This document shows, piece after piece, positions 1 through 64,000 of a stretch of DNA of 64,000 nt. The notes below the pieces were generated by a model, which was not told where the DNA came from, ran no database searches, and was given only the letters and a program-made list of their open reading frames with translations. The translations under genes were made by a program, and so were the position numbers. How positions within the stretch are numbered: position 1 is the stretch's first letter; each line of letters begins with the position of its first letter. The DNA comes from Streptomyces sp. HSG2. GTDB taxonomy: Bacteria > Actinomycetota > Actinomycetes > Streptomycetales > Streptomycetaceae. The stretch spans positions 3,224,001-3,288,000 of the forward strand of contig NZ_CP066801.1 of the NCBI RefSeq assembly GCF_016598575.1. The letters run 5' to 3'.

Positions 1-1
1 C

Positions 2-721
2 AACACCAACGGCTCGACCATCCCCCGCGAGTCGGACGCCGTCCTGTACACCTACGCCGGACCCGAGACCGCCGTCGCCTCGACCAAGGCGTTCTTGACC
101 CAGCTCGTCGCCTGCTACCTGGTCGCCCTCTACCTGGGGCAGGTGCGCGGCACCCAGTGGGGCGACGAGATCCGCGCGGTCGTGCGCGACCTGGCCAAGA
201 TCCCCGCGGCGCTGGAACGGGTCCTCGACACCATGGGCCCGGTGCGGGAGCTGGCCCGCTCGCTGGCCTCCAAGGACACCGTGCTCTTCCTCGGGCGGCA
301 CGTCGGCCACCCGGTGGCCCTCGAAGGCGCGCTCAAGCTCAAGGAGTTGGCCTACATGCACGCCGAGGGCTTCGCGGCCGGGGAACTCAAGCACGGGCCG
401 ATCGCCCTGATCGAAGACGACCTGCCGGTGGTCGTCGTCGTCCCGTCGCCTCGGGGCCGCTCGGTCCTGCACGACAAGATCGTCTCCAACATCCAGGAGA
501 TCCGGGCCCGCGGCGCCCGCACCATCGTGATCGCCGAGGAGGGCGACGAGGCGGTCGTCCCTTACGCCGACCACCTGATCCGCGTCCCGGCCACCCCCAC
601 CCTGCTGCAACCGCTGGTCGCCACCGTCCCGCTCCAGGTCTTCGCCTGCGAACTGGCCACCGCCCGGGGCAACGACGTGGACCAGCCGCGCAACCTCGCC
701 AAGTCCGTGACGGTCGAGTAA
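2..721 (+). CDS. glmS: Glucosamine-6-phosphate synthase (isomerising), C-terminal part
   Basis: Only the last 239 residues are in the window; the gene enters from the left in frame 2 with no start. The enzyme makes glucosamine-6-phosphate from fructose-6-phosphate and glutamine, the first step to UDP-GlcNAc for peptidoglycan. The visible part is the C-terminal SIS isomerase domain. It shows the sugar-phosphate loop STIPRESD, the segment [12 protein letters not shown] and the family C-terminus [14 protein letters not shown]. The cytosolic glutaminase half lies outside the window. acpS follows after 35 bases, so the two are probably co-transcribed. Confidence 0.96.
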
Positions 722-756
722 CCGCCGGGAAGGGGGCCGGCCGTAGGGTGCACGCC

Positions 757-1128
757 ATGGGCATCATCGGGGTCGGCATCGACGTGGCGGAGATCGAGAG
801 GTTCGGGGCGTCCCTGCGACGGACCCCGGCACTGGCCGACCGGCTCTTCCTGACGAGCGAACTGACGCTGCCGGACGGCGAGCGGCGCGGGGTCGCCTCG
901 CTCGCCGCGCGCTTCGCCGCCAAGGAGGCGCTGGCCAAGGCGCTGGGCGCGCCGGCCGGTCTGCAGTGGACGGACGCCGAGGTCTGGGTCGAGGACGGCG
1001 GACGCCCCCGACTGCGCGTGACCGGCACGGTGGCGGCGCGCGCGGCGGAGCTGGGAGTGGTCACGTGGCATGTCTCGTTGAGCCACGACGCCGGCGTCGC
1101 CTCCGCCGTGGTGATCGCCGAGGGTTGA
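757..1128 (+). CDS. acpS: Holo-[acyl-carrier-protein] synthase
   Basis: A 123-residue AcpS, a normal length for the family. It transfers 4'-phosphopantetheine from CoA to the Ser of acyl carrier protein, in the cytosol. The N-terminal signature [10 protein letters not shown] supplies the metal-binding Asp, and [13 protein letters not shown] is the second conserved helix. ATG 757 is preceded by a purine-rich GGGAAGGGGG at a loose distance; no better start is seen before the GIDV motif. The gene sits between glmS and the NAD(P)HX repair gene, as is usual in Streptomyces. Confidence 0.95.
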
Positions 1129-1327
1129 CGCCGTGCCCGGCCACCGTTCACCGGAGACGACGGACGGCGGAGGAAGGCACGGCCCCGGGCGCCGTCGGCG
1201 GCGAAGCACGCGGCGACGGGGCCATGGAGGGGCCGGCCTCTCGCGGAGCAGGGGCGCCCTGGCGAAAGGGTGGTGTGCCACCGGGTGGCGTGACGCGCTC
1301 CGCGCCGGGCGGGGAAGACTCTGCCCC

Positions 1328-2761
1328 ATGCGAACTGCTTACAGCGTGGAGACGGTCAGGGCGGTGGAGAGCGACGCGATGGCGGCGCTTCCCGAGGGGA
1401 CGTTGATGTCGCGGGCCGCGGCCGGACTCGCCGCGGCCTGCGCCGACCTGCTCGGGCGGGTCTACGGGAGTCGGGTGGTGCTCCTGGTCGGCACCGGCGA
1501 CAACGGCGGCGACGCCCTTCACGCCGGGGCCCGTCTGGCCCGTCGGGGCGCCGGGGTGACGGCCGTCCCGCTGCGTCCGGACCGCGTCCACCCCGGCGGG
1601 CTCGCCGCGCTGCTCCGCGCCGGCGGCACACTCACACCGCCGGCAGCGGCGACGGGGACGATCGAGCGTGCCGATCTGGTGCTGGACGGCATCGTGGGGA
1701 TCGGGGGGAGCGGGGGGCTCCGCCCGGACGCGCGGGCGCCGGCCGAGGCCGTGGCCAGGTCCCGGGCGGCGGTCGTCGCCGTCGATCTGCCCAGCGGTGT
1801 CGACGCCGACACGGGGGAGGTGCCGGGAGCGGTGCTGTCGGCGGACCTGACGGTGACCTTCGGCGCGCACAAGCCCGGGCTGCTGATCGACCCCGGGCGC
1901 GGGCACGCCGGGACCGTCCGGCTCGTCGACATCGGGTTGAGGCTGCCCGCCGACCCGGTGCTGGAGGCGCTCCAGCACGCCGACGTGGCCGGGGTGCTCC
2001 CGGTGCCGGGCCACGACAGCGACAAGTACCGGCGCGGCGTGGTCGGTGTCGCGGCGGGCTCGGCGCGCTATCCGGGAGCGGCCGTGCTCGCCGTGGCCGG
2101 CGCGCTCCGAGCCGGCGCGGGCGCGGTGCGGTACGTCGGCCCCTCGGGGGGCGACGTGATCGCGCGTTTCCCGGAGACGCTCGTCTCGGATCGGGGTCCC
2201 AAGGGCGCGGGGCGGGTCCAGGCGTGGGTGGTGGGGCCCGGCCTCGGCGACGACCAGGACACGACCGCCGCCGTGGTCGCCGCCGACGTGCCGGTCCTGA
2301 TCGACGCCGACGGTCTGCGGCTGGCGGACGTCGCGGCCGTGCGGGCGCGTACGGCGCCGACGCTGCTGACCCCGCACTGCGGGGAGGCCGCCGCGCTGCT
2401 CGGAGTGAGCCGGGGGAAGGTCGAGGCGGCGCGGCTGTCGGCCGCCCGCGAACTCGCCGCCCGCTACCGTGCGACCGTTCTGCTCAAGGGGTCCACCACG
2501 TTGGTCGCCGACCCGGGCGGCGGGCCGGTGCGGGTCAACGCCACCGGCACGCCCTGGCTGGCGACCGCCGGCAGTGGCGACGTCCTGTCCGGCCTCGCCG
2601 GCTCGCTGCTCGCGTCGGGCCTGTCCGCCCGTGACGCCGGCAGCGTCGCCGCCTACCTGCACGGCCTGGCGGGGCGCCGGGCGGCCCGAGGCGGTCCGAT
2701 CGGGGCGCACGAGGTGGCGGAGGCGATCCCGGCGGCATGGCGCGACGTGCGGGGTGTCTGA
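1328..2761 (+). CDS. nnr: Bifunctional NAD(P)HX epimerase / ADP-dependent NAD(P)HX dehydratase
   Basis: A 477-residue fusion that repairs damaged (hydrated) NAD(P)H. The N-terminal YjeF_N-type epimerase domain, about residues 1-215, shows LVGTGDNGGDAL and the later DLPSGVDADTGE. The C-terminal ribokinase-like dehydratase, about 230-470, shows LLKGSTTLVADP and the catalytic ATAGSGDVLSGL loop. ATG 1328 gives MRTAYSVETVRAVE, the usual family start. The frame is open upstream, but those codons look non-coding. It lies 199 bases after acpS and just before alr, a conserved actinobacterial order. Confidence 0.94.
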   Translation: MRTAYSVETVRAVESDAMAALPEGTLMSRAAAGLAAACADLLGRVYGSRVVLLVGTGDNGGDALHAGARLARRGAGVTAVPLRPDRVHPGGLAALLRAGGTLTPPAAATGTIERADLVLDGIVGIGGSGGLRPDARAPAEAVARSRAAVVAVDLPSGVDADTGEVPGAVLSADLTVTFGAHKPGLLIDPGRGHAGTVRLVDIGLRLPADPVLEALQHADVAGVLPVPGHDSDKYRRGVVGVAAGSARYPGAAVLAVAGALRAGAGAVRYVGPSGGDVIARFPETLVSDRGPKGAGRVQAWVVGPGLGDDQDTTAAVVAADVPVLIDADGLRLADVAAVRARTAPTLLTPHCGEAAALLGVSRGKVEAARLSAARELAARYRATVLLKGSTTLVADPGGGPVRVNATGTPWLATAGSGDVLSGLAGSLLASGLSARDAGSVAAYLHGLAGRRAARGGPIGAHEVAEAIPAAWRDVRGV

Positions 2762-2899
2762 GGCGCGCGGCCGTCCGACGAACCGGACGGCCCGCGGCGC
2801 GTGGGCGCGTGTGTGGGGCGCCGGCGCTCCGCCGGTGTCCGATGTCACGGCGCCGAGAAGGCGCGGTCCCCCCGGGCCTCTCTGCGACACTGATGCGCG

Positions 2900-4066
2900 A
2901 TGAACGAGACTGCACTCCTGCGGACGCCCGCCCCGCGGGCCCGCGCCGAGATCGATCTGTCCGCGCTGCGAGCCAACGTGCGGACCCTGCGCGCCCTGGT
3001 GCCCGGCGCCCAGGTGATGGCCGTGGTCAAGGCCGACGGGTACGGCCACGGGGCCGCGCCCTGTGCCAGGGCGGCGGTCGCCGCCGGCGCGACCTGGGTC
3101 GGCACCGCCACGCCCGAGGAGGCTCTCGCGCTGCGGGCAAACGCCGGTCTGCCGCAGGACCTGCGGATCATGTGCTGGCTCTGGACGCCCGGTGGCCCGT
3201 GGCGCGAGGCGGTCGAGGCCGATCTGGACGTGTCGGTCAGCGGTCTGTGGGCGTTGACCGAGGTGGTCCGGGCCGCTCGGGACGCGGGCCGTACGGCCCG
3301 GGTGCAGCTCAAGGCGGACACCGGCCTCGGCCGCAACGGCTGTCAGCCCGGCGAGGACTGGGCCGCGCTGGTCCGGGCCGCCCGGCGGGCGGAGGCGGAG
3401 GGCGTGGTCAGGGTCACCGGGCTCTGGTCGCACTTCGCCTGCGCCGACGAACCCGGTCATCCGTCGATCGCCGCCCAGCTCGGTCTCTTCCGCCAGATGA
3501 CGACGTACGCCGAGGAGCGCGGCGTACGGCCGGAGGTCCGACACATCGCCAACTCGCCGGCCGCGCTCACCCTCCCCGACGCGCGCTTCGACCTGGTCCG
3601 CGCGGGCATCGCCATGTACGGGATCTCGCCCAGCCCGGAGCTGGGCACGTCCGCCGACTTCGGGCTGCGGCCGGCGATGACGCTCTCCGCCTCGTTGGCT
3701 CTGGTCAAGCACGTACCCGGCGGTCACGGGGTGTCCTACGGGCACCGCTATACCACCTCCGGGCGGACCACCCTCGGTCTCGTCCCCCTGGGGTACGCCG
3801 ACGGGGTCCCCCGGCACGCCTCCGCCGGGGGGCCGGTCCTGGTCGACGGCAAGTGGCGGACGGTCGCCGGCCGGATCGCCATGGACCAGTTCGTCGTCGA
3901 TCTCGGAGGGGACGCCCCTCCTCCCGGCACGGAGGCGGTGTTGTTCGGGCCGGGGGATCGCGGGGAGCCGACGGCCGAGGACTGGGCCCGTGCGGCCGGC
4001 ACCATCGGCTACGAGATCGTCACCCGCATCGGGAGCCGGGTGCCGCGCGTCTACGTGGGCGAGTGA
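2900..4066 (+). CDS. alr: Alanine racemase
   Basis: A 388-residue PLP enzyme converting L- to D-alanine for peptidoglycan. The PLP Lys is in AVVKADGYGHG (K44), followed by the TIM-barrel domain with HIANSPA and the phosphate-binding Tyr in GIAMYGISPS. The C-terminal beta domain carries the catalytic Tyr region GVSYGHRY and the substrate motif MDQFVVDL. Length and domain order are normal. ATG 2900 begins MNETALLRTPAPRARAEIDL, matching the family N-terminus. Neighbours are also envelope and cofactor functions. Confidence 0.96.
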   Translation: MNETALLRTPAPRARAEIDLSALRANVRTLRALVPGAQVMAVVKADGYGHGAAPCARAAVAAGATWVGTATPEEALALRANAGLPQDLRIMCWLWTPGGPWREAVEADLDVSVSGLWALTEVVRAARDAGRTARVQLKADTGLGRNGCQPGEDWAALVRAARRAEAEGVVRVTGLWSHFACADEPGHPSIAAQLGLFRQMTTYAEERGVRPEVRHIANSPAALTLPDARFDLVRAGIAMYGISPSPELGTSADFGLRPAMTLSASLALVKHVPGGHGVSYGHRYTTSGRTTLGLVPLGYADGVPRHASAGGPVLVDGKWRTVAGRIAMDQFVVDLGGDAPPPGTEAVLFGPGDRGEPTAEDWARAAGTIGYEIVTRIGSRVPRVYVGE

Positions 4067-4148
4067 GGCGCGGGCGCCGGCCGGTCGCGGGTGTTCCGAC
4101 GGCGCGGCCGGTGCCGACGACCGGGGGCGGCGAGAAGAGGAGCGGCGG

Positions 4149-5390
4149 GTGAGCGAGGGCAGGGCGAGGTCCGCGGCGGTGTCCGCCGTCTCCGCCGCGG
4201 CGCACGGCGGGCGCCGTCGGGCGACCGGGGTCGTCGGCGCCGCCATAGGCGTCCTCGCCGCCGGCGCGGCGGCGGGGGTCGCGATAGAGCGGCTCGCCGT
4301 CGGCCGCGAGGTGCGCCGGCGGGCCCGCCTCGCGCTGGACTCGGCGGGCCCCTACGGCACCCTTCGCGGTGCCCCCGGCCGCGTGCGCGCGGACGACGGA
4401 GCCGAGCTGTACTACGAGGTCGACGACGTCGACCCGGAGATCGGCTCCGAGGATCGGCGGCGGCGCCTGTTCGGTGGCCGGTGTCCCGAGCCGGTCACGG
4501 TCGTCTTCAGCCATGGCTACTGTCTCCATCAGGACTCCTGGCACTTCCAGCGCGCCGCCTTGCGCGGAGTCGTGCGGACGGTGCACTGGGACCAGCGCGG
4601 CCACGGTCGATCGGGGCGGGGCGGCGCCGGGCCGGCCGAGCCGGTCAGCATCGACCGGCTCGGCCGGGACCTCGGGGCGGTGCTGGAGGCGGCCGTCCCC
4701 GAGGGTCCGATCGTGCTGGTCGGCCACTCCATGGGCGGCATGACGGTGATGGCCCTGGCGGACCTGTTCCCGGAGCTGATCCGCGACCGGGTGGTCGCGG
4801 TCGCCTTGGTCGGCACCTCCCCCGGACGACTGGGCGAGGTGAACTTCGGGCTGCCGGTGGCCGGGGTGAACGCCCTGCGCAAGGTGCTTCCCGGGGTCCT
4901 CAAGGCGCTCGGGCGGCGCGCGGACCTGGTGGAGAGGGGCCGGCGGGCGACCGCCGACCTGTTCGCCGGGATCGTCAAGCGCTACTCGTTCGCCTCCCGG
5001 GACGTCGACCCGGTCGTGGCGCGTTTCGCCGAGCGGATGATCGAGTCCACACCCGTCGACGTCGTCGCCGAGTACTACCCGGCCTTCGACGACCACGACA
5101 AGGCCGCGGCGCTGGCCCGCTTCGTCGGGCTGCCGGTGCTGGTCCTGGCCGGGGTGCACGACCTGGTCACCCCCAGCGAGCACAGCGAGGCCATCGCCCG
5201 GTCCCTGCCGGAGGCCGAGCTGGTGCTGGTGCCCGACGCCGGGCATCTCGTGATGCTGGAGCACCCGGACGCGGTCACCGACCGTCTCGCCGATCTGCTG
5301 GCCCGCGTGGGCGCGGCGCGTGCCGGGGCGCCGGCAGCGGATACCGTGGACGGCTATGGAGACACCGGCAGCACCGCACCGCCCCGCTGA
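4149..5390 (+). CDS. Alpha/beta hydrolase with N-terminal membrane anchor
   Basis: A 413-residue hydrolase of unknown substrate. Residues about 25-45 (VVGAAIGVLAAGAAAGVAIE) form a single hydrophobic anchor. The alpha/beta-hydrolase fold follows with the oxyanion region FSHGYCLHQDSW, the nucleophile elbow GHSMGG, a late acid in AGVHDLVTP and the catalytic His in DAGHLVMLEHP, so the triad is complete. The GTG start at 4149 follows GAAGAGGAGCGG, a good ribosome binding site. Its 3' end overlaps the start of tsaE by 35 bases, implying one transcript. I cannot name a substrate. Confidence 0.88.
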   Translation: MSEGRARSAAVSAVSAAAHGGRRRATGVVGAAIGVLAAGAAAGVAIERLAVGREVRRRARLALDSAGPYGTLRGAPGRVRADDGAELYYEVDDVDPEIGSEDRRRRLFGGRCPEPVTVVFSHGYCLHQDSWHFQRAALRGVVRTVHWDQRGHGRSGRGGAGPAEPVSIDRLGRDLGAVLEAAVPEGPIVLVGHSMGGMTVMALADLFPELIRDRVVAVALVGTSPGRLGEVNFGLPVAGVNALRKVLPGVLKALGRRADLVERGRRATADLFAGIVKRYSFASRDVDPVVARFAERMIESTPVDVVAEYYPAFDDHDKAAALARFVGLPVLVLAGVHDLVTPSEHSEAIARSLPEAELVLVPDAGHLVMLEHPDAVTDRLADLLARVGAARAGAPAADTVDGYGDTGSTAPPR

Positions 5391-5880
5391 CCCGAGGCGT
5401 GCCGTCGAGATCACCGTCACCTCTCCGGAGCGGATGCGGGATCTGGGGCGCGCCCTGGCCCGACTGTTGCGCGCCGGGGATCTGGTGATGCTCTCCGGGG
5501 AACTGGGGGCGGGCAAGACGACGCTCACCCGGGGGTTGGGCGAGGGGCTGGGAGTGCGTGGCGCCGTGACCTCCCCCACCTTCGTGATCGCTCGCGCGCA
5601 CCCGCCGCTCGGCGACGGTCCCGCGCTGGTCCACGTCGACGCCTACCGTCTGCCGGGGGGGCTGGACGAGATGGAGGACCTCGATCTGGACGTGTCGCTG
5701 CCGGAGTCGGTGGTCGTGGTGGAGTGGGGAGAGGGGAAGGTGGAGGAGCTGGCCGACGACCGACTCCACCTGACCATCGACCGCGCGGTCGGGGACACCT
5801 CCGACGAGCTGCGCCGGGTGACCCTCGTCGGGCTCGGCGCGCGTTGGGCCGGGGTGGACCTGGCCGGTCTCGCCGACTGA
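5356..5880 (+). CDS. tsaE: tRNA t6A biosynthesis ATPase TsaE
   Basis: A 174-residue P-loop protein. It acts with TsaB and TsaD to put threonylcarbamoyl on A37 of ANN-decoding tRNAs. The Walker A loop is GELGAGKTTLTRG, followed by the family segments VTSPTFVI and HVDAYRL and the Walker-B-like VVVVEWGEG. ATG 5356 is preferred to the upstream in-frame start at 5320, which would add 12 residues inside the hydrolase gene. tsaB, rimI and tsaD lie 1.8-4 kb downstream, separated by three other genes. Confidence 0.94.
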   Translation: METPAAPHRPADPRRAVEITVTSPERMRDLGRALARLLRAGDLVMLSGELGAGKTTLTRGLGEGLGVRGAVTSPTFVIARAHPPLGDGPALVHVDAYRLPGGLDEMEDLDLDVSLPESVVVVEWGEGKVEELADDRLHLTIDRAVGDTSDELRRVTLVGLGARWAGVDLAGLAD

Positions 5881-6062
5881 CCTCCTCGCCCGAGCCTCTT
5901 TCCGTGAGCCCGAGCCCCCGCGGCGGTGCCCGCCGACTGCTTGACACCCCCGGTGGCCACGCAGAGTGCCGGCGTGCGCGCGAAGGGTGACCGACTGGAT
6001 AGGGTGAGCGGCGGCCGGTCCGATCGGGGCCCGCCTTTCGACGGCGCCGGGAGGGCTCACCC

Positions 6063-6542
6063 ATGACGACAGCGGACTCCGTGCACGATGCCGAGGAGAT
6101 CGAGACCGTGCGGCGCCTCCTGCACCGCCTTCGGCAGGACGCCCGAGCCAAGGGGGTCCTCCTGGTCGACGGGAGTGGCGGGCTCCTGGGGGCCGCGGGC
6201 GAGGCCGAGCGGTACGACACGACCTCCCTCGCCGCGCTGACCGCGGGCAGTGTCGACGCCGTCGACGGGCCGGCCGAGCTGATCCGGGAGCGCGAGCTCT
6301 TGGTGATGTGCCACGAGGGGCGACGGGATCACCTCCACCTCTCGATCGTGGCGAACCGGGCCCTGCTGCTCGTCGCGTTCGACGAGCGTTCCTCCTCGGG
6401 CCTGGTCCGGCTCCGGGTGGAGAGGGCCGACTCGGATCTCGCCGGAGCCCTGCGGGCGATGTCCGAGCGGACCGGGCCCGCCGGTGGGGCCGCCATGCCC
6501 GAGATCACCGAGGGCGACCTCAGGGCGCTCCTCGGCGACTGA
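6063..6542 (+). CDS. Roadblock/LC7-like protein
   Basis: A 159-residue soluble protein with the alternating pattern of roadblock/LC7 (MglB-type) proteins: an early helix EIETVRRLLHRL, the strand KGVLLVDGSGGLLGAAG, and later strands HLHLSIVANRALLLVAFDE. Such proteins usually dimerise and act on small GTPases, but no GTPase is adjacent here. ATG 6063 follows GGGAGGGCTCACCC. It sits between tsaE and tsaB. A hairpin directly at the stop suggests it is the last gene of its transcript. Assignment rests on fold pattern only. Confidence 0.75.
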   Translation: MTTADSVHDAEEIETVRRLLHRLRQDARAKGVLLVDGSGGLLGAAGEAERYDTTSLAALTAGSVDAVDGPAELIRERELLVMCHEGRRDHLHLSIVANRALLLVAFDERSSSGLVRLRVERADSDLAGALRAMSERTGPAGGAAMPEITEGDLRALLGD

Positions 6543-6565
6543 CCCTCCCCCGGTGGGGGCGGGTC
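6541..6565 (+). terminator. Terminator-like hairpin after the roadblock gene
   Basis: GACCC-t-CCCCC, loop GGT, GGGGG-c-GGGTC: a ten-pair stem with one mismatch, beginning inside the stop codon. There is no U-run, as is common in Streptomyces. Confidence 0.55.
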
Positions 6566-6742
6566 CGGGCCGGCCTGGAGGTCGCCGTGTGGTCGGGCGT
6601 CCGCGGGTCGACCCGTGTGGATCCCTCCGGGCGTGGCGCGGTCCGCCGGTATCCGGTGGGATCGGCGCCTTGCGGTTTTCCGACGGAACGTCGGGAACGT
6701 GTTGCCTTCGATGTGCCGCCCGTGGTCACATGGTGGCTCAGT

Positions 6743-6766
6743 CGTAGTTAGGTTTGCCTAACTACG
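6743..6766. promoter_or_regulatory. Perfect palindrome resembling a DtxR/DmdR iron box
   Basis: Two perfect 10-base arms, CGTAGTTAGG and CCTAACTACG, flank TTTG. The core TTAGGTTTGCCTAAC differs at one of 15 positions from the start of the actinobacterial iron-box form TTAGGTTAGCCTAACC, but the last four bases of the 19-base box do not match. It lies 27 bases before the ATG of a small ORF that has a strong ribosome binding site, a position suited to repression by an iron-dependent regulator. The regulator assignment is inference. Confidence 0.55.
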
Positions 6767-6792
6767 TTGGCCGTCGATTCTCAGGAGGCGAC

Positions 6793-6948
6793 ATGTCCGG
6801 TCCCGGACCTCAGACCCCGCCCGCGGTGTCGATGGGCGAGTTGCTCGCGTCCTGTGCCGCCGCGAGAGCGGTCTCCACACCGCCGCGCGATGCGGAACAG
6901 CGCCGTCCGAGGCCGCCGCGGCCCGGACCGAGCGCGAGGGCCGCCTGA
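6793..6948 (+). CDS. Small uncharacterised protein (51 aa) behind an iron-box-like operator
   Basis: The ORF encodes 51 residues beginning MSGPGPQTPPAVSMGELLAS, with ATG 6793 preceded by CAGGAGGCGAC, a near-perfect ribosome binding site. The first 30 residues contain a short amphipathic stretch, SMGELLASCAAARAVSTPP, with one Cys. The tail is Arg/Pro-rich and low in complexity. There is no signal peptide or membrane segment and no known domain. The upstream palindrome suggests metal-dependent control. It runs towards the convergent gene ending at 6980. Coding status is likely but unproven. Confidence 0.6.
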   Translation: MSGPGPQTPPAVSMGELLASCAAARAVSTPPRDAEQRRPRPPRPGPSARAA

Positions 6949-6979
6949 CGACCCGACCGGGAGCCTCGCCGGGACCCGT

Positions 6980-7528
6980 TCAGCGGACGACGACGACCTG
7001 CTGACCGATCGTCGCGAACTGCCACATGGCCTCGCCGTCCGCTCGCGATTCGCGGATGCCACCGGTCCGCAGCCCCGGATCCGGCTTCGGAGTGGAGCCG
7101 TCCACCGCCGCGCTGAACCCGACGACCACGCCCTCGACGTCGGCGAACCGTACGACGTGTTCCACCGGGACGCCGTCGGAGCCGGTGACCCGGTTGGACC
7201 GGGACGTGACCGCGTACTCGCCCGGCGGCGGGTCGACCGTGCTCGGGACGACCCGGAACGTGCGCCGGGTCTTCCCGTTCGGCCCGACGAGCCACACCCG
7301 GTCGTCGTCGAGTGCGTACACCACGCGTTCGCCCGAGCCGGATTCGAGGGGCAGGGCGGTCGGGTCGGCGTCGGCCCGCCGGGCCGCGACCGCCGAGGGA
7401 GAGGCGGACGACTCCGGCTCGCGCAGCTCCGCCGGGACGTTCTCCGAGGCCCGGTGGCCGAGGAACCCGACGGTGGCCAGGGCCGCCGCGGTGAGCGCGA
7501 CCACGGCCGCCGAACTGCTGCTTCCCAC
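6980..7528 (-). CDS. Membrane-anchored L,D-transpeptidase-like protein without catalytic Cys
   Basis: A 182-residue protein from GTG 7528, which follows AAGGTGG. It has an N-terminal hydrophobic anchor (AAVVALTAAALATVGFLG) and a C-terminal domain ending MWQFATIGQQVVVVR. The ending resembles the last strand of YkuD L,D-transpeptidases, where the active-site motif SHGCxR is followed by a similar tail. Here the aligned segment reads RTGGIRES, so the Cys and His are absent and cross-linking activity is not expected. It diverges from tsaB with 134 bases between starts. YkuD relationship is inferred from the C-terminal pattern. Confidence 0.72.
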   Translation of the reverse strand: MGSSSSAAVVALTAAALATVGFLGHRASENVPAELREPESSASPSAVAARRADADPTALPLESGSGERVVYALDDDRVWLVGPNGKTRRTFRVVPSTVDPPPGEYAVTSRSNRVTGSDGVPVEHVVRFADVEGVVVGFSAAVDGSTPKPDPGLRTGGIRESRADGEAMWQFATIGQQVVVVR

Positions 7529-7662
7529 TGGCGACCACCTTGGTGTCGGACGTCCCTCCGGACGCCTCCTGCGGCGTTCCCCCTGTCTCGGCGACGGTAG
7601 CAGCAGCGGGCCGCGCGGACGTGGCGGCCGACAGAGGGCCCGGCGCGCCGTACGCTGTTCGT

Positions 7663-8316
7663 GTGCTCTTGCTCGCTCTGGATACCGCCACACCCGCCGT
7701 CTCCGTCGCCCTGCACGACGGCGCGGACGTCGTCGCCTCGTCGAGCCAGGTGGACGCCCGCCGCCACGGCGAACTGCTGCTGCCCGCGATCGACCGGCTG
7801 CTCGCCGAGACCGGTCTGACGCTCGACTCCGTCACCGACATCGTCGCGGGGGTGGGTCCGGGACCGTACACGGGGCTGCGCGTCGGCCTCATGACCGCCG
7901 AGACGTTCGGGCTGGCGCTCGGGGTGCCGGTCCACGGGCTGTGCACGCTGGACGGGCTGGCCCGCGCCGCCGACCTCGGCGGCCCCTTCGTCGTGGCGAC
8001 CGACGCCCGACGCAAGGAGGTCTACTGGGCGCGCTACGCCGACTCCCGCACCCGGCTGACCGAACCGTCCGTCGATCGCCCCGCCGACATCGCCGAGCGG
8101 GTGGCCGGGCTGCCGGCCGTCGGCGCGGGCGCGCTGATGTATCCGGAGGTCTTCCCCCGGGCGCGCGAGCCCGAGCACGCCACCGCCGCGGCGCTGGCCC
8201 GGCTGGCCGCGGAGCGGCTGGCGGCCGGCGAGGCGCTTCCTCGACCCCGCCCGCTCTATCTGCGCCGGCCCGACGCGCGGGTCCCGCGCGACTACAAGGT
8301 GGTCACCCCCCGGTGA
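7663..8316 (+). CDS. tsaB: tRNA t6A biosynthesis scaffold TsaB
   Basis: A 217-residue ASKHA-fold protein that partners TsaD in t6A formation. It begins VLLLALDTATPAVSVALHDG and carries the family block GVGPGPYTGLRVGL. It lacks the TsaD metal-binding histidines, as expected for TsaB. The start is GTG 7663; upstream in-frame codons extend into the divergent promoter region. Its stop overlaps the next start (GTGA at 8313-8316), so it is translationally coupled to the acetyltransferase. Confidence 0.95.
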   Translation: MLLLALDTATPAVSVALHDGADVVASSSQVDARRHGELLLPAIDRLLAETGLTLDSVTDIVAGVGPGPYTGLRVGLMTAETFGLALGVPVHGLCTLDGLARAADLGGPFVVATDARRKEVYWARYADSRTRLTEPSVDRPADIAERVAGLPAVGAGALMYPEVFPRAREPEHATAAALARLAAERLAAGEALPRPRPLYLRRPDARVPRDYKVVTPR

Positions 8317-8840
8317 CCGGGTCCGCCGTGCCGGCCGCCGTCGAGTTGCGCGAGATGCGCTGGTGGGACATCGACCCGGTGCTGTCGCTGGAGCGGGCGC
8401 TGTTCCCCGAGGACGCGTGGTCGCGAGGGATGTTCTGGTCCGAGCTGGCCCACGCCCGGGGGCCGGACGCCACCCGCGCCTATCTGGTCGCCGAGCACGC
8501 CGACCGGATCGTCGGCTACGCGGGCCTGGCCGCCTCCGGTGACCAGGGGGACGTGCAGACCATCGCGGTCGCCCGTGAGCATTGGGGAACGGGCCTCGGG
8601 TCCCGCCTGCTGACCCGCCTGCTCCGGGCCGCCGCCGATTTCGACTGTGGCGAAGTGCTGTTGGAATGCCGCGTCGACAACGCCCCCGCCCGGCGGCTGT
8701 ACGAGCGCTTCGGCTTCGAGCACGTCGGCCTTCGCCGCGGCTACTACCAGCCGGGGAACGTGGACGCCCTGGTGATGCGCCTGACCGACCCCGCCACCTC
8801 CGCGGCGGGAACCGACCGAGGAACCGAGAAGCATGCCTGA
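8313..8840 (+). CDS. rimI: GNAT N-acetyltransferase, RimI-like
   Basis: A 175-residue GNAT-fold protein. RimI acetylates the N-terminus of ribosomal protein S18 in E. coli; that role here is by family and context. The CoA-binding stretch is [19 protein letters not shown], followed by [20 protein letters not shown], both typical of RimI. GTG 8313 overlaps the tsaB stop by four bases. Its own stop lies inside the tsaD start (ATGCCTGA, 8833-8840), so tsaB-rimI-tsaD form a coupled operon. Confidence 0.93.
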
Positions 8841-9939
8841 CGAACCCCTGGTGCTGGGGATCGAGACCTCCTGTGACGAGACCGGTGTCGGCGTCGTGCG
8901 CGGCACCACACTCCTCGCCGACGCGGTGGCCTCCAGTGTCGACGAACACGCGCGCTTCGGCGGTGTCGTGCCGGAGGTGGCCAGCCGCGCCCATCTGGAG
9001 GCGATGGTCCCCACCATCGAGCGCGCCCTCGCGGCGGCGGGCGTGCGCGCCCGGGACTTGGACGGCGTCGCCGTCACCGCGGGGCCGGGTCTGGCCGGGG
9101 CGCTCCTGGTCGGCGTGTCGGCCGCCAAGGCGTACGCCTACGCGCTCGGCAAGCCCCTCTACGGCGTCAATCACCTCGCCTCGCACATCTGCGTCGACCA
9201 GTTGGAACACGGCCCGCTGCCCGAGCCGACGATGGCGCTGTTGGTCTCCGGCGGGCACTCGTCGCTGCTGCTGTCCTCCGACATCACCTCCGACGTGCGG
9301 CCGATGGGCGCCACCATCGACGACGCGGCGGGCGAGGCCTTCGACAAGATCGCCCGGGTGCTGAACCTGGGTTTCCCCGGCGGCCCCGTCATCGACCGGT
9401 ACGCGCGCGAGGGGGACCCGGCCGCCATCGCCTTCCCGCGCGGGCTGACCGGGCCGCGCGACCCCGCGTACGACTTCTCGTTCTCCGGGCTGAAGACCGC
9501 CGTGGCCCGGTGGATCGAGGCGCGGCGGGCGGCGGGGGAGGACGTGCCGGTGCGGGACGTGGCGGCCTCGTTCCAGGAGGCGGTCGTGGACGTGCTGACC
9601 CGCAAGGCGGTCCGTGCCTGCCGTGACCAGGGCGTCGACCACCTGATGGTCGGCGGTGGGGTGGCGGCGAACTCGCGACTGCGGGCGCTGGCGGCCGAGC
9701 GTTGTGAGGCCGCCGGCATCCGGCTGCGGGTGCCGCGGCCCAAGCTGTGCACCGACAACGGCGCCATGGTGGCCGCGTTGGGCGCCGAGATGGTCGCCCG
9801 GAATCGGCCCGCCTCGGCCTGGGACCTGTCGGCGGACTCCTCGCTGCCGGTCACCGATCCGCATGTGCCGGCACCCGAGGCCACCTCGCACGGCCACCGT
9901 CACAGCCACGCGATCGACGGGGAGAACCTGTACCGATGA
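8833..9939 (+). CDS. tsaD: tRNA N6-adenosine threonylcarbamoyltransferase TsaD
   Basis: A 368-residue metalloenzyme completing t6A synthesis. The start is [15 protein letters not shown]. The metal-binding block is NHLASHI, with GGHSSLL and the later [12 protein letters not shown] and CTDNGAM. The core matches the usual length of about 340. Beyond it lies a tail rich in His (SHGHRHSHA), which looks dispensable for the fold. ATG 8833 overlaps rimI by eight bases, and the stop overlaps the next ORF by ATGA at 9936. Confidence 0.97.
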
Positions 9940-10271
9940 CCGTGGCGCTGATGTGGGAGGCGCGGGCCGTTCCCGGCCGGGGGGAGGATCTGCTGGCCTG
10001 GGTCCGCGCGCGGGAACTCGCCGCCCGGCCGGTGCGCCGGGAGACCTTCCGCGCCCCGGGGGACCGGGTCCTCGTCGTCACCTGGTGGGACGCCGCCTAC
10101 GACGCCGAACTGCCGGAGTTGCCCGATCCGGACGCCTTCCTGGTCTCCAGGCCGGTGCACCGTTGGCGTTTCGAGTCGGTGGCCGAGGGCGAACCGGACG
10201 GCTCCCCGAGCGGCGAGGTCAGTGGAGCGGCCGTCCGATCAACATCGCCGGAGCCCCCGAGACCCGGGTGA
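9936..10271 (+). CDS. Conserved small protein coupled to tsaD
   Basis: A 111-residue protein beginning [20 protein letters not shown]. It has an Arg-rich middle and a strand-like segment [13 protein letters not shown]. The pattern hints at a small alpha/beta (dimeric ferredoxin-like) fold, but I do not recognise the family. ATG 9936 overlaps the tsaD stop by four bases, so it is very likely translated with it. The last 53 bases overlap the 3' end of the convergent methyltransferase gene; the tail there (SPEPPRPG) is low in complexity and may be non-essential. Confidence 0.72.
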
Positions 10272-11454
10272 GGAACACGGTCGCGGAGCGCGGCCCACGG
10301 GGTTTGACCAGGCGACGCAGCTCCTCCGGCTCGACCGCCGAGCCGCGCTTCTTGACGGTGAGCGTGCCCACCTCCCGCTCCCGCAGCAGCGCCTTGAGGC
10401 GTTTCACGTGGAACGGCAGCTGGTCGGTGATCTCGTACGCGGTGGCGTACGGGGTCGGTAGCGGCGCGTCCGCCGTGACGTAGGCGATCGTCGGGTCGAT
10501 CAGGCCGCCCCCCACCGCCTCGGCGACCTCGGCGACCAGGTGGGCCCGGACGACGGCGCCGTCGGGTTCGTACAGGTAGCGTCCGGGAGTGCGGACCGGA
10601 GGGTCGGGCAGTCCCCGGCCGAGCAGGGTGCGGGGCCCGGGCAGCAGGGTGGCGCGGACCCTGCCCGGCGCGGTTCCGAACCACAGCACCGCCTCCTTGA
10701 CGTCCCCGCCGTCGGAGATCCACTCGGCCTCCGCGTCCTCGGGGACCACCTCGTGCGGAATGCCGGGCGCCACCTTGAGCGCGGCGACCCGACGCGCCGC
10801 GCGGGCCGCGTCGATCGCCCAGGACAGGGGCGGCGAGTAGGCCTCGGGGTCGAAGATCCGCCCGCCCGAGCCCCGCCCGCCGCCCCGGCCCCCCTGGGCT
10901 CCGGAGCGGCGTGGTCCGGTCGACCGGCCGCCGCGTCGCGCCGGATCGACGAACACCGCGTCGCAGCCGCCGGTGTCCACCTCCGTGACGTCCGCCTCCC
11001 GCACGTCGACGAGGTCGCCCAGGCCCAGGATCTCGGCGTTGGCCCGGGCGACCGCCGCCGTCACCGGGTCCCGGTCCACGGCGACCACCCTGATGCCGGC
11101 GCGGGCCAGCGCCAGCGCGTCCCCGCCGATGCCGCAGCACAGGTCCGCGACCGAGGTCACCCCCATCTCGCGCAGGCGCCGGGCCCGGTGCGCGGCCACG
11201 CTCGCCCGCGTCGACTGCTCCACCCCGTTCGGGGTGAAGAACATGCGCCCCGCGTCATCGGCTCCGAACTTGGCCCTCGCCCGACGCCGCAGTCGGTCCT
11301 GGGCGAGCGCGGCGGACACCAGGTCGGCGGGGTGCTCGCGGCGCAGCCGCGTGGCTACGGCCAATTCCTCGGCGGGTTCGGTGCCGTGGACCTCTTCGAG
11401 GAGGTCTCGGCCTTCGGGGGTGCGCAGGGCTCGCAGGGTGTCCAGGTCGTTCAC
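10219..11454 (-). CDS. Class I SAM-dependent methyltransferase (THUMP-like)
   Basis: A 411-residue protein from GTG 11454 (VNDLDTLRALRTPEGRDLL). The SAM-binding motif I is SVADLCCGIGGDALALA, with the acidic loop VVAVDRD and motif IV region CDAVFVDPARRGGR. A Gly/Arg-rich insertion (about residues 200-220) follows the DPARR motif. The C-terminal part has KKRGSAVEPEELRR and ends [14 protein letters not shown], typical of THUMP-like actinobacterial methyltransferases. Probably acts on nucleic acid or protein; substrate unknown. It is convergent with, and overlaps, the gene ending at 10271. Confidence 0.85.
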   Translation of the reverse strand: MNDLDTLRALRTPEGRDLLEEVHGTEPAEELAVATRLRREHPADLVSAALAQDRLRRRARAKFGADDAGRMFFTPNGVEQSTRASVAAHRARRLREMGVTSVADLCCGIGGDALALARAGIRVVAVDRDPVTAAVARANAEILGLGDLVDVREADVTEVDTGGCDAVFVDPARRGGRSTGPRRSGAQGGRGGGRGSGGRIFDPEAYSPPLSWAIDAARAARRVAALKVAPGIPHEVVPEDAEAEWISDGGDVKEAVLWFGTAPGRVRATLLPGPRTLLGRGLPDPPVRTPGRYLYEPDGAVVRAHLVAEVAEAVGGGLIDPTIAYVTADAPLPTPYATAYEITDQLPFHVKRLKALLREREVGTLTVKKRGSAVEPEELRRLVKPRGPRSATVFLTRVSGAPAMLIGRPLH

Positions 11455-11544
11455 CTGGTCATTGTGGGCCAGTCGGGGGGCGGGGCGGGCGCCGTCGCGG
11501 TGTCGGGCGGGATTCCGGACCGGCCGCTGCGAGGATCCGCAGCC

Positions 11545-12474
11545 ATGGAAGTAATCGTACAAAACTATAAAAAGAGGAACTCTCGGGCATGGTGCTCCCG
11601 GACCTCGGGCGGACTCGCTCTGCTGGCCGCCACCGCCCTGGTGGCGGGCTGTGTCGACGGATCGGGGGTCCCACCCGCCCCCGGCCAGCAGGCACTCCAG
11701 GCCCCCGCCGCGCGCGCCCTGGACGGCTACGCGACACGCCTGAAGGAGGCGTACACCGCCCGCGCCGCCGCCGCCCGACGCTGGGGGCTGCGCGGGGTCC
11801 CGTTGGTCGCCCCGCCCCCTCCGGAGGTGAAGCCCGTGATCACCACGCGCCCGGGGTTCGAGGTCGACCGGCATGCCGAACGCGGGCTCCCCCCGGTCTT
11901 CACCACCGTCCCGACCGAGGAGCGGATCGTGTTCCTCACCATCGACGACGGCGCGGAGAAGGACCCGGAGTTCCTGCGGATGACGAGCGAACTCGGCATC
12001 CCCTACACCGCCTTCCTCACCGACTACCTGGTCGAGGACGACTACGGATACTTCGCGCGGATGCGGGCCGGCGGGGTCACGTTGGACAACCACACGCTCA
12101 CCCACCCCTTCCTGCCGGGTCTGGACCACGCCGGTCAGAAGGCCGAGATCTGCGGGATGCAGCGCGTGCTCGACGAGCGGTTCGGTGTCCGCCCCACCGT
12201 CTTCCGGCCGCCCTTCGGCAACTACGACGAGAACACCCTGCTCGCCGCGAAGAGCTGCGGCATCACCCACGTCCCCCTGTGGAACGAGGAGGTCTTCGTC
12301 GACCGTTGGGAGTACCGCGAGTGGGACCGGTCCATCCACCCGGGTGACATCGTCCTGAGCCACTTCCGGGGCCCGGACCAATGGCCGGGGACGATGGCCG
12401 ACATGGTGCGCCGCTTCCTGGACAAGGTCACGGCCGAGGGCTACGCGGTGGCCCGACTGGAGGACTACCTCTAG
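11545..12474 (+). CDS. Secreted polysaccharide deacetylase lipoprotein
   Basis: A 309-residue NodB-type deacetylase, predicted to act outside the membrane on peptidoglycan or another amino-sugar polymer. The N-terminus is positively charged (NYKKRNSR) and followed by a hydrophobic core and the lipobox LVAGC. The deacetylase motifs are TIDDGAEKD (catalytic and metal Asp), NHTLTHP (metal His pair) and [11 protein letters not shown] 11545 is chosen with GAGG about ten bases upstream; no later in-frame start precedes the signal. The first 40 bases of the gene are unusually AT-rich. The gene lies 90 bases from the divergent methyltransferase start. Confidence 0.88.
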
Positions 12475-12525
12475 CGGTCGACGCGCGGGACGAGAGGGGA
12501 CGGATCCGGTCGACGCGCAGCCCTT

Positions 12526-12552
12526 TTGGCACTCCGCTTGACCGAGTGCTAA
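12526..12552 (+). promoter_or_regulatory. CIRCE operator 1
   Basis: TTGGCACTC, nine bases, GAGTGCTAA: the HrcA-binding CIRCE element with one arm mismatch. It overlaps the -35 region of the groES promoter. Confidence 0.92.
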
Positions 12553-12565
12553 TCGCGGTCATAGT
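12538..12565 (+). promoter_or_regulatory. groESL promoter
   Basis: TTGACC (12538-12543) and CATAGT (12560-12565) are 16 bases apart and lie between and across the CIRCE elements. This is the housekeeping-type promoter expected to be silenced by HrcA. Confidence 0.7.
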
Positions 12566-12572
12566 CTCGGCT

Positions 12573-12599
12573 CTGGCACTCCCCGTTGGAGAGTGCCAA
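12573..12599 (+). promoter_or_regulatory. CIRCE operator 2
   Basis: CTGGCACTC, nine bases, GAGTGCCAA. A second HrcA site about 100 bases before groES, just downstream of the promoter. Confidence 0.9.
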
Positions 12600-12698
12600 C
12601 ACAGCGACGGGCAGGTCCGGCACCCGCGACGACGGATCCACCTGGTCGCCACCCCAGACAGTCAACCCCGCGAGATCTCCGAAGGGGGAGGTCGGATC

Positions 12699-13007
12699 GT
12701 GACGACCGCCAGCACCAAGGTTGCCATCAAGCCGCTCGAGGACCGCATCGTGGTCCAGCCGCTGGACGCCGAGCAGACCACGGCCTCGGGCCTGGTCATT
12801 CCTGACACCGCCAAGGAGAAGCCCCAGGAGGGCGTCGTCCTTGCCGTGGGCCCCGGCCGCTTCGAGGAAGGCAACCGTCTTCCGCTCGACGTCTCCGTCG
12901 GCGACGTCGTGCTCTACAGCAAGTACGGCGGCACCGAGGTGAAGTACAACAACGAGGAGTACCTCGTCCTCTCGGCGCGCGACGTCCTCGCGATCGTCGA
13001 GAAGTAG
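12699..13007 (+). CDS. groES: Co-chaperonin GroES
   Basis: A 102-residue cap of the GroEL folding chamber. It shows [13 protein letters not shown] at the start, the mobile-loop region [15 protein letters not shown], and [21 protein letters not shown] 12699 follows AAGGGGGAGG. It is under double CIRCE control and is followed by groEL after 118 bases. Confidence 0.98.
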
Positions 13008-13062
13008 TTCACCCCGAAGCACACCGCTTCCCGCTGCGCCCCTGGCACCCCGCGATCGATGA

Positions 13063-14748
<1,686 letters not shown>

Positions 14749-14770
14749 GCGTCGCCCGGCGCCGAGCGAC

Positions 14771-14807
14771 GGTGCCCGGCACCCCCGCCCCGGGGGTGCC
14801 GGGCACC
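14771..14807 (+). terminator. groEL terminator
   Basis: A perfect 17-base stem (GGTGCCCGGCACCCCCG and its complement) with a 3-base loop, 22 bases after the groEL stop. Confidence 0.9.
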
Positions 14808-14891
14808 GCCCGTTCCCCGGGGGCGCGGGCCCCTCGGCCGTCGAGCCCGTGATCACCGACCCGACGGGCGGACCCCGGGGCGTGGTTCGCC

Positions 14892-15671
14892 CTAGCCCCG
14901 ACCCGGCCCGTACTTGCGTCCCGCGCGGGAGGTCATGCCGCCCACCATTCCGATCGGCATCAGCTTCGTCACGCCGACCAGGGCCTTGTAGCGCGGGTCC
15001 GGGACCGACAGCGTCTTGCCCCGGGCCAGGTCGTCGAGGGCCGAGGCGACCAGCTTGTCCGCGTCCAGCCACATCCAGTCCGGGATGTTGTCCGTGCGCA
15101 TGCCGGCCCGTTGGTGGAACTCGGTGCGCACGAAGCCGGGGCAGAGCGCCATCAGGCGCACGCCGCTGCCGGCCAGGTCCTGTGCCGCGCCCAGGGTGAA
15201 CTGCACGACCCAGCCCTTCGAGGCCCCGTACGTCCCTCGCGGCACGAACGCCGCGACCGAGGCGACGTTCACCACGCCCCCGCGCCCTCGTTTCAGCATC
15301 GCCGATGTCGCGGCCGAGGTCAGGCGCAGCACCGCTTCGCAGTGCACCTTGAGCATCCGCAGCTCGTCGGCCATGGCGACGTCGAGGTAGCGGCCCTTGG
15401 TGCCGAAACCCGCGTTGTTGATCAAGAGATCCACCGGCCGGCGGCTCTCGCCCAGTCGGCTCTCCACCGCCTCGATGCCGGCGTCCTCGGCGAGGTCGGC
15501 CCGGAGGACCTCGGCCTCGATGCCGTGCCGGTCGTGCAACTCGGTCGCCTGTTCGCGCAGCCGCCCGGAGTCGCGGGCGACCAGTACGAGGTCGTGCCCG
15601 TCCGCCGCCAGTCGCCGGGCGAACGCCGCGCCGATCCCCGCCGTCGATCCCGTAATCAATGCCGTTGTCAT
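14892..15671 (-). CDS. Short-chain dehydrogenase/reductase
   Basis: A 259-residue classical SDR of unknown substrate. The cofactor loop GSTAGIGAAFA is near the N-terminus, LINNAGFG is the NNAG motif, and the catalytic Tyr-Lys pair is in GTYGASKGW. The residue after strand two (ARDSGR) suggests NADPH. It is divergent from a LysR regulator with 135 bases between starts, so that regulator is a plausible controller. Confidence 0.9.
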   Translation of the reverse strand: MTTALITGSTAGIGAAFARRLAADGHDLVLVARDSGRLREQATELHDRHGIEAEVLRADLAEDAGIEAVESRLGESRRPVDLLINNAGFGTKGRYLDVAMADELRMLKVHCEAVLRLTSAATSAMLKRGRGGVVNVASVAAFVPRGTYGASKGWVVQFTLGAAQDLAGSGVRLMALCPGFVRTEFHQRAGMRTDNIPDWMWLDADKLVASALDDLARGKTLSVPDPRYKALVGVTKLMPIGMVGGMTSRAGRKYGPGRG

Positions 15672-15806
15672 GGAGGTAGGTTACGGAGCCGACGGCTCCG
15701 CCGCCCCTGACGCCGCGGGACTCCCCAGGCGAGGCGGCGAGCCACCGAGGGCAAAGGGCCGGCGCGGTATCACCGGGCGGGGCAAAGCGGTACTTATCAC
15801 CGCGCT

Positions 15807-16715
15807 ATGCTCGACGGTGTGATCGAGGCCCGTCATCTCCGTGTCCTGCGCGCCGTGGCCGCCACCGGCTCCTTCTCGGCGGCCGGACGAGAGCTGGGTT
15901 GCACCCAGCCGGCCGTGAGCCAGCAGATGAAGGCGTTGGAGTCTTCCGTCGGCACCCCTCTGCTGGTGCGTGGTGGGCGCGAGATGCGCCTCACCCAGGC
16001 GGGCGAGGCGCTGGTGCGGCACGCCGCCGGCGTGCTCGCGGGGCTCGCGGCGGCAGAGGAGGAGGTCGCGGCCATCGCGGGCCTGCGCGCCGGACGGGTC
16101 CGGCTGGCCTCCTTTCCCAGTGGCAGCTCCACTCTGGTGCCCGGTGCCCTCGCGGCGCTGCGGGAGGTTCACCCCGGGACCCGGGTCTCCCTGGAGGAGG
16201 CGGAGTCGCCCCGGTCGGTGCGGTTGCTCCGAGAGGGCGAATGCGATGTCGCCCTGGCCTTCCGCTACGAGGGGGCCTCGGGTTCCGAGGAGTGGGACGA
16301 CCTTGTGGTGCGGCCCCTGATGAGCGACCGGCTCGTGGCTCTGGTGCCGCGGAGCCACCGCTTGGCCGGCGCCGGCTCCCTGTCGATCGGCGACCTCGCC
16401 GAGGAACCTTGGATCGCCGGATGTCCCCGCTGTCGCGGCCGGCTGGTCGAGGTGTGCCGGGCGGCGGGCTTCGTTCCGCGGATCGACTTCGCCACGGACG
16501 ACTCGCCGGCGGTCGTCGCGCTGGTGGGGGCCGGGCTCGGGGTCGCGGTCCTGCCTCGGCTCGCCGTGGAGTCGGTGCGTCTGGGCGGGGCGCGGACGGT
16601 CGCACTGGAACCGGTGGTGCGGCGGGAGATCGTCGCGCTCACGCTGCCCGATCTCGCACGGGTCCCGGCGGTCGCGGCCACGCTGGAGGAACTGGTGCGC
16701 GCGGCGGGTCGCTGA
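15807..16715 (+). CDS. LysR-family transcriptional regulator
   Basis: A 302-residue LTTR. The N-terminal winged helix is EARHLRVLRAVAATGSFSAAG, followed by the CTQPAVSQQMKALE recognition region. The periplasmic-binding-like effector domain fills residues 90-300 and contains a CPRCRG pair unusual enough to note. ATG 15807 is used; GTG 15819 is an alternative. The region before it holds two related stretches, GCGCGGTATCACC and TATCACCGCGC, that could be the autoregulatory LysR site shared with the divergent SDR. Confidence 0.92.
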   Translation: MLDGVIEARHLRVLRAVAATGSFSAAGRELGCTQPAVSQQMKALESSVGTPLLVRGGREMRLTQAGEALVRHAAGVLAGLAAAEEEVAAIAGLRAGRVRLASFPSGSSTLVPGALAALREVHPGTRVSLEEAESPRSVRLLREGECDVALAFRYEGASGSEEWDDLVVRPLMSDRLVALVPRSHRLAGAGSLSIGDLAEEPWIAGCPRCRGRLVEVCRAAGFVPRIDFATDDSPAVVALVGAGLGVAVLPRLAVESVRLGGARTVALEPVVRREIVALTLPDLARVPAVAATLEELVRAAGR

Positions 16716-16895
16716 CGTCCGCCCCGGGCCGCGGCGCCCCGGGTCGTCCGCCCGCCGGTGTCGTCCGACTCGGCCCCGCGAGGCCGGGTGTGTCGCCGTT
16801 CCCGGCGCCCTCGCCGCGCGTCCGACCCGTCGCGCCGCGTTCGTGGAACGCTCGCGTCGGCGGGCCCCGCGGCCCCTCGCGCGCCGCGCCTGCCG

Positions 16896-17225
16896 TCAGT
16901 GGCGCGGTGCGGGCTCGGTGCTCGCGTTCGAGGTCGAGACCAGGCGGTGACGGGCCCGACCCATGAGCTCCTCGCGCTCGTCCTCCGTCAGCCCGCCCCA
17001 CACGCCGTAGGGCTCCCGCACCGTCAGGGCGTGGGCCGCGCACTCGGCGCGGACCGGGCAGCGCATGCAGACTTCCTTGGCCGAGTTCTCGCGAGCGCTC
17101 CGGGCCGCGCCGCGCTCTCCCTCCGGGTGGAAGAAGAGAGAGCTGTCCACCCCCCGGCACGCGGCCAGGAGCTGCCAATCCCACAGGTCCGCGTTCGGTC
17201 CGGGAAGGCGGGAGAAATCTGCCAT
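16896..17225 (-). CDS. whiD: WhiB-like iron-sulfur developmental regulator WhiD
   Basis: A 109-residue Wbl protein. Four Cys (C23, C53, C56, C62) in CRG, VCMRCPVRAEC are the [4Fe-4S] ligands, and GVWGGLTEDER is the beta-turn and helix that follows. WhiD is required for spore maturation in S. coelicolor and works with the principal sigma factor. ATG 17225 follows AAGGGG. The alternative start at 17276 would add 17 residues. It lies divergent to bldM, the arrangement known for whiD; identity is based on this and on sequence recalled. Confidence 0.92.
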   Translation of the reverse strand: MADFSRLPGPNADLWDWQLLAACRGVDSSLFFHPEGERGAARSARENSAKEVCMRCPVRAECAAHALTVREPYGVWGGLTEDEREELMGRARHRLVSTSNASTEPAPRH

Positions 17226-17604
17226 GACAACCCCTTGCAGCCGATCTGGGTGGATACGGTGCCAACGACCGTACAACTACCATCTAAGAAGATGAAAATA
17301 TGACTCATCGCGCATCTAGTCATAGACGCGGAGAAGATCAAAGAAAAGGGGCCAAACGGGGCACCAGGGGCGAGGAATGCCTCCGACTCCACCCCGTGTG
17401 ACCGCGGCGCGTTCACCCGCTCACGTAGAGTGCCGAGGGCGATACACGGCCCCGTAACTCTTTCGAGTGACCGTCGTTGAGAGGGCGGAAGCGGTTGACG
17501 AGAGAAGCTCTCGGGCGTGTGTCCGAGATGGTCGACCGCACAGGTGACGATTTCGTACCAGCCTGGAGGCTCAAGGTGACGCGCATCAGTTGCGGAGGGC
17601 GGTC
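17226..17604. other. whiD-bldM intergenic regulatory region
   Basis: 379 bases carrying promoters for two developmental genes. It is more AT-rich than its surroundings near 17270-17350. It holds a hairpin CATCT-AAGA-AGATG (17281-17294), a dyad TATGACT-N12-AGTCATA (17299-17324) and a BldN-type promoter (17453-17480). No further ORF is seen. Confidence 0.8.
17453..17480 (+). promoter_or_regulatory. BldN-type promoter of bldM
   Basis: CGTAAC (17453-17458), a 16-base spacer, CGTTGA (17475-17480). These are the -35 and -10 hexamers reported for the sigma-BldN promoter of bldM in S. coelicolor. The ATG lies about 125 bases downstream, giving a long leader. Confidence 0.85.
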
Positions 17605-20902
<3,298 letters not shown>

Positions 20903-20914
20903 CGGCGCGAAGTC

Positions 20915-20943
20915 GGGGCGGCCTCGGCGGTCGGGGCCGCCCC
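20915..20943 (+). terminator. Terminator-like hairpin after guaB
   Basis: A 9-base perfect stem (GGGGCGGCC and GGCCGCCCC) with an 11-base loop, just after the guaB stop. Confidence 0.6.
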
Positions 20944-20999
20944 GCGCCTCGGTCGGTGATACTGGAAGGCGCCGCAACGCAACAGGAAAGGCCACAGAC

Positions 21000-22124
21000 G
21001 TGACTGAGATCGAGATCGGGCGCGGCAAGCGCGGCCGGCGGGCGTACGCCTTCGACGACATCGCGGTCGTCCCCAGCCGCCGGACCCGGGATCCGAAGGA
21101 GGTCTCGATCGCCTGGCAGATCGACGCCTACCGCTTCGAGCTGCCCTTCCTCGCCGCCCCGATGGACTCCGTGGTCTCGCCGGCCTCCGCCATCCGCATC
21201 GGCGAGTTGGGCGGCCTCGGCGTACTCAACCTCGAAGGCCTGTGGACCCGGTACGAGGACCCGCAGCCGCTTCTCGACGAGATCGCGGAGCTGGCGCCCG
21301 AGGCCGCCACCCGTCGTCTCCAGGAGATCTACGACGCGCCGATCAGGGAGGAACTGATCGGCCGGCGCATCAAGGAGGTCCGCGACTCCGGTGTGGTCAC
21401 CGCCGCCGCGCTCTCCCCCCAGCGCACCGCGCAGTTCTCCAAGGCCGTCGTGGACGCGGGCGTGGACATCTTCGTCATCCGAGGCACGACCGTCTCCGCG
21501 GAGCACGTCTCCTCCTCGCACGAGCCGCTCAACCTCAAGCAGTTCATCTACGAGCTGGACGTGCCGGTCATCGTGGGCGGTTGCGCCACCTACACGGCGG
21601 CCTTGCATCTGATGCGGACCGGCGCCGCCGGAGTGCTGGTCGGTTTCGGCGGCGGCGCCGCGCACACCACGCGCAGCGTGCTCGGCATCCAGGTCCCCAT
21701 GGCGACGGCCGTCGCCGACGTCGCCGCGGCGCGCCGGGACTACCTGGACGAGTCGGGCGGTCGCTACGTGCACGTGATCGCCGACGGCGGTGTGGGACGC
21801 TCCGGCGACCTGCCCAAGGCCGTCGCGTGCGGCGCGGACGCGGTGATGATGGGGTCGCCGCTGGCCCGCGGCACCGACGTGCCCGGTCGGGGCCACCACT
21901 GGGGCATGGAGGCCGTCAACGGCGAACTGCCGCGCGGCCGGCGCGTCGACCTGGGCACGGTCGGCACGCTGGAGGAGATCCTCGCCGGTCCCTCGCACAC
22001 CCCCGACGGATCGATGAACTTCTTCGGTGCGCTGCGCCGGGCCATGGCCACCACCGGGTACAGCGAGCTGAAGGAGTTTCAGCGGGTGGAGGTCACCGTG
22101 GCGGATGCGCAGCACCGGAGCTGA
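21000..22124 (+). CDS. guaB3: GuaB3-family IMP dehydrogenase-related protein, catalytic Cys replaced
   Basis: A 374-residue TIM-barrel protein without CBS domains. It begins with the FDDIAVVPSRRTRDPKEVS segment equivalent to the IMPDH N-terminus and has IADGGVGRSGDLPKA for phosphate binding. The loop that holds the nucleophilic Cys in IMPDH and GMP reductase (GxGxxCTTR) reads GFGGGAAHTTRSVLG here, with H222 in the Cys position. Normal IMP oxidation is therefore unlikely. The GTG start at 21000 follows AGGAAAGGCC. Probably co-transcribed with or close to guaB; role unknown, possibly regulatory. Confidence 0.88.
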   Translation: MTEIEIGRGKRGRRAYAFDDIAVVPSRRTRDPKEVSIAWQIDAYRFELPFLAAPMDSVVSPASAIRIGELGGLGVLNLEGLWTRYEDPQPLLDEIAELAPEAATRRLQEIYDAPIREELIGRRIKEVRDSGVVTAAALSPQRTAQFSKAVVDAGVDIFVIRGTTVSAEHVSSSHEPLNLKQFIYELDVPVIVGGCATYTAALHLMRTGAAGVLVGFGGGAAHTTRSVLGIQVPMATAVADVAAARRDYLDESGGRYVHVIADGGVGRSGDLPKAVACGADAVMMGSPLARGTDVPGRGHHWGMEAVNGELPRGRRVDLGTVGTLEEILAGPSHTPDGSMNFFGALRRAMATTGYSELKEFQRVEVTVADAQHRS

Positions 22125-22144
22125 GCGGCGGAGTCCGGCGTGTG

Positions 22145-22184
22145 GGGCCGGCCGCCCCGGGAGACCTCCCGGGGCGGCCGGCCC
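22145..22184. terminator. Bidirectional terminator between convergent genes
   Basis: A 19-base perfect stem (GGGCCGGCCGCCCCGGGAG and complement) around two bases, placed between guaB3 (plus) and the dehydrogenase (minus). Confidence 0.9.
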
Positions 22185-22221
22185 TGTCGTCTCCCCGCCA
22201 GGCGGTACGAGGGCCCGCCGG

Positions 22222-23430
22222 TCACAGTCGGTGGGCGGCTCCGGTGGGGGTGGCGCCCCGGGTGTCCAGCAGGAGCTGTGCCTTCACCGACAGGCCTTGA
22301 AGGTCGTAGGTGCGGTGCTGTTGGAGGAGGATCGTCAGGTCGGCGTCGGCGGCGGCCTCGTAGAGGGAGTCCGCGCGGGGGATCGGCCGGTCGAGGACGG
22401 ACCAGGACGGCACGTACGGATCGTGGTAGCTGACCGACGCCCCCAGTTCGGCCAGTCGGACGGCGATCTCCAGGGCGGGTGTGCCCTGACGGTCGGCGAC
22501 GTCGGCCTCGTAGGTCACGCCGAGCAGCAGGACGCCGGCCCCGCGCGCGGACTTGCCGTGCTCGTTGAGGAGCGCCGCGGCGCGCTGGACGACGTAGCGC
22601 GGCATCCGCCGGTTGACCTCGGCGGCCAGTTCCACCAGGCGCAGACCTCGGGGTGTGTGGCCGGTGAGGTCCTGGGGGGTGGAGTGGCCGCCGACGCCGG
22701 GACCGGGACGGAACGCCCGGAAGCCGTGGGGCCTGGTCTCGGCGCACCGGATGACGTCCCACAGGTCGACGCCGAGGTCGTGGCAGAGCACGGCCATCTC
22801 GTTGACCAGCGCGATGTTGACGTGGCGGAAGTTGGTCTCCAGGAGTTGGACGGTCTCCGCCTCCCTGGGGCCGCGGGCGCGGACGACCTTGTCGGCGAGG
22901 CGGCCGTAGAAGGTGGCGGCGGACTCGGTGCAGGCGGGGGTGAGACCGCCGATCACCTTGGGGGCGTTGGACGGGGTGGCGCCCCGGTTGCCCGGGTCGA
23001 CGCGGCTGGGGGCGTAGGCCAGGTGGAAGTCGCGTCCCGCCCGCAGCCGTGAGCCCTCCTCCAGGATCGGTCGCAGCACCTCCTCCGTGGTGCCCGGCGG
23101 CACGGGTGATTCCAGGACGACGGTGGTGTGCGGGCGCAGGTGAGCCGCCAGCGTCCGGGCCGCGGCGGTGACCTGGTCCAGGTCCGGTTCCCCGGTCGGT
23201 CCGGTCGGGGTGGGCGCGCAGATCGCCGCGGTGCGTACCCGGCCGAGTTCGGCGGGCCCCGCCGCGGCGCGGAAACCCTGGGCCAGCATGCGGCGCGACT
23301 CGGCCGGGGTGAGGGGGCTCGCCTCGGGCCCGGTGCGGTAGCCGAGGGTGGTGATGCCCGCGGCGACGGCGGCCTGGGCCAGGGGCAGGCCGTAGGGGCC
23401 GAGTCCGATGACGGCGAGATCTGCGGGCAT
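22222..23430 (-). CDS. Nucleotide-sugar dehydrogenase homologue lacking the catalytic Cys
   Basis: A 402-residue protein of the UDP-glucose/GDP-mannose dehydrogenase family, closest in pattern to UDP-ManNAc/GlcNAc dehydrogenases. The NAD loop is VIGLGPYGLPLA; SPVPPGTTEEV and YAPSRVDPGN are family blocks. Two active-site residues differ: the Lys normally before LLEN is Q195 (ETVQLLETNF), and the nucleophile in GGHC is S250 (GVGGHSTPQ). A normal double oxidation is not expected. ATG 23430 is used rather than the upstream GTG/ATG extension. It stands alone, divergent from a kinase gene. Confidence 0.85.
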   Translation of the reverse strand: MPADLAVIGLGPYGLPLAQAAVAAGITTLGYRTGPEASPLTPAESRRMLAQGFRAAAGPAELGRVRTAAICAPTPTGPTGEPDLDQVTAAARTLAAHLRPHTTVVLESPVPPGTTEEVLRPILEEGSRLRAGRDFHLAYAPSRVDPGNRGATPSNAPKVIGGLTPACTESAATFYGRLADKVVRARGPREAETVQLLETNFRHVNIALVNEMAVLCHDLGVDLWDVIRCAETRPHGFRAFRPGPGVGGHSTPQDLTGHTPRGLRLVELAAEVNRRMPRYVVQRAAALLNEHGKSARGAGVLLLGVTYEADVADRQGTPALEIAVRLAELGASVSYHDPYVPSWSVLDRPIPRADSLYEAAADADLTILLQQHRTYDLQGLSVKAQLLLDTRGATPTGAAHRL

Positions 23431-23793
23431 GGGGTGGGCCGTCCTTCCCGGTAGCCGAAGTGGGGCGGGTGCGCACGCCCGGTGGACAGGATGGACGAGC
23501 GCAAACGTCACACTAGGAGTAAATATGACCGATAGGTGGGATTGGTGACCGAGTTTCGGTGAGTCGGCCCCCGAGGTGCCCCCTCGGCGCGCCTCGGTCC
23601 CGCGAGAGGGAGGTCTCGTGTCGGCGGTCCGTCGGCCGCGTGCCCGAGGTCGGGGCCGGCCCGACCGCCCGCGGGGGTGACGTTCGGTCAGCCACCGCGC
23701 GGCGTAACGTCACCCGCGCCACCCCGGGCCGTGACCACCCTCCGAGTGAGGGACAATGGAGGCTCTGTCAGGGCGGGTTGCATGAGGGGACGC
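23431..23793. other. Intergenic region between dehydrogenase and kinase
   Basis: 363 bases with no convincing gene. A short AT-richer stretch around 23506-23545 (TAGGAGTAAATATGACC) is the likely promoter zone for one or both divergent genes. Confidence 0.6.
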
Positions 23794-25791
23794 ATGTCGG
23801 AGGCGGAGCGGGTGGGTACACCCCGTCAGGACAACAGCGCACGTCTCCTCGCCGGGCGGTACCGGCTGGGAGACGTGCTCGGCCGCGGCGGCATGGGGAC
23901 GGTGTGGCGCGCGGACGACGAGACGCTGGGGCGCACGGTCGCCGTCAAGGAGCTGCGGTTCCCGTCGAACATCGACGAGGAGGAGAAGCGGCGCCTGATC
24001 ACGCGCACCCTGCGGGAGGCCAAGGCCATCGCGCGGATCCGCAACACCAGCGCCGTCACGGTCTACGACGTCGTCGAGGAGGACGACCGACCGTGGATCG
24101 TGATGGAACTCGTGGAGGGCAGGTCCCTCGCCGACGTCATCCGCGAGGACGGCGTACTGGAACCCCGGCGCGCGGCCGAAGTCGGACTCGCCGTGCTGGA
24201 CGTGCTGCGCTCGGCCCACCGCCAGGGCATCCTGCACCGTGACGTCAAACCCTCCAACGTCCTGATCGCCGAGGACGGCAGAGTGGTCCTCACGGACTTC
24301 GGCATCGCCCAGATCGAGGGAGATCCCTCCCTCACCTCGACCGGGATGCTCGTCGGCGCTCCCTCCTACATCTCGCCCGAGCGCGCCCGAGGGCACACCC
24401 CCGGCCCCGCGGCCGACCTGTGGTCTCTCGGCGGCCTGCTGTACGCCGCGGTGGAGGGAAGCCCGCCCTACGACAAGGGCTCGGCCATCGCCACACTCAC
24501 CGCGGTGATGACGGAGCCCCTGGAAGAGCCCCGCAACGCGGGCCCCTTGGCCGAGGTCGTCCACGGGCTGCTCACCAAGGACCCCGCCAAGCGACTCGAC
24601 GACGCGGGCGCCCGTGAGCTGCTCACCGCGGCGCTTGAGGCTCCCCGCCCCGAGGCCGCTCCGCCCGCGTCGGGCCGCGGAGGCAAGAAGAGGACGGCGA
24701 CGACGGAGCGGCCCGGCGCCGAGGGCGAGTCCGGGGAGGCGCGCCCGCGCGGCGCCAAGCGCCCGACGCGCCGGGCGGGGACCGCGAGCGGGCCGGACGC
24801 GGCGCCGACGAAGGCGCCCGCCGTCGACTCGACCCCCGCACCGGACGAGGAGCCCCCCGCGTCCGGTGCCGCCTCGTCCACCGGGGAGCGCGCGGCCGGC
24901 CGGGCGGCGAAGAGCCCGACCGCCGGCCGGGGTTCGTCCTGGCCCGCCATGGCTCCGCCGGATCTTCCGGCGCGCCCCGCCCCGAGGGCCTCGCTCACCG
25001 ACGTCGTGCCACGCCGGACGTTGGTGGTCGCAGGCGCCGTCGTCGTCGCCTTGCTGCTCGCGCTCGCCGCCGTGCTGGCCTTCGTGTGGGCCGGGGACGA
25101 CGAGTCCCGTGCCTCGGAGGGCGGCTCGCCCGCCGGCTCGACCGCCCCGGCGAGCGGTGCCGCCGGGTCCGGCGAGGAGGAGGGATCCGACCGGACCGTG
25201 GCGGATCGCGCGAGCGGCGAGTCCGCGGAGAACGCCGCGGACGCCGGAGTGGACACCGCTCCGGGCGGTGGATCCGCCACCGAGGCGCGGGACGCGGTGG
25301 AGTCGGGGGAGTCCGAGGACGCCGCCGACACCGACGGCTCCGAAGACGAGGAAGCGGCCGACGTGGCCGGGACCCACCAGGGCGACCAGGGCTACACGAT
25401 CGGACTGCCCGAAGGCTGGAGCTACCAGTCCACGGGGACGGCCGGTGATCGCTTCGCCGGGCCCGACGGGCAGAAGCTGCTGGTCGCCTGGACCACCACC
25501 CCGAAGAGCGATCCGGTCGCCGACTGGCAGGCCCAGGAGCGCTACATGCGCCGCGAGGCCTACGAGCGCGTCCACATAGAGAAGGTCGAATACCGGGGGT
25601 GGAACACGGCCGACTGGGAGTTCACCTACGTCGAGGACGGCACCGCCTACCACACCGTCGATCGGGGGTTCGTGGTGAACGACGGGCTCGGATACGCCCT
25701 CATGTACACGGCCAGGTCCGCCGACTGGTCGGACGACACGCGCCGCGAGACCTGGGCGACGTTGACCGGGACGTTCCGGCCGAAGCCCTGA
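23794..25791 (+). CDS. Membrane Ser/Thr protein kinase (PknB-like) with extracellular domain
   Basis: A 665-residue one-pass kinase. The kinase domain covers about residues 20-285, with the Gly loop GRGGMGTVW, Lys in VAVKEL, catalytic HRDVKPSNVLI, DFGIAQ and the APE-equivalent ISPERA. A disordered Ala/Pro/Arg linker follows. The membrane helix (VVVALLLALAAVLAFVW) is near residue 420. A final extracellular domain contains YTIGLPEGWSY and ends LTGTFRPKP. All catalytic residues are present. ATG 23794 follows AGGGGACGC; ATG 23782 is an alternative. First of three tandem kinase genes. Confidence 0.93.
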   Translation: MSEAERVGTPRQDNSARLLAGRYRLGDVLGRGGMGTVWRADDETLGRTVAVKELRFPSNIDEEEKRRLITRTLREAKAIARIRNTSAVTVYDVVEEDDRPWIVMELVEGRSLADVIREDGVLEPRRAAEVGLAVLDVLRSAHRQGILHRDVKPSNVLIAEDGRVVLTDFGIAQIEGDPSLTSTGMLVGAPSYISPERARGHTPGPAADLWSLGGLLYAAVEGSPPYDKGSAIATLTAVMTEPLEEPRNAGPLAEVVHGLLTKDPAKRLDDAGARELLTAALEAPRPEAAPPASGRGGKKRTATTERPGAEGESGEARPRGAKRPTRRAGTASGPDAAPTKAPAVDSTPAPDEEPPASGAASSTGERAAGRAAKSPTAGRGSSWPAMAPPDLPARPAPRASLTDVVPRRTLVVAGAVVVALLLALAAVLAFVWAGDDESRASEGGSPAGSTAPASGAAGSGEEEGSDRTVADRASGESAENAADAGVDTAPGGGSATEARDAVESGESEDAADTDGSEDEEAADVAGTHQGDQGYTIGLPEGWSYQSTGTAGDRFAGPDGQKLLVAWTTTPKSDPVADWQAQERYMRREAYERVHIEKVEYRGWNTADWEFTYVEDGTAYHTVDRGFVVNDGLGYALMYTARSADWSDDTRRETWATLTGTFRPKP

Positions 25792-25893
25792 AGAGGCGCC
25801 CCACGGCACGTATCGTGAGGGCGCGGACCGTACGCCGCCCGAACGAGCCGCGGCGCGCACGGTACCGACCGACCGGCGGCCGGGGGAGGAATC

Positions 25894-28271
25894 GTGGACG
25901 ACTACGCGGGACGGGTCCTCGCCGACCGCTACCGCCTTCCGCTGCCGCCCGTCGACGCCGGCGAACCGGCCGAGACCCGCGCTTTCGACACCTACAGCGG
26001 TCAGGAGGTGCTGGTCCGTCAGGTGCCGCTGCCCGAGGTGGTCGAGGCGGAGGTGCTGGACGCCGACGGCCTCCCCGAGGGTTTCACGGCCCGGGACGGC
26101 ACATCACGAGGCCCGGAGCCGAAACCCGGGGCCGCCCCGGCCGCCGCCGATCCCGTACCGAGGGCGGACCCGCTGGTGCGGCGGGCCGTGGAGGCCGCGC
26201 GGGCGGCGGCGGAACTCCCCGACCACCCGCGCCTCGACCAGGTCTTCGACGTCTTCGCCGAAGGCGGGTCCCTGTGGGTCGTCAGTGAGCTGGTGGCGGC
26301 TCGCCCGCTGGCCGCCGTCCTGGCCGAGCGGTCGTTGACCGCGTACCGGGCGGCCGAGGTGGCCGCCGACGTCCTCACCGCGCTGCGGGTACTGCACGGC
26401 CACGGATGGGTGCACCGGAACGTCACCGCCCGCACCGTGTTGATCTGCGACGACGGGCGGGTGCTGCTCACCGGGTTGGCGGTGGGCGCGGCGGAGGAGG
26501 CCCTGTGCGGCCACGACCCGCTGCCCGAGGCCGACGACACGGCCTTGCCGGACATCGCGGTCGGGCCCGGCGGGACGCCCCTGCCCGGCGCTCCGACCGG
26601 CGGCGGCGCGGGGCGGGGGGCCGCCGACGCCGGTCAGGACGGGTGGGGTGGGGTCGCGCTCCCCGGGCCGGCCGCCGAGGGACGCCGGGCAGCGGCGGCC
26701 GGCAACCGCCCGGGGGCGTCGGGCGCGGTCGCGCGGGCGTTTCCGGCGCTCGACGGGCCGTCGTCCGGCGAGGGCGGGCGGCCCGCGCCGGCGCCATCGC
26801 CGCCTACCGCGCCGGCGCCCGGGCCGCCGCCGCACGGGTCAGGGAGACGCGGGGCGAGGCGCCCGCCCTCCCCGGCCGGGACCCGTACACGGCGGGCGGG
26901 GTCACCGCCCCTCGACGGACGCACGACGCTCCGGCGCCCGGACCGAACGGCGGGGACGCCGGAGTCGCCCGCCCCGCCGCCCCGCGCCCACCCGTCCCCT
27001 CGGAGCCCCCGGGCGCCGCTCCCGGCGGCGCGCGCGGGCCCGCCGGCACCCTGGCCGCCGAACGGGCTCGGCAGGCCCGGATGTCCGTCGTCGGCCCGGT
27101 GACCGAGCGGTGGGCACCGGAACAGGCCGGCCCGGTCCACGGAAACTGGCGGTTGGCGCCCCCGGTGGGTCCCGCGACGGACCTGTGGGCACTCGGGGCG
27201 CTCCTCTTCCGCGCCGTCCAGGGGCACGCCCCCTACCCGGAGGAGTCGACGGCCGAGCTGGTCCAACTGGTCTGCGCCGAGCCGCCGGCCTTCGCCGAGG
27301 AGTGCGGACCGCTGCGTCCCGTCGTGGAGTCGCTGCTGCGCCGGGACCCCACCGAGCGGCTGGGTGCCGAGGAACTGCGCGGCTGGCTGCGCTCACTGGT
27401 GCGGTCCGCGCCCGAACCCGACGCCGGGCTGCACGTCGTGCCCGCCCCGCCCGTCGACACCGGCCGACTGCCCGTCGTACGGCGCCGGGGAGAACTGGTG
27501 CGGCGGCGCCGGGCCGGGCCGCCGGCACGATCGTCGCGGCACGGACGCCGGGAGGGGGAGCGGTCCCCGCACCGGCTCGGTCGCCTCCTGCTCCTGCTCG
27601 TCCTGCTCGGCGTCGCCGGAGCGGTGGCCTACGCGGCGCTCCTCATGCCGCGGGCCGACGCCGGCGCCGCCACCGGGGCGGGTCGGGTGGCGTCCGCCCC
27701 GTCCCCGAACGCCGTCGTGCCCGACGGGCGGACGCCTCCGGCGGGGTCCTCCGTTCCCTCCCACGCGGCGCGGGGCACGGAGACCCGGCCGGCCGGCTCC
27801 GAATCCCCGGTCGACGTCCCCGAGGGATTCACGCTCCGGACCGACCCCGAGGGCTTCCGGGTCGCGGTCGCCGAGGGATGGGACCGCTCTCCGGCGAACG
27901 ACCGCGGACAAGTCGTCTATGCCGGCGGGCGGTTCCGTCTGCTGATCGTGCCCGGCCGGGACGGGACGACCGAGTACGGCACCGATCCGATGGCCTACCA
28001 GCGGGAGCGGGAGCCGGAGTTGCAGCCGTACCGCGACTCCACGTGGGCCACGTCCACGGGGATGAGGACGGTGGAGGTCGGCGGACGTGTGACGGCCGAG
28101 GGCCAGTTCACCTGGACCGGCGCCGACGGCTCCGAGCTGTACGTCCGCAACCTGGCCCTGCTGATCGACGACCGCTACCACATCGTCCAGGTGCTCGGCC
28201 CCGAATCCGAACGGGACGAGGTGACCCGGCTGTTCGAGCGGGCCGCCGCGACCTACCGCCCCGCGGGGTGA
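25894..28271 (+). pseudogene. Ser/Thr pseudokinase gene split by a -1 frameshift
   Basis: Frame 1 from 25894 encodes a kinase-like N-terminus (MDDYAGRVLADRYRL), but HRD-K-N is HRN-T-T (WVHRNVTARTVLI) and DFG is TGL, with no Gly loop: a pseudokinase. The coherent reading then jumps to frame 0, where GAIAAYRAGARAAAARV, VTERWAPEQAGPVH, a membrane helix and an extracellular domain ending ATYRPAG continue to 28271. Third-position composition switches between about 26770 and 26785. The total is 2378 bases, one short of a whole number of codons, consistent with a single-base deletion or a sequencing error. Frame 1 alone would run on to 27102. Confidence 0.78.
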
Positions 28272-28409
28272 CGCCCCGCCCCTCGGGGCGACACCCCCTC
28301 GGACGGGCGACCCGCACCCCACCCGGGACGGTTCGTGACGCCGTCGGTTGTCGGCCACCGCGGGGCGAGTACCCCGGAGCCGTGCCCTCCGGTGGGGCAT
28401 CATGGGCCC

Positions 28410-29585
28410 ATGGTGACCGAGGGGGACGGCGGGCGTGTGATCGCCGGCCGCTACCGGCTCGGCGAGCGGCTCGGCAGCGGCGGCATGGGGGTCGTCTGGC
28501 GTGCCACCGACGCGTTGCTCGGCCGTGAGGTCGCCGTCAAGGCACTGCCCCTGGCCGACCCGTCCGAGCCCCGCACCGCCTCCGGCGCCACGACGGAGGC
28601 CCTGCGGCGGCGCGAGCGCACCCTCCGCGAGGCCCGCGCGGTCGCGCGGCTGAGCCACCCGCACATCATCGTCGTCCACGACGTCGTCGAGGACGAGGGG
28701 CGTGCCTACATCGTCATGGAACTGATCGACGGCGGCTCGCTCGCCGACCGGCTCGTCGAGCGGGGCACGGTCCGGGCCGGCGAGGCCGCGAGGATCGGCC
28801 TCGCCCTGCTCGGCGCCCTGCGCACGGCCCACTCCGCCGGGGTCCTGCACCGGGACGTCAAGCCGTCCAACGTCCTGATCGCCGACGACGGCCGCGTCGT
28901 CCTCACCGACTTCGGCGTCGCCCACGTCGAGGGCGCCACCACGCTCACCGAGACCGGCACCTTCGTCGGCTCGCCCGAGTACACCGCGCCGGAACGGATG
29001 TCCGGGACCGGCACCGGACCGGCGTCCGACCTGTGGTCGCTGGGCGCCCTGCTGTGCACCGCGCTCAGCGGCGAGTCGCCGTTCCGACGGGACTCCCTCG
29101 GCGGAATCGTGCGCGCCGTGGTGGACGAGGCGGTCCAGGCCCCCGCGCAGGCCGCGCCGTTGGCCCCCGTCGTCCGCGGCCTCCTCGAACGCGACCCCGC
29201 GCGGCGGCTGGACGCGGAGGAGGCCGAGGGGATGCTGCGCGCCTTCCTGGCGACCGGCCGCACCCCGCGCCGACCCGGCGACGAGCGGGTGCCGCGGCGG
29301 GCCAGGCGGGGCCTGCTGCTCGCGGTGCTCCTCGCGGCCGCGACGGTCGCGGCCGGCGTCGGCACCGCCATCTTGCTCACGGGCGACCCCGGGGGCGCGG
29401 GAGGAGGCGCGCCCTCGACATCCGTGCCGGACTCCCCCTCGCCGACGCCCGCCGACCCGCCGCCTGTCCCGGCACCGTCCGCCGAGGTGGGTCCGCCCGG
29501 TGTCGCCTCGCCGCCCCAGGGCGGCACCTTCCCGTCCGGCGGTCCGTACCGGGCGGCCACCCCCGACCCCGCCGTGCCGCCCTAG
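28410..29585 (+). CDS. Membrane Ser/Thr protein kinase with short extracellular tail
   Basis: A 391-residue kinase. The Gly loop GSGGMGVVW, VAVKAL, HRDVKPSNVLI, DFGVAH and YTAPERM are all intact, so it should be active. The membrane helix (LLLAVLLAAATVAAGVG) is near residue 300. Only about 65 Pro-rich residues follow, ending AATPDPAVPP at a TAG, with no globular sensor domain, unlike the two upstream kinases. Sequence character changes immediately after the stop, so the C-terminus may have been lost. ATG 28410 or GTG 28413 can serve as start. Confidence 0.88.
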   Translation: MVTEGDGGRVIAGRYRLGERLGSGGMGVVWRATDALLGREVAVKALPLADPSEPRTASGATTEALRRRERTLREARAVARLSHPHIIVVHDVVEDEGRAYIVMELIDGGSLADRLVERGTVRAGEAARIGLALLGALRTAHSAGVLHRDVKPSNVLIADDGRVVLTDFGVAHVEGATTLTETGTFVGSPEYTAPERMSGTGTGPASDLWSLGALLCTALSGESPFRRDSLGGIVRAVVDEAVQAPAQAAPLAPVVRGLLERDPARRLDAEEAEGMLRAFLATGRTPRRPGDERVPRRARRGLLLAVLLAAATVAAGVGTAILLTGDPGGAGGGAPSTSVPDSPSPTPADPPPVPAPSAEVGPPGVASPPQGGTFPSGGPYRAATPDPAVPP

Positions 29586-29970
29586 ATGTTCTGTCCTGGG
29601 AGGCTGTGGACGGGTGATGTAGGTCTCGGCTGAGGGATCTTGAACGGGTGAGGGCCTTCCGGGTTCGGTGTGGATCGCGACGTCCACACCGACCAGAAAG
29701 GCCCTCCCCACCGTAGTGCGCCCCTGACCGAGACCGGGCGCCTACGGCCGGCCCGCTGCGTCGTCGAGGACGGCCGGCCTCTTCGCCGGGCCGACGCCGC
29801 GCGGCACCCGGAGCCCCGGGGCCGCGGGAGGCGACGCACGGTGTCCGCGCGGACACGCGCGCCCTCCACCAGGCCGGACGCGACCGCGTCCGAAGAGAAC
29901 AGGGCGGGTGTGACGGGGGTCGATTACCGACGGGTACCCAAAGCGCCTTCGGCACCCTAGGCTGCGTGGC
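29586..29970. other. Atypical 385-base segment, possible insertion-sequence remnant
   Basis: No coherent gene. Bases 29586-29740 are less GC-biased and unlike Streptomyces coding or promoter DNA nearby. They contain a nested inverted repeat: GAGGGCCTT and AAGGCCCTC (29650-29658, 29698-29706) enclosing CGGTGTGGA and TCCACACCG (29666-29674, 29683-29691). A minus-strand ORF ending PTSPVHSLPGQNI stops exactly at the kinase stop. The rest has paired GGCCGGCC blocks (29746, 29772) and the promoter of the next gene. Mobile origin is inference. Confidence 0.4.
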
Positions 29971-31599
29971 ATGACCGACGCGCAGGCCCTGGAAGAGACC
30001 GGCACCCCGACGGCCGGCGGCAACCCCCTCGCGCCCGCCCCGGCGGGCGCCCGGACCGCGGCGGACGTGGTCACCCCCGCACTCGTCGCCCGCCTCGTCA
30101 AGGACGTCGTCGGATCGGGACGCACCGCCGGCCACACCCCCCTGACCGGCGAGAAGCTGACCGATCTGCCCGCCTCGACGCCGGAGGACGTCGCCCACGC
30201 CTTCGACCGGGCACGAGCCGCCCAGGCAGGGTGGGCCCGCGTCCCGGTGCGCCGGCGCGCAGCCGTCCTGCTCCGCTTCCACGACCTCGTCCTCCAGCGG
30301 CAGGCCGAGGTCCTCGACCTGATCCAGCTGGAGACCGGGAAGGCGAGGCTGCACGCGTTCGAGGAGGTGATGGCGGTCGCGATGGCCGCCCGCCACTACG
30401 GCCGCCGGGCCGACTCCTACCTGCGCCCCAAGCGGCACGTCGGAGCGGTCCCCGTGCTGACCAAGGCCACCGAGCTGCGGCATCCGCGCGGCGTGGTCGG
30501 ACAGATCGCCCCCTGGAACTACCCCCTGGAACTGTCCGTCGGCGACGCCCTCCCCGCGTTCGTCGCGGGCAACGCCGTCGTGATGAAGCCCGACACCGAG
30601 ACCTGCCTCACCGCGCTGTGGGCCCGCGACCTGTTGGTCGAGGCCGGTCTCCCGCCGGGCGTCTTCCAGGTCGTCCTCGGGGAAGGGCCGGTCGTCGGGC
30701 CCGAGGTCGTCCGCCACGCGGACTACGTGTCCTTCACCGGCTCCACCCGCACCGGCCGGGAGGTGGCCCGGTCGGCGGGGGAGCGGCTGGTCGGGGTCTC
30801 CCTCGAACTGGGCGGCAAGAACCCGATGCTGGTGCTGCGGGACGCCGACGTGGACAAGGCGGCGGCCGGCGCGGTCCGTGCCTGCTTCTCCTCCGCCGGG
30901 CAGCTCTGCATCTCCGTGGAACGCCTGTACGTCCACGAGTCCATAGCCGACGCCTTCCTCGACCGGTTCGTCGCCCGCACCCGCGCGATGCGGCTCGGCG
31001 CCTCCCTCGCCTACGGCGCGGACATGGGGTCGCTGGCGGGCGAGAGGCAGCTTCAGGCGGTGCGCCGGCACGTCGAGGACGCCGTGGCGCACGGGGCGAA
31101 GGTGCTCGCGGGCGGCGTCGCCCGCCCGGACGTCGGCCCCTTCTTCCACGAGCCGACGATCCTCGACGGCGTCACCGAGGACATGGCGCTCTGCGAGGAG
31201 GAGACCTTCGGACCCGTTGTCTCCGTCTACCGCTTCTCCGACGAGGACGACGCCGTCGACCGCGCCAACGCCTCGACCTACGGGCTGAACGCGTCCGTCT
31301 GGACGAGGGACGCCGGGCGCGGCCGGCGGATCGCCGCGCGCCTGCGGACCGGGACCGTCAACATCAACGAGGGCTACGCCCCGGCCTACGGCAGCGTCCG
31401 GTCGCCGATGGGCGGCATGAAGGACTCCGGACTCGGCCGTCGGCACGGCTCCGAGGGGATTCTCAAGTACACGGAGGCGCAGACCGTGGCCCATCAGCGG
31501 CTGCTGCCGATGGCGCCCTCCCGGGGGATGGACGAGGAGACGTACACCCGCGCGATGAGCCGTGCCCTGATCCTGATGAAGACGCTCCGCCTCCGCTAG
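29971..31599 (+). CDS. gabD: Succinate-semialdehyde dehydrogenase
   Basis: A 542-residue aldehyde dehydrogenase. The NAD(P)-binding block is IAPWNYPLELSVGDALPAFVAGNAVVMKPD, FTGSTRTGREV is the Gly loop, LELGGKNPM holds the general-base Glu, and the nucleophile is in AGQLCISVERL. PMGGMKDSGLGRRHG is the C-terminal signature. This pattern matches NADP-dependent succinic-semialdehyde dehydrogenase (GabD2 type), which links GABA breakdown to succinate. ATG 29971 leaves a 50-residue extension that is poorly conserved. A GMC oxidoreductase follows after 140 bases. Confidence 0.9.
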   Translation: MTDAQALEETGTPTAGGNPLAPAPAGARTAADVVTPALVARLVKDVVGSGRTAGHTPLTGEKLTDLPASTPEDVAHAFDRARAAQAGWARVPVRRRAAVLLRFHDLVLQRQAEVLDLIQLETGKARLHAFEEVMAVAMAARHYGRRADSYLRPKRHVGAVPVLTKATELRHPRGVVGQIAPWNYPLELSVGDALPAFVAGNAVVMKPDTETCLTALWARDLLVEAGLPPGVFQVVLGEGPVVGPEVVRHADYVSFTGSTRTGREVARSAGERLVGVSLELGGKNPMLVLRDADVDKAAAGAVRACFSSAGQLCISVERLYVHESIADAFLDRFVARTRAMRLGASLAYGADMGSLAGERQLQAVRRHVEDAVAHGAKVLAGGVARPDVGPFFHEPTILDGVTEDMALCEEETFGPVVSVYRFSDEDDAVDRANASTYGLNASVWTRDAGRGRRIAARLRTGTVNINEGYAPAYGSVRSPMGGMKDSGLGRRHGSEGILKYTEAQTVAHQRLLPMAPSRGMDEETYTRAMSRALILMKTLRLR

Positions 31600-31739
31600 G
31601 CCCGCCGCGGGCCGGGCTCGCGTCGGCCGGACGGTCGCCCCCGCGCGAGGGGTTCCCGGACCGGCGCGCGCCGAAGGCACACGCGCGGCCGTTCCTCGCG
31701 CCTCCGCACCCCCGCACACCGTCTCGACGAGGAGAACAC

Positions 31740-33566
31740 GTGCCGCAGGAGCGATCGGTGACCGACAGTGAGGACAAGGGACGCGGATACGACTACGACG
31801 TCGTCGTCGTCGGCTCGGGGTTCGGAGGCTCGGTCGCCGCCTTGCGGCTGACCGAGAAGGGCTACCGGGTCGGGGTCCTGGAAGCGGGGCGACGCTTCAC
31901 CCGCGACACGCTGCCCAAGAACTCCTGGGACCTCGCCAACTACCTCTGGGCGCCCCGCCTCGGCCTGTACGGCCTGCAACGCGTCCACTTCCTGGGGAGC
32001 GTCATGGTGCTGGCCGGCGCCGGGGTGGGCGGCGGCTCGCTCAACTACGCCAACACCCTGTACGAACCGCCCCGGCCGTTCTTCGAGGACCCCCAGTGGC
32101 GGGACGTCACCGACTGGCGAGCCGAGCTGGAGCCGTACTACGAGCAGGGCCGGCGCATGCTGGGGGTGCGGGTCAACCCGACGACGACCGAGTCCGACAC
32201 GCACCTGAAGGCCGCCGCCGAACGGATGGGCTGCGGCGAGACCTTCCACATGGCGCCCGTCGGCGTCTTCTTCGGCGACGGGGAGGACAGCGACGGGAAG
32301 ACACGGGCGAGGCCGGGGCGGAAGGCCCCGGATCCCTACTTCGGCGGCGCGGGGCCGGAACGCCACGCCTGCACGGAATGCGGCGCGTGCATGACCGGCT
32401 GCCGGGTCGGCGCCAAGAACACCCTGACGGAGAACTACCTCCACCTCGCCGAGCGTGCCGGCGCGGTGATCCACCCCATGACCACGGTCGTCTCGGTCAC
32501 CGAGGACGGGCGCGGCGGCCACGTCGTCGTCTGCCGCCCCACGGCCGGCCTCGGACGTGGCCGGCCCGGCCGTACCCTCAGGGCACGCCACGTCGTCCTG
32601 GCCGCCGGGACCTACGGAACCCAGACGCTCCTCCACCGCATGCGGGCGAAGGGACTCCTGCCGCGCGTCAGCGACCGGCTCGGCATGCTCACCCGCACCA
32701 ACTCCGAGGCCCTGGTGGGAGCCCAGACCGACGACCGGCGCTACCGACGCGCCACCGGACGGCGACGCGTGGACTTCACCCGCGGGGTGGCGATCACCTC
32801 GTCGATCCACCCGGACGCCGACACCCACATCGAGCCGGTCCGCTATGGCAAGGGCTCCAACGCCATGGGGTGCCTGTCCACCGTCCAGGTGCCCTACGCC
32901 GGCGACGACGCGCCGGGCCTCGCGCGGGTGCGCGGCTACCTCGCGCGAGTGGCCCGACACCCGCTGCCGGCCCTGCGGTCGCTGTCCAATCGACGCTGGT
33001 CGGAGCGGACCGTCATCGCCTTGGTGATGCAGTCCCTGGACAACTCCCTCACGACCCGCCTCAGGGCGAGGGGCCTCGGCAAGGGTTCGTTGACCGCCCG
33101 TCAGGGCCACGGCGCGCCCAACCCCCGACAGATCCGGGCGGCGACCGAGTCCGCCTCGGCTCTCGCCGAGGAGATCAACGGCTTTCCGGGCTCCAATCTC
33201 GGCGAGGTGGTGGGCAGGCCGTTCACCGCGCACTTCCTGGGGGGCTGCCCCATCGGCGCCGATCGGGACTCCGGTGTGATCGACCCGTATCACCGGCTGT
33301 ACGGGCACCCGGGGGTCTCCGTGGTCGACGGGGCCGCGGTCTCGGCCAATCTGGGGGTCAATCCGTCCCTGACCATCACCGCCCAGGCGGAGCGGGCGAT
33401 GTCGTACTGGCCCAACAACGGAGACCCCGACCCGCGGCCCGGCCAGGGGGAGGCGTACCGCCGACTGAGCCCGGTCGCGCCGCGCAAGCCCGCGGTGCCG
33501 ACCGACGCCTTCGGCGCCCTGCGGCTGCCCCTTCTCGGGGTGCCGCCGGTTCCGCCGAGGCGGTAG
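31740..33566 (+). CDS. GMC-family FAD oxidoreductase (cholesterol-oxidase-like)
   Basis: A 608-residue flavoenzyme. The FAD dinucleotide loop is DVVVVGSGFGGSVAALRL with the ribose Glu in GVLEAGRRF. A Cys cluster CTECGACMTGC lies near residue 220, as in ChoD-type GMC proteins. HFLGGCPIGAD is the substrate and active-site region, and the GMC C-terminal block is VVDGAAVSANLGVNPSLTI. No secretion signal is visible, so a cytosolic sterol or long-chain alcohol oxidoreductase is likely; the substrate is not proven. GTG 31740 follows GACGAGGAG; GTG 31758 is an alternative. Confidence 0.87.
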   Translation: MPQERSVTDSEDKGRGYDYDVVVVGSGFGGSVAALRLTEKGYRVGVLEAGRRFTRDTLPKNSWDLANYLWAPRLGLYGLQRVHFLGSVMVLAGAGVGGGSLNYANTLYEPPRPFFEDPQWRDVTDWRAELEPYYEQGRRMLGVRVNPTTTESDTHLKAAAERMGCGETFHMAPVGVFFGDGEDSDGKTRARPGRKAPDPYFGGAGPERHACTECGACMTGCRVGAKNTLTENYLHLAERAGAVIHPMTTVVSVTEDGRGGHVVVCRPTAGLGRGRPGRTLRARHVVLAAGTYGTQTLLHRMRAKGLLPRVSDRLGMLTRTNSEALVGAQTDDRRYRRATGRRRVDFTRGVAITSSIHPDADTHIEPVRYGKGSNAMGCLSTVQVPYAGDDAPGLARVRGYLARVARHPLPALRSLSNRRWSERTVIALVMQSLDNSLTTRLRARGLGKGSLTARQGHGAPNPRQIRAATESASALAEEINGFPGSNLGEVVGRPFTAHFLGGCPIGADRDSGVIDPYHRLYGHPGVSVVDGAAVSANLGVNPSLTITAQAERAMSYWPNNGDPDPRPGQGEAYRRLSPVAPRKPAVPTDAFGALRLPLLGVPPVPPRR

Positions 33567-33659
33567 GGCGCACGCGCCGGCCCGCCCCGTCGGTGGACAC
33601 CTCCTCGCGACCCGCCCCGGGTGGGGTCCGGTCGGCGTCGCCGGGGCCGGGAAACGCGA

Positions 33660-33695
33660 GAGGGACCCGCGCCCCCCTCCGAGCGCGGGTCCCTC
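33660..33695. terminator. Bidirectional terminator
   Basis: A 13-base perfect stem (GAGGGACCCGCGC and complement) with a 10-base loop between the convergent GMC and LAETG-protein genes. Confidence 0.85.
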
Positions 33696-33740
33696 CTGGC
33701 TCACGTGCTCAGTCGCACACGTCGTTTCTCCGTCGGCGGG

Positions 33741-34955
33741 TCAGGCGGGCGAACCGGTCTTGCGACGCTTCACCGCGAAGACGGCGCCGGCACCCACGAC
33801 GACGGCGGCGCCGCCGATCAGGCCGATCATGGGCAGCGCGGAGCTGGAACCGGTCTCGGCGAGGCTGCCGGTGATCTCCTTGACGCCACCCTGCGGCTTC
33901 ACCGCGGTGTCGGCCGGGGTGGTGGGCCTGTCACCGTTCGGCACGGCGTCCTGGACGTCGTCCGGCTTGTCGCTGGAGGCGCCCAGCACGGTCAGGTCGT
34001 AGAACTCGCCGTTGAAGCGGCAGGTGCCGTCGGCGCCCGCGTACACGGCCTCGCTCAGGGCGAGGGCGGTGCCCGCCGGGGCGGACTCGTCGATCCGCAC
34101 GCGCATGTCGAAGGTGACGGTGGCGCCCTTCTCCAGGGTGCCGACCATGCCGACGAAGGAACCGGAGAAGTCGAACGACTCACCGTCGAACTCGATGCCT
34201 TCCTGGAAGGCCGAGGTCCACCGGCCGTTCTCCTTGACCTCGATCTCCGCCAGGTCGATGTAGAGCGAGGCGTCCTCGTCGTTGGTCTCCAGGTACTCGG
34301 TGTAGGCCTCGACCCAGACGTCCTTCAGGTCCGTGTCGGTGCCGTTCTCGACGACGAACCGGAACTCGTGCCAGCCGGTGCCGGCCACGATGGTGTTCGG
34401 CAGCCCGGAGAGGGTCGAGCTGATCTTCTCGTCCCAGTCCTGGTCCTCGCAGGAGGCGTAGGGGTCCCAGGTCGGCTCGCCGGGCGTGTCCGACTCGTCC
34501 TTCGACTCCTCGCCGGCCTCCTCCTCGCCGGCCTCCTCCTCGCCGGTCTCCTCGTCCCCGCCGGACTCGCCGCCGCTGCCGGCGCCCTCGGAGTTCTCCT
34601 CAGTGGCATCGCCGTCGCCGGAGTTCTCCCCGGTGGCGTCCTCCCCGGTCGTCCCCTCCCCGGTCGTCTCGTCACCGGTCGTCTCGTCACCGGTGGGGTC
34701 GCCCCCGGAGGTGTCCTCCTCGGACGGGGAGTCCTGCTCACCGTCGGCTTCGCCGCCGGTTGCGGGGGACTCGCCGCCGCCCGCGTCCGTCCCCTCGGAC
34801 GTGGAGTCGTTCGGCGTGGTGTCCTCCGGGGCGGTGACGCCGGTGGAGGGGGCGGGGTCGTCGCCCGTCGCGAACGCTGCCGGGGCCGAGAGGAGGGCGA
34901 GCGGCGCGAGAACGGTCGTCGCGGCGGCGACGCCCATGGCGCGGCGAAGCTTCAT
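33741..34955 (-). CDS. Secreted, sortase-anchored acidic surface protein (LAETG)
   Basis: A 404-residue cell-wall protein. The signal peptide is MKLRRAMGVAAATTVLAPLALL with cleavage near APAAFATG. A long Thr/Glu/Gly/Asp-rich stretch (about residues 35-165) contains repeated ETTGE and GEEEA units. A globular domain follows with the pair CEDQDW and CRFNGEFYDL, which could form a disulfide. The end is SLAETGSSS, a hydrophobic helix (LIGGAAVVVGAGAVFAV) and KRRK, the layout for Streptomyces class E sortases. ATG 34955 follows GAGGTC; an in-frame ATG at 34973 is less likely. No sortase gene is in the window. Confidence 0.88.
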   Translation of the reverse strand: MKLRRAMGVAAATTVLAPLALLSAPAAFATGDDPAPSTGVTAPEDTTPNDSTSEGTDAGGGESPATGGEADGEQDSPSEEDTSGGDPTGDETTGDETTGEGTTGEDATGENSGDGDATEENSEGAGSGGESGGDEETGEEEAGEEEAGEESKDESDTPGEPTWDPYASCEDQDWDEKISSTLSGLPNTIVAGTGWHEFRFVVENGTDTDLKDVWVEAYTEYLETNDEDASLYIDLAEIEVKENGRWTSAFQEGIEFDGESFDFSGSFVGMVGTLEKGATVTFDMRVRIDESAPAGTALALSEAVYAGADGTCRFNGEFYDLTVLGASSDKPDDVQDAVPNGDRPTTPADTAVKPQGGVKEITGSLAETGSSSALPMIGLIGGAAVVVGAGAVFAVKRRKTGSPA

Positions 34956-35367
34956 GAAGACCTCGAGAGTCATGAGTGCTGCGGCGGGCGCAGCACGCGC
35001 TGATGGGCGACGTCGCGGGGTGCGGACGTGGCCCTTGGGTCGGAAGGTGTGATCATCGAGACCCTCGAATGGTTGTGCAAAGCTGACAGCATTCTTATGT
35101 GTCCTGCGTCACTTCCTCTCGGCTGGGTCGACTTGAGACCGATTCCGACAGGGGGTGGCCTCTTCGGGCGCCGGGTGGTGCGGGTCGGTGCGCCCGGCGG
35201 GGCACGCTGCGGCGTCCCCCCTCGCCGCCGTTCCTCCCGTTGGACGCTCGGGGGGAACGGCGGCGGCCGTGCCTCCCGTCGGGGTCCGCCGGTGCCGCAC
35301 CGGGCGGCCCGGTCCCTCGGTAGAATCGGCAAGCGTCAGACCCCGCCCCACCGCCGGAAGGCACCTC
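34956..35367. other. Intergenic region between LAETG gene and guaA
   Basis: 412 bases with divergent promoters. A near-perfect 16-base hairpin (35223-35238 with 35250-35265, one mismatch) lies midway. A TAGAAT hexamer at 35321-35326 is a plausible -10 for guaA. AT-richer sequence near 35070-35105 is the likely promoter zone of the LAETG gene. No ORF with coding character is seen. Confidence 0.6.
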
Positions 35368-36949
<1,582 letters not shown>

Positions 36950-37041
36950 GCGCGCCTGACGGCGGCGTGCCTCGAACCGGCCGGGCACGTCGTGGGAGCG
37001 CTGCGCCGACACCCCGGCGAAGCCCCGCGCCGAGGGGGCGC

Positions 37042-37515
37042 TCACGTGCGGCGGACGCCGCGCACGGGCCGCCCCGGCTTCCAGACCTGCACGAGGAGTC
37101 GCGTCCCGTCCTCGACCGAGGTCCGCACGACCTCGGTGATCTCGACGCGGAAGAGGTGGAACGGCTCCAGCCCTTCCGCCTCTTCGCCGTAGACGGCCCT
37201 GCGACGCTCCTCCGCGACCTCGACGGCCCGTCCCCCGATCCGCACGTCGCCCCCGCCCATCCCGGTGCCCTCGCCCGGGTTGGCCTGGAGCGCGAAGCGG
37301 GGGTCACGGCGCAGGTCGAGCGCCTTGGCCGAGTCGGCCATCATGCCGAGCCACACCTCGCCGTCGGAGAATCGCGCCTCCAGCCCGGACGTGCGGGGCG
37401 AGCCGTCCGGGCGCAGGGTCGCCAGGACGTGGTGCCGGTAGGCGGCGAAGCGTGCCTCCACGGTCGCCGCGAGATCGGGTTCGGCGGCGCTGAACCGCGC
37501 CCAGTTCGCTGTCAT
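37042..37515 (-). CDS. Pyridoxamine-5'-phosphate-oxidase-like flavin/F420-binding protein
   Basis: A 157-residue split-beta-barrel protein. RHHVLATLRPDGSPRTSGLEARF and DGEVWLGMMADSAKALDLRRDPRFAL are the strands typical of PNPOx-like FMN or F420 proteins. True PdxH signatures are absent, so it is not a vitamin B6 enzyme with any certainty. ATG 37515 begins MTANWARFSAAEPDLAA. It is convergent with guaA (93 bases) and divergent from a DoxX gene. Confidence 0.82.
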   Translation of the reverse strand: MTANWARFSAAEPDLAATVEARFAAYRHHVLATLRPDGSPRTSGLEARFSDGEVWLGMMADSAKALDLRRDPRFALQANPGEGTGMGGGDVRIGGRAVEVAEERRRAVYGEEAEGLEPFHLFRVEITEVVRTSVEDGTRLLVQVWKPGRPVRGVRRT

Positions 37516-37695
37516 GTCGAGAGTATCCGCGCGATACCGGACATCCTCCGTCCGGTATCCCCGGCGAGTCCGCGCGGGCGACCGGCCCCGCCGCGCCGGC
37601 CGCGGAGTACCCGGACGGCAGGATTGCGGAGGGCCCCCGCGACGCACGTATGGTGCGGAGGACCCGGACGGAGCGGCGAGAGGCGGCTTTCGGTG

Positions 37696-38217
37696 ATGAC
37701 CCACGGCAGTCACACGGACGGGCGAACGGTGGGCCGGGGAGGGTTGCGGGAGACCGCGAGCCGCCACGCCTTGGCGCCGTTGCGCCTCTTCCTCGGCTTC
37801 ACCTTCCTCTACGCGGGGTTGGACAAACTGACCGACGGCGCCTTCCTCCGGGACTCGGGTGCCGGCTCCATCGGGGATCTGATGCGGGCCGTCCGCGACT
37901 CCTCGGCCGTGCCCGCGCTCGTCGATCTGGGTCTGGCGAACCCGGTCGGGTTCGGATACGTCGTCGCCTGCGGCGAATTGGCCGTCGGCCTGGCGACGCT
38001 GGTCGGGCTGCTGGCCCGCGTGGCCGCCCTCGGCGGGGCGCTGATCTCGCTCAGCCTCTGGCTGACCGTGAGCTGGGCCGCCGATCCCTACTACTACGGC
38101 AACGACCTCCCGTACCTGATCTGCTGGGTGCCCCTGGTGCTGGCGGGGGCCCCGTACTGGTCGCTCGACGCCCGCCTCGCCGCCCGTCGTCGCCGGTTTC
38201 GGCCCGGGGCGTGGTGA
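37696..38217 (+). CDS. DoxX-family membrane protein
   Basis: A 173-residue protein with about four hydrophobic helices: PLRLFLGFTFLYAGLDKL, GFGYVVACGELAVGLATLVG, VAALGGALISLSLWLTVS and LPYLICWVPLVLAGAPYW. The first carries the GLDKL signature of DoxX/DoxD proteins, which associate with thiol or redox functions in actinobacteria. The substrate is unknown. ATG 37696 overlaps GTG 37693, either of which could be used. Confidence 0.85.
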   Translation: MTHGSHTDGRTVGRGGLRETASRHALAPLRLFLGFTFLYAGLDKLTDGAFLRDSGAGSIGDLMRAVRDSSAVPALVDLGLANPVGFGYVVACGELAVGLATLVGLLARVAALGGALISLSLWLTVSWAADPYYYGNDLPYLICWVPLVLAGAPYWSLDARLAARRRRFRPGAW

Positions 38218-38336
38218 GCGTCGGCCCGATGTCCTGAAGCAGGCCGCCCGGCGGTGTTCGTCGGGCCGACCCCGGGCCCGCCTCCACGGCGTGGTGCGCG
38301 CGCGTCTCCCCCCTTCCGCAGGGGTGAGATGTCAGG

Positions 38337-39896
38337 ATGCGCCCCATGTCGCCCCGAAACACCCCTGTCGCGAGCGAGCGCGATGGTGGGAAGGCGCGGC
38401 GGAGGGTTCTGGTCGCGGCGTACTGCGGTCTGTTCGCCATCAACGCCAACCTCATGATCACGTACATCGCCGCCTTCGACATCCGGGGCCGGCTGGAGCT
38501 GGGGGAGTCCGGCCTCCAGTGGTTCGCGGGCGTCTACAGCCTCGGCATGGCCGCCACGGTGATGGTCGCCGCCACACTGGCCGACACCCTCGGCGTGAGG
38601 CGCGTCTACACCACGAGTCTGCTCCTGTTCATGGCGTGCTCGGTGTGCGCCACCCTCGCACCGGGCATCCCGGTGCTGCTGGCGGTGCGGGGGGTGCAGG
38701 GGGCGGCGAGCGCCGCCGTGCTCGTGACCTCCCTGGCCCTGGTCGGCTCGGTCGGCGGATCCCCGGCCACCGCCGCGCGGGCCGTGGGCGGGTGGGTGGC
38801 CGTGGGCGGTACGGCGGTCGCGGTGGGGCCTCCGTTGGGAGGGTTCCTGACCGAGACGACGGGCTGGCGCAGCGCCTTCCTGGCGGCCTTCCCCTTCGCC
38901 GCGTGCGCGGCGGCGGCCACCTGGCGCGGGGTCGTCGACTCCCGCCTCGGGGGGCGGGTCGCGTTCGACTGGTGGGGCCAGGTTCTCTTCGTTCTCACGG
39001 TGACGGCGCTGACCCTGGTGCTCATCCAGGGGCGCTCGTTCGGATGGACCTCCTGGCCGACACTGCTGCTGTGCTCGTCGACCGCGGCCGGGCTCGTCGG
39101 ATTCCTCCTCCGCGAGGCGCGCGCCCGCGAGCCCATGCTGGACGTGAGCCTGTTCCGTGACCGGCTGAACTCGCTCTCGGTGACGGTGTTGTTCTTCGCC
39201 GCCTTCTGCAACGAAGGCGTCTACTTCGTCGCCGTGCAGTACTACCGGAACATCCGCGAACTCTCGCCGCTGCTCATCGGCTTGTTCGTCCTGCCTTTCG
39301 CCATCGGGTACACGGTCGTCGCCCTGCGGGTGGGGTGGGTCACCGCGCGGGCGGGCCTGCGCTCGACGCTCCTGCTCGGCCAAGTGGCCATGGTGCTCGG
39401 GCTCTTCCTGATGATCTTCGGGTTTCCGCTCGGCGGGGGTGCCGTTCCGGCGGGAATGGCCCTTGTCGGCGTGGCCTCGGCCCTTCTGATCACCCCGGTC
39501 GTGTCGGTCACCCTCCGGAACGCCCCCCGAGGTCGGTCGGGCATGGTCTCCGGCATCGTGAACACCCAGCAGCCGCTCGGCGGAGCGCTGAGTTTCGCCG
39601 CCCTGGGCACGGTGCTGACGGGGTGGCTCGGCCTCACCCTCGGGGAGGACTTCGACGAGGATCTCCGGGCCGGTGAGGAGGAGGGGCACGACGCGAACGC
39701 CCACCCGGCGACCAACGGTGTCAGCGCGATCGTCCGGTACTTCGACGTGCCGGTCGCCGACCTCGCGGAGCGCGAGTTCGTGCGGGCCAGTCAGATCAGC
39801 ATGGGCGTCGCGGCGTTGGTAGCCGTCCTCGTGCTGGGCGTGCTCCTCGCCCTCTTCCCCCGGGACGCCGACCGCCGGGTCCGAGCGGGCTCGTAG
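38337..39896 (+). CDS. MFS drug transporter (DHA2, 14-helix type)
   Basis: A 519-residue exporter-like permease with about 14 hydrophobic segments. Motif A (ADTLGVRRVY) follows helix two and a motif C-like GGTAVAVGPPLGGFLTE lies in helix five, which mark drug:proton antiporters. The loop before the last helix is charged and hydrophilic (EDFDEDLRAGEEEGHD), longer than usual. ATG 38337 or 38346 are both possible. No regulator is adjacent. Confidence 0.9.
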   Translation: MRPMSPRNTPVASERDGGKARRRVLVAAYCGLFAINANLMITYIAAFDIRGRLELGESGLQWFAGVYSLGMAATVMVAATLADTLGVRRVYTTSLLLFMACSVCATLAPGIPVLLAVRGVQGAASAAVLVTSLALVGSVGGSPATAARAVGGWVAVGGTAVAVGPPLGGFLTETTGWRSAFLAAFPFAACAAAATWRGVVDSRLGGRVAFDWWGQVLFVLTVTALTLVLIQGRSFGWTSWPTLLLCSSTAAGLVGFLLREARAREPMLDVSLFRDRLNSLSVTVLFFAAFCNEGVYFVAVQYYRNIRELSPLLIGLFVLPFAIGYTVVALRVGWVTARAGLRSTLLLGQVAMVLGLFLMIFGFPLGGGAVPAGMALVGVASALLITPVVSVTLRNAPRGRSGMVSGIVNTQQPLGGALSFAALGTVLTGWLGLTLGEDFDEDLRAGEEEGHDANAHPATNGVSAIVRYFDVPVADLAEREFVRASQISMGVAALVAVLVLGVLLALFPRDADRRVRAGS

Positions 39897-39935
39897 GCCG
39901 CCCGCCCACGGGTCCCGACGGCCGGGCCGTTCCCG

Positions 39936-40145
39936 TCACCGTGGGCCGGGCCGACGCCGGCGCCGCGCGGCGCGACCGACGAGCGCCGCCACCCCGGCCA
40001 GGAGCAGCCCGCCGGCGACCAGCGGTCCCGGAGCGAACCAGGGAACCTCCCACACGCCTGCCGCGTCGGCCAGGCAGACCACACCCGTCAGGGTCAGGAA
40101 GATCCCGGCCACCAGGCGTCCGGGGGAGAACTCACGGCTCGGCAC
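39936..40145 (-). CDS. Small membrane protein downstream of PspC gene
   Basis: 69 residues with two hydrophobic helices (LVAGIFLTLTGVVCLADAAG and GPLVAGGLLLAGVAALVG) and a basic tail RRRRRPGPR. The ATG overlaps the end of the PspC gene by 14 bases, so it is translated with it. Function unknown; probably part of the envelope-stress module. Confidence 0.75.
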   Translation of the reverse strand: MPSREFSPGRLVAGIFLTLTGVVCLADAAGVWEVPWFAPGPLVAGGLLLAGVAALVGRAARRRRRPGPR

Positions 40146-41565
40146 GACTCACCACCACCTCTCCGACGCCGACGCGCACCTCCAGGTCCAGGACCCCGCC
40201 CGCCTCCTCGCCGGGTCGCGTCGGAGACAGCGTCAGCTCCCGGTGTCGTCCCGGAGCCACGTCCGCGTCGCCCCGATCCTCCTCCGGCAGCAGCAGGTCG
40301 CCCAGCCCGACCGAGACGCTCAGCCGCGCGGTGGCGTCGGGTGGCAGGATCACCAGGATTCTCCCCAGGTCCGCCTCGGCACGGGTGCGGACGGTCTCCC
40401 CTGCGGGCACCGACACGCCGGACAGATCCAGCGTGCCCTCCCCCGAGGCGAACCCGTACCCCTCGCGCACCTCCGCCGCGGCGGTGGGCCGCCAGGTGGG
40501 CCGCGCCCACTCGTCGCCCGCGCCCGCGGGGAGCGCCGCCGTCGCCGCCAGCAACGCGGCGGTGACGACCGCCACCACGATCGTCCCCGCCCCCAACCTC
40601 CCGCGGAAGGCCCCGATCACCAGGCCGACGCCGAAGACCGTCAGCGCGGCGGCCAGCCCGAACCGCACGCTGGTCAGGGCCGGCTGGCTCGCCCAGGCCA
40701 GGCCGGTCGCCAGCCCCCCCGCGGCCACGGCGGCCAGGAACACCCAGCCTCCGATCCATCGCGGTCGGTCCCGCCGAGCCCGCTTCCCGTCCGACATCGC
40801 CCCGCCCCCGGGCCCGGACCGACCCGCCGCGGCCCACCGCTCCCTGAGCCGATCCGGCCCCGTGCCCCAGAAGTGAGCCTCGCCACCGCCGGAAGGGGAG
40901 CCCCGCCGACCCTCGCCGGTCGGGTCCCCGGCGGTCACCCCGCCGTCCTCGACGAGCGAGGCCCGCCACCAGGAGGCCCCGGCGGTGGGCACGGGCGGCA
41001 CCGGGGGTGCCTGGGCCTCCGGCGGAGCCTCCGCGGCGGTCTGCGCCGCCAGCGGGTCCGGACCCGGCAGGCCGCGCCGACGCGACCAGTGCCCCGCCCC
41101 GAGCAGCACCAGGGAGAGCAGTACCGCGAAACTGAGCACCCCCCCGGTGTTCAGCATCGCGAGGAACAGCCCGCAGCCGACCAGGGAGAGGAGCAACGCC
41201 GCCAGCGTCGGCGCGTCCACCCTGCCCGTCAACAGCTTGCGCGCCTCGCTCTCCTCCTCGTCCTCGGAGGGGACCAGGAGCCAGGCGAATCCGTAGAAGA
41301 TCAGACCCAAACCGCCGGTCACGGCGAGGACCGGCAGGGCGATCCGGAAGATCACCGGGTCCATGTCGTACCGCCGACCCAACCCCGCGCACACGCCGGC
41401 GATCAGTCGGTGCGAGCGGTCTCGGCGCAGGGGCGCCCACGAGTCCGGTCTTCCGGGACTCTCGGCGCCCGCCCCCGTGCCCCCGGCGGGAACGTCGCCG
41501 AGCGGCTCCGCTGCCGGCCGGGCACCCGGTTCGAGGCCGTGCGCGGCGTTCTCGTGCTCTGACAT
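40132..41565 (-). CDS. PspC-domain membrane protein
   Basis: A 477-residue membrane protein. The PspC domain is at about residues 45-115 (RSHRLIAGVCAGLGRRYDMDPVIFRIA). Several helices follow: two after PspC, then a Pro/Ala-rich linker and four more from about residue 285. The C-terminal domain (GTLDLSGVSVPAGETVRTRAEADLG) resembles the LiaF-type beta domain. It is divergent from the kinase gene, whose sensor also carries PspC, which suggests a shared signal. ATG 41565. Confidence 0.88.
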   Translation of the reverse strand: MSEHENAAHGLEPGARPAAEPLGDVPAGGTGAGAESPGRPDSWAPLRRDRSHRLIAGVCAGLGRRYDMDPVIFRIALPVLAVTGGLGLIFYGFAWLLVPSEDEEESEARKLLTGRVDAPTLAALLLSLVGCGLFLAMLNTGGVLSFAVLLSLVLLGAGHWSRRRGLPGPDPLAAQTAAEAPPEAQAPPVPPVPTAGASWWRASLVEDGGVTAGDPTGEGRRGSPSGGGEAHFWGTGPDRLRERWAAAGRSGPGGGAMSDGKRARRDRPRWIGGWVFLAAVAAGGLATGLAWASQPALTSVRFGLAAALTVFGVGLVIGAFRGRLGAGTIVVAVVTAALLAATAALPAGAGDEWARPTWRPTAAAEVREGYGFASGEGTLDLSGVSVPAGETVRTRAEADLGRILVILPPDATARLSVSVGLGDLLLPEEDRGDADVAPGRHRELTLSPTRPGEEAGGVLDLEVRVGVGEVVVSRAEP

Positions 41566-41913
41566 GCCTCCATGGTGACCGGAGCGAACCGCCGACCGCG
41601 GTGCGGAGGACCCTGACCCGACCCGGAAATCCGACCCCGGTCGACCCTGTCGAACGGCCGCTCGGGCGGACGCGTTCCGCCCGGAGGGGGCAGGCCCGCT
41701 GCCGGGCGCCGAACGCGGTCCGGGTGGCGCTATCGACGTCGGGCGGCTCGACAGCCGTGGGTCGGTCCGGGCGGGCGACCTCGGGCGGCCGGAGGGCGTG
41801 GCCGGGCCCGCGCGGAACCTCCGCCGACGACGACGATCGAAGAGGACCGTGTCAGGGAGGCCTCCGGGGAGACCCTGATGTCGTGGCCGGGCGGGCGTGT
41901 GATCATCGAGAAC
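41566..41913. other. Divergent promoter region of the PspC module
   Basis: 348 bases between the PspC gene and the histidine kinase gene. No ORF with coding composition. A short dyad TCAGGG-N15-CCCTGA (41852-41878) lies 36 bases before the kinase start and could bind the module regulator. Confidence 0.5.
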
Positions 41914-43209
41914 ATGCCGGACGCAGCAGTGGGCGCGGGAGAGCCGCCCGCCGAACCACGGCCCTCGCGCAAGCTCTACCGCAGCGGCGACGGCCGCTGG
42001 CTCGGCGGCGTGGCCCGAGGGCTCGCCGGACACCTCGGGCTGCCGGTGACCTGGGTGCGGCTGGTGTTCGTCGGCCTCTTCATGGCGGACGGACTCGGGG
42101 CCCTGCTGTACGCGGCGTTCTGGTTCTTCGTTCCGCTCGGCGTCGGGGGAGTCGACCCCCGCAGGCCGCCGGCGATGGTGGCGACCGACACCGCGCCGGA
42201 CGGTCGCCGCAGGCTGATCGCACGCCGCCCCGACCGGGGACAACTCGTCGCCCTGCTGCTGATGGTGGTCGTGGCCCTGGTCTTCGCCGGAAACGTCGAA
42301 CTCGGCGGCGGAGTCCGTCTCTACCTCTGGCCCGTCGTCCTGGTCGGCGCCGGCGTCGCCCTCGTCTGGAGGCAGGCCGACGACGCCCGCCGCGCGCGCT
42401 GGGTCGAGGTCGGTCGGCGGGGGAGCACGGTCGCCCTCCTGCGGACCGGGGCCGGAGTGCTGCTGGTGACGGCCGGAGTGACCGGCATCCTCGTGCTCCG
42501 CGGTTCCGCGCAGCTCGGCTCCATCCTCCAGGCCACCCTCGCGGTGCTGGTCGGCGTCGCCCTCCTCGCCGGCCCGTACCTGGTGCGGATGACGCAGGAC
42601 CTCTCCGAGGAACGGCTGATGCGCATCCGCGCCCAAGAGCGCGCCGAAGTCGCCGCTCACGTCCACGACTCGGTCCTGCACACGCTGACCCTGATCCAAC
42701 GCAACGCCGACAGCCCGAGCGAGGTCCGCCGGCTCGCGCGGGCCCAGGAGCGCGAGCTGCGCGCCTGGCTCTACAGACCGGAGGGCAACGGCAAGCACCA
42801 GGAAGAGGAGCCCACTACCCTGGCCGACGCCGTCCGCCGCGTCGCCGCCGAGGTCGAGGACGAACACGGCGTCCCGATGGAGGTCGTGGTCGTGGGCGAC
42901 TGTCCCCTGGACGACAGGATCCGCGCGCTGACCCAGGCCGCGCGCGAGGCGATGGTGAACGCCGCCAAGTACGGTGGCGGGGGCGGTGCCGTCCAGGTCT
43001 ACGCCGAGGTGGAGTCGGACCGGGTCTTCGTGTCCGTGCGCGACCGGGGCCCCGGCTTCGACCTCGACTCGATCCCCCCCGACCGCATGGGCGTCAGGGA
43101 ATCGATCATCGGCCGGATGGAGCGCAACGGGGGGACGGCACGCCTGCGCGCGGTGCCCGGCGGGGGCACGGAGATCGAGCTGGAGACGGAGAGGGCGGAG
43201 GCGTCATGA
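41914..43209 (+). CDS. PspC-domain sensor histidine kinase (HisKA_3)
   Basis: A 431-residue membrane kinase. An N-terminal PspC domain (residues 18-78, RWLGGVARGLAGHLGLPVTWVRLVF) replaces a classical sensor, followed by three or four membrane helices. The phosphoacceptor is H251 in HVHDSVLHTLTLIQ. The ATPase has the N box EAMVNAAKYGGG and G box VRDRGPGFD. The start is ATG 41914. Its stop overlaps the regulator start (ATGA at 43206), so the pair is coupled. Confidence 0.92.
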   Translation: MPDAAVGAGEPPAEPRPSRKLYRSGDGRWLGGVARGLAGHLGLPVTWVRLVFVGLFMADGLGALLYAAFWFFVPLGVGGVDPRRPPAMVATDTAPDGRRRLIARRPDRGQLVALLLMVVVALVFAGNVELGGGVRLYLWPVVLVGAGVALVWRQADDARRARWVEVGRRGSTVALLRTGAGVLLVTAGVTGILVLRGSAQLGSILQATLAVLVGVALLAGPYLVRMTQDLSEERLMRIRAQERAEVAAHVHDSVLHTLTLIQRNADSPSEVRRLARAQERELRAWLYRPEGNGKHQEEEPTTLADAVRRVAAEVEDEHGVPMEVVVVGDCPLDDRIRALTQAAREAMVNAAKYGGGGGAVQVYAEVESDRVFVSVRDRGPGFDLDSIPPDRMGVRESIIGRMERNGGTARLRAVPGGGTEIELETERAEAS

Positions 43210-43916
43210 GCGAGCACACCGGGACGACGAGGGGGCCGGTCGAAGACCCCGCCGGACGGCGGGTGCGGGTGGTCCTCGTCGACGACCACCGCATGTTCCG
43301 GACCGGTGTCCAGGCGGAGATCGGCGACACCGGGCGGACCGGTATCGAGGTGGTGGGGGAGGCCGCGGACGTCGAGCAGGCGGTCACGGTGATCACCGCG
43401 ACCCGACCCGAGGTCGTCCTGCTCGACGTGCACCTCCCGGGCGGAGGCGGTGTCGAGGTGCTGCGCCGCTGCGCCGCGCTCGCGACCGACTCCGAGCGTC
43501 CGGTGCGGTTCCTCGCGCTGTCCGTGTCCGACGCCGCCGAGGACGTCATCGGCGTCATCCGCGGCGGCGCCCGCGGCTACGTCACCAAGACCATCACCGG
43601 GGACGACCTCGTCGACTCCGTCTTCCGGGTGCAGGAGGGCGACGCGGTGTTCTCCCCGCGACTGGCCGGGTTCGTCCTGGACGCCTTCGCCTCGACCGAG
43701 GCCCCGCCCGTCGACGAGGACCTCGACCGGCTCACCCAGCGCGAACGCGAGGTACTGCGCCTGATCGCCCGGGGCTACGCCTACAAGGAGGTGGCCAAGC
43801 AGCTCTTCATCTCCGTCAAGACCGTGGAGTCCCATGTCTCCGCCGTCCTGCGCAAGCTCCAGCTGTCCAACCGCCACGAGCTGACCCGCTGGGCCACCGC
43901 CCGTCGGCTGGTCTGA
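43206..43916 (+). CDS. LuxR/NarL-family response regulator
   Basis: A 236-residue partner of the upstream kinase. The receiver domain has D26, D27 (VVLVDDHRMF), phospho-site D74 (VVLLDVHLPG) and the TKTITG Lys. The LuxR helix-turn-helix is LTQREREVLRLIARGYAYKEVAKQL near residue 175. Both proteins probably control the divergent PspC gene in response to envelope state; that target is inference. Confidence 0.93.
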   Translation: MSEHTGTTRGPVEDPAGRRVRVVLVDDHRMFRTGVQAEIGDTGRTGIEVVGEAADVEQAVTVITATRPEVVLLDVHLPGGGGVEVLRRCAALATDSERPVRFLALSVSDAAEDVIGVIRGGARGYVTKTITGDDLVDSVFRVQEGDAVFSPRLAGFVLDAFASTEAPPVDEDLDRLTQREREVLRLIARGYAYKEVAKQLFISVKTVESHVSAVLRKLQLSNRHELTRWATARRLV

Positions 43917-44027
43917 CCACCGGTCGGCGGTGGGCGCGTCCGCCGCCGGGGCCTGCGCGTCGGGCGGCGCCGGGGGCTTCGCCGGGCCGGTGCGGGCCGC
44001 CCTCGGAGCGCTGCGTAGGCTCCGGGC

Positions 44028-44381
44028 ATGGACGTACTCATCCACTTCTTCGTCGGCCTGCACGTCATCGGCATCGCGGCCCTGCTGGGCGGATTCCTCA
44101 CCCAGACGAAGGCGATGGGCCAGGGCCTCGCCCGCTACACCCCGGCCATGCTCCACGGCGCCCTGACGATGTTGATCACTGGGATGGTCCTGGTCGGCCT
44201 GAACGAGGCGGACGGGCGGCCGGTCGACAACGTCAAGGTCGGTGTGAAACTGGCGCTGCTGGTCGTGATCCTCGGACTCGTCTACGTGAAGCGGGACGAG
44301 GAGAGGGTGCGAAAGAGCCTGTTCGGGCTCGTGGGCCTGCTGACCGTCGCCAACGTCTTCATCGCCGTCCTCTGGACCTGA
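44028..44381 (+). CDS. Small integral membrane protein
   Basis: 117 residues with about four helices: MDVLIHFFVGLHVIGIAALL, PAMLHGALTMLITGMVLVGL, VGVKLALLVVILGLVYVK and LFGLVGLLTVANVFIAVLW. The layout (His in helix one and two) resembles small integral proteins of actinobacteria with no assigned role. ATG 44028 follows a weak site. It stands alone between the regulator gene and a convergent hydrolase gene. Confidence 0.8.
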   Translation: MDVLIHFFVGLHVIGIAALLGGFLTQTKAMGQGLARYTPAMLHGALTMLITGMVLVGLNEADGRPVDNVKVGVKLALLVVILGLVYVKRDEERVRKSLFGLVGLLTVANVFIAVLWT

Positions 44382-44453
44382 GCGCCCGCCCCGCTCCCGC
44401 CGCCGCCCTCCCGCCCGGGGACGGCGGACCCCCGGTCGCGGACCCCGCACCGA

Positions 44454-44491
44454 GCCCCGCCCCCCGTCGTGGTCCCGACGGAGGGCGGGGC
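44454..44491. terminator. Bidirectional terminator
   Basis: A 16-base stem with one mismatch (GCCCCGCCCCCCGTCG with CGACGGAGGGCGGGGC) and a 6-base loop between convergent genes. Confidence 0.85.
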
Positions 44492-44515
44492 GCGTCGCTT
44501 CGGCGGGACGTTCGC

Positions 44516-45940
44516 TCAGGCGGGTCGCACGACGCCGCGGACCGTGGACTCCCCGTCGAGGACCACGGAGTCCTCGCGCACGTACGAGCCCGGACCCGGC
44601 GCGTGGATCATCATGCCGTTCCCCACGTGGACGCCCACGTGGGCGGGGTCGTCGGAGAAGAAGACCAGATCGCCTGGGCGCGCCTCGGAGAGGGGGACCA
44701 CCGTGCCCGCCCGGGCCTGGTCCCGAGTGCTCCTGGGCAGGGCCACGCCCGCCGCGGTCCAGGCGGCCCGGGTCAGGCCGGAGCAGTCGTAGGAGCCCGG
44801 GCCGGTGGCGCCCCAGACGTACGGCTTGCCGATCTGGGCACGGGCGAAGGCGACCGCCTTGTCGCCCTTGGGCGCGTACCCCGAGTCGCCGGACGGCACG
44901 GTTTCCGACGCCCGACCGCCGAGCGGGGCGGGGCCCTCCACCGGATCCGGGCCGGTTTCCGCGGTCGCCTCCCCGGCGTCCCGGCCGGGCCCGGGAGTGG
45001 TCTCCCACGCCTCCGGGGCCGCCTCCCACGGGTCCGGGGCGGTCCGTCGGGTGCTCGTCGCGGTCGCGTCCTCCCGGGAGAGGGCCCCCGTGTCCGGGAC
45101 GGGCGCCTCGGGGAAGCCGTCCGGCCCGGCGCCCCCGACGACCGTCGCGCGGACGTCGTCGACCGACGTGGCCTCGTCGCCGCGCCACTCCCGGCGCTCC
45201 TCGCGAGCCCACGGCTCGCCGTCCCCGGCAGGGTTCGCGGTCACCGAGGGCGGGGCGGCGTCCGTCGTGTTCGACGCGGACCGTTCGCGGGCGGCGTCGG
45301 CCAGCATCCGCCGCGCCGCGGCCAGCTGCTCCCCGACGCGCGCCTTGGCCGCGTGCGGGTCGTTCCGGGGGGCGGGCCGGAGGTCCCCGGGGGAGTCCGA
45401 GGACTCCCCGGACCGTTCCCGCCGCCCCGGCGACGAGGAGGCGTCGCCGGCGACCTCGGGACGCCCGAACGGCTCCGCGGGTGAACGGCCCTGGGCGACC
45501 GCCGCCCCGCCGTCCGTGGCCCCCGCCGGGCGCATGTCCGCCGTCGGGGGCCTGGTGCCCGAACGGGTGGCCGCCGAGGCCCCGGAGGCGGGCTCTCCGG
45601 TCCGGCCTGCCCCCCGGGAGGGGCCACCGCCATCCGGATCCCCCCGGCGCGCCCCTCGGGCGCCGCGGCCCTCGTCTCGGAGGCTGTCCACGCGCTCGCG
45701 CTGCCGGGCGGTCCTCTCGCCCCGCGTGGGCTTCCCCGCCCTCGCCCCCGCCTGGCGGTAGAGGGCGTCGACCCGCCGCTCGACCTCGTCGAGGCTCGGG
45801 CCACCTCCGTCGGAAGGGGCGGCGGTCGAGGTCGAGGGGGAGAGGAGGGCGACGGAGGCGGGCCCATCGGCGGCGCGGGCGGGGGGGCGGGCCGCCGCGG
45901 CCCGGGAGCCCGTGGGACGGGACTTGCGGTGCGACGCCAA
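44516..45940 (-). CDS. NlpC/P60 cell-wall endopeptidase
   Basis: A 474-residue secreted hydrolase expected to cut peptidoglycan stem peptides. The start is TTG 45940 (MASHRKSRPTGSRAAA), chosen because AAGGAG lies nine bases upstream and this N-terminus matches the family. A weak signal region and a coiled segment (LDEVERRVDALYRQAG) precede a long Pro/Gly/Arg/Asp low-complexity linker. The C40 peptidase domain occupies the last 110 residues: catalytic Cys in SYDCSGLTRAAW, His in AHVGVHVGNG, third residue in HAPGPG. It is preceded by a c-di-AMP riboswitch, so translation or transcript length should respond to c-di-AMP. Confidence 0.9.
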   Translation of the reverse strand: MASHRKSRPTGSRAAAARPPARAADGPASVALLSPSTSTAAPSDGGGPSLDEVERRVDALYRQAGARAGKPTRGERTARQRERVDSLRDEGRGARGARRGDPDGGGPSRGAGRTGEPASGASAATRSGTRPPTADMRPAGATDGGAAVAQGRSPAEPFGRPEVAGDASSSPGRRERSGESSDSPGDLRPAPRNDPHAAKARVGEQLAAARRMLADAARERSASNTTDAAPPSVTANPAGDGEPWAREERREWRGDEATSVDDVRATVVGGAGPDGFPEAPVPDTGALSREDATATSTRRTAPDPWEAAPEAWETTPGPGRDAGEATAETGPDPVEGPAPLGGRASETVPSGDSGYAPKGDKAVAFARAQIGKPYVWGATGPGSYDCSGLTRAAWTAAGVALPRSTRDQARAGTVVPLSEARPGDLVFFSDDPAHVGVHVGNGMMIHAPGPGSYVREDSVVLDGESTVRGVVRPA

Positions 45941-46358
45941 GGGAGGCGACTCCTTCCGTGCTCCGCCTGCCGGGTTAGCTGTCGGGTTCGGGCGGATCGG
46001 TGCGGAAGGCTGCCCTACGGCCCGCGCCCGAAGCGGGTCGCGGGTCGATTCACCCCGGGTCTCGGTTGGGTCCCCGGCTCCGGGAGCCGCGCGGGCGCCC
46101 AGGATTCGGCGGGGGTCGCGCGGCCCGGCGTCGTTCGCCGGAGGAGGCGTGCGGCCCGCCCGCACCGTAGCCAACTCGTATGCCACCTGGGAAGTTTGCC
46201 GGGTGATATGCCCGATACATTTTCGTGACCCGCCGTCGAGGGGGGCACCTGGCGCTACCATGACCGTCGGCGACCTTCCGCGCGCGTAGGGGAGGCGATC
46301 GGGGGCGACCCGCGGACGCGACCCGGCCGTCGGTGCGGCGCCCTAGACTCGGAGCGCG
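45941..46358. other. Intergenic region nlpC/P60 - pcrA
   Basis: 418 bases holding the riboswitch leader of the minus-strand hydrolase and, further on, promoters in both directions. AT-richer sequence around 46170-46225 is the likely promoter zone. No further gene is seen. Confidence 0.7.
45960..46087 (-). ncRNA. ydaO-yuaA (c-di-AMP) riboswitch
   Basis: Read on the minus strand, the conserved blocks occur in order: GCCGGGGACCCA, GGGGTGAATC, GTAGGGC, CCGAACCCGACAGCTAACC. The closing P1 stem pairs GCTCC...GCCGGG (46087-46073) with CCCGGC...GGAGC (45974-45960). The same leader class precedes Streptomyces peptidoglycan hydrolases such as rpfA. Immediately after it, AAGGAG-TCGC-CTCC can fold over the ribosome binding site. 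Consensus recalled, not searched. Confidence 0.9.
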
Positions 46359-48833
46359 ATGAGCAGCCTCTTTGACGACAGCTTCCTGGCGAGCCTCCAG
46401 GCCCCCCGCGGCCCCGAGGAGCACCCGCCGCCGCCCGAGGACGACCACGCGCCGGAGCCGGTGCCGGGCGATCTGTTCGCCGGCGCCTTCGACGCGCCCG
46501 CGGATCGCGACGCCTACTACCGCAACGGCGCGGTGCGCCCCGTGGTGGACCCGGCGGTCCTCCTGGAAGGGCTGAACGACAACCAGCGCGCGGCCGTTCT
46601 GCACGCGGGCTCCCCCCTGTTGATCGTCGCGGGAGCGGGCTCAGGCAAGACGCGCGTGCTCACGCACCGCATCGCCCATCTGCTGGCGGAGCGGGACGTC
46701 CACCCGGGGCAGATCCTCGCGATCACCTTCACCAACAAGGCCGCCGGGGAGATGAGGGAGCGCGTCGAGCGGCTGGTGGGGCCGCGCGCCGCCGCGATGT
46801 GGGTGATGACCTTCCACAGTGCCTGCGTGCGCATCCTGCGCCGGGAGTCCCGCGCCCTCGGTCTCACCTCGTCGTTCTCCATCTACGACGCGGCCGACTC
46901 CAAGCGCCTGATGGCCCTGGTCTGTCGTGATCTCGAACTGGACCCCAAGCGCTTCCCGCCGAAGTCCTTCAGCGCCAAGGTCTCCAACCTGAAGAACGAG
47001 CTGATCGACGAGGAGGACTTCGCGGCGCGTGCGGCCGACGGCTTCGAGAAGACCCTCGCCCGGGCCTACGCCCTCTACCAGGCGCGCCTGCGGGAGGCCA
47101 ACGCGCTCGACTTCGACGACCTCATCATGACGACGACGCATCTGCTGCGCGCCTTCCCGGACGTCGCCGAGCACTACCGCCGCCGCTTCCGGCACGTCCT
47201 GGTCGACGAGTACCAGGACACCAACCACGCCCAGTACGCCCTCGTCCGCGAGCTGGTCGGCCCCGCCGCGACCGAGGAGGAGGCGCCGCCGAGCCCGGAC
47301 CGGCTGCCCCCGGCCGAGCTGTGCGTCGTCGGTGACGCCGACCAGTCGATCTACGCCTTCCGCGGCGCGACGATCCGGAACATCCTCCAGTTCGAGGAGG
47401 ACTACCCGGACGCCACGACCATCCTGCTGGAGCAGAACTACCGCTCCACCCAGACCATCCTCGGCGCCGCCAACGCGGTCATCGAGCGCAACGAGTCCCG
47501 CCGTCCCAAGAACCTGTGGACCCACCAGGGCGCCGGTGCGCGGATCATCGGCTACGTCGCCGACACCGAGCACGACGAGGCGCAGTTCGCGGCCGAGGAG
47601 ATCGACCGGCTCACCGACACCGGGGAGGCCCGTGCCGGGGACGTCGCGGTCTTCTACCGCACCAACGCCCAGTCCCGGGTCTTCGAGGAGATCTTCATCC
47701 GGGTCGGCCTCCCCTACAAGGTCGTCGGAGGAGTCCGCTTCTACGAGCGCAAGGAGGTCCGGGACGTCCTGGCCTACCTGCGGGTGCTGGCCAACCCCGA
47801 GGACTCGGTGCCTCTGCGGCGTGTCCTGAACGTCCCGAAGCGAGGCATCGGCGACCGTGCGGAGGCCATGATCGACGCCCTTGCCCAGCGCGAGCGGATC
47901 GGTTTCGCGCAGGCGCTCAGGAGGGTGGACGAGGCCTACGGCATGGCGGCGCGCTCCGCGAACGCCGTGAAGCGTTTCAACACCTTGATGGAGGACCTGC
48001 GCACGGTCGCCGACTCCGGCGCCGGGCCGGCCACGGTGCTGGAGGCCGTGCTGGAGCGTACCGGCTACCTCGCCGAGCTCCAGGCGTCCACCGATCCGCA
48101 GGACGAGACCCGCATCGAGAATCTCCAGGAACTCGCGGCGGTGGCGCTGGAGTTCGAGCAGGAGCGAGGCGATGGCGAGGGTGAAGGCGAGGCGGGGACC
48201 CTCGCGGACTTCCTGGAGCGGGTCGCGTTGGTCGCGGACTCCGACCAGATCCCCGACGAGGAGGACGGTGACGGCGTCGTCACACTGATGACGTTGCACA
48301 CGGCCAAGGGCCTGGAGTTCCCCGTCGTGTTCCTGACCGGCATGGAGGACGGCGTCTTTCCGCACCAGCGGGCGCTCGGCCAGACCAAGGAGTTGGAGGA
48401 GGAGCGGCGCTTGGCCTATGTGGGGATCACCCGTGCCCGCGAGCGCCTCTACCTCACCCGGTCCACCGTCCGCAGCGCGTGGGGCCAACCGTCCTACAAC
48501 CCACCCTCGCGGTTCCTGGAGGAGATCCCCGGTACCCACGTGGACTGGCGGCGGACGGGCGCGAGCCCGGCCGGGCTCGCCGGCGGGGGGACGAGTCCGG
48601 CGGGGCGATCCCGTTCCTCGGCCCTGGGCGGATCGGACTTCGCCACCCGCCGGTCGGGGGAGAAGCCGACGGTCGCGTTGGCGGTCGGCGATCGGGTCAC
48701 CCACGACCAGTTCGGCCTCGGCACGGTCGTCGCGGTCAAGGGCGCGGGCGCGAACGCGGAGGCGACCGTCGACTTCGGCGACACCAAGCCGAAGCGGCTG
48801 CTGCTGCGCTACGCGCCGGTGGAGAAGCTCTAG
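46359..48833 (+). CDS. pcrA: ATP-dependent DNA helicase PcrA/UvrD
   Basis: An 824-residue superfamily 1A helicase for nucleotide-excision repair and removal of recombination intermediates. An acidic N-terminal extension of about 65 residues is followed by the Q motif LNDNQRAAV, Walker A AGAGSGKTR (91-99), motif Ia TFTNKAAGEMRER, Walker B VLVDEYQDTN, motif III GDADQSIYAFRGA, motif V TLHTAKGLEFPVVF and motif VI YVGITRARE. The C-terminal Tudor-like domain (GDRVTHDQFGLGTVVAV) is present. ATG 46359. Length and order are normal for actinobacterial PcrA. Confidence 0.97.
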   Translation: MSSLFDDSFLASLQAPRGPEEHPPPPEDDHAPEPVPGDLFAGAFDAPADRDAYYRNGAVRPVVDPAVLLEGLNDNQRAAVLHAGSPLLIVAGAGSGKTRVLTHRIAHLLAERDVHPGQILAITFTNKAAGEMRERVERLVGPRAAAMWVMTFHSACVRILRRESRALGLTSSFSIYDAADSKRLMALVCRDLELDPKRFPPKSFSAKVSNLKNELIDEEDFAARAADGFEKTLARAYALYQARLREANALDFDDLIMTTTHLLRAFPDVAEHYRRRFRHVLVDEYQDTNHAQYALVRELVGPAATEEEAPPSPDRLPPAELCVVGDADQSIYAFRGATIRNILQFEEDYPDATTILLEQNYRSTQTILGAANAVIERNESRRPKNLWTHQGAGARIIGYVADTEHDEAQFAAEEIDRLTDTGEARAGDVAVFYRTNAQSRVFEEIFIRVGLPYKVVGGVRFYERKEVRDVLAYLRVLANPEDSVPLRRVLNVPKRGIGDRAEAMIDALAQRERIGFAQALRRVDEAYGMAARSANAVKRFNTLMEDLRTVADSGAGPATVLEAVLERTGYLAELQASTDPQDETRIENLQELAAVALEFEQERGDGEGEGEAGTLADFLERVALVADSDQIPDEEDGDGVVTLMTLHTAKGLEFPVVFLTGMEDGVFPHQRALGQTKELEEERRLAYVGITRARERLYLTRSTVRSAWGQPSYNPPSRFLEEIPGTHVDWRRTGASPAGLAGGGTSPAGRSRSSALGGSDFATRRSGEKPTVALAVGDRVTHDQFGLGTVVAVKGAGANAEATVDFGDTKPKRLLLRYAPVEKL

Positions 48834-48964
48834 CCAGTGCGGTGCCCGTGTGTCGGGTATCGGAGTGCGTCGCCCTCGCCGGACGCCGACGACCAGGTCG
48901 CCGCTTCGCCCCGGGCGGACCGCGCGCCTTCGTGCGGACGCCCCACCCTCCCGGAGTCGCGTGG

Positions 48965-49813
48965 TCACCGAGGCCGGTAGGAGGTGGCCAGGACGGAGAC
49001 GGTGACCTGGCCGGTCGGCGGAAGGTGATCGTTCAGGTCGGCCTGGGTCAGGTGGCGCGCGCTCGGAGTCATCCCCACCAGGTCGATGGCCTCCTGCCTG
49101 GTCAGGGGTGCGGTGTATTCGACATTCCGGGTACCGGTCGCCTGGAAGTAGGGCCCCAACGCCTGTTGCAGGCGCTGTTCCTTGTCCGGGTCGATCGTGA
49201 CCATCGCGGGGATCCGTGCCTGTAGCTCGGCCAGATGCCGCTCGACGGGGCGCACCACGATCAACCGGCCGGTCGGACGCAGTACTCGGTGGAACTCGGC
49301 CGGGTTGCGCGGGGCGAACACGTCCAGCATCACATCGACCGTCCGGTCGACCAAGGGGAACGGACGGAAGACGTCCCAGCTCGCGGCGGCGGCTCGGGGA
49401 TGGGCTCGGGCCGCCGAGCGCAGGGCGCGTACCGACGTGTCCAGTCCCAGGCCGCGGGCGTCGGGCAGTTGATCGAGTACGCCGGCCAGGTAGTGGCCGG
49501 TGCCGCATCCGATGTCCACGACGGTGCCACGACCGGTCAGGACGGCGGCTGCCATACGGGTCAGGGTCCGGCGAATGGGTGCGTACCCGCCAGTGCGCAG
49601 GAACCGGTCTCGGGCCTGAACCATGGCCGCGTCGTCACCGCTGGTGGCACGGGTGCCGGTCAGGAGGCTCACGTAGCCCTGGCGTGCGATGTCGAAACTG
49701 TGGCCCGATGGGCAGCGCAGTGAGCCGCGGTCGGATCGGAGACCGGCGCGGCACAGTGGGCAGCGCAGTGATTCGAGGAACCGTTCGAGGGCAGGGGGAA
49801 GCGGCGCGGGCAC
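48965..49813 (-). CDS. 23S rRNA (guanine-N1) methyltransferase, RlmA/TlrB type
   Basis: A 282-residue SAM enzyme. The N-terminal zinc site is C18, C21, C34, H38 (RCPLC, CPSGHSF), followed by DIARQGYVSLL, the hallmark of RlmA-II/TlrB proteins. SAM motif I is VVDIGCGTGHYLAGVL. The block DVFAPRNPAEFHRVLRPTGRLIVVRP is shared with TlrB, the tylosin-resistance enzyme that methylates G748. It may be housekeeping or a low-level macrolide-resistance gene. ATG 49813. A short ORF and hairpin upstream suggest translational attenuation. Confidence 0.87.
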   Translation of the reverse strand: MPAPLPPALERFLESLRCPLCRAGLRSDRGSLRCPSGHSFDIARQGYVSLLTGTRATSGDDAAMVQARDRFLRTGGYAPIRRTLTRMAAAVLTGRGTVVDIGCGTGHYLAGVLDQLPDARGLGLDTSVRALRSAARAHPRAAAASWDVFRPFPLVDRTVDVMLDVFAPRNPAEFHRVLRPTGRLIVVRPVERHLAELQARIPAMVTIDPDKEQRLQQALGPYFQATGTRNVEYTAPLTRQEAIDLVGMTPSARHLTQADLNDHLPPTGQVTVSVLATSYRPR

Positions 49814-49923
49814 AAGGCACTCCTTGCATCGGTGGAGGAAAGGGACCGTGCCCTTGCGCGCTCCGAGAGGCCGCCGTCGCGAGAAGAACAGGGGCCGGGT
49901 TCCCGCCGCGCGGGCACGCCGAG

Positions 49924-49951
49924 GAGGGCGACGTCGTACGGCGTCGCCCTC
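49924..49951 (-). promoter_or_regulatory. Hairpin in methyltransferase leader (possible attenuator)
   Basis: GAGGGCGAC and GTCGCCCTC are perfect arms around 10 bases, 12 bases downstream of a short leader ORF and about 110 bases before the methyltransferase start. The position is suitable for ribosome-mediated attenuation. No U-run follows. Confidence 0.45.
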
Positions 49952-49963
49952 AGTACCTCGTGA

Positions 49964-49993
49964 TCACAGAGCCTGGGTGTGCCGGGTCCACAT
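49964..49993 (-). CDS. Possible 9-residue leader peptide
   Basis: ATG 49993 encodes MWTRHTQAL and a TGA. A TACAGT hexamer lies only about seven bases before the ATG, so the mRNA might be leaderless. Short leader ORFs followed by hairpins are typical of inducible rRNA-methylase genes. No ribosome binding site is visible, and chance occurrence cannot be excluded. Confidence 0.35.
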   Translation of the reverse strand: MWTRHTQAL

Positions 49994-50168
49994 GGGCGCA
50001 CTGTACAAGGCTCGCTCGGGCTCGCCCGAAAGCCGTTGCCTCGCCTGAGCCCTCGAGAGACCCGGCCCGGCGGCGGGGGTTCGCGCCGGACCGGGCGATC
50101 ACCCGGACGAGGCGGGTGGGTCCCGTGCGGGGTGCCCGAGGGGGCGTGCGCCGGAGGGCGGTGCGGGG

Positions 50169-51674
50169 TCAGACGGGTTCGAGGTCGTGGCTGCGCAGCC
50201 AGGCGAGGGGGTCGATCGGTGATCCGCCGCCCGGACGCACCTCGAAGTGCAGGTGCGGGCCGGTCGAGTTCCCCGAGTTCCCCGAGTAGGCGATCTGGTC
50301 ACCGGCCTTCACCGAACTGCCGGAGGGCACCTGGTAGGAGGAGAGGTGGCAGTACCACGTCTCGGTGCCGTCCTTCGCGGTCACCACCATCATGTTTCCG
50401 TAGGCGCTGTTGTACTGGGTCCGGACCGTGCCGTCGGTGGCCGCCTTCACCGAGGTGCCGTAGGAGACGGGGAAGTCGATCCCGGAGTGCACCGACATCC
50501 AGTTGATCCCGGACTGGCCGTAGTACGCGCTCAGGCCCTGCTGGGCGACGGGGAGCGCGAACTTGGGGCGTAGGCGCTCCTTGCGCGCGGCCTCCTCGGC
50601 CGCCCGTTTCTTCTCCGCCGCCTGCTGCGCGGCGAGGTCGAGGCGTTCCTGGGTGCGGCTGGCCCGGTCGGCGAAGTCGGTGGCTCCCGCGGAGACGCCG
50701 GCGAGCTGGTCGTCGAGCCGGTCGTTGGCGGCGGAGGCCGTGACCGAGGGGGCGTCCGGACGGGCGGTGGTCTCCGCCGATTCGTCGTCCTCGCCGAGAC
50801 CGCCGACGGAGGCCGCCGCCATGCCGGCCACGCCGACGACGCACGCGGAGGGGAGCGCGATCGTCAGCAACGTCGAGCGTCTGGCCGGCCGCCGTCGCCG
50901 GGAGCGGGACGTGGCGCGGGCGCCGGCGGCACGGGCGGTGGCCTCGGCCGGGTACGGCTCCTCCCGGGCGGCCGGGAGCGGGGTGCCGTGCGCGGCGGCC
51001 GGCATGTCGTCCGGAGGGGCGTCGGACGGGTGGGAGAAGACGTCCGGCGGGTACGCGCCGAAGGGCGGGTGTTCGCGGCTGTCGCCGTCGCCGGTCGGGA
51101 CGTCGTCGGGTGTGTGGGCGGGTGCCCGATCGGCTGCGATGTCCGAGTAGGGGGCGTCGTGGGTCGGCTGTCCCTGGGCGAGGTCGCCCCACGCCTCCGT
51201 CGGGTCCTGCCAGGGCGACGCCGCGTGGGCGCCCGTGTGGTGGAGGCCGGGGTGGGGGACGTCGAGGGCGTGCGCGTCGGCGGCGTCCGGTGGGCGGACG
51301 TCGAACAGCGCGACGCCCACCCCCCATCCCGCGTCGATGTGCGGGTGGCTCGGGTCGGGCCGGTGGAGGTCGGCGTCGTACGCGCCCGGGTCGTAGTCCT
51401 GGGTGAGTTCCCAGCCGTACGCGATCCCGTGCGGGGCGTGGCCCGGCTCCGGGGTCGCGGTCGGGCCGTCGGCGCGGGCGCCGAGGAGGGGACCCGAGAC
51501 ATAGGGCGTGACGGTCGGGAAGCCGGTGGTGTGCCCCGCCGCCTCGTGCCCGCCGTGCGGGGCCACGGCCCAGGACGGGGCGGCCTGGTCGCCTTGCGCG
51601 TCGGGATGCCCGGAGGCGGAGTCCGAAGCCGAGTCCGGGGGGATCAGCGTCCCCGACGGGTGGCGGTCGTTCAC
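50169..51674 (-). CDS. M23 peptidoglycan endopeptidase, membrane-anchored
   Basis: A 501-residue LytM-type hydrolase. A cytoplasmic, His/Asp/Pro-rich region of about 240 residues with no domain precedes basic residues ([10 protein letters not shown]) and one membrane helix (LLTIALPSACVVGVAGMAAAS). A coiled coil follows (TDFADRASRTQERLDLAAQQAAEKKRAAEEAARKE has heptads). The peptidase domain at 380-495 has zinc ligands in HSGIDFP, HLSSYQ and HLHFEVRPGG. GTG 51674 follows GGAG. The upstream leader is long and structured. Confidence 0.9.
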   Translation of the reverse strand: MNDRHPSGTLIPPDSASDSASGHPDAQGDQAAPSWAVAPHGGHEAAGHTTGFPTVTPYVSGPLLGARADGPTATPEPGHAPHGIAYGWELTQDYDPGAYDADLHRPDPSHPHIDAGWGVGVALFDVRPPDAADAHALDVPHPGLHHTGAHAASPWQDPTEAWGDLAQGQPTHDAPYSDIAADRAPAHTPDDVPTGDGDSREHPPFGAYPPDVFSHPSDAPPDDMPAAAHGTPLPAAREEPYPAEATARAAGARATSRSRRRRPARRSTLLTIALPSACVVGVAGMAAASVGGLGEDDESAETTARPDAPSVTASAANDRLDDQLAGVSAGATDFADRASRTQERLDLAAQQAAEKKRAAEEAARKERLRPKFALPVAQQGLSAYYGQSGINWMSVHSGIDFPVSYGTSVKAATDGTVRTQYNSAYGNMMVVTAKDGTETWYCHLSSYQVPSGSSVKAGDQIAYSGNSGNSTGPHLHFEVRPGGGSPIDPLAWLRSHDLEPV

Positions 51675-52339
51675 CTTGTCTCCTTCGAGGATGCCCCGGC
51701 CTTCGGGCCGGTGGCGATCAGTGGGCCGAGCGCGTCGTCGGCGACCACGACGCGATCACCGCCGAGGACTTCCGCCCGGGGCCGCTCGCCGGGACGATCA
51801 TGGCCCGCGAGGTCGTGGACGCGGGTGCCGACGCCATGGAGGCGGGCCTGATCGAGACGGGCCGCGAGCGCGGACGGGAGACCCGTCCCGGGCCTCGGGC
51901 GCACACCACCGTGGACCGTGCGGCGTGCGGAGCGAGAACCAAGCACGCGCTTCCTCTTTCGGAACGTACCTATACCTGCGCCGCGAGCGGATTCGTCTCG
52001 CCGAGGGACGAGGACTCCGCCCGAGTGATGTCGCTCCGGGTCGGTTTCGACCCGGCTGGTGTCAAGGGCGTAGGACCTCCGGGAGAGCCGCTCCCGAGGG
52101 AGCCCGAATCAGGAGTCGCCTCCCCTCGCCGAGGAGGATTCACCAGCTTCTCTTCGGCCCCCGTGACGTGTGCGGGGGGCTGTCGGAGCAGTGCCGCGAC
52201 TGTACCCGGCGGTCCGCGAGCGTCACAATCTTCGACGGGGCCGGCGGCCCGGAAAAGCTTCGACAGCAGGGGATTTGGGGATTGGCGGAGACGCCGTTGG
52301 TGTTGTTTTCGAGGCGTGTTCGAGGCTTCGCGCGTCGGT
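51675..52339. other. 665-base region upstream of the M23 gene
   Basis: It holds a structured minus-strand leader (52036-52147) and a stretch with plus-strand coding composition but no start codon (51716-51900). A minus-strand ORF ending at 51671 overlaps the M23 start by GTGA, but its codon composition is poor. The likely promoter of the M23 gene is beyond 52150. Confidence 0.5.
52036..52147 (-). ncRNA. Candidate structured leader RNA of the M23 gene
   Basis: On the minus strand an outer helix GCTGGTG (52147-52141) pairs with CACCAGC (52061-52055) and encloses hairpins at CCTCC-GGGGAGG and GGGAG-CTCCC. It is followed directly by CCGGGTCG-AAAC-CGACCCGG (52055-52036). The motif GGTGAATC and a later GACACCAGCC partly echo the ydaO riboswitch but the rest does not fit. 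Function is inference. Confidence 0.4.
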
Positions 52340-53458
52340 TCAGGCGACAGTGAGGCCATTCGGGTGTCGTCGCTCGTCGCCCGGGGTCGGGAACGCCCAC
52401 GTCTCGTCCAGCGCCTCACGGATACCGGTAGCGACCGTCGGGTGCACCGGAAGCGCGAGGTGGCCGATCCCGCTCACCCGCACGTTCCGCGCCAGCAGGT
52501 CCGGGTGGTGGAGCCGTGCGCTCTCCAGTGGGTCCATCACCCGGTCCAGGTCGCTCCAGAAGCTGACGAACCGGGTGCGCACGCCGGGGGAGGGGAGGGC
52601 CAGTTCCTCGATCACCGGGGAGCCGGGACGCATCTGCCGCACGATGGGATGGGCGTTGGCCAGCGGGACCACTCGGGTGCCGGAGTGCGGGGTGCCCAGG
52701 GTCACCAGGGTCCGCACCCGCAGGTCGCCACCGAGGCGCTGCGTGTAGTAGCGGGCGATGAGGCCGCCGAGGCTGTGTCCGACGATGTCGACGCTTTCGT
52801 GGCCGGTCCGGTCGCACAGCTCTTCGAGATGGTGCCCCAGCAGTTCCGCCGCCGTGCGGATGTCGCAGGTGAGCGGCGAGTAGTTGAGGGAGACGACCTG
52901 TTGCCGGCCGTTCTGGGCGAGGCTGCGGCGCAGCAGGACGAAGACCGAGCGGTTGTCGATGAAGCCGTGCAGCAGGACGACGGGGGGCGGCGCCGCCCCC
53001 CGGGGAATGAGGAGAGGGACGGCGGCGGTGGGTGTGACGGGCGGCGGCTCGGGGGTCGGGGCGGGGCGGGTGGTTCCGGGCTCGGCGGCGGTTTCCCGCG
53101 CGGGCGCTTCGGACTCCTCCGAGGCGGCCCGACGCTCCTGGATGATGCCCGAGGGATAGAGGAAGACGTGCCCCGCGAGGATGGCCGCCTCCAAGGCCGT
53201 CGCCTTGAGGAGGGTCAGCGAGACCACTGGAAGGCTGCTCGGGGAAAGCGACAGGGCGGAGAGCATCGGCAGCCGGGAGAGGACGGAGAGGTTCGGAAGT
53301 CCGGGGAGGAGGGAGCCGCCGGGACGCCCGGGCAGTCCCGGCAGGGCCAGCAGGGTCGCGAGCGCGGACAGCCCGGGCAGGCTGGGCAGGCCGGGCAGGA
53401 GGCGGCGGCAGAGCGGAAGGAGGGGGATGAGCGTGTGTGCTGCCCTGATGACCTTCAT
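52340..53458 (-). CDS. Secreted or membrane esterase/lipase with LPGLP-repeat N-terminus
   Basis: A 372-residue alpha/beta hydrolase. The nucleophile elbow is VDIVGHSLGGLIARYY, the oxyanion region PPVVLLHGFIDNRSVF, with LGTPHSGTRVVPLA and a late His in SGIGHLALPVHP. The N-terminus MKVIRAAHTLIPLLPLCRRL is followed by an unusual Leu/Pro/Gly/Ser repeat at residues 20-77, then a hydrophobic helix. This resembles lipase-class proteins (triacylglycerol lipase or PGAP1-like) of actinobacteria; the substrate is unknown. ATG 53458 follows AGGAGGT, an ideal ribosome binding site. Confidence 0.88.
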   Translation of the reverse strand: MKVIRAAHTLIPLLPLCRRLLPGLPSLPGLSALATLLALPGLPGRPGGSLLPGLPNLSVLSRLPMLSALSLSPSSLPVVSLTLLKATALEAAILAGHVFLYPSGIIQERRAASEESEAPARETAAEPGTTRPAPTPEPPPVTPTAAVPLLIPRGAAPPPVVLLHGFIDNRSVFVLLRRSLAQNGRQQVVSLNYSPLTCDIRTAAELLGHHLEELCDRTGHESVDIVGHSLGGLIARYYTQRLGGDLRVRTLVTLGTPHSGTRVVPLANAHPIVRQMRPGSPVIEELALPSPGVRTRFVSFWSDLDRVMDPLESARLHHPDLLARNVRVSGIGHLALPVHPTVATGIREALDETWAFPTPGDERRHPNGLTVA

Positions 53459-53839
53459 GGCCGACCTCCTGTCGGCACCCGGGGCGACGCCTGTGTCCCC
53501 CGTGTGCCCTTGTGGAGAGGTGTCACACAAGTGATCGACGGTGTTTGCGGGGACCGATGTGACCCGAGTGTGCGGCGCCACGGGCGCCGGCGCACGTCGA
53601 GCGCGTGGCCTCGGGTCCTCGCGATCCTGGGAGGTGGCTCTCCGTGACGCCTCCCCCACTGTGTGATTTCCCCCTCGCTCTCCGTCGCGAAACCGACGGG
53701 TGCGGGATGCTGGACCTGGCGTTCGCGTACGACCCGGACCGTGTCGCGGGGGGCGCGGGCGCCGGGCGGGCGATCCGCGGCGGGTCCTGCCCGCGCCGCC
53801 TGTCGACACGGACGTTGTAGTCGCTTCATGGAGGCAGTG
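53459..53839. other. Intergenic region esterase - icmB
   Basis: 381 bases, no gene with coding character. It includes the divergent promoters and a dyad CTTGTG-N11-CACAAG (53509-53531), about 50 bases before the esterase start. Confidence 0.5.
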
Positions 53840-54256
53840 ATGGGTGTGGCAGCCGGTCCGATCCGCGTGGTGGTCGCCAAGCCGGGGCTCGACGGACACG
53901 ATCGAGGAGCGAAGGTGATCGCGAGGGCGCTGCGGGACGCCGGGATGGAGGTCATCTACACGGGACTCCATCAGACGCCCGAGCAGATCGTCGGGACCGC
54001 GATCCAGGAGGACGCCGACGCGATCGGGCTGTCCATCCTCTCGGGCGCGCACAACACGCTCTTCGGCGCCGTCATCGACCTGCTCAGAGAACGGGACGCG
54101 GCGGACATCCTCGTCTTCGGTGGGGGGATCATCCCGGAGGCGGACATTCCGCCGCTGAAGGAGAAGGGGGTCGCGGAGATCTTCACGCCCGGCGCCACGA
54201 CCGCGTCCATCGTCGAATGGGTCCGCGAGAACGCGCGGCAACCCGCCGGGGCGTGA
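53840..54256 (+). CDS. icmB: Isobutyryl-CoA mutase small (B12-binding) subunit
   Basis: A 138-residue cobalamin-binding domain. The lower-ligand motif is [11 protein letters not shown] (DxHxxG), followed by [11 protein letters not shown] and [11 protein letters not shown], both contacts to the corrin tail. As a stand-alone subunit it matches IcmB of isobutyryl-CoA mutase, which interconverts isobutyryl- and n-butyryl-CoA. The large catalytic subunit is not in the window. ATG 53840 follows GGAGG; ATG 53828 is upstream and in frame. A methylmalonyl-CoA mutase role cannot be excluded. Confidence 0.88.
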
Positions 54257-54276
54257 GGCGTTCCGGGCTCGTCCGT

Positions 54277-54299
54277 CCCCCGGCACGGCGTGCCGGGGG
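54277..54299 (+). terminator. icmB terminator
   Basis: Perfect 11-base arms (CCCCCGGCACG and CGTGCCGGGGG) around one base, 20 bases after the icmB stop. Confidence 0.8.
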
Positions 54300-54506
54300 C
54301 ACGGCATCGTGTGACAGGTATCACCGCTCAGGTGCGACCCGCGATTTAGAGAGCCCCCGTAGGCGGGGATAACCTGCGAGACGGACATGCCGCGCGCTCG
54401 GTCACCGTGTGCGCCTCCCCTGTGACACATGCGGACGTCACGTTGCCCTTCGCGGCACGCCCACGCATCCAACGAACCGCGAGATCACTGATAGGGACGG
54501 AAGCGC

Positions 54507-55688
54507 GTGGACCTGTTCGAGTACCAGGCGAGGGACCTCTTCGCCAAGCACGAAGTACCGGTGCTGGCCGGTGAAGTCATCGACACGCCTGATGCGGCGC
54601 GCGCGATCACCGAGGGCCTGGGCGGCAAGTCCGTCGTCAAGGCCCAGGTGAAGGTCGGTGGCCGCGGCAAGGCGGGCGGCGTGAAGCTCGCCGCCACTCC
54701 GGACGAGGCCGTCGCGCGCGCGACGGACATCCTCGGTATGGACATCAAGGGCCACACGGTCCACAAGGTCATGATCGCCGAGACCGCCCCGGAGATCGTC
54801 GAGGAGTACTACGTCTCCTTCCTCCTCGACCGGGCCAACCGCACCTTCCTCTCCATCGCCTCCGTCGAGGGCGGCGTGGACATCGAGGAGGTGGCCGCCA
54901 CCCGCCCGGACGCAGTCGCCAAGACGCCGATCGACGCGATCGACGGGGTGACGCCGGCCAAGGCCCGTGAGATCGTCGCCGCCGCCAAGTTCCCTGCCGA
55001 GGTCGCGGACAAGGTGGCCGACGTGCTGGTCCGCCTGTGGGACGTCTTCGTCAAGGAGGACGCCCTCCTGGTCGAGGTCAACCCGCTGGCCAAGGTCGCC
55101 TCCGGCGAGGTCGTCGCGCTGGACGGCAAGGTGTCGCTGGACGCCAACGCCGAGTTCCGTCACGCGGAGTTCGCGGAGTTCCACGACACGGCGGCGGCCG
55201 ACCCGCTGGAGGCCGCGGCCAAGGAGAAGAACCTCAACTACGTCAAGCTCGACGGCGAGGTCGGCATCATCGGCAACGGCGCGGGTCTCGTCATGAGCAC
55301 CCTGGATGTCGTCGCGTACGCCGGTGAGGCGCACGCCGGTGTCAAGCCGGCCAACTTCCTCGACATCGGCGGCGGTGCGTCGGCCGAGGTCATGGCCAAC
55401 GGCCTGGAGATCATCCTCGGCGACCCGGACGTGAAGTCCGTCTTCGTCAACGTCTTCGGTGGGATCACCGCCTGCGACGCCGTGGCCAACGGCATCGTCC
55501 AGGCGCTGGCACTGCTGGAGAGCAAGGGCGAGGTCGTCGACAAGCCGCTGGTCGTGCGCCTCGACGGCAACAACGCCGAGCTGGGTCGCAAGATCCTGAC
55601 GGACGCCGCCCACCCGCTGGTGCAGCAGGTGGACACCATGGACGGCGCGGCCGACAAGGCCGCCGAGCTGGCTGCTGCCGCCAAGTAA
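54507..55688 (+). CDS. sucC: Succinyl-CoA synthetase, beta subunit (ADP-forming)
   Basis: A 393-residue TCA-cycle subunit. The ATP-grasp domain begins [13 protein letters not shown], with [19 protein letters not shown] for nucleotide binding. The CoA-ligase domain contains [13 protein letters not shown] and [22 protein letters not shown] 54507. It is coupled to sucD with a 21-base gap. The 250-base region upstream includes GATAAC (54358-54363), a plausible -10. Confidence 0.97.
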
Positions 55689-55709
55689 GGGACGAGGTCA
55701 CAGAACACC

Positions 55710-56594
55710 ATGGCTATCTTCCTCACCAAGGAATCCAAGGTCATCGTCCAGGGCATGACCGGCTCCGAGGGCCAGAAGCACACCCGACGCATGCTGGCCT
55801 CCGGTACCAACGTCGTCGGCGGCGTGAACCCCCGCAAGGCTGGCACCAGCGTCGACTTCGACGGCACCGAGGTGCCGGTCTTCGGCACCGTCAAGGACGC
55901 CGTCGAGAAGACCGGGGCCGACGTCACGGTCATCTTCGTGCCGGAGAAGTTCACCAAGGACGCCGTCGTCGAGGCGATCGACGCCGAGATCCCGCTGGCC
56001 GTCGTCATCACCGAGGGCATCGCCGTGCACGACACGGCGGCGTTCTGGGCCTACGCGGGCAAGAAGGGCAACAAGACCCGCATCGTCGGCCCCAACTGCC
56101 CCGGGCTCATCACGCCCGGCCAGTCGAACGCCGGCATCATCCCCGCCGACATCACCAAGCCCGGGCGTATCGGCCTGGTCTCCAAGTCCGGCACGCTGAC
56201 GTACCAGATGATGTACGAGCTGCGGGACATCGGTTTCTCGACCTGTGTCGGAATCGGTGGCGACCCGATCATCGGCACCACCCACATCGACGCCCTCAAG
56301 GCGTTCCAGGACGACCCCGAGACCGACCTGATCGTCATGATCGGGGAGATCGGCGGCGACGCCGAGGAGCGGGCCGCCGCCTTCGTCAAGGAGTACGTGA
56401 CCAAGCCGGTCGTCGGCTACGTCGCGGGCTTCACCGCCCCGGAGGGCAAGACCATGGGCCACGCGGGCGCCATCGTCTCCGGCTCCTCCGGCACCGCTCA
56501 GGCCAAGAAGGAGGCCCTGGAGGCCGCCGGCGTCAAGGTCGGCAAGACCCCGACCGAGACGGCCAAGCTGGCCCGGGAGATCCTGGTCGGCTGA
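55710..56594 (+). CDS. sucD: Succinyl-CoA synthetase, alpha subunit
   Basis: A 294-residue subunit with CoA-binding [12 protein letters not shown] near the N-terminus, [11 protein letters not shown], and the phosphorylated His in [17 protein letters not shown]. It forms the active enzyme with SucC. ATG 55710; the transcript ends at the hairpin 17 bases downstream. Confidence 0.98.
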
Positions 56595-56610
56595 GTTCCC
56601 GCCGCGCCGA

Positions 56611-56643
56611 AGGCCCGCCCCCGGTCCGCCGGGGCGCGGGCCT
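56611..56643 (+). terminator. sucCD terminator
   Basis: AGGCCCGC-CCCCGG paired with CCGGGG-CGCGGGCCT around TCCG, one bulged base, just after sucD. Confidence 0.8.
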
Positions 56644-56699
56644 CTCGCGTGCGCGGCGAGCCGGGACCTCCCCGGGGCGGCCGGGCCGCCGGTCGCGGG

Positions 56700-57995
56700 T
56701 CAACGGGCCTGGGGGGTCAGCCGGTGGGGTCCCCCGAGTGGATGGTCGTCGAGGGCGGCCCGCAGCTTCCGCGCCTCCTCCGACAGCGAGCCTTGGGCCT
56801 GCCGCGGCGGCACCCCGCGTACCGCGTCGCCGGATGCCACCGGTGGCTCGTACCGGGTGGGGGCCGTGCCCGCCGTCAGCGCGGTCGCCCCGATCAGCGC
56901 GGCGGTGCAGACGATCGCCGTCCGGGTCCGGAAGCGGGCCCGTCGCTCGCTGATGGTCCGCATCGACGCCGGGCTTCCCGAGCGCAGCCGCTCCGCGCCG
57001 GCCAGGGCGGTCAGCCCCCGGCGCAGCGCCTCGGGGTCGGCGAGGGCGGGGAGGCGGTTCGCGACGGCGGTCCGCGCGCCGCGCAGGCGTGCGACGGCGG
57101 CCGGAGTCGTGGCCTCGGTCTCCGCCGCCGCCTCGGCCGTCCCGATGCCCAGGCCGTCGCAGAGGACGAGGGTGCGACGGTGCGCGGGCGGGAGCGAGAG
57201 CAGCACGCCCAGCAGGGCCCGGTCGGCGGGGTCGGCGGGCGGGGGCTCCGGATCGCGGTGGCGCCGTCGGAACCGGTGCCAAGGGGAGAGGGCGTACTCG
57301 TGCACCGTCATGCGGACGCGGCCCGCGGGGTCGGGGTCGCGGGCCACCTCGGGCCAGCGCTCCCAGGCGCCGTGGAAGGACCGTTCCACCGACTCGCGCG
57401 CCAGTTCGCGTCGCCCCGTCAGCAGGTATGCCTGGCGGAGGAGCGCCGGCGCGCAACCCGTGTAGAGGGCGTCGAAGGCCTGCGCGGGGGTCGTGGCCCC
57501 GACCGCGACGGCGGATGCCCGCCGGGCGGGGCCCACGCCGGACGGCGACGCGGGTGGGGGGGTGGAGTCGCGAGCACCGGGCCCGGTGGCGCCCTCGTCT
57601 CGGCGGACGAGCCGCGGCAGTGGCGTCGTGCCGCTCGCGTGTCCGTCGTGCGTGGCCGCCTGCCCCGGGGCGGGGGCGGGCGGCCGTCGGGGCGAGGGAG
57701 AGCCCGAACGGTCGGTCCCCTCGTTCGTGAGGGGGTCTCCCGGGCGTTCGACCGCGTGGTCCCCGACGCTCGTCTCCTGGGCCACGGTCACCTTCGCCTC
57801 CAGCGTCTTCAGCAGATGCGCGTAGGCCGCCCGCCGCCGACCACTCGGGTTGGTGCGACCGGCCTCCCACGCGCGGACGGTCTCGGGGGTGACGCCGACT
57901 CGCTCGGCTACCTCCTGGCGCGTCAGCGAGGCGGCCAGGCGCAGTCGTCGACGCTCCGCCGGGGTGGGCAGCGGGCATGCCGGGGGTCGGGTCAT
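56700..57995 (-). CDS. XRE helix-turn-helix / sigma-70-like fusion membrane protein
   Basis: A 431-residue fusion. An XRE DNA-binding domain (LTRQEVAERVGVTPETVRAWEAGRTNP) covers residues 20-65. A disordered linker follows to about residue 165. A sigma-70 region 2/4-like part (FDALYTGCAPALLRQAYLLTGRRELARE; LLSLPPAHRRTLVLCDGLGIG) covers 170-325, and a single membrane helix (TAIVCTAALIGATALTAG) precedes an extracytoplasmic tail. The sigma part lacks a clean -10-binding region 2.4, so it may be regulatory. ATG 57995, divergent from a membrane protein gene. Confidence 0.8.
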   Translation of the reverse strand: MTRPPACPLPTPAERRRLRLAASLTRQEVAERVGVTPETVRAWEAGRTNPSGRRRAAYAHLLKTLEAKVTVAQETSVGDHAVERPGDPLTNEGTDRSGSPSPRRPPAPAPGQAATHDGHASGTTPLPRLVRRDEGATGPGARDSTPPPASPSGVGPARRASAVAVGATTPAQAFDALYTGCAPALLRQAYLLTGRRELARESVERSFHGAWERWPEVARDPDPAGRVRMTVHEYALSPWHRFRRRHRDPEPPPADPADRALLGVLLSLPPAHRRTLVLCDGLGIGTAEAAAETEATTPAAVARLRGARTAVANRLPALADPEALRRGLTALAGAERLRSGSPASMRTISERRARFRTRTAIVCTAALIGATALTAGTAPTRYEPPVASGDAVRGVPPRQAQGSLSEEARKLRAALDDHPLGGPHRLTPQAR

Positions 57996-58117
57996 GGCCC
58001 GACCCCCGGCATGCTACGAACGACAAAGAACATAAACGTATATTGAGCGACACAGCGGCCAATACGTCGTTACCTGGGGACAGCGCGTGTCGTTGGCAGC
58101 ATGACGGCGTGGACCAG
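57996..58117. promoter_or_regulatory. AT-rich divergent promoter region
   Basis: 122 bases, notably AT-rich at 58008-58045. It contains an inverted repeat ACGTAT (58036-58041) and ATACGT (58062-58067). This is a plausible operator for the adjacent XRE-type protein. Confidence 0.45.
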
Positions 58118-59866
58118 ATGCCCGCTCGCCGCCTCCCCCGCCCGTCGCCGGTCTCCCGCGCGCGCGCCCGATGGCGTGACCGCCCACCCGGAATCTCCGC
58201 CGGTCTCGCGGGGGGCGCCGCCGCCGCGGCGCTGGGAATCGCCGCGTTCGGCGCCGTCGTCACCCTCCTCTGGATCAGCGCACCGGCCGCCGGCGGGAAT
58301 CCGGACGGCGCGCTGCGGGTCGCCGCGGCGCTCTGGCTGTCGGCCCACGGCGCGGACCTGGTCCGTGTGGACACGCTCTCCGGCGCCCCCGCGCCGCTCG
58401 GTGTCACCCCGCTGCTCTTCGTCCTGTTGCCGTTCTGGCTGGTGCGCCGGGCCTGCCGGGAGGCGACCGACGGGACGGGGGGCTTGGCCGTCGGCTCCGC
58501 GGTAGCGCGAGGCTCCGCCCCGCCGCCCGTCTCGGCACGTCTCGCCTGGTGTGGTGTGGTCCTGGGCTACCTGGCCGTCGCCGCGCCCGTCGTCTGGTAC
58601 GCGGCCGGCGGACCCCTGCGACCCGCCTGGGTCTCCACGGTGGTCGGTCCGGTCCTGGTCGTCACCGTCGCCGCGGCTGCCGGCGTCTGGACCGCCTTCG
58701 GCCGTCCCGGCGGGCCGGTGGGGCGGGCACTGGCCGGTCTGCCGCGCGGCGCGCGACTGCTGCTCGTCGAACCCGACGCCCGGCCGGGTCCGGTCACCCG
58801 CGCCGCGGGCGCCGCGACCGGAGTGCTCTGCGGTGGCGGCGCGTTGCTCCTGACGGGCTCGCTCCTGGTCCACCACCGATCCGTCGGAGCGGCCTTCGCG
58901 CGGGCGGCCGAGGGGTGGTCGGAGCAGGGAGCGGTACTTCTCCTGTGCGCCGCGCTGGTCCCCAACGCGGCGGTGTGGGCGGTCGCCTACTCCCTGGGGC
59001 CCGGATTCCTGCTCGGCGTGGGCCACACGGCGGGGCCGCTGTCGGCCGAGCCCCCGCCCCCGCTGCCGCCCCTGCCGTTGTTCTCGGCCGTGCCGCGACC
59101 GGCCGGCGCCGGCTCGCTCCTGTGGACGACCGGCGCGCTGCCCCTCGCCGCGGGGCTCACGCTCGGGTGGTTCCTGGGCAGGTCGGCGGCGCGGGGGCGG
59201 GAGGGCGCGGACGAGGCTCGGCCGTGGACGAAGCGGCGGACCGCCGTCGCGGTCCTGGTGGCGGCCGGCGGCTGCGCGGCGCTGGTCGCGCTGCTCGCCG
59301 CTCTGTCGGGTGGGCCCCTGGGGGTCCACGCCCTCGCCGCCTTCGGACCGGTGTGGTGGCCGGTCGGGGCGGTCGCGTGGCTGTGGACGCTGGGGACGGG
59401 GCTCCCGGTGGCCTTGCTGGTCAGGGCATGGCACCGCCGCGCCGACGCCCGGTGGGAGCGCCGGCCGGACCACGCGGGCGCGGCGGGCGTGTCCCCGGCG
59501 GCCACCTCCGACGCCGCGTCCAGGCGCCCCGGGCCGCGGACCTCCTCGGTGTGGCGGCGGCGCCTGCCGTGGCGGTCGATCGCCCTCCCGTGGCCGCGCG
59601 CGACCTCCGTCGGCCCGCCGAGCGCCGGAAGCTCCCGCCCGCTCGACGAACGGCCCGCCGGCGAGGACGCGTACGACCTCTTGCCGGAGGACCCGGTGCG
59701 CCCGAGCGATCCGCCGGTCCCGACTCCGGTGGTGCCCGTGCCCGGTCGGCCGGGCGACACGGGACGCGCGCCGGGCACGGAGGCCTCTCCCGGCGCGGGG
59801 GAGACCGGAAAGGAGACCGGGGGCACGTCGGGGCCGATCAGCGGTGGGGGTCCCGAGGTCCGGTGA
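58118..59866 (+). CDS. DUF6350 multi-helix membrane protein (PerM-like)
   Basis: A 582-residue protein with about ten hydrophobic helices in the first 470 residues, for example GISAGLAGGAAAAALGIAAF, GVTPLLFVLLPFWLV and WCGVVLGYLAVAAPVVWYAA. A Pro/Arg-rich cytoplasmic tail follows. It resembles the DUF6350 family, whose mycobacterial member PerM supports cell division. Between sucD and purN this gene is standard in Streptomyces. ATG 58118 chosen; GTG 58109 is in frame. Its last 29 bases overlap the convergent aminotransferase gene. Confidence 0.82.
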   Translation: MPARRLPRPSPVSRARARWRDRPPGISAGLAGGAAAAALGIAAFGAVVTLLWISAPAAGGNPDGALRVAAALWLSAHGADLVRVDTLSGAPAPLGVTPLLFVLLPFWLVRRACREATDGTGGLAVGSAVARGSAPPPVSARLAWCGVVLGYLAVAAPVVWYAAGGPLRPAWVSTVVGPVLVVTVAAAAGVWTAFGRPGGPVGRALAGLPRGARLLLVEPDARPGPVTRAAGAATGVLCGGGALLLTGSLLVHHRSVGAAFARAAEGWSEQGAVLLLCAALVPNAAVWAVAYSLGPGFLLGVGHTAGPLSAEPPPPLPPLPLFSAVPRPAGAGSLLWTTGALPLAAGLTLGWFLGRSAARGREGADEARPWTKRRTAVAVLVAAGGCAALVALLAALSGGPLGVHALAAFGPVWWPVGAVAWLWTLGTGLPVALLVRAWHRRADARWERRPDHAGAAGVSPAATSDAASRRPGPRTSSVWRRRLPWRSIALPWPRATSVGPPSAGSSRPLDERPAGEDAYDLLPEDPVRPSDPPVPTPVVPVPGRPGDTGRAPGTEASPGAGETGKETGGTSGPISGGGPEVR

Positions 59867-61100
59867 GCTCGCGCAGGGCGTGGTCGAGGTGGGCCAGGGC
59901 CGGGGCGATCCAGGGAAGCTCCGCCGGATCCCGGGCGGCGAGCGCCGCCCACCGTTGTTCCGTCGTGGCCCCGTAGAGCAGGCTGGTGGCGATCCGGAGC
60001 GTCAGCGCCGTGTCGGGCTCGCCGAAGGCGCTGCCGGGCAGAGTGGCCACGCCGTGCCGTTCGAGCAGCGTGGCGGCCAGGTCGGCGCCGGTGTGCACGC
60101 CCCGCTCACGCAGCGCGTCGCGCGCCGGGGAGAAATCGGGGTAGAGGTAGAAACCGGCCTGGGGGGCTCGGCAGCGGGCCCCGGCCGACAGGAGCCGTGC
60201 GTGCACGTCGACGGCGAGCCGGGCGTGCAGGTCGCGGGAGGCCTCGACGTGCGCGACGATCTCCGGCGGGTCGTCCAGGGCGTGTGCCGCCACCACCTGC
60301 ATCGGCGCGGCCGGGCTGGACCACACCTCGCTGGCGATCGCCGTCGACTCCCGGTGCAACCGGCGCCCCCACTCCCCGTCCGGGGTGCGGGCGAAGCCGA
60401 TGCGCCAGCCGCCAAGGGCCAGCGACTTGCTGAGTCCGGTGGTCACGACGGTGCGTTCGGGCAGCCACGTCAGGGGGCTCGGGGCGGAGCCGTGATGGGC
60501 CAGTTCGGCGTAGATCTCGTCGCTGACGACCGCCAGACCGTGTCGGTCGGCGATGCGCAGGACGGCGCGAATCTGTTCGGCGGGGGCGACGGTGCCCGTC
60601 GGGTTGTCCGGGACCGTCAGGACGAGGACACCCGGCCGGCCGCCTTCCGCTCTGGCCCGTCGCAGAGCCGGTTCCAGCAGGTCGGGGTCGGGTATTCCGC
60701 CCGACGTCTCCGGGGCGGGGACCGTCAGGACACGGCGGCCCACCAGGGCGGCCTGCGCGGCGTAGGAGACCCATGCCGGGCGGGGCAGCACGACGTCCCC
60801 GTCGATCGCCGCCAGAAGCGCGAAGAGCAGGGGCTTGCTCCCGGGGCCGAGGAGGATCGCGCCGGGCTCCGTGGACCGGCCGCGGCGGGTGAACCACCCG
60901 GCCGCCGCCTCTCGGGCCCGGGTCGAGCCCGCCACGGGCCCGTAGCCGTTGTGGGTGTGGGCCTGTGCCAGGACCTCGGCGAGGCCGGGCGGCACCGGCA
61001 GCCCGGCCTCGCCGAACCCCAGGTGGAGTACGTCGCCTCCGGCCTCCCGGCGGGAGCGGACCGCCTCGTCGATGGCGAGCGTGGCGGAAAACCTTGTCAT
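59838..61100 (-). CDS. PLP-dependent aminotransferase (class I/II)
   Basis: A 420-residue fold-type I enzyme. The N-terminal LGFGEAGLPVPPGLAEVL and NGYGPVAGSTRAREAAA are typical of AspC/DapL-like aminotransferases. LTVPDNPTGTV is the conserved Asn-Pro motif, VVSDEIYAEL the PLP Asp-Tyr, and TGLSKSLALGGWRIGFA holds the PLP Lys and phosphate Arg. The substrate is not identifiable. ATG 61100. It is divergent from a LysR regulator with 222 bases between, suggesting control by it. Confidence 0.9.
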   Translation of the reverse strand: MTRFSATLAIDEAVRSRREAGGDVLHLGFGEAGLPVPPGLAEVLAQAHTHNGYGPVAGSTRAREAAAGWFTRRGRSTEPGAILLGPGSKPLLFALLAAIDGDVVLPRPAWVSYAAQAALVGRRVLTVPAPETSGGIPDPDLLEPALRRARAEGGRPGVLVLTVPDNPTGTVAPAEQIRAVLRIADRHGLAVVSDEIYAELAHHGSAPSPLTWLPERTVVTTGLSKSLALGGWRIGFARTPDGEWGRRLHRESTAIASEVWSSPAAPMQVVAAHALDDPPEIVAHVEASRDLHARLAVDVHARLLSAGARCRAPQAGFYLYPDFSPARDALRERGVHTGADLAATLLERHGVATLPGSAFGEPDTALTLRIATSLLYGATTEQRWAALAARDPAELPWIAPALAHLDHALRELTGPRDPHR

Positions 61101-61322
61101 GGTGACTCTCCGTGACCGATGTCGAGTGGCGGGTCGACCCCGCAAGCGGTCGGCCCGGGGCGGGCCCGGACGTCCGTCGGGGGGATTCCCTTCGCGTGGT
61201 CTCCACCGAGCGATCCGCGCCGCGGCCGGGCCGACCCACGCGATCCGGGTCCGCTCCCAGCGTGCCGGAGGGCTAGCCTCGGCAACAGCGCGAGAAGGCG
61301 AGGCCGAGCTTAAGGAGATGTG

Positions 61323-62249
61323 ATGCTGGATTTGAGGCGCCTGGAGATCCTGTGCCGGTTCGCCGTCCGGGGGACCATCACCGCCACCGCCGCCGACCTG
61401 GGCTACTCGCCGTCCGCCGTCTCCCAGCAGCTGACCACCCTGGAGAAGGAGGCGGGGGTTCCGCTGCTGGAGCGCACGGCCCAACGGGCGACGCTGACCG
61501 ACGCGGGCCGCGAGCTGGTCCGGCACGCCACCGGCATCCTCGCCGCCGCCGAGACGGCGCGCGCTCGGATGCGGGCCCGCGCGGGCACGGTGGCGGGCAA
61601 GGTCGTCGTCAGTTGCATCCCGGCCCTGGCCCCCGCGCTCGCGCCGCACCTGGCCACGCTCCAGCGCGACCATCCGGCGCTGACCGTCGTCGCCCTGGAG
61701 ACGGGGTCGGCCTCCGCCGCCGCGGCCGTCCTCGACCGCCGCCACGACCTCGCCGTGATCGACGAATGGTCGGCGGCCCCGTCACCGGTGGCCGGCGGGC
61801 TCCGGGTCGACCGGCTGCGAGGGGAGCGGATCGTCCTCGCCGTGCCGACCGATCACCCGGAGGCCGGCCTCGCGGCCCCCGTGACACACGCCCGGCTGGC
61901 GGAGACGGTCCGCGACCACACCTGGCTGTGCGCCCCCGCCGGGGAACTGTCACGCGCCGCGGGCGATCGGCGGCTGGTCGCCGCGGGCGCCGCCCCGCCG
62001 CGCCGGTGGGAGTTCCAGGGGCTGCGGGTCCTCGCCGCACTGGTCGCCGCCGGCTCCGGCGTCGCCCTCCTCCCGGAGGGAGTGGCCCGTGAGGAGCCAG
62101 GCGTGAGGGGGGTGCGGCTCGCGCCGCCGATGCGGCGCGGCATCCTGGCGCTCACTCGCCCCGGCTCCCGGGAGGACCCCGCCGTCGCCGCGTGCCTGGA
62201 GGCCACGCGAAGGGCGTTGGGCGAGCGTCGCCACGCGGACGAAGCGTGA
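61323..62249 (+). CDS. LysR-family transcriptional regulator
   Basis: A 308-residue LTTR. The winged helix is [39 protein letters not shown] broken at the usual positions; the effector domain runs from about residue 95, starting [20 protein letters not shown] 61323 follows AAGGAG; GTG 61320 overlaps. It probably regulates the divergent aminotransferase gene. Confidence 0.92.
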
Positions 62250-62268
62250 CGCGAGGTGAGGCCCGAGC

Positions 62269-62299
62269 GTCGGACCCCGGGGCCTCCTCGGGGTCCGAC
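62269..62299. terminator. Terminator hairpin after LysR gene
   Basis: An 11-base perfect stem (GTCGGACCCCG and complement) with a 9-base loop. Confidence 0.7.
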
Positions 62300-62310
62300 C
62301 GGGAGAACAT

Positions 62311-62346
62311 CCGGGGCGGCTCCGGGCACGGACGGAGCCGCCCCGG
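62311..62346. terminator. Second terminator hairpin between convergent genes
   Basis: A 14-base perfect stem (CCGGGGCGGCTCCG and complement) with an 8-base loop, also serving the minus-strand gene ending at 62363. Confidence 0.8.
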
Positions 62347-62362
62347 CGACGCGGCTCCCGCG

Positions 62363-63136
62363 TCAGTTCTCCGAGCCCAGGACGTCCCGGAGCGGCTCGG
62401 GCAGCAACTCCGAGCAGGCCTGGCGGGCCTCGCCGGTCAGCGCGTCCTCCCGGCAGGTGTAGTAGTCGCGGTAGACCAGCTGTGCGGCGAAGGTGGCGGC
62501 GACCAGGGCGATCGCCAGCGACGAGGTGACCAGGCCGCTGATCGCGGCGCTGGTCTGCGGACGTCTGCCCCGCCCGGCCGCGCGCTCGGAGTCGGTGGCT
62601 CGGGGCTTCGACCGCAGCGAGTCGATGCCCCAGTACAGGGCGAGGGCGCCGAGCAACAGCGCGACGTAGGACCACCCGAAGAGCGCGAAGAACAGCGCCC
62701 ACATGCCGCTGAGCAGGGCGTATCGCGCGCGACGCTGCACCGGGTCGGTCGGGTCCCAGCGCGGTCCCGAGCCGCCGGACGGACCAGCGGGACCGCCGCC
62801 GGGTCGCTCGCCGAAGCCGCCCGAGGAGCGGCCGGGCTGTCGGTCGCTCCACTGACGGCCCCAAGGGGTCCGGCCGCCGCGCTCCCCGCCGTCGTCGGGG
62901 CCCGCCTCGCCCTCGCCTTCCTCCGGGTGCCGCCGAGGCTGCCAGGGACGGTCGGGGGTCCCCTCCGGCGGCGGCGAGAACGGGTTGTCGTCCCGGGCGG
63001 AGTCGTCCCGGTCGTTTTCGGGGGAGGAGTCGGCCGACGAGGACGGGCGCTCCCGCAGCAGCACCGCGGCGCTGGGCTCCCCTCGCTGCGCCGACTGCCG
63101 GGGGAGCGTGGGCAGTCGCAGGCTGAGGTCCGGCAT
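62363..63136 (-). CDS. Membrane protein with long acidic/Pro-rich N-terminus
   Basis: 257 residues. The first 130 are charged, Pro/Gly-rich and probably disordered. Three hydrophobic segments follow: [32 protein letters not shown] and [22 protein letters not shown]. The short C-terminus carries a Cys pair ([21 protein letters not shown]). Function unknown. It is divergent from purN, a common Streptomyces arrangement. ATG 63136. Confidence 0.82.
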
Positions 63137-63444
63137 CAAGTGAGCGTCTTCCCCTTGGCGGTGACGAGCGGTACGGCTTCTGACTGGTGAACGCCCGGCC
63201 GGCGGGTGGCGTTCCCGGTGGTCGCCGGGTCGGCCCGCCCGGATCTCCGGTCCGGTCCCCCGCACGCTACCCGCCGGCCGCGCCCCCGTCCCGAGGGGGC
63301 CGTCGGGTGTGCCGGTATCGTTGCCGACGGTCGGCCGCTTCGTAGACTTCCCCGTATCCGGGTGGGCGAAGCATTCGTATGACCGCACAGAGGTGGCGGT
63401 GTGGGTCGGCCGTGTGAACCGACGCCCCGAGAAAGGTCCCCACC
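63137..63444. other. Promoter region of purN and divergent membrane protein
   Basis: 308 bases without a gene. It contains the purN promoter described separately; nothing else is recognised. Confidence 0.6.
63321..63348 (+). promoter_or_regulatory. Likely purN promoter
   Basis: TTGCCG (63321-63326) and TAGACT (63343-63348), 16 bases apart, about 95 bases before the GTG start. Housekeeping-type hexamers. Confidence 0.6.
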
Positions 63445-64000
63445 GTGGCCGCCAAGCCCGTGGCCGAGCAGGTCAGGCGACTGGTCGTGCTGGTCTCCGG
63501 ATCCGGCACCAACCTGCAGGCGCTGCTCGACGAGACGGCGGACGGCGCCGGCGCCTTCGGGGCCGAGGTCGTCGCGGTCGGCGCCGACCGCGACGGCGTG
63601 GAGGGGCTCGCCCGGGCGCGGCGGGCCGGACTGCCCACCTTCGTGTGCCGGACCGGGGACCACGACACCCGCGCCGACTGGGACGAGGCGCTCGCCGAGG
63701 CGGTCGCCGCCCACCGGCCGGACCTGGTGGTCTCCGCCGGCTTCATGAAGGTCGTGGGCAAGCGGTTCCTGGACCGCTTCGGAGGGCGGTTCGTCAACAC
63801 CCACCCCGCTCTCCTTCCCAGCTTCCCCGGGGCGCACGGCGTACGGGACGCGCTCGCGTACGGCGTCAAGGTCACCGGGTGCACCGTCCACTTCGTCGAC
63901 GACGGCGTGGACACCGGGCCGATCATCGCGCAGGGCGCGGTGGAGGTCCGGGAGGGGGAGAGCGAGAGCGCTCTGCACGAGCGCATCAAGCAAGTCGAGC
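63445..64000 (+). CDS. purN: Phosphoribosylglycinamide formyltransferase, N-terminal part
   Basis: The first 185 residues are in the window; the gene runs off the right edge. It transfers formyl from 10-formyl-THF to GAR in purine synthesis. VVLVSGSGTNLQALLD binds phosphate, SAGFMKVVGKRFLDRF and FVNTHPALLPSFPGAHG hold the catalytic Asn-His region, and the catalytic Asp is in VDTGPIIAQGAV. GTG 63445 follows GAGAAAGGTCC. purH is expected next. Confidence 0.95.
   Translation, partial: MAAKPVAEQVRRLVVLVSGSGTNLQALLDETADGAGAFGAEVVAVGADRDGVEGLARARRAGLPTFVCRTGDHDTRADWDEALAEAVAAHRPDLVVSAGFMKVVGKRFLDRFGGRFVNTHPALLPSFPGAHGVRDALAYGVKVTGCTVHFVDDGVDTGPIIAQGAVEVREGESESALHERIKQVE

Follow-up and report, generated by a model that had tools for sequence, protein, structure and literature searches.

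A one-base deficit in the GC-rich linker of a conserved Streptomyces pseudokinase gene, with a sequence error somewhat favoured over recent loss

Introduction

Is a membrane pseudokinase gene of Streptomyces sp. HSG2 truly broken, or does its sequence simply lack a base? The outcome decides whether the genome record marks the gene as broken. The stretch of DNA we analysed, referred to here as the window, is 64,000 nucleotides long and covers positions 3224001–3288000 of a single contig of 5,282,528 bases (99.74% complete). The gene at 25894–28271 falls one base short of a whole number of codons and is not one continuous ORF; it is covered by two overlapping ORFs at 25894–27102 (frame 1, 402 amino acids) and 26406–28271 (frame 0). 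In Pfam, the frame-1 ORF matches the front part of a kinase domain and the frame-0 ORF, below the cut-off, its back part. The features of the locus are as follows (positions are those of the window):

25894–28271, forward strand: pseudokinase gene, SCO4776-type by gene order, with a one-base deficit (ORFs, orthologues and a codon-usage HMM)
25894–26772, forward strand: N-terminal half in frame 1, with the N-lobe and catalytic-loop remnant; VAIK Lys replaced by Arg, HRD by HRN and DFG by GLA (Pfam and alignment)
26560–27060, forward strand: low-complexity linker of 87% G+C, from the catalytic-loop remnant to the APE motif
26773–26774, forward strand: site of the frame change; homologous codons end in frame 1 just before it and begin in frame 0 just after it (orthologue DNA and HMM)
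26775–28271, forward strand: C-terminal half in frame 0, with the rest of the linker, the C-lobe with its APE motif, the membrane helix and the outside domain
26775–26819, forward strand: RAARAGAIAAYRAGA motif, conserved within the otherwise variable linker (orthologue comparison)
27099–27102, forward strand: GTGA, where the stop of the frame-1 ORF overlaps a frame-0 GTG; a possible, unremarkable restart site
27585–27647, forward strand: likely membrane helix (read by eye from the sequence)
27819–28268, forward strand: outside domain with a predicted PsbP-like fold (AlphaFold2 and Foldseek)
23794–25791, forward strand: active-type Ser/Thr kinase, first gene of the cluster, in the position of pkaH
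28410–29585, forward strand: active-type Ser/Thr kinase, best matching the fourth gene of relatives' clusters, in the position of pkaI

Location of the frame change

As G+C content by codon position was uninformative across most of the linker (about 26540–27100), we turned to a codon-usage HMM and, independently of it, to a comparison with orthologue DNA. The HMM, which makes no use of orthologues, found the sole internal frame change of the gene at 26776. By comparison with orthologue DNA, the final frame-1 homologous stretch (ALD..SSGE) has its last codon at 26770–26772, and frame-0 homology starts with the codon at 26775, the beginning of RAARAGAIAAYRAGA. In relatives, RAARAGAIAAYR is in the same frame as the residues preceding it, which are mostly D-[I/V/P], and the second residue before it is D in 95, Q in four and E in two of 101 other loci (these include duplicates, the distinct contexts numbering 90). 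The sequence-only reading had proposed that coding passes from frame 1 to frame 0 at 26765–26790 and that the joined gene is one base short; the HMM (26776) and the orthologue DNA (26772/26775) agree with the split and show its place to have been right to within a codon, and the deficit is borne out by orthologues which read through in one frame. A chance overlap of two genes is ruled out because the frame-1 and frame-0 halves both align to a single protein in relatives.

Orthologues are almost always a single ORF

We compared the gene with two sets of orthologues. The first consisted of 80 loci, all titled Streptomyces or Kitasatospora, in which 73 genes are one ORF (including L060, scored intact by hand because V replaces A in its N-terminal motif), five are cut by contig ends, and two (L035 and L080) have a break at another place of the linker; the L035 contig begins inside the linker and only the portion behind that point was seen. 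The second set comprised the best-scoring matches listed in a search over 392 genomes (41 unscored), and is not a random sample. Once L119 and L120 were dropped as repeats of L169 and L170, it held 44 distinct regions, in which 40 genes are one ORF, two have breaks at other places (an N-lobe insert in L212 and the linker upstream in L222), one is cut by a contig end (L208) and one has no match to the N half (L225). This last locus, in genome G079, is not at a contig end and has the C half of the pseudokinase; the 2.3 kb fetched upstream gave no match to the N half.

We removed as duplicates six scorable regions of the second set (L193, L194, L197, L207, L214 and L229), whose contigs are equal in length to those of first-set loci. 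The two sets together then gave 111 distinct scorable loci, of which 107 are one ORF and four are broken elsewhere in the gene. No break at the window's site, nor any arrangement of two ORFs there, was found among these 111, and the two separate ORFs that the earlier reading had named as evidence against a frameshift are thus absent from them. We note that the breaks in L035, L080, L212 and L222 lie at four different places of the same gene, all of low complexity by our reading. As a control, we scored the cluster's third kinase in the first set of 80 loci. It was open in 76/76 scorable cases (the other four having no C-end match), and its frequency of breaks is not clearly different from that of the pseudokinase in the same loci (73 open, two broken and five cut by contig ends). 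A search for sister species sharing the junction, with a 23-base pattern allowing up to three mismatches, was weak, with some match in 291 of 392 genomes of the genus, two to three mismatches in the matches listed from other genomes, and wide matching by the reversed control.

A conserved pseudokinase with a predicted outside domain

The HRD-K-N and DFG residues of active eukaryotic-type Ser/Thr kinases are absent from the window gene in our alignment. Each of the 84 distinct orthologue sequences in the alignment has, like the window, HRN in place of HRD and GLA at the DFG position; the VAIK Lys is Arg in 83 of the 84 and Thr in one, and APE is retained in 83 with SPE in the other; it should be noted that these 84 were picked for having the N-terminal and linker motifs both within one ORF. 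The sequences indicate that the gene encodes a conserved pseudokinase in which the replaced residues are themselves conserved. Also, RAARAGAIAAYRAGA at 26775–26819 is strongly conserved in 101 other loci amid a variable linker; lying between the catalytic-loop remnant and APE, it may form a docking helix.

The C-terminal half continues with the likely membrane helix, and after it an outside domain of 150 residues. This domain has no Pfam match, and no PDB sequence match at E-values up to 1. AlphaFold2 modelled it with a mean pLDDT of 90.3, and the top-ranked structures in a Foldseek search with the model were PsbP structures at a TM-score of about 0.7, from which we predict a PsbP-like fold. 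A common origin with the outside domain of the first kinase is unsupported (profile comparison probability of 0.3%). The earlier description of a membrane pseudokinase with a sensor domain which had already lost its HRD and DFG motifs is in keeping with these results, at the level of a predicted fold in the case of the outside domain.

The kinase cluster

The pseudokinase is in position 2 of the cluster in the window and in all four relatives fetched with long flanks, where the order is a kinase, the pseudokinase and three kinases (four in L168), after which come the same two genes as in the window, which we take to be SSDH-like and GMC-oxidoreductase-like. The window cluster (23794–29585) holds three genes only, compared with five or six in the relatives. 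When the third and fifth kinases of relative G147 were searched for in the whole genome, the best matches were confined to the first and last kinases of the window (54–57% identity), and on the basis of this search both appear to have been lost in the window's lineage. MreC, a reported PkaI target, is present in the genome.

The S. coelicolor cluster SCO4775–4779 (pkaH, SCO4776, pkaD, pkaI and pkaJ) is tied to spore-wall synthesis in the available text of PMC4416010, and our pseudokinase matches SCO4776, an assignment made by gene order and that source and not by a direct sequence match. A second SCO4776 copy disturbs sporulation in S. coelicolor, according to the same available text (PMC4416010), and the protein has been detected, according to the extract available from PMC9739823. 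A literature search covering Streptomyces pseudokinases, SCO4775 and SCO4776 found, among the papers listed, none on the lack of catalytic residues in the second 'kinase' of the cluster.

Composition, wear and the background of frame changes

The 200 bp around the site have 87.0% G+C. Of 50133 windows sampled over 1.26 Mb, 0.03% are at least as GC-rich, and the highest value among them is 87.5%. Behind the break, frame 0 is open for 1491 nt onward to the natural end with no further stop. Private changes at near-invariant columns number 6/126 in the N half and 6/194 in the C half, so that the C half is no more worn than the N half. Compared with all aligned sequences, the window has the most private changes in the N half (six, the next having four) and shares third place in the C half, where the highest among the others is 14. 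With no further stops or shifts and no relaxed change behind the break, a long-standing pseudogene is ruled out.

To set the break against a background, we sampled 1137 HMM genes over 1.264 Mb (24% of the genome) and found 24 frame-change events, two of them in the window, leaving out events within 150 bases of the ends of stretches. Most of the 24 are model artefacts, judging from the translations. A filter that required coding on either side of the change let through seven events outside the pseudokinase gene; the pseudokinase gene itself failed it, although the HMM had called its frame change. L237:14819 and L237:15193 (one gene) and L156:18339 lie in what we take to be transposase-like genes with frameshifts, L156:15987 is presumably in the remnant of a GDSL-like hydrolase with a frame change, the first motif being apparently missing, and the events in L151, L154 and L252 look, from their translations, like misread starts or adjacent genes. 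The HMM performs poorly in linkers of low complexity, and its count underestimates the background in such regions.

Cause of the break

We think it somewhat probable that the missing base is a residual sequencing or assembly error, and lean towards this over a very recent null mutation, which is nearly as likely. HSG2 would then have an intact SCO4776-type membrane pseudokinase, one ORF as in nearly all relatives examined, from which the assembly would have dropped one base in the GC-saturated linker. The protein would be whole in the cell, with the pseudokinase inside, a single membrane helix and the PsbP-like domain outside, and would probably serve the adjacent kinases, which control spore-wall synthesis, as a non-catalytic partner. 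An error is supported by the deficit sitting exactly where orthologues read through, by the extreme G+C at the site, and by a frame 0 that is open and a C half that is not additionally worn. The breaks in four other assemblies, in low-complexity stretches and at different places, are what would be expected of an error-prone template. According to the available portion of PMC3711429, which covers older genomes, a single frameshift confirmed by homology is expected to be a sequencing error and not a genuine indel.

Several observations count against an error and are better accommodated by a real, very recent one-base deletion that inactivated the gene in a small-genome lineage which is dismantling its kinase cluster, an explanation we regard as a serious possibility that falls short of probable. 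The product would be a soluble protein of 402 residues ending at 27102, lacking the C-lobe, membrane helix and outside domain. Hardly any other frameshift was seen outside mobile elements in the 1137 sampled genes, which means that this assembly has few residual errors, although the weakness of the HMM in linkers of low complexity tempers this. The same low background in the sampled part speaks for a real event, as do the breaks in 4/111 other loci. Shrinkage of the cluster from five or six genes to three, without the third and fifth kinases and in a genome of only 5.28 Mb, fits real decay, and the window's place at the top of the N-half private changes and its third-place tie in the C half are also counted against an error. 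Extreme G+C may favour real slippage in the cell too. Against a deletion stand the lack of any further stop, a C half without excess changes over the N half, and the G+C extreme itself.

On a further, very improbable reading, real slippage would be concentrated in the GC-saturated linker and would switch this spore-wall pseudokinase off and on in natural Streptomyces populations, as suggested by five genomes (HSG2 and four others) each having their own break in low-complexity stretches when the third kinase is open in 76/76. It is very improbable that a real deletion leaves both halves being made, with restart at GTG 27099 or ATG 27081 producing a separate C-lobe, membrane and sensor protein; the GTGA overlap at 27099–27102 and the in-frame ATG at 27081 would allow this, but such overlaps are common by chance, the first six frame-1 stops past the junction including three GTGA and one ATGA (the GTGA overlap being unremarkable for this reason), and by eye no clear Shine-Dalgarno sequence precedes either start codon, and the C half would begin just ahead of the APE motif. 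The earlier suggestion of programmed -1 frameshifting or transcriptional slippage joining the halves found no support and is the least probable of all, since, for all that homologous coding is kept in both frames at a G-rich site, there is no X XXY YYZ heptamer in frame-1 codons over 26760–26790 (read from the sequence), G runs at the junction reach three bases at most, the one downstream stretch folded (82 nt) is no more stable than its shuffled versions (z -0.12, with 87/200 as good), and the shift is seen in no orthologue examined.

Comparison with known systems

The window gene resembles the GeneTack singleton frameshift genes, described in the available portion of PMC3711429, in having a homology-confirmed frame change at a site in one genome only, and the sole difference is its GC-extreme setting. 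The predicted outside-domain fold is like that of the PsbP-type structures 4rti and 2xb3 (TM-score of about 0.7 to PsbP) and similar to the Mycobacterium tuberculosis structures 5zx9 and 4pws (0.57–0.60; all scores query-normalised), although identity with PsbP and the similar structures is 10–15%.

A further counterpart is SCO4776, the second gene of a five-gene kinase cluster in the available text of PMC4416010 and in the same arrangement as in the window's relatives, from which the window gene differs in being one base short and in a cluster of three genes. That text counts SCO4776 among five Ser/Thr kinases, whereas the window's pseudokinase family is without catalytic residues, and the second 'kinase' of this sporulation-linked cluster lacks them in every orthologue aligned. 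If SCO4776 belongs to the pseudokinase family, the effect of a second copy on sporulation, as described there, may reflect binding and not phosphorylation.
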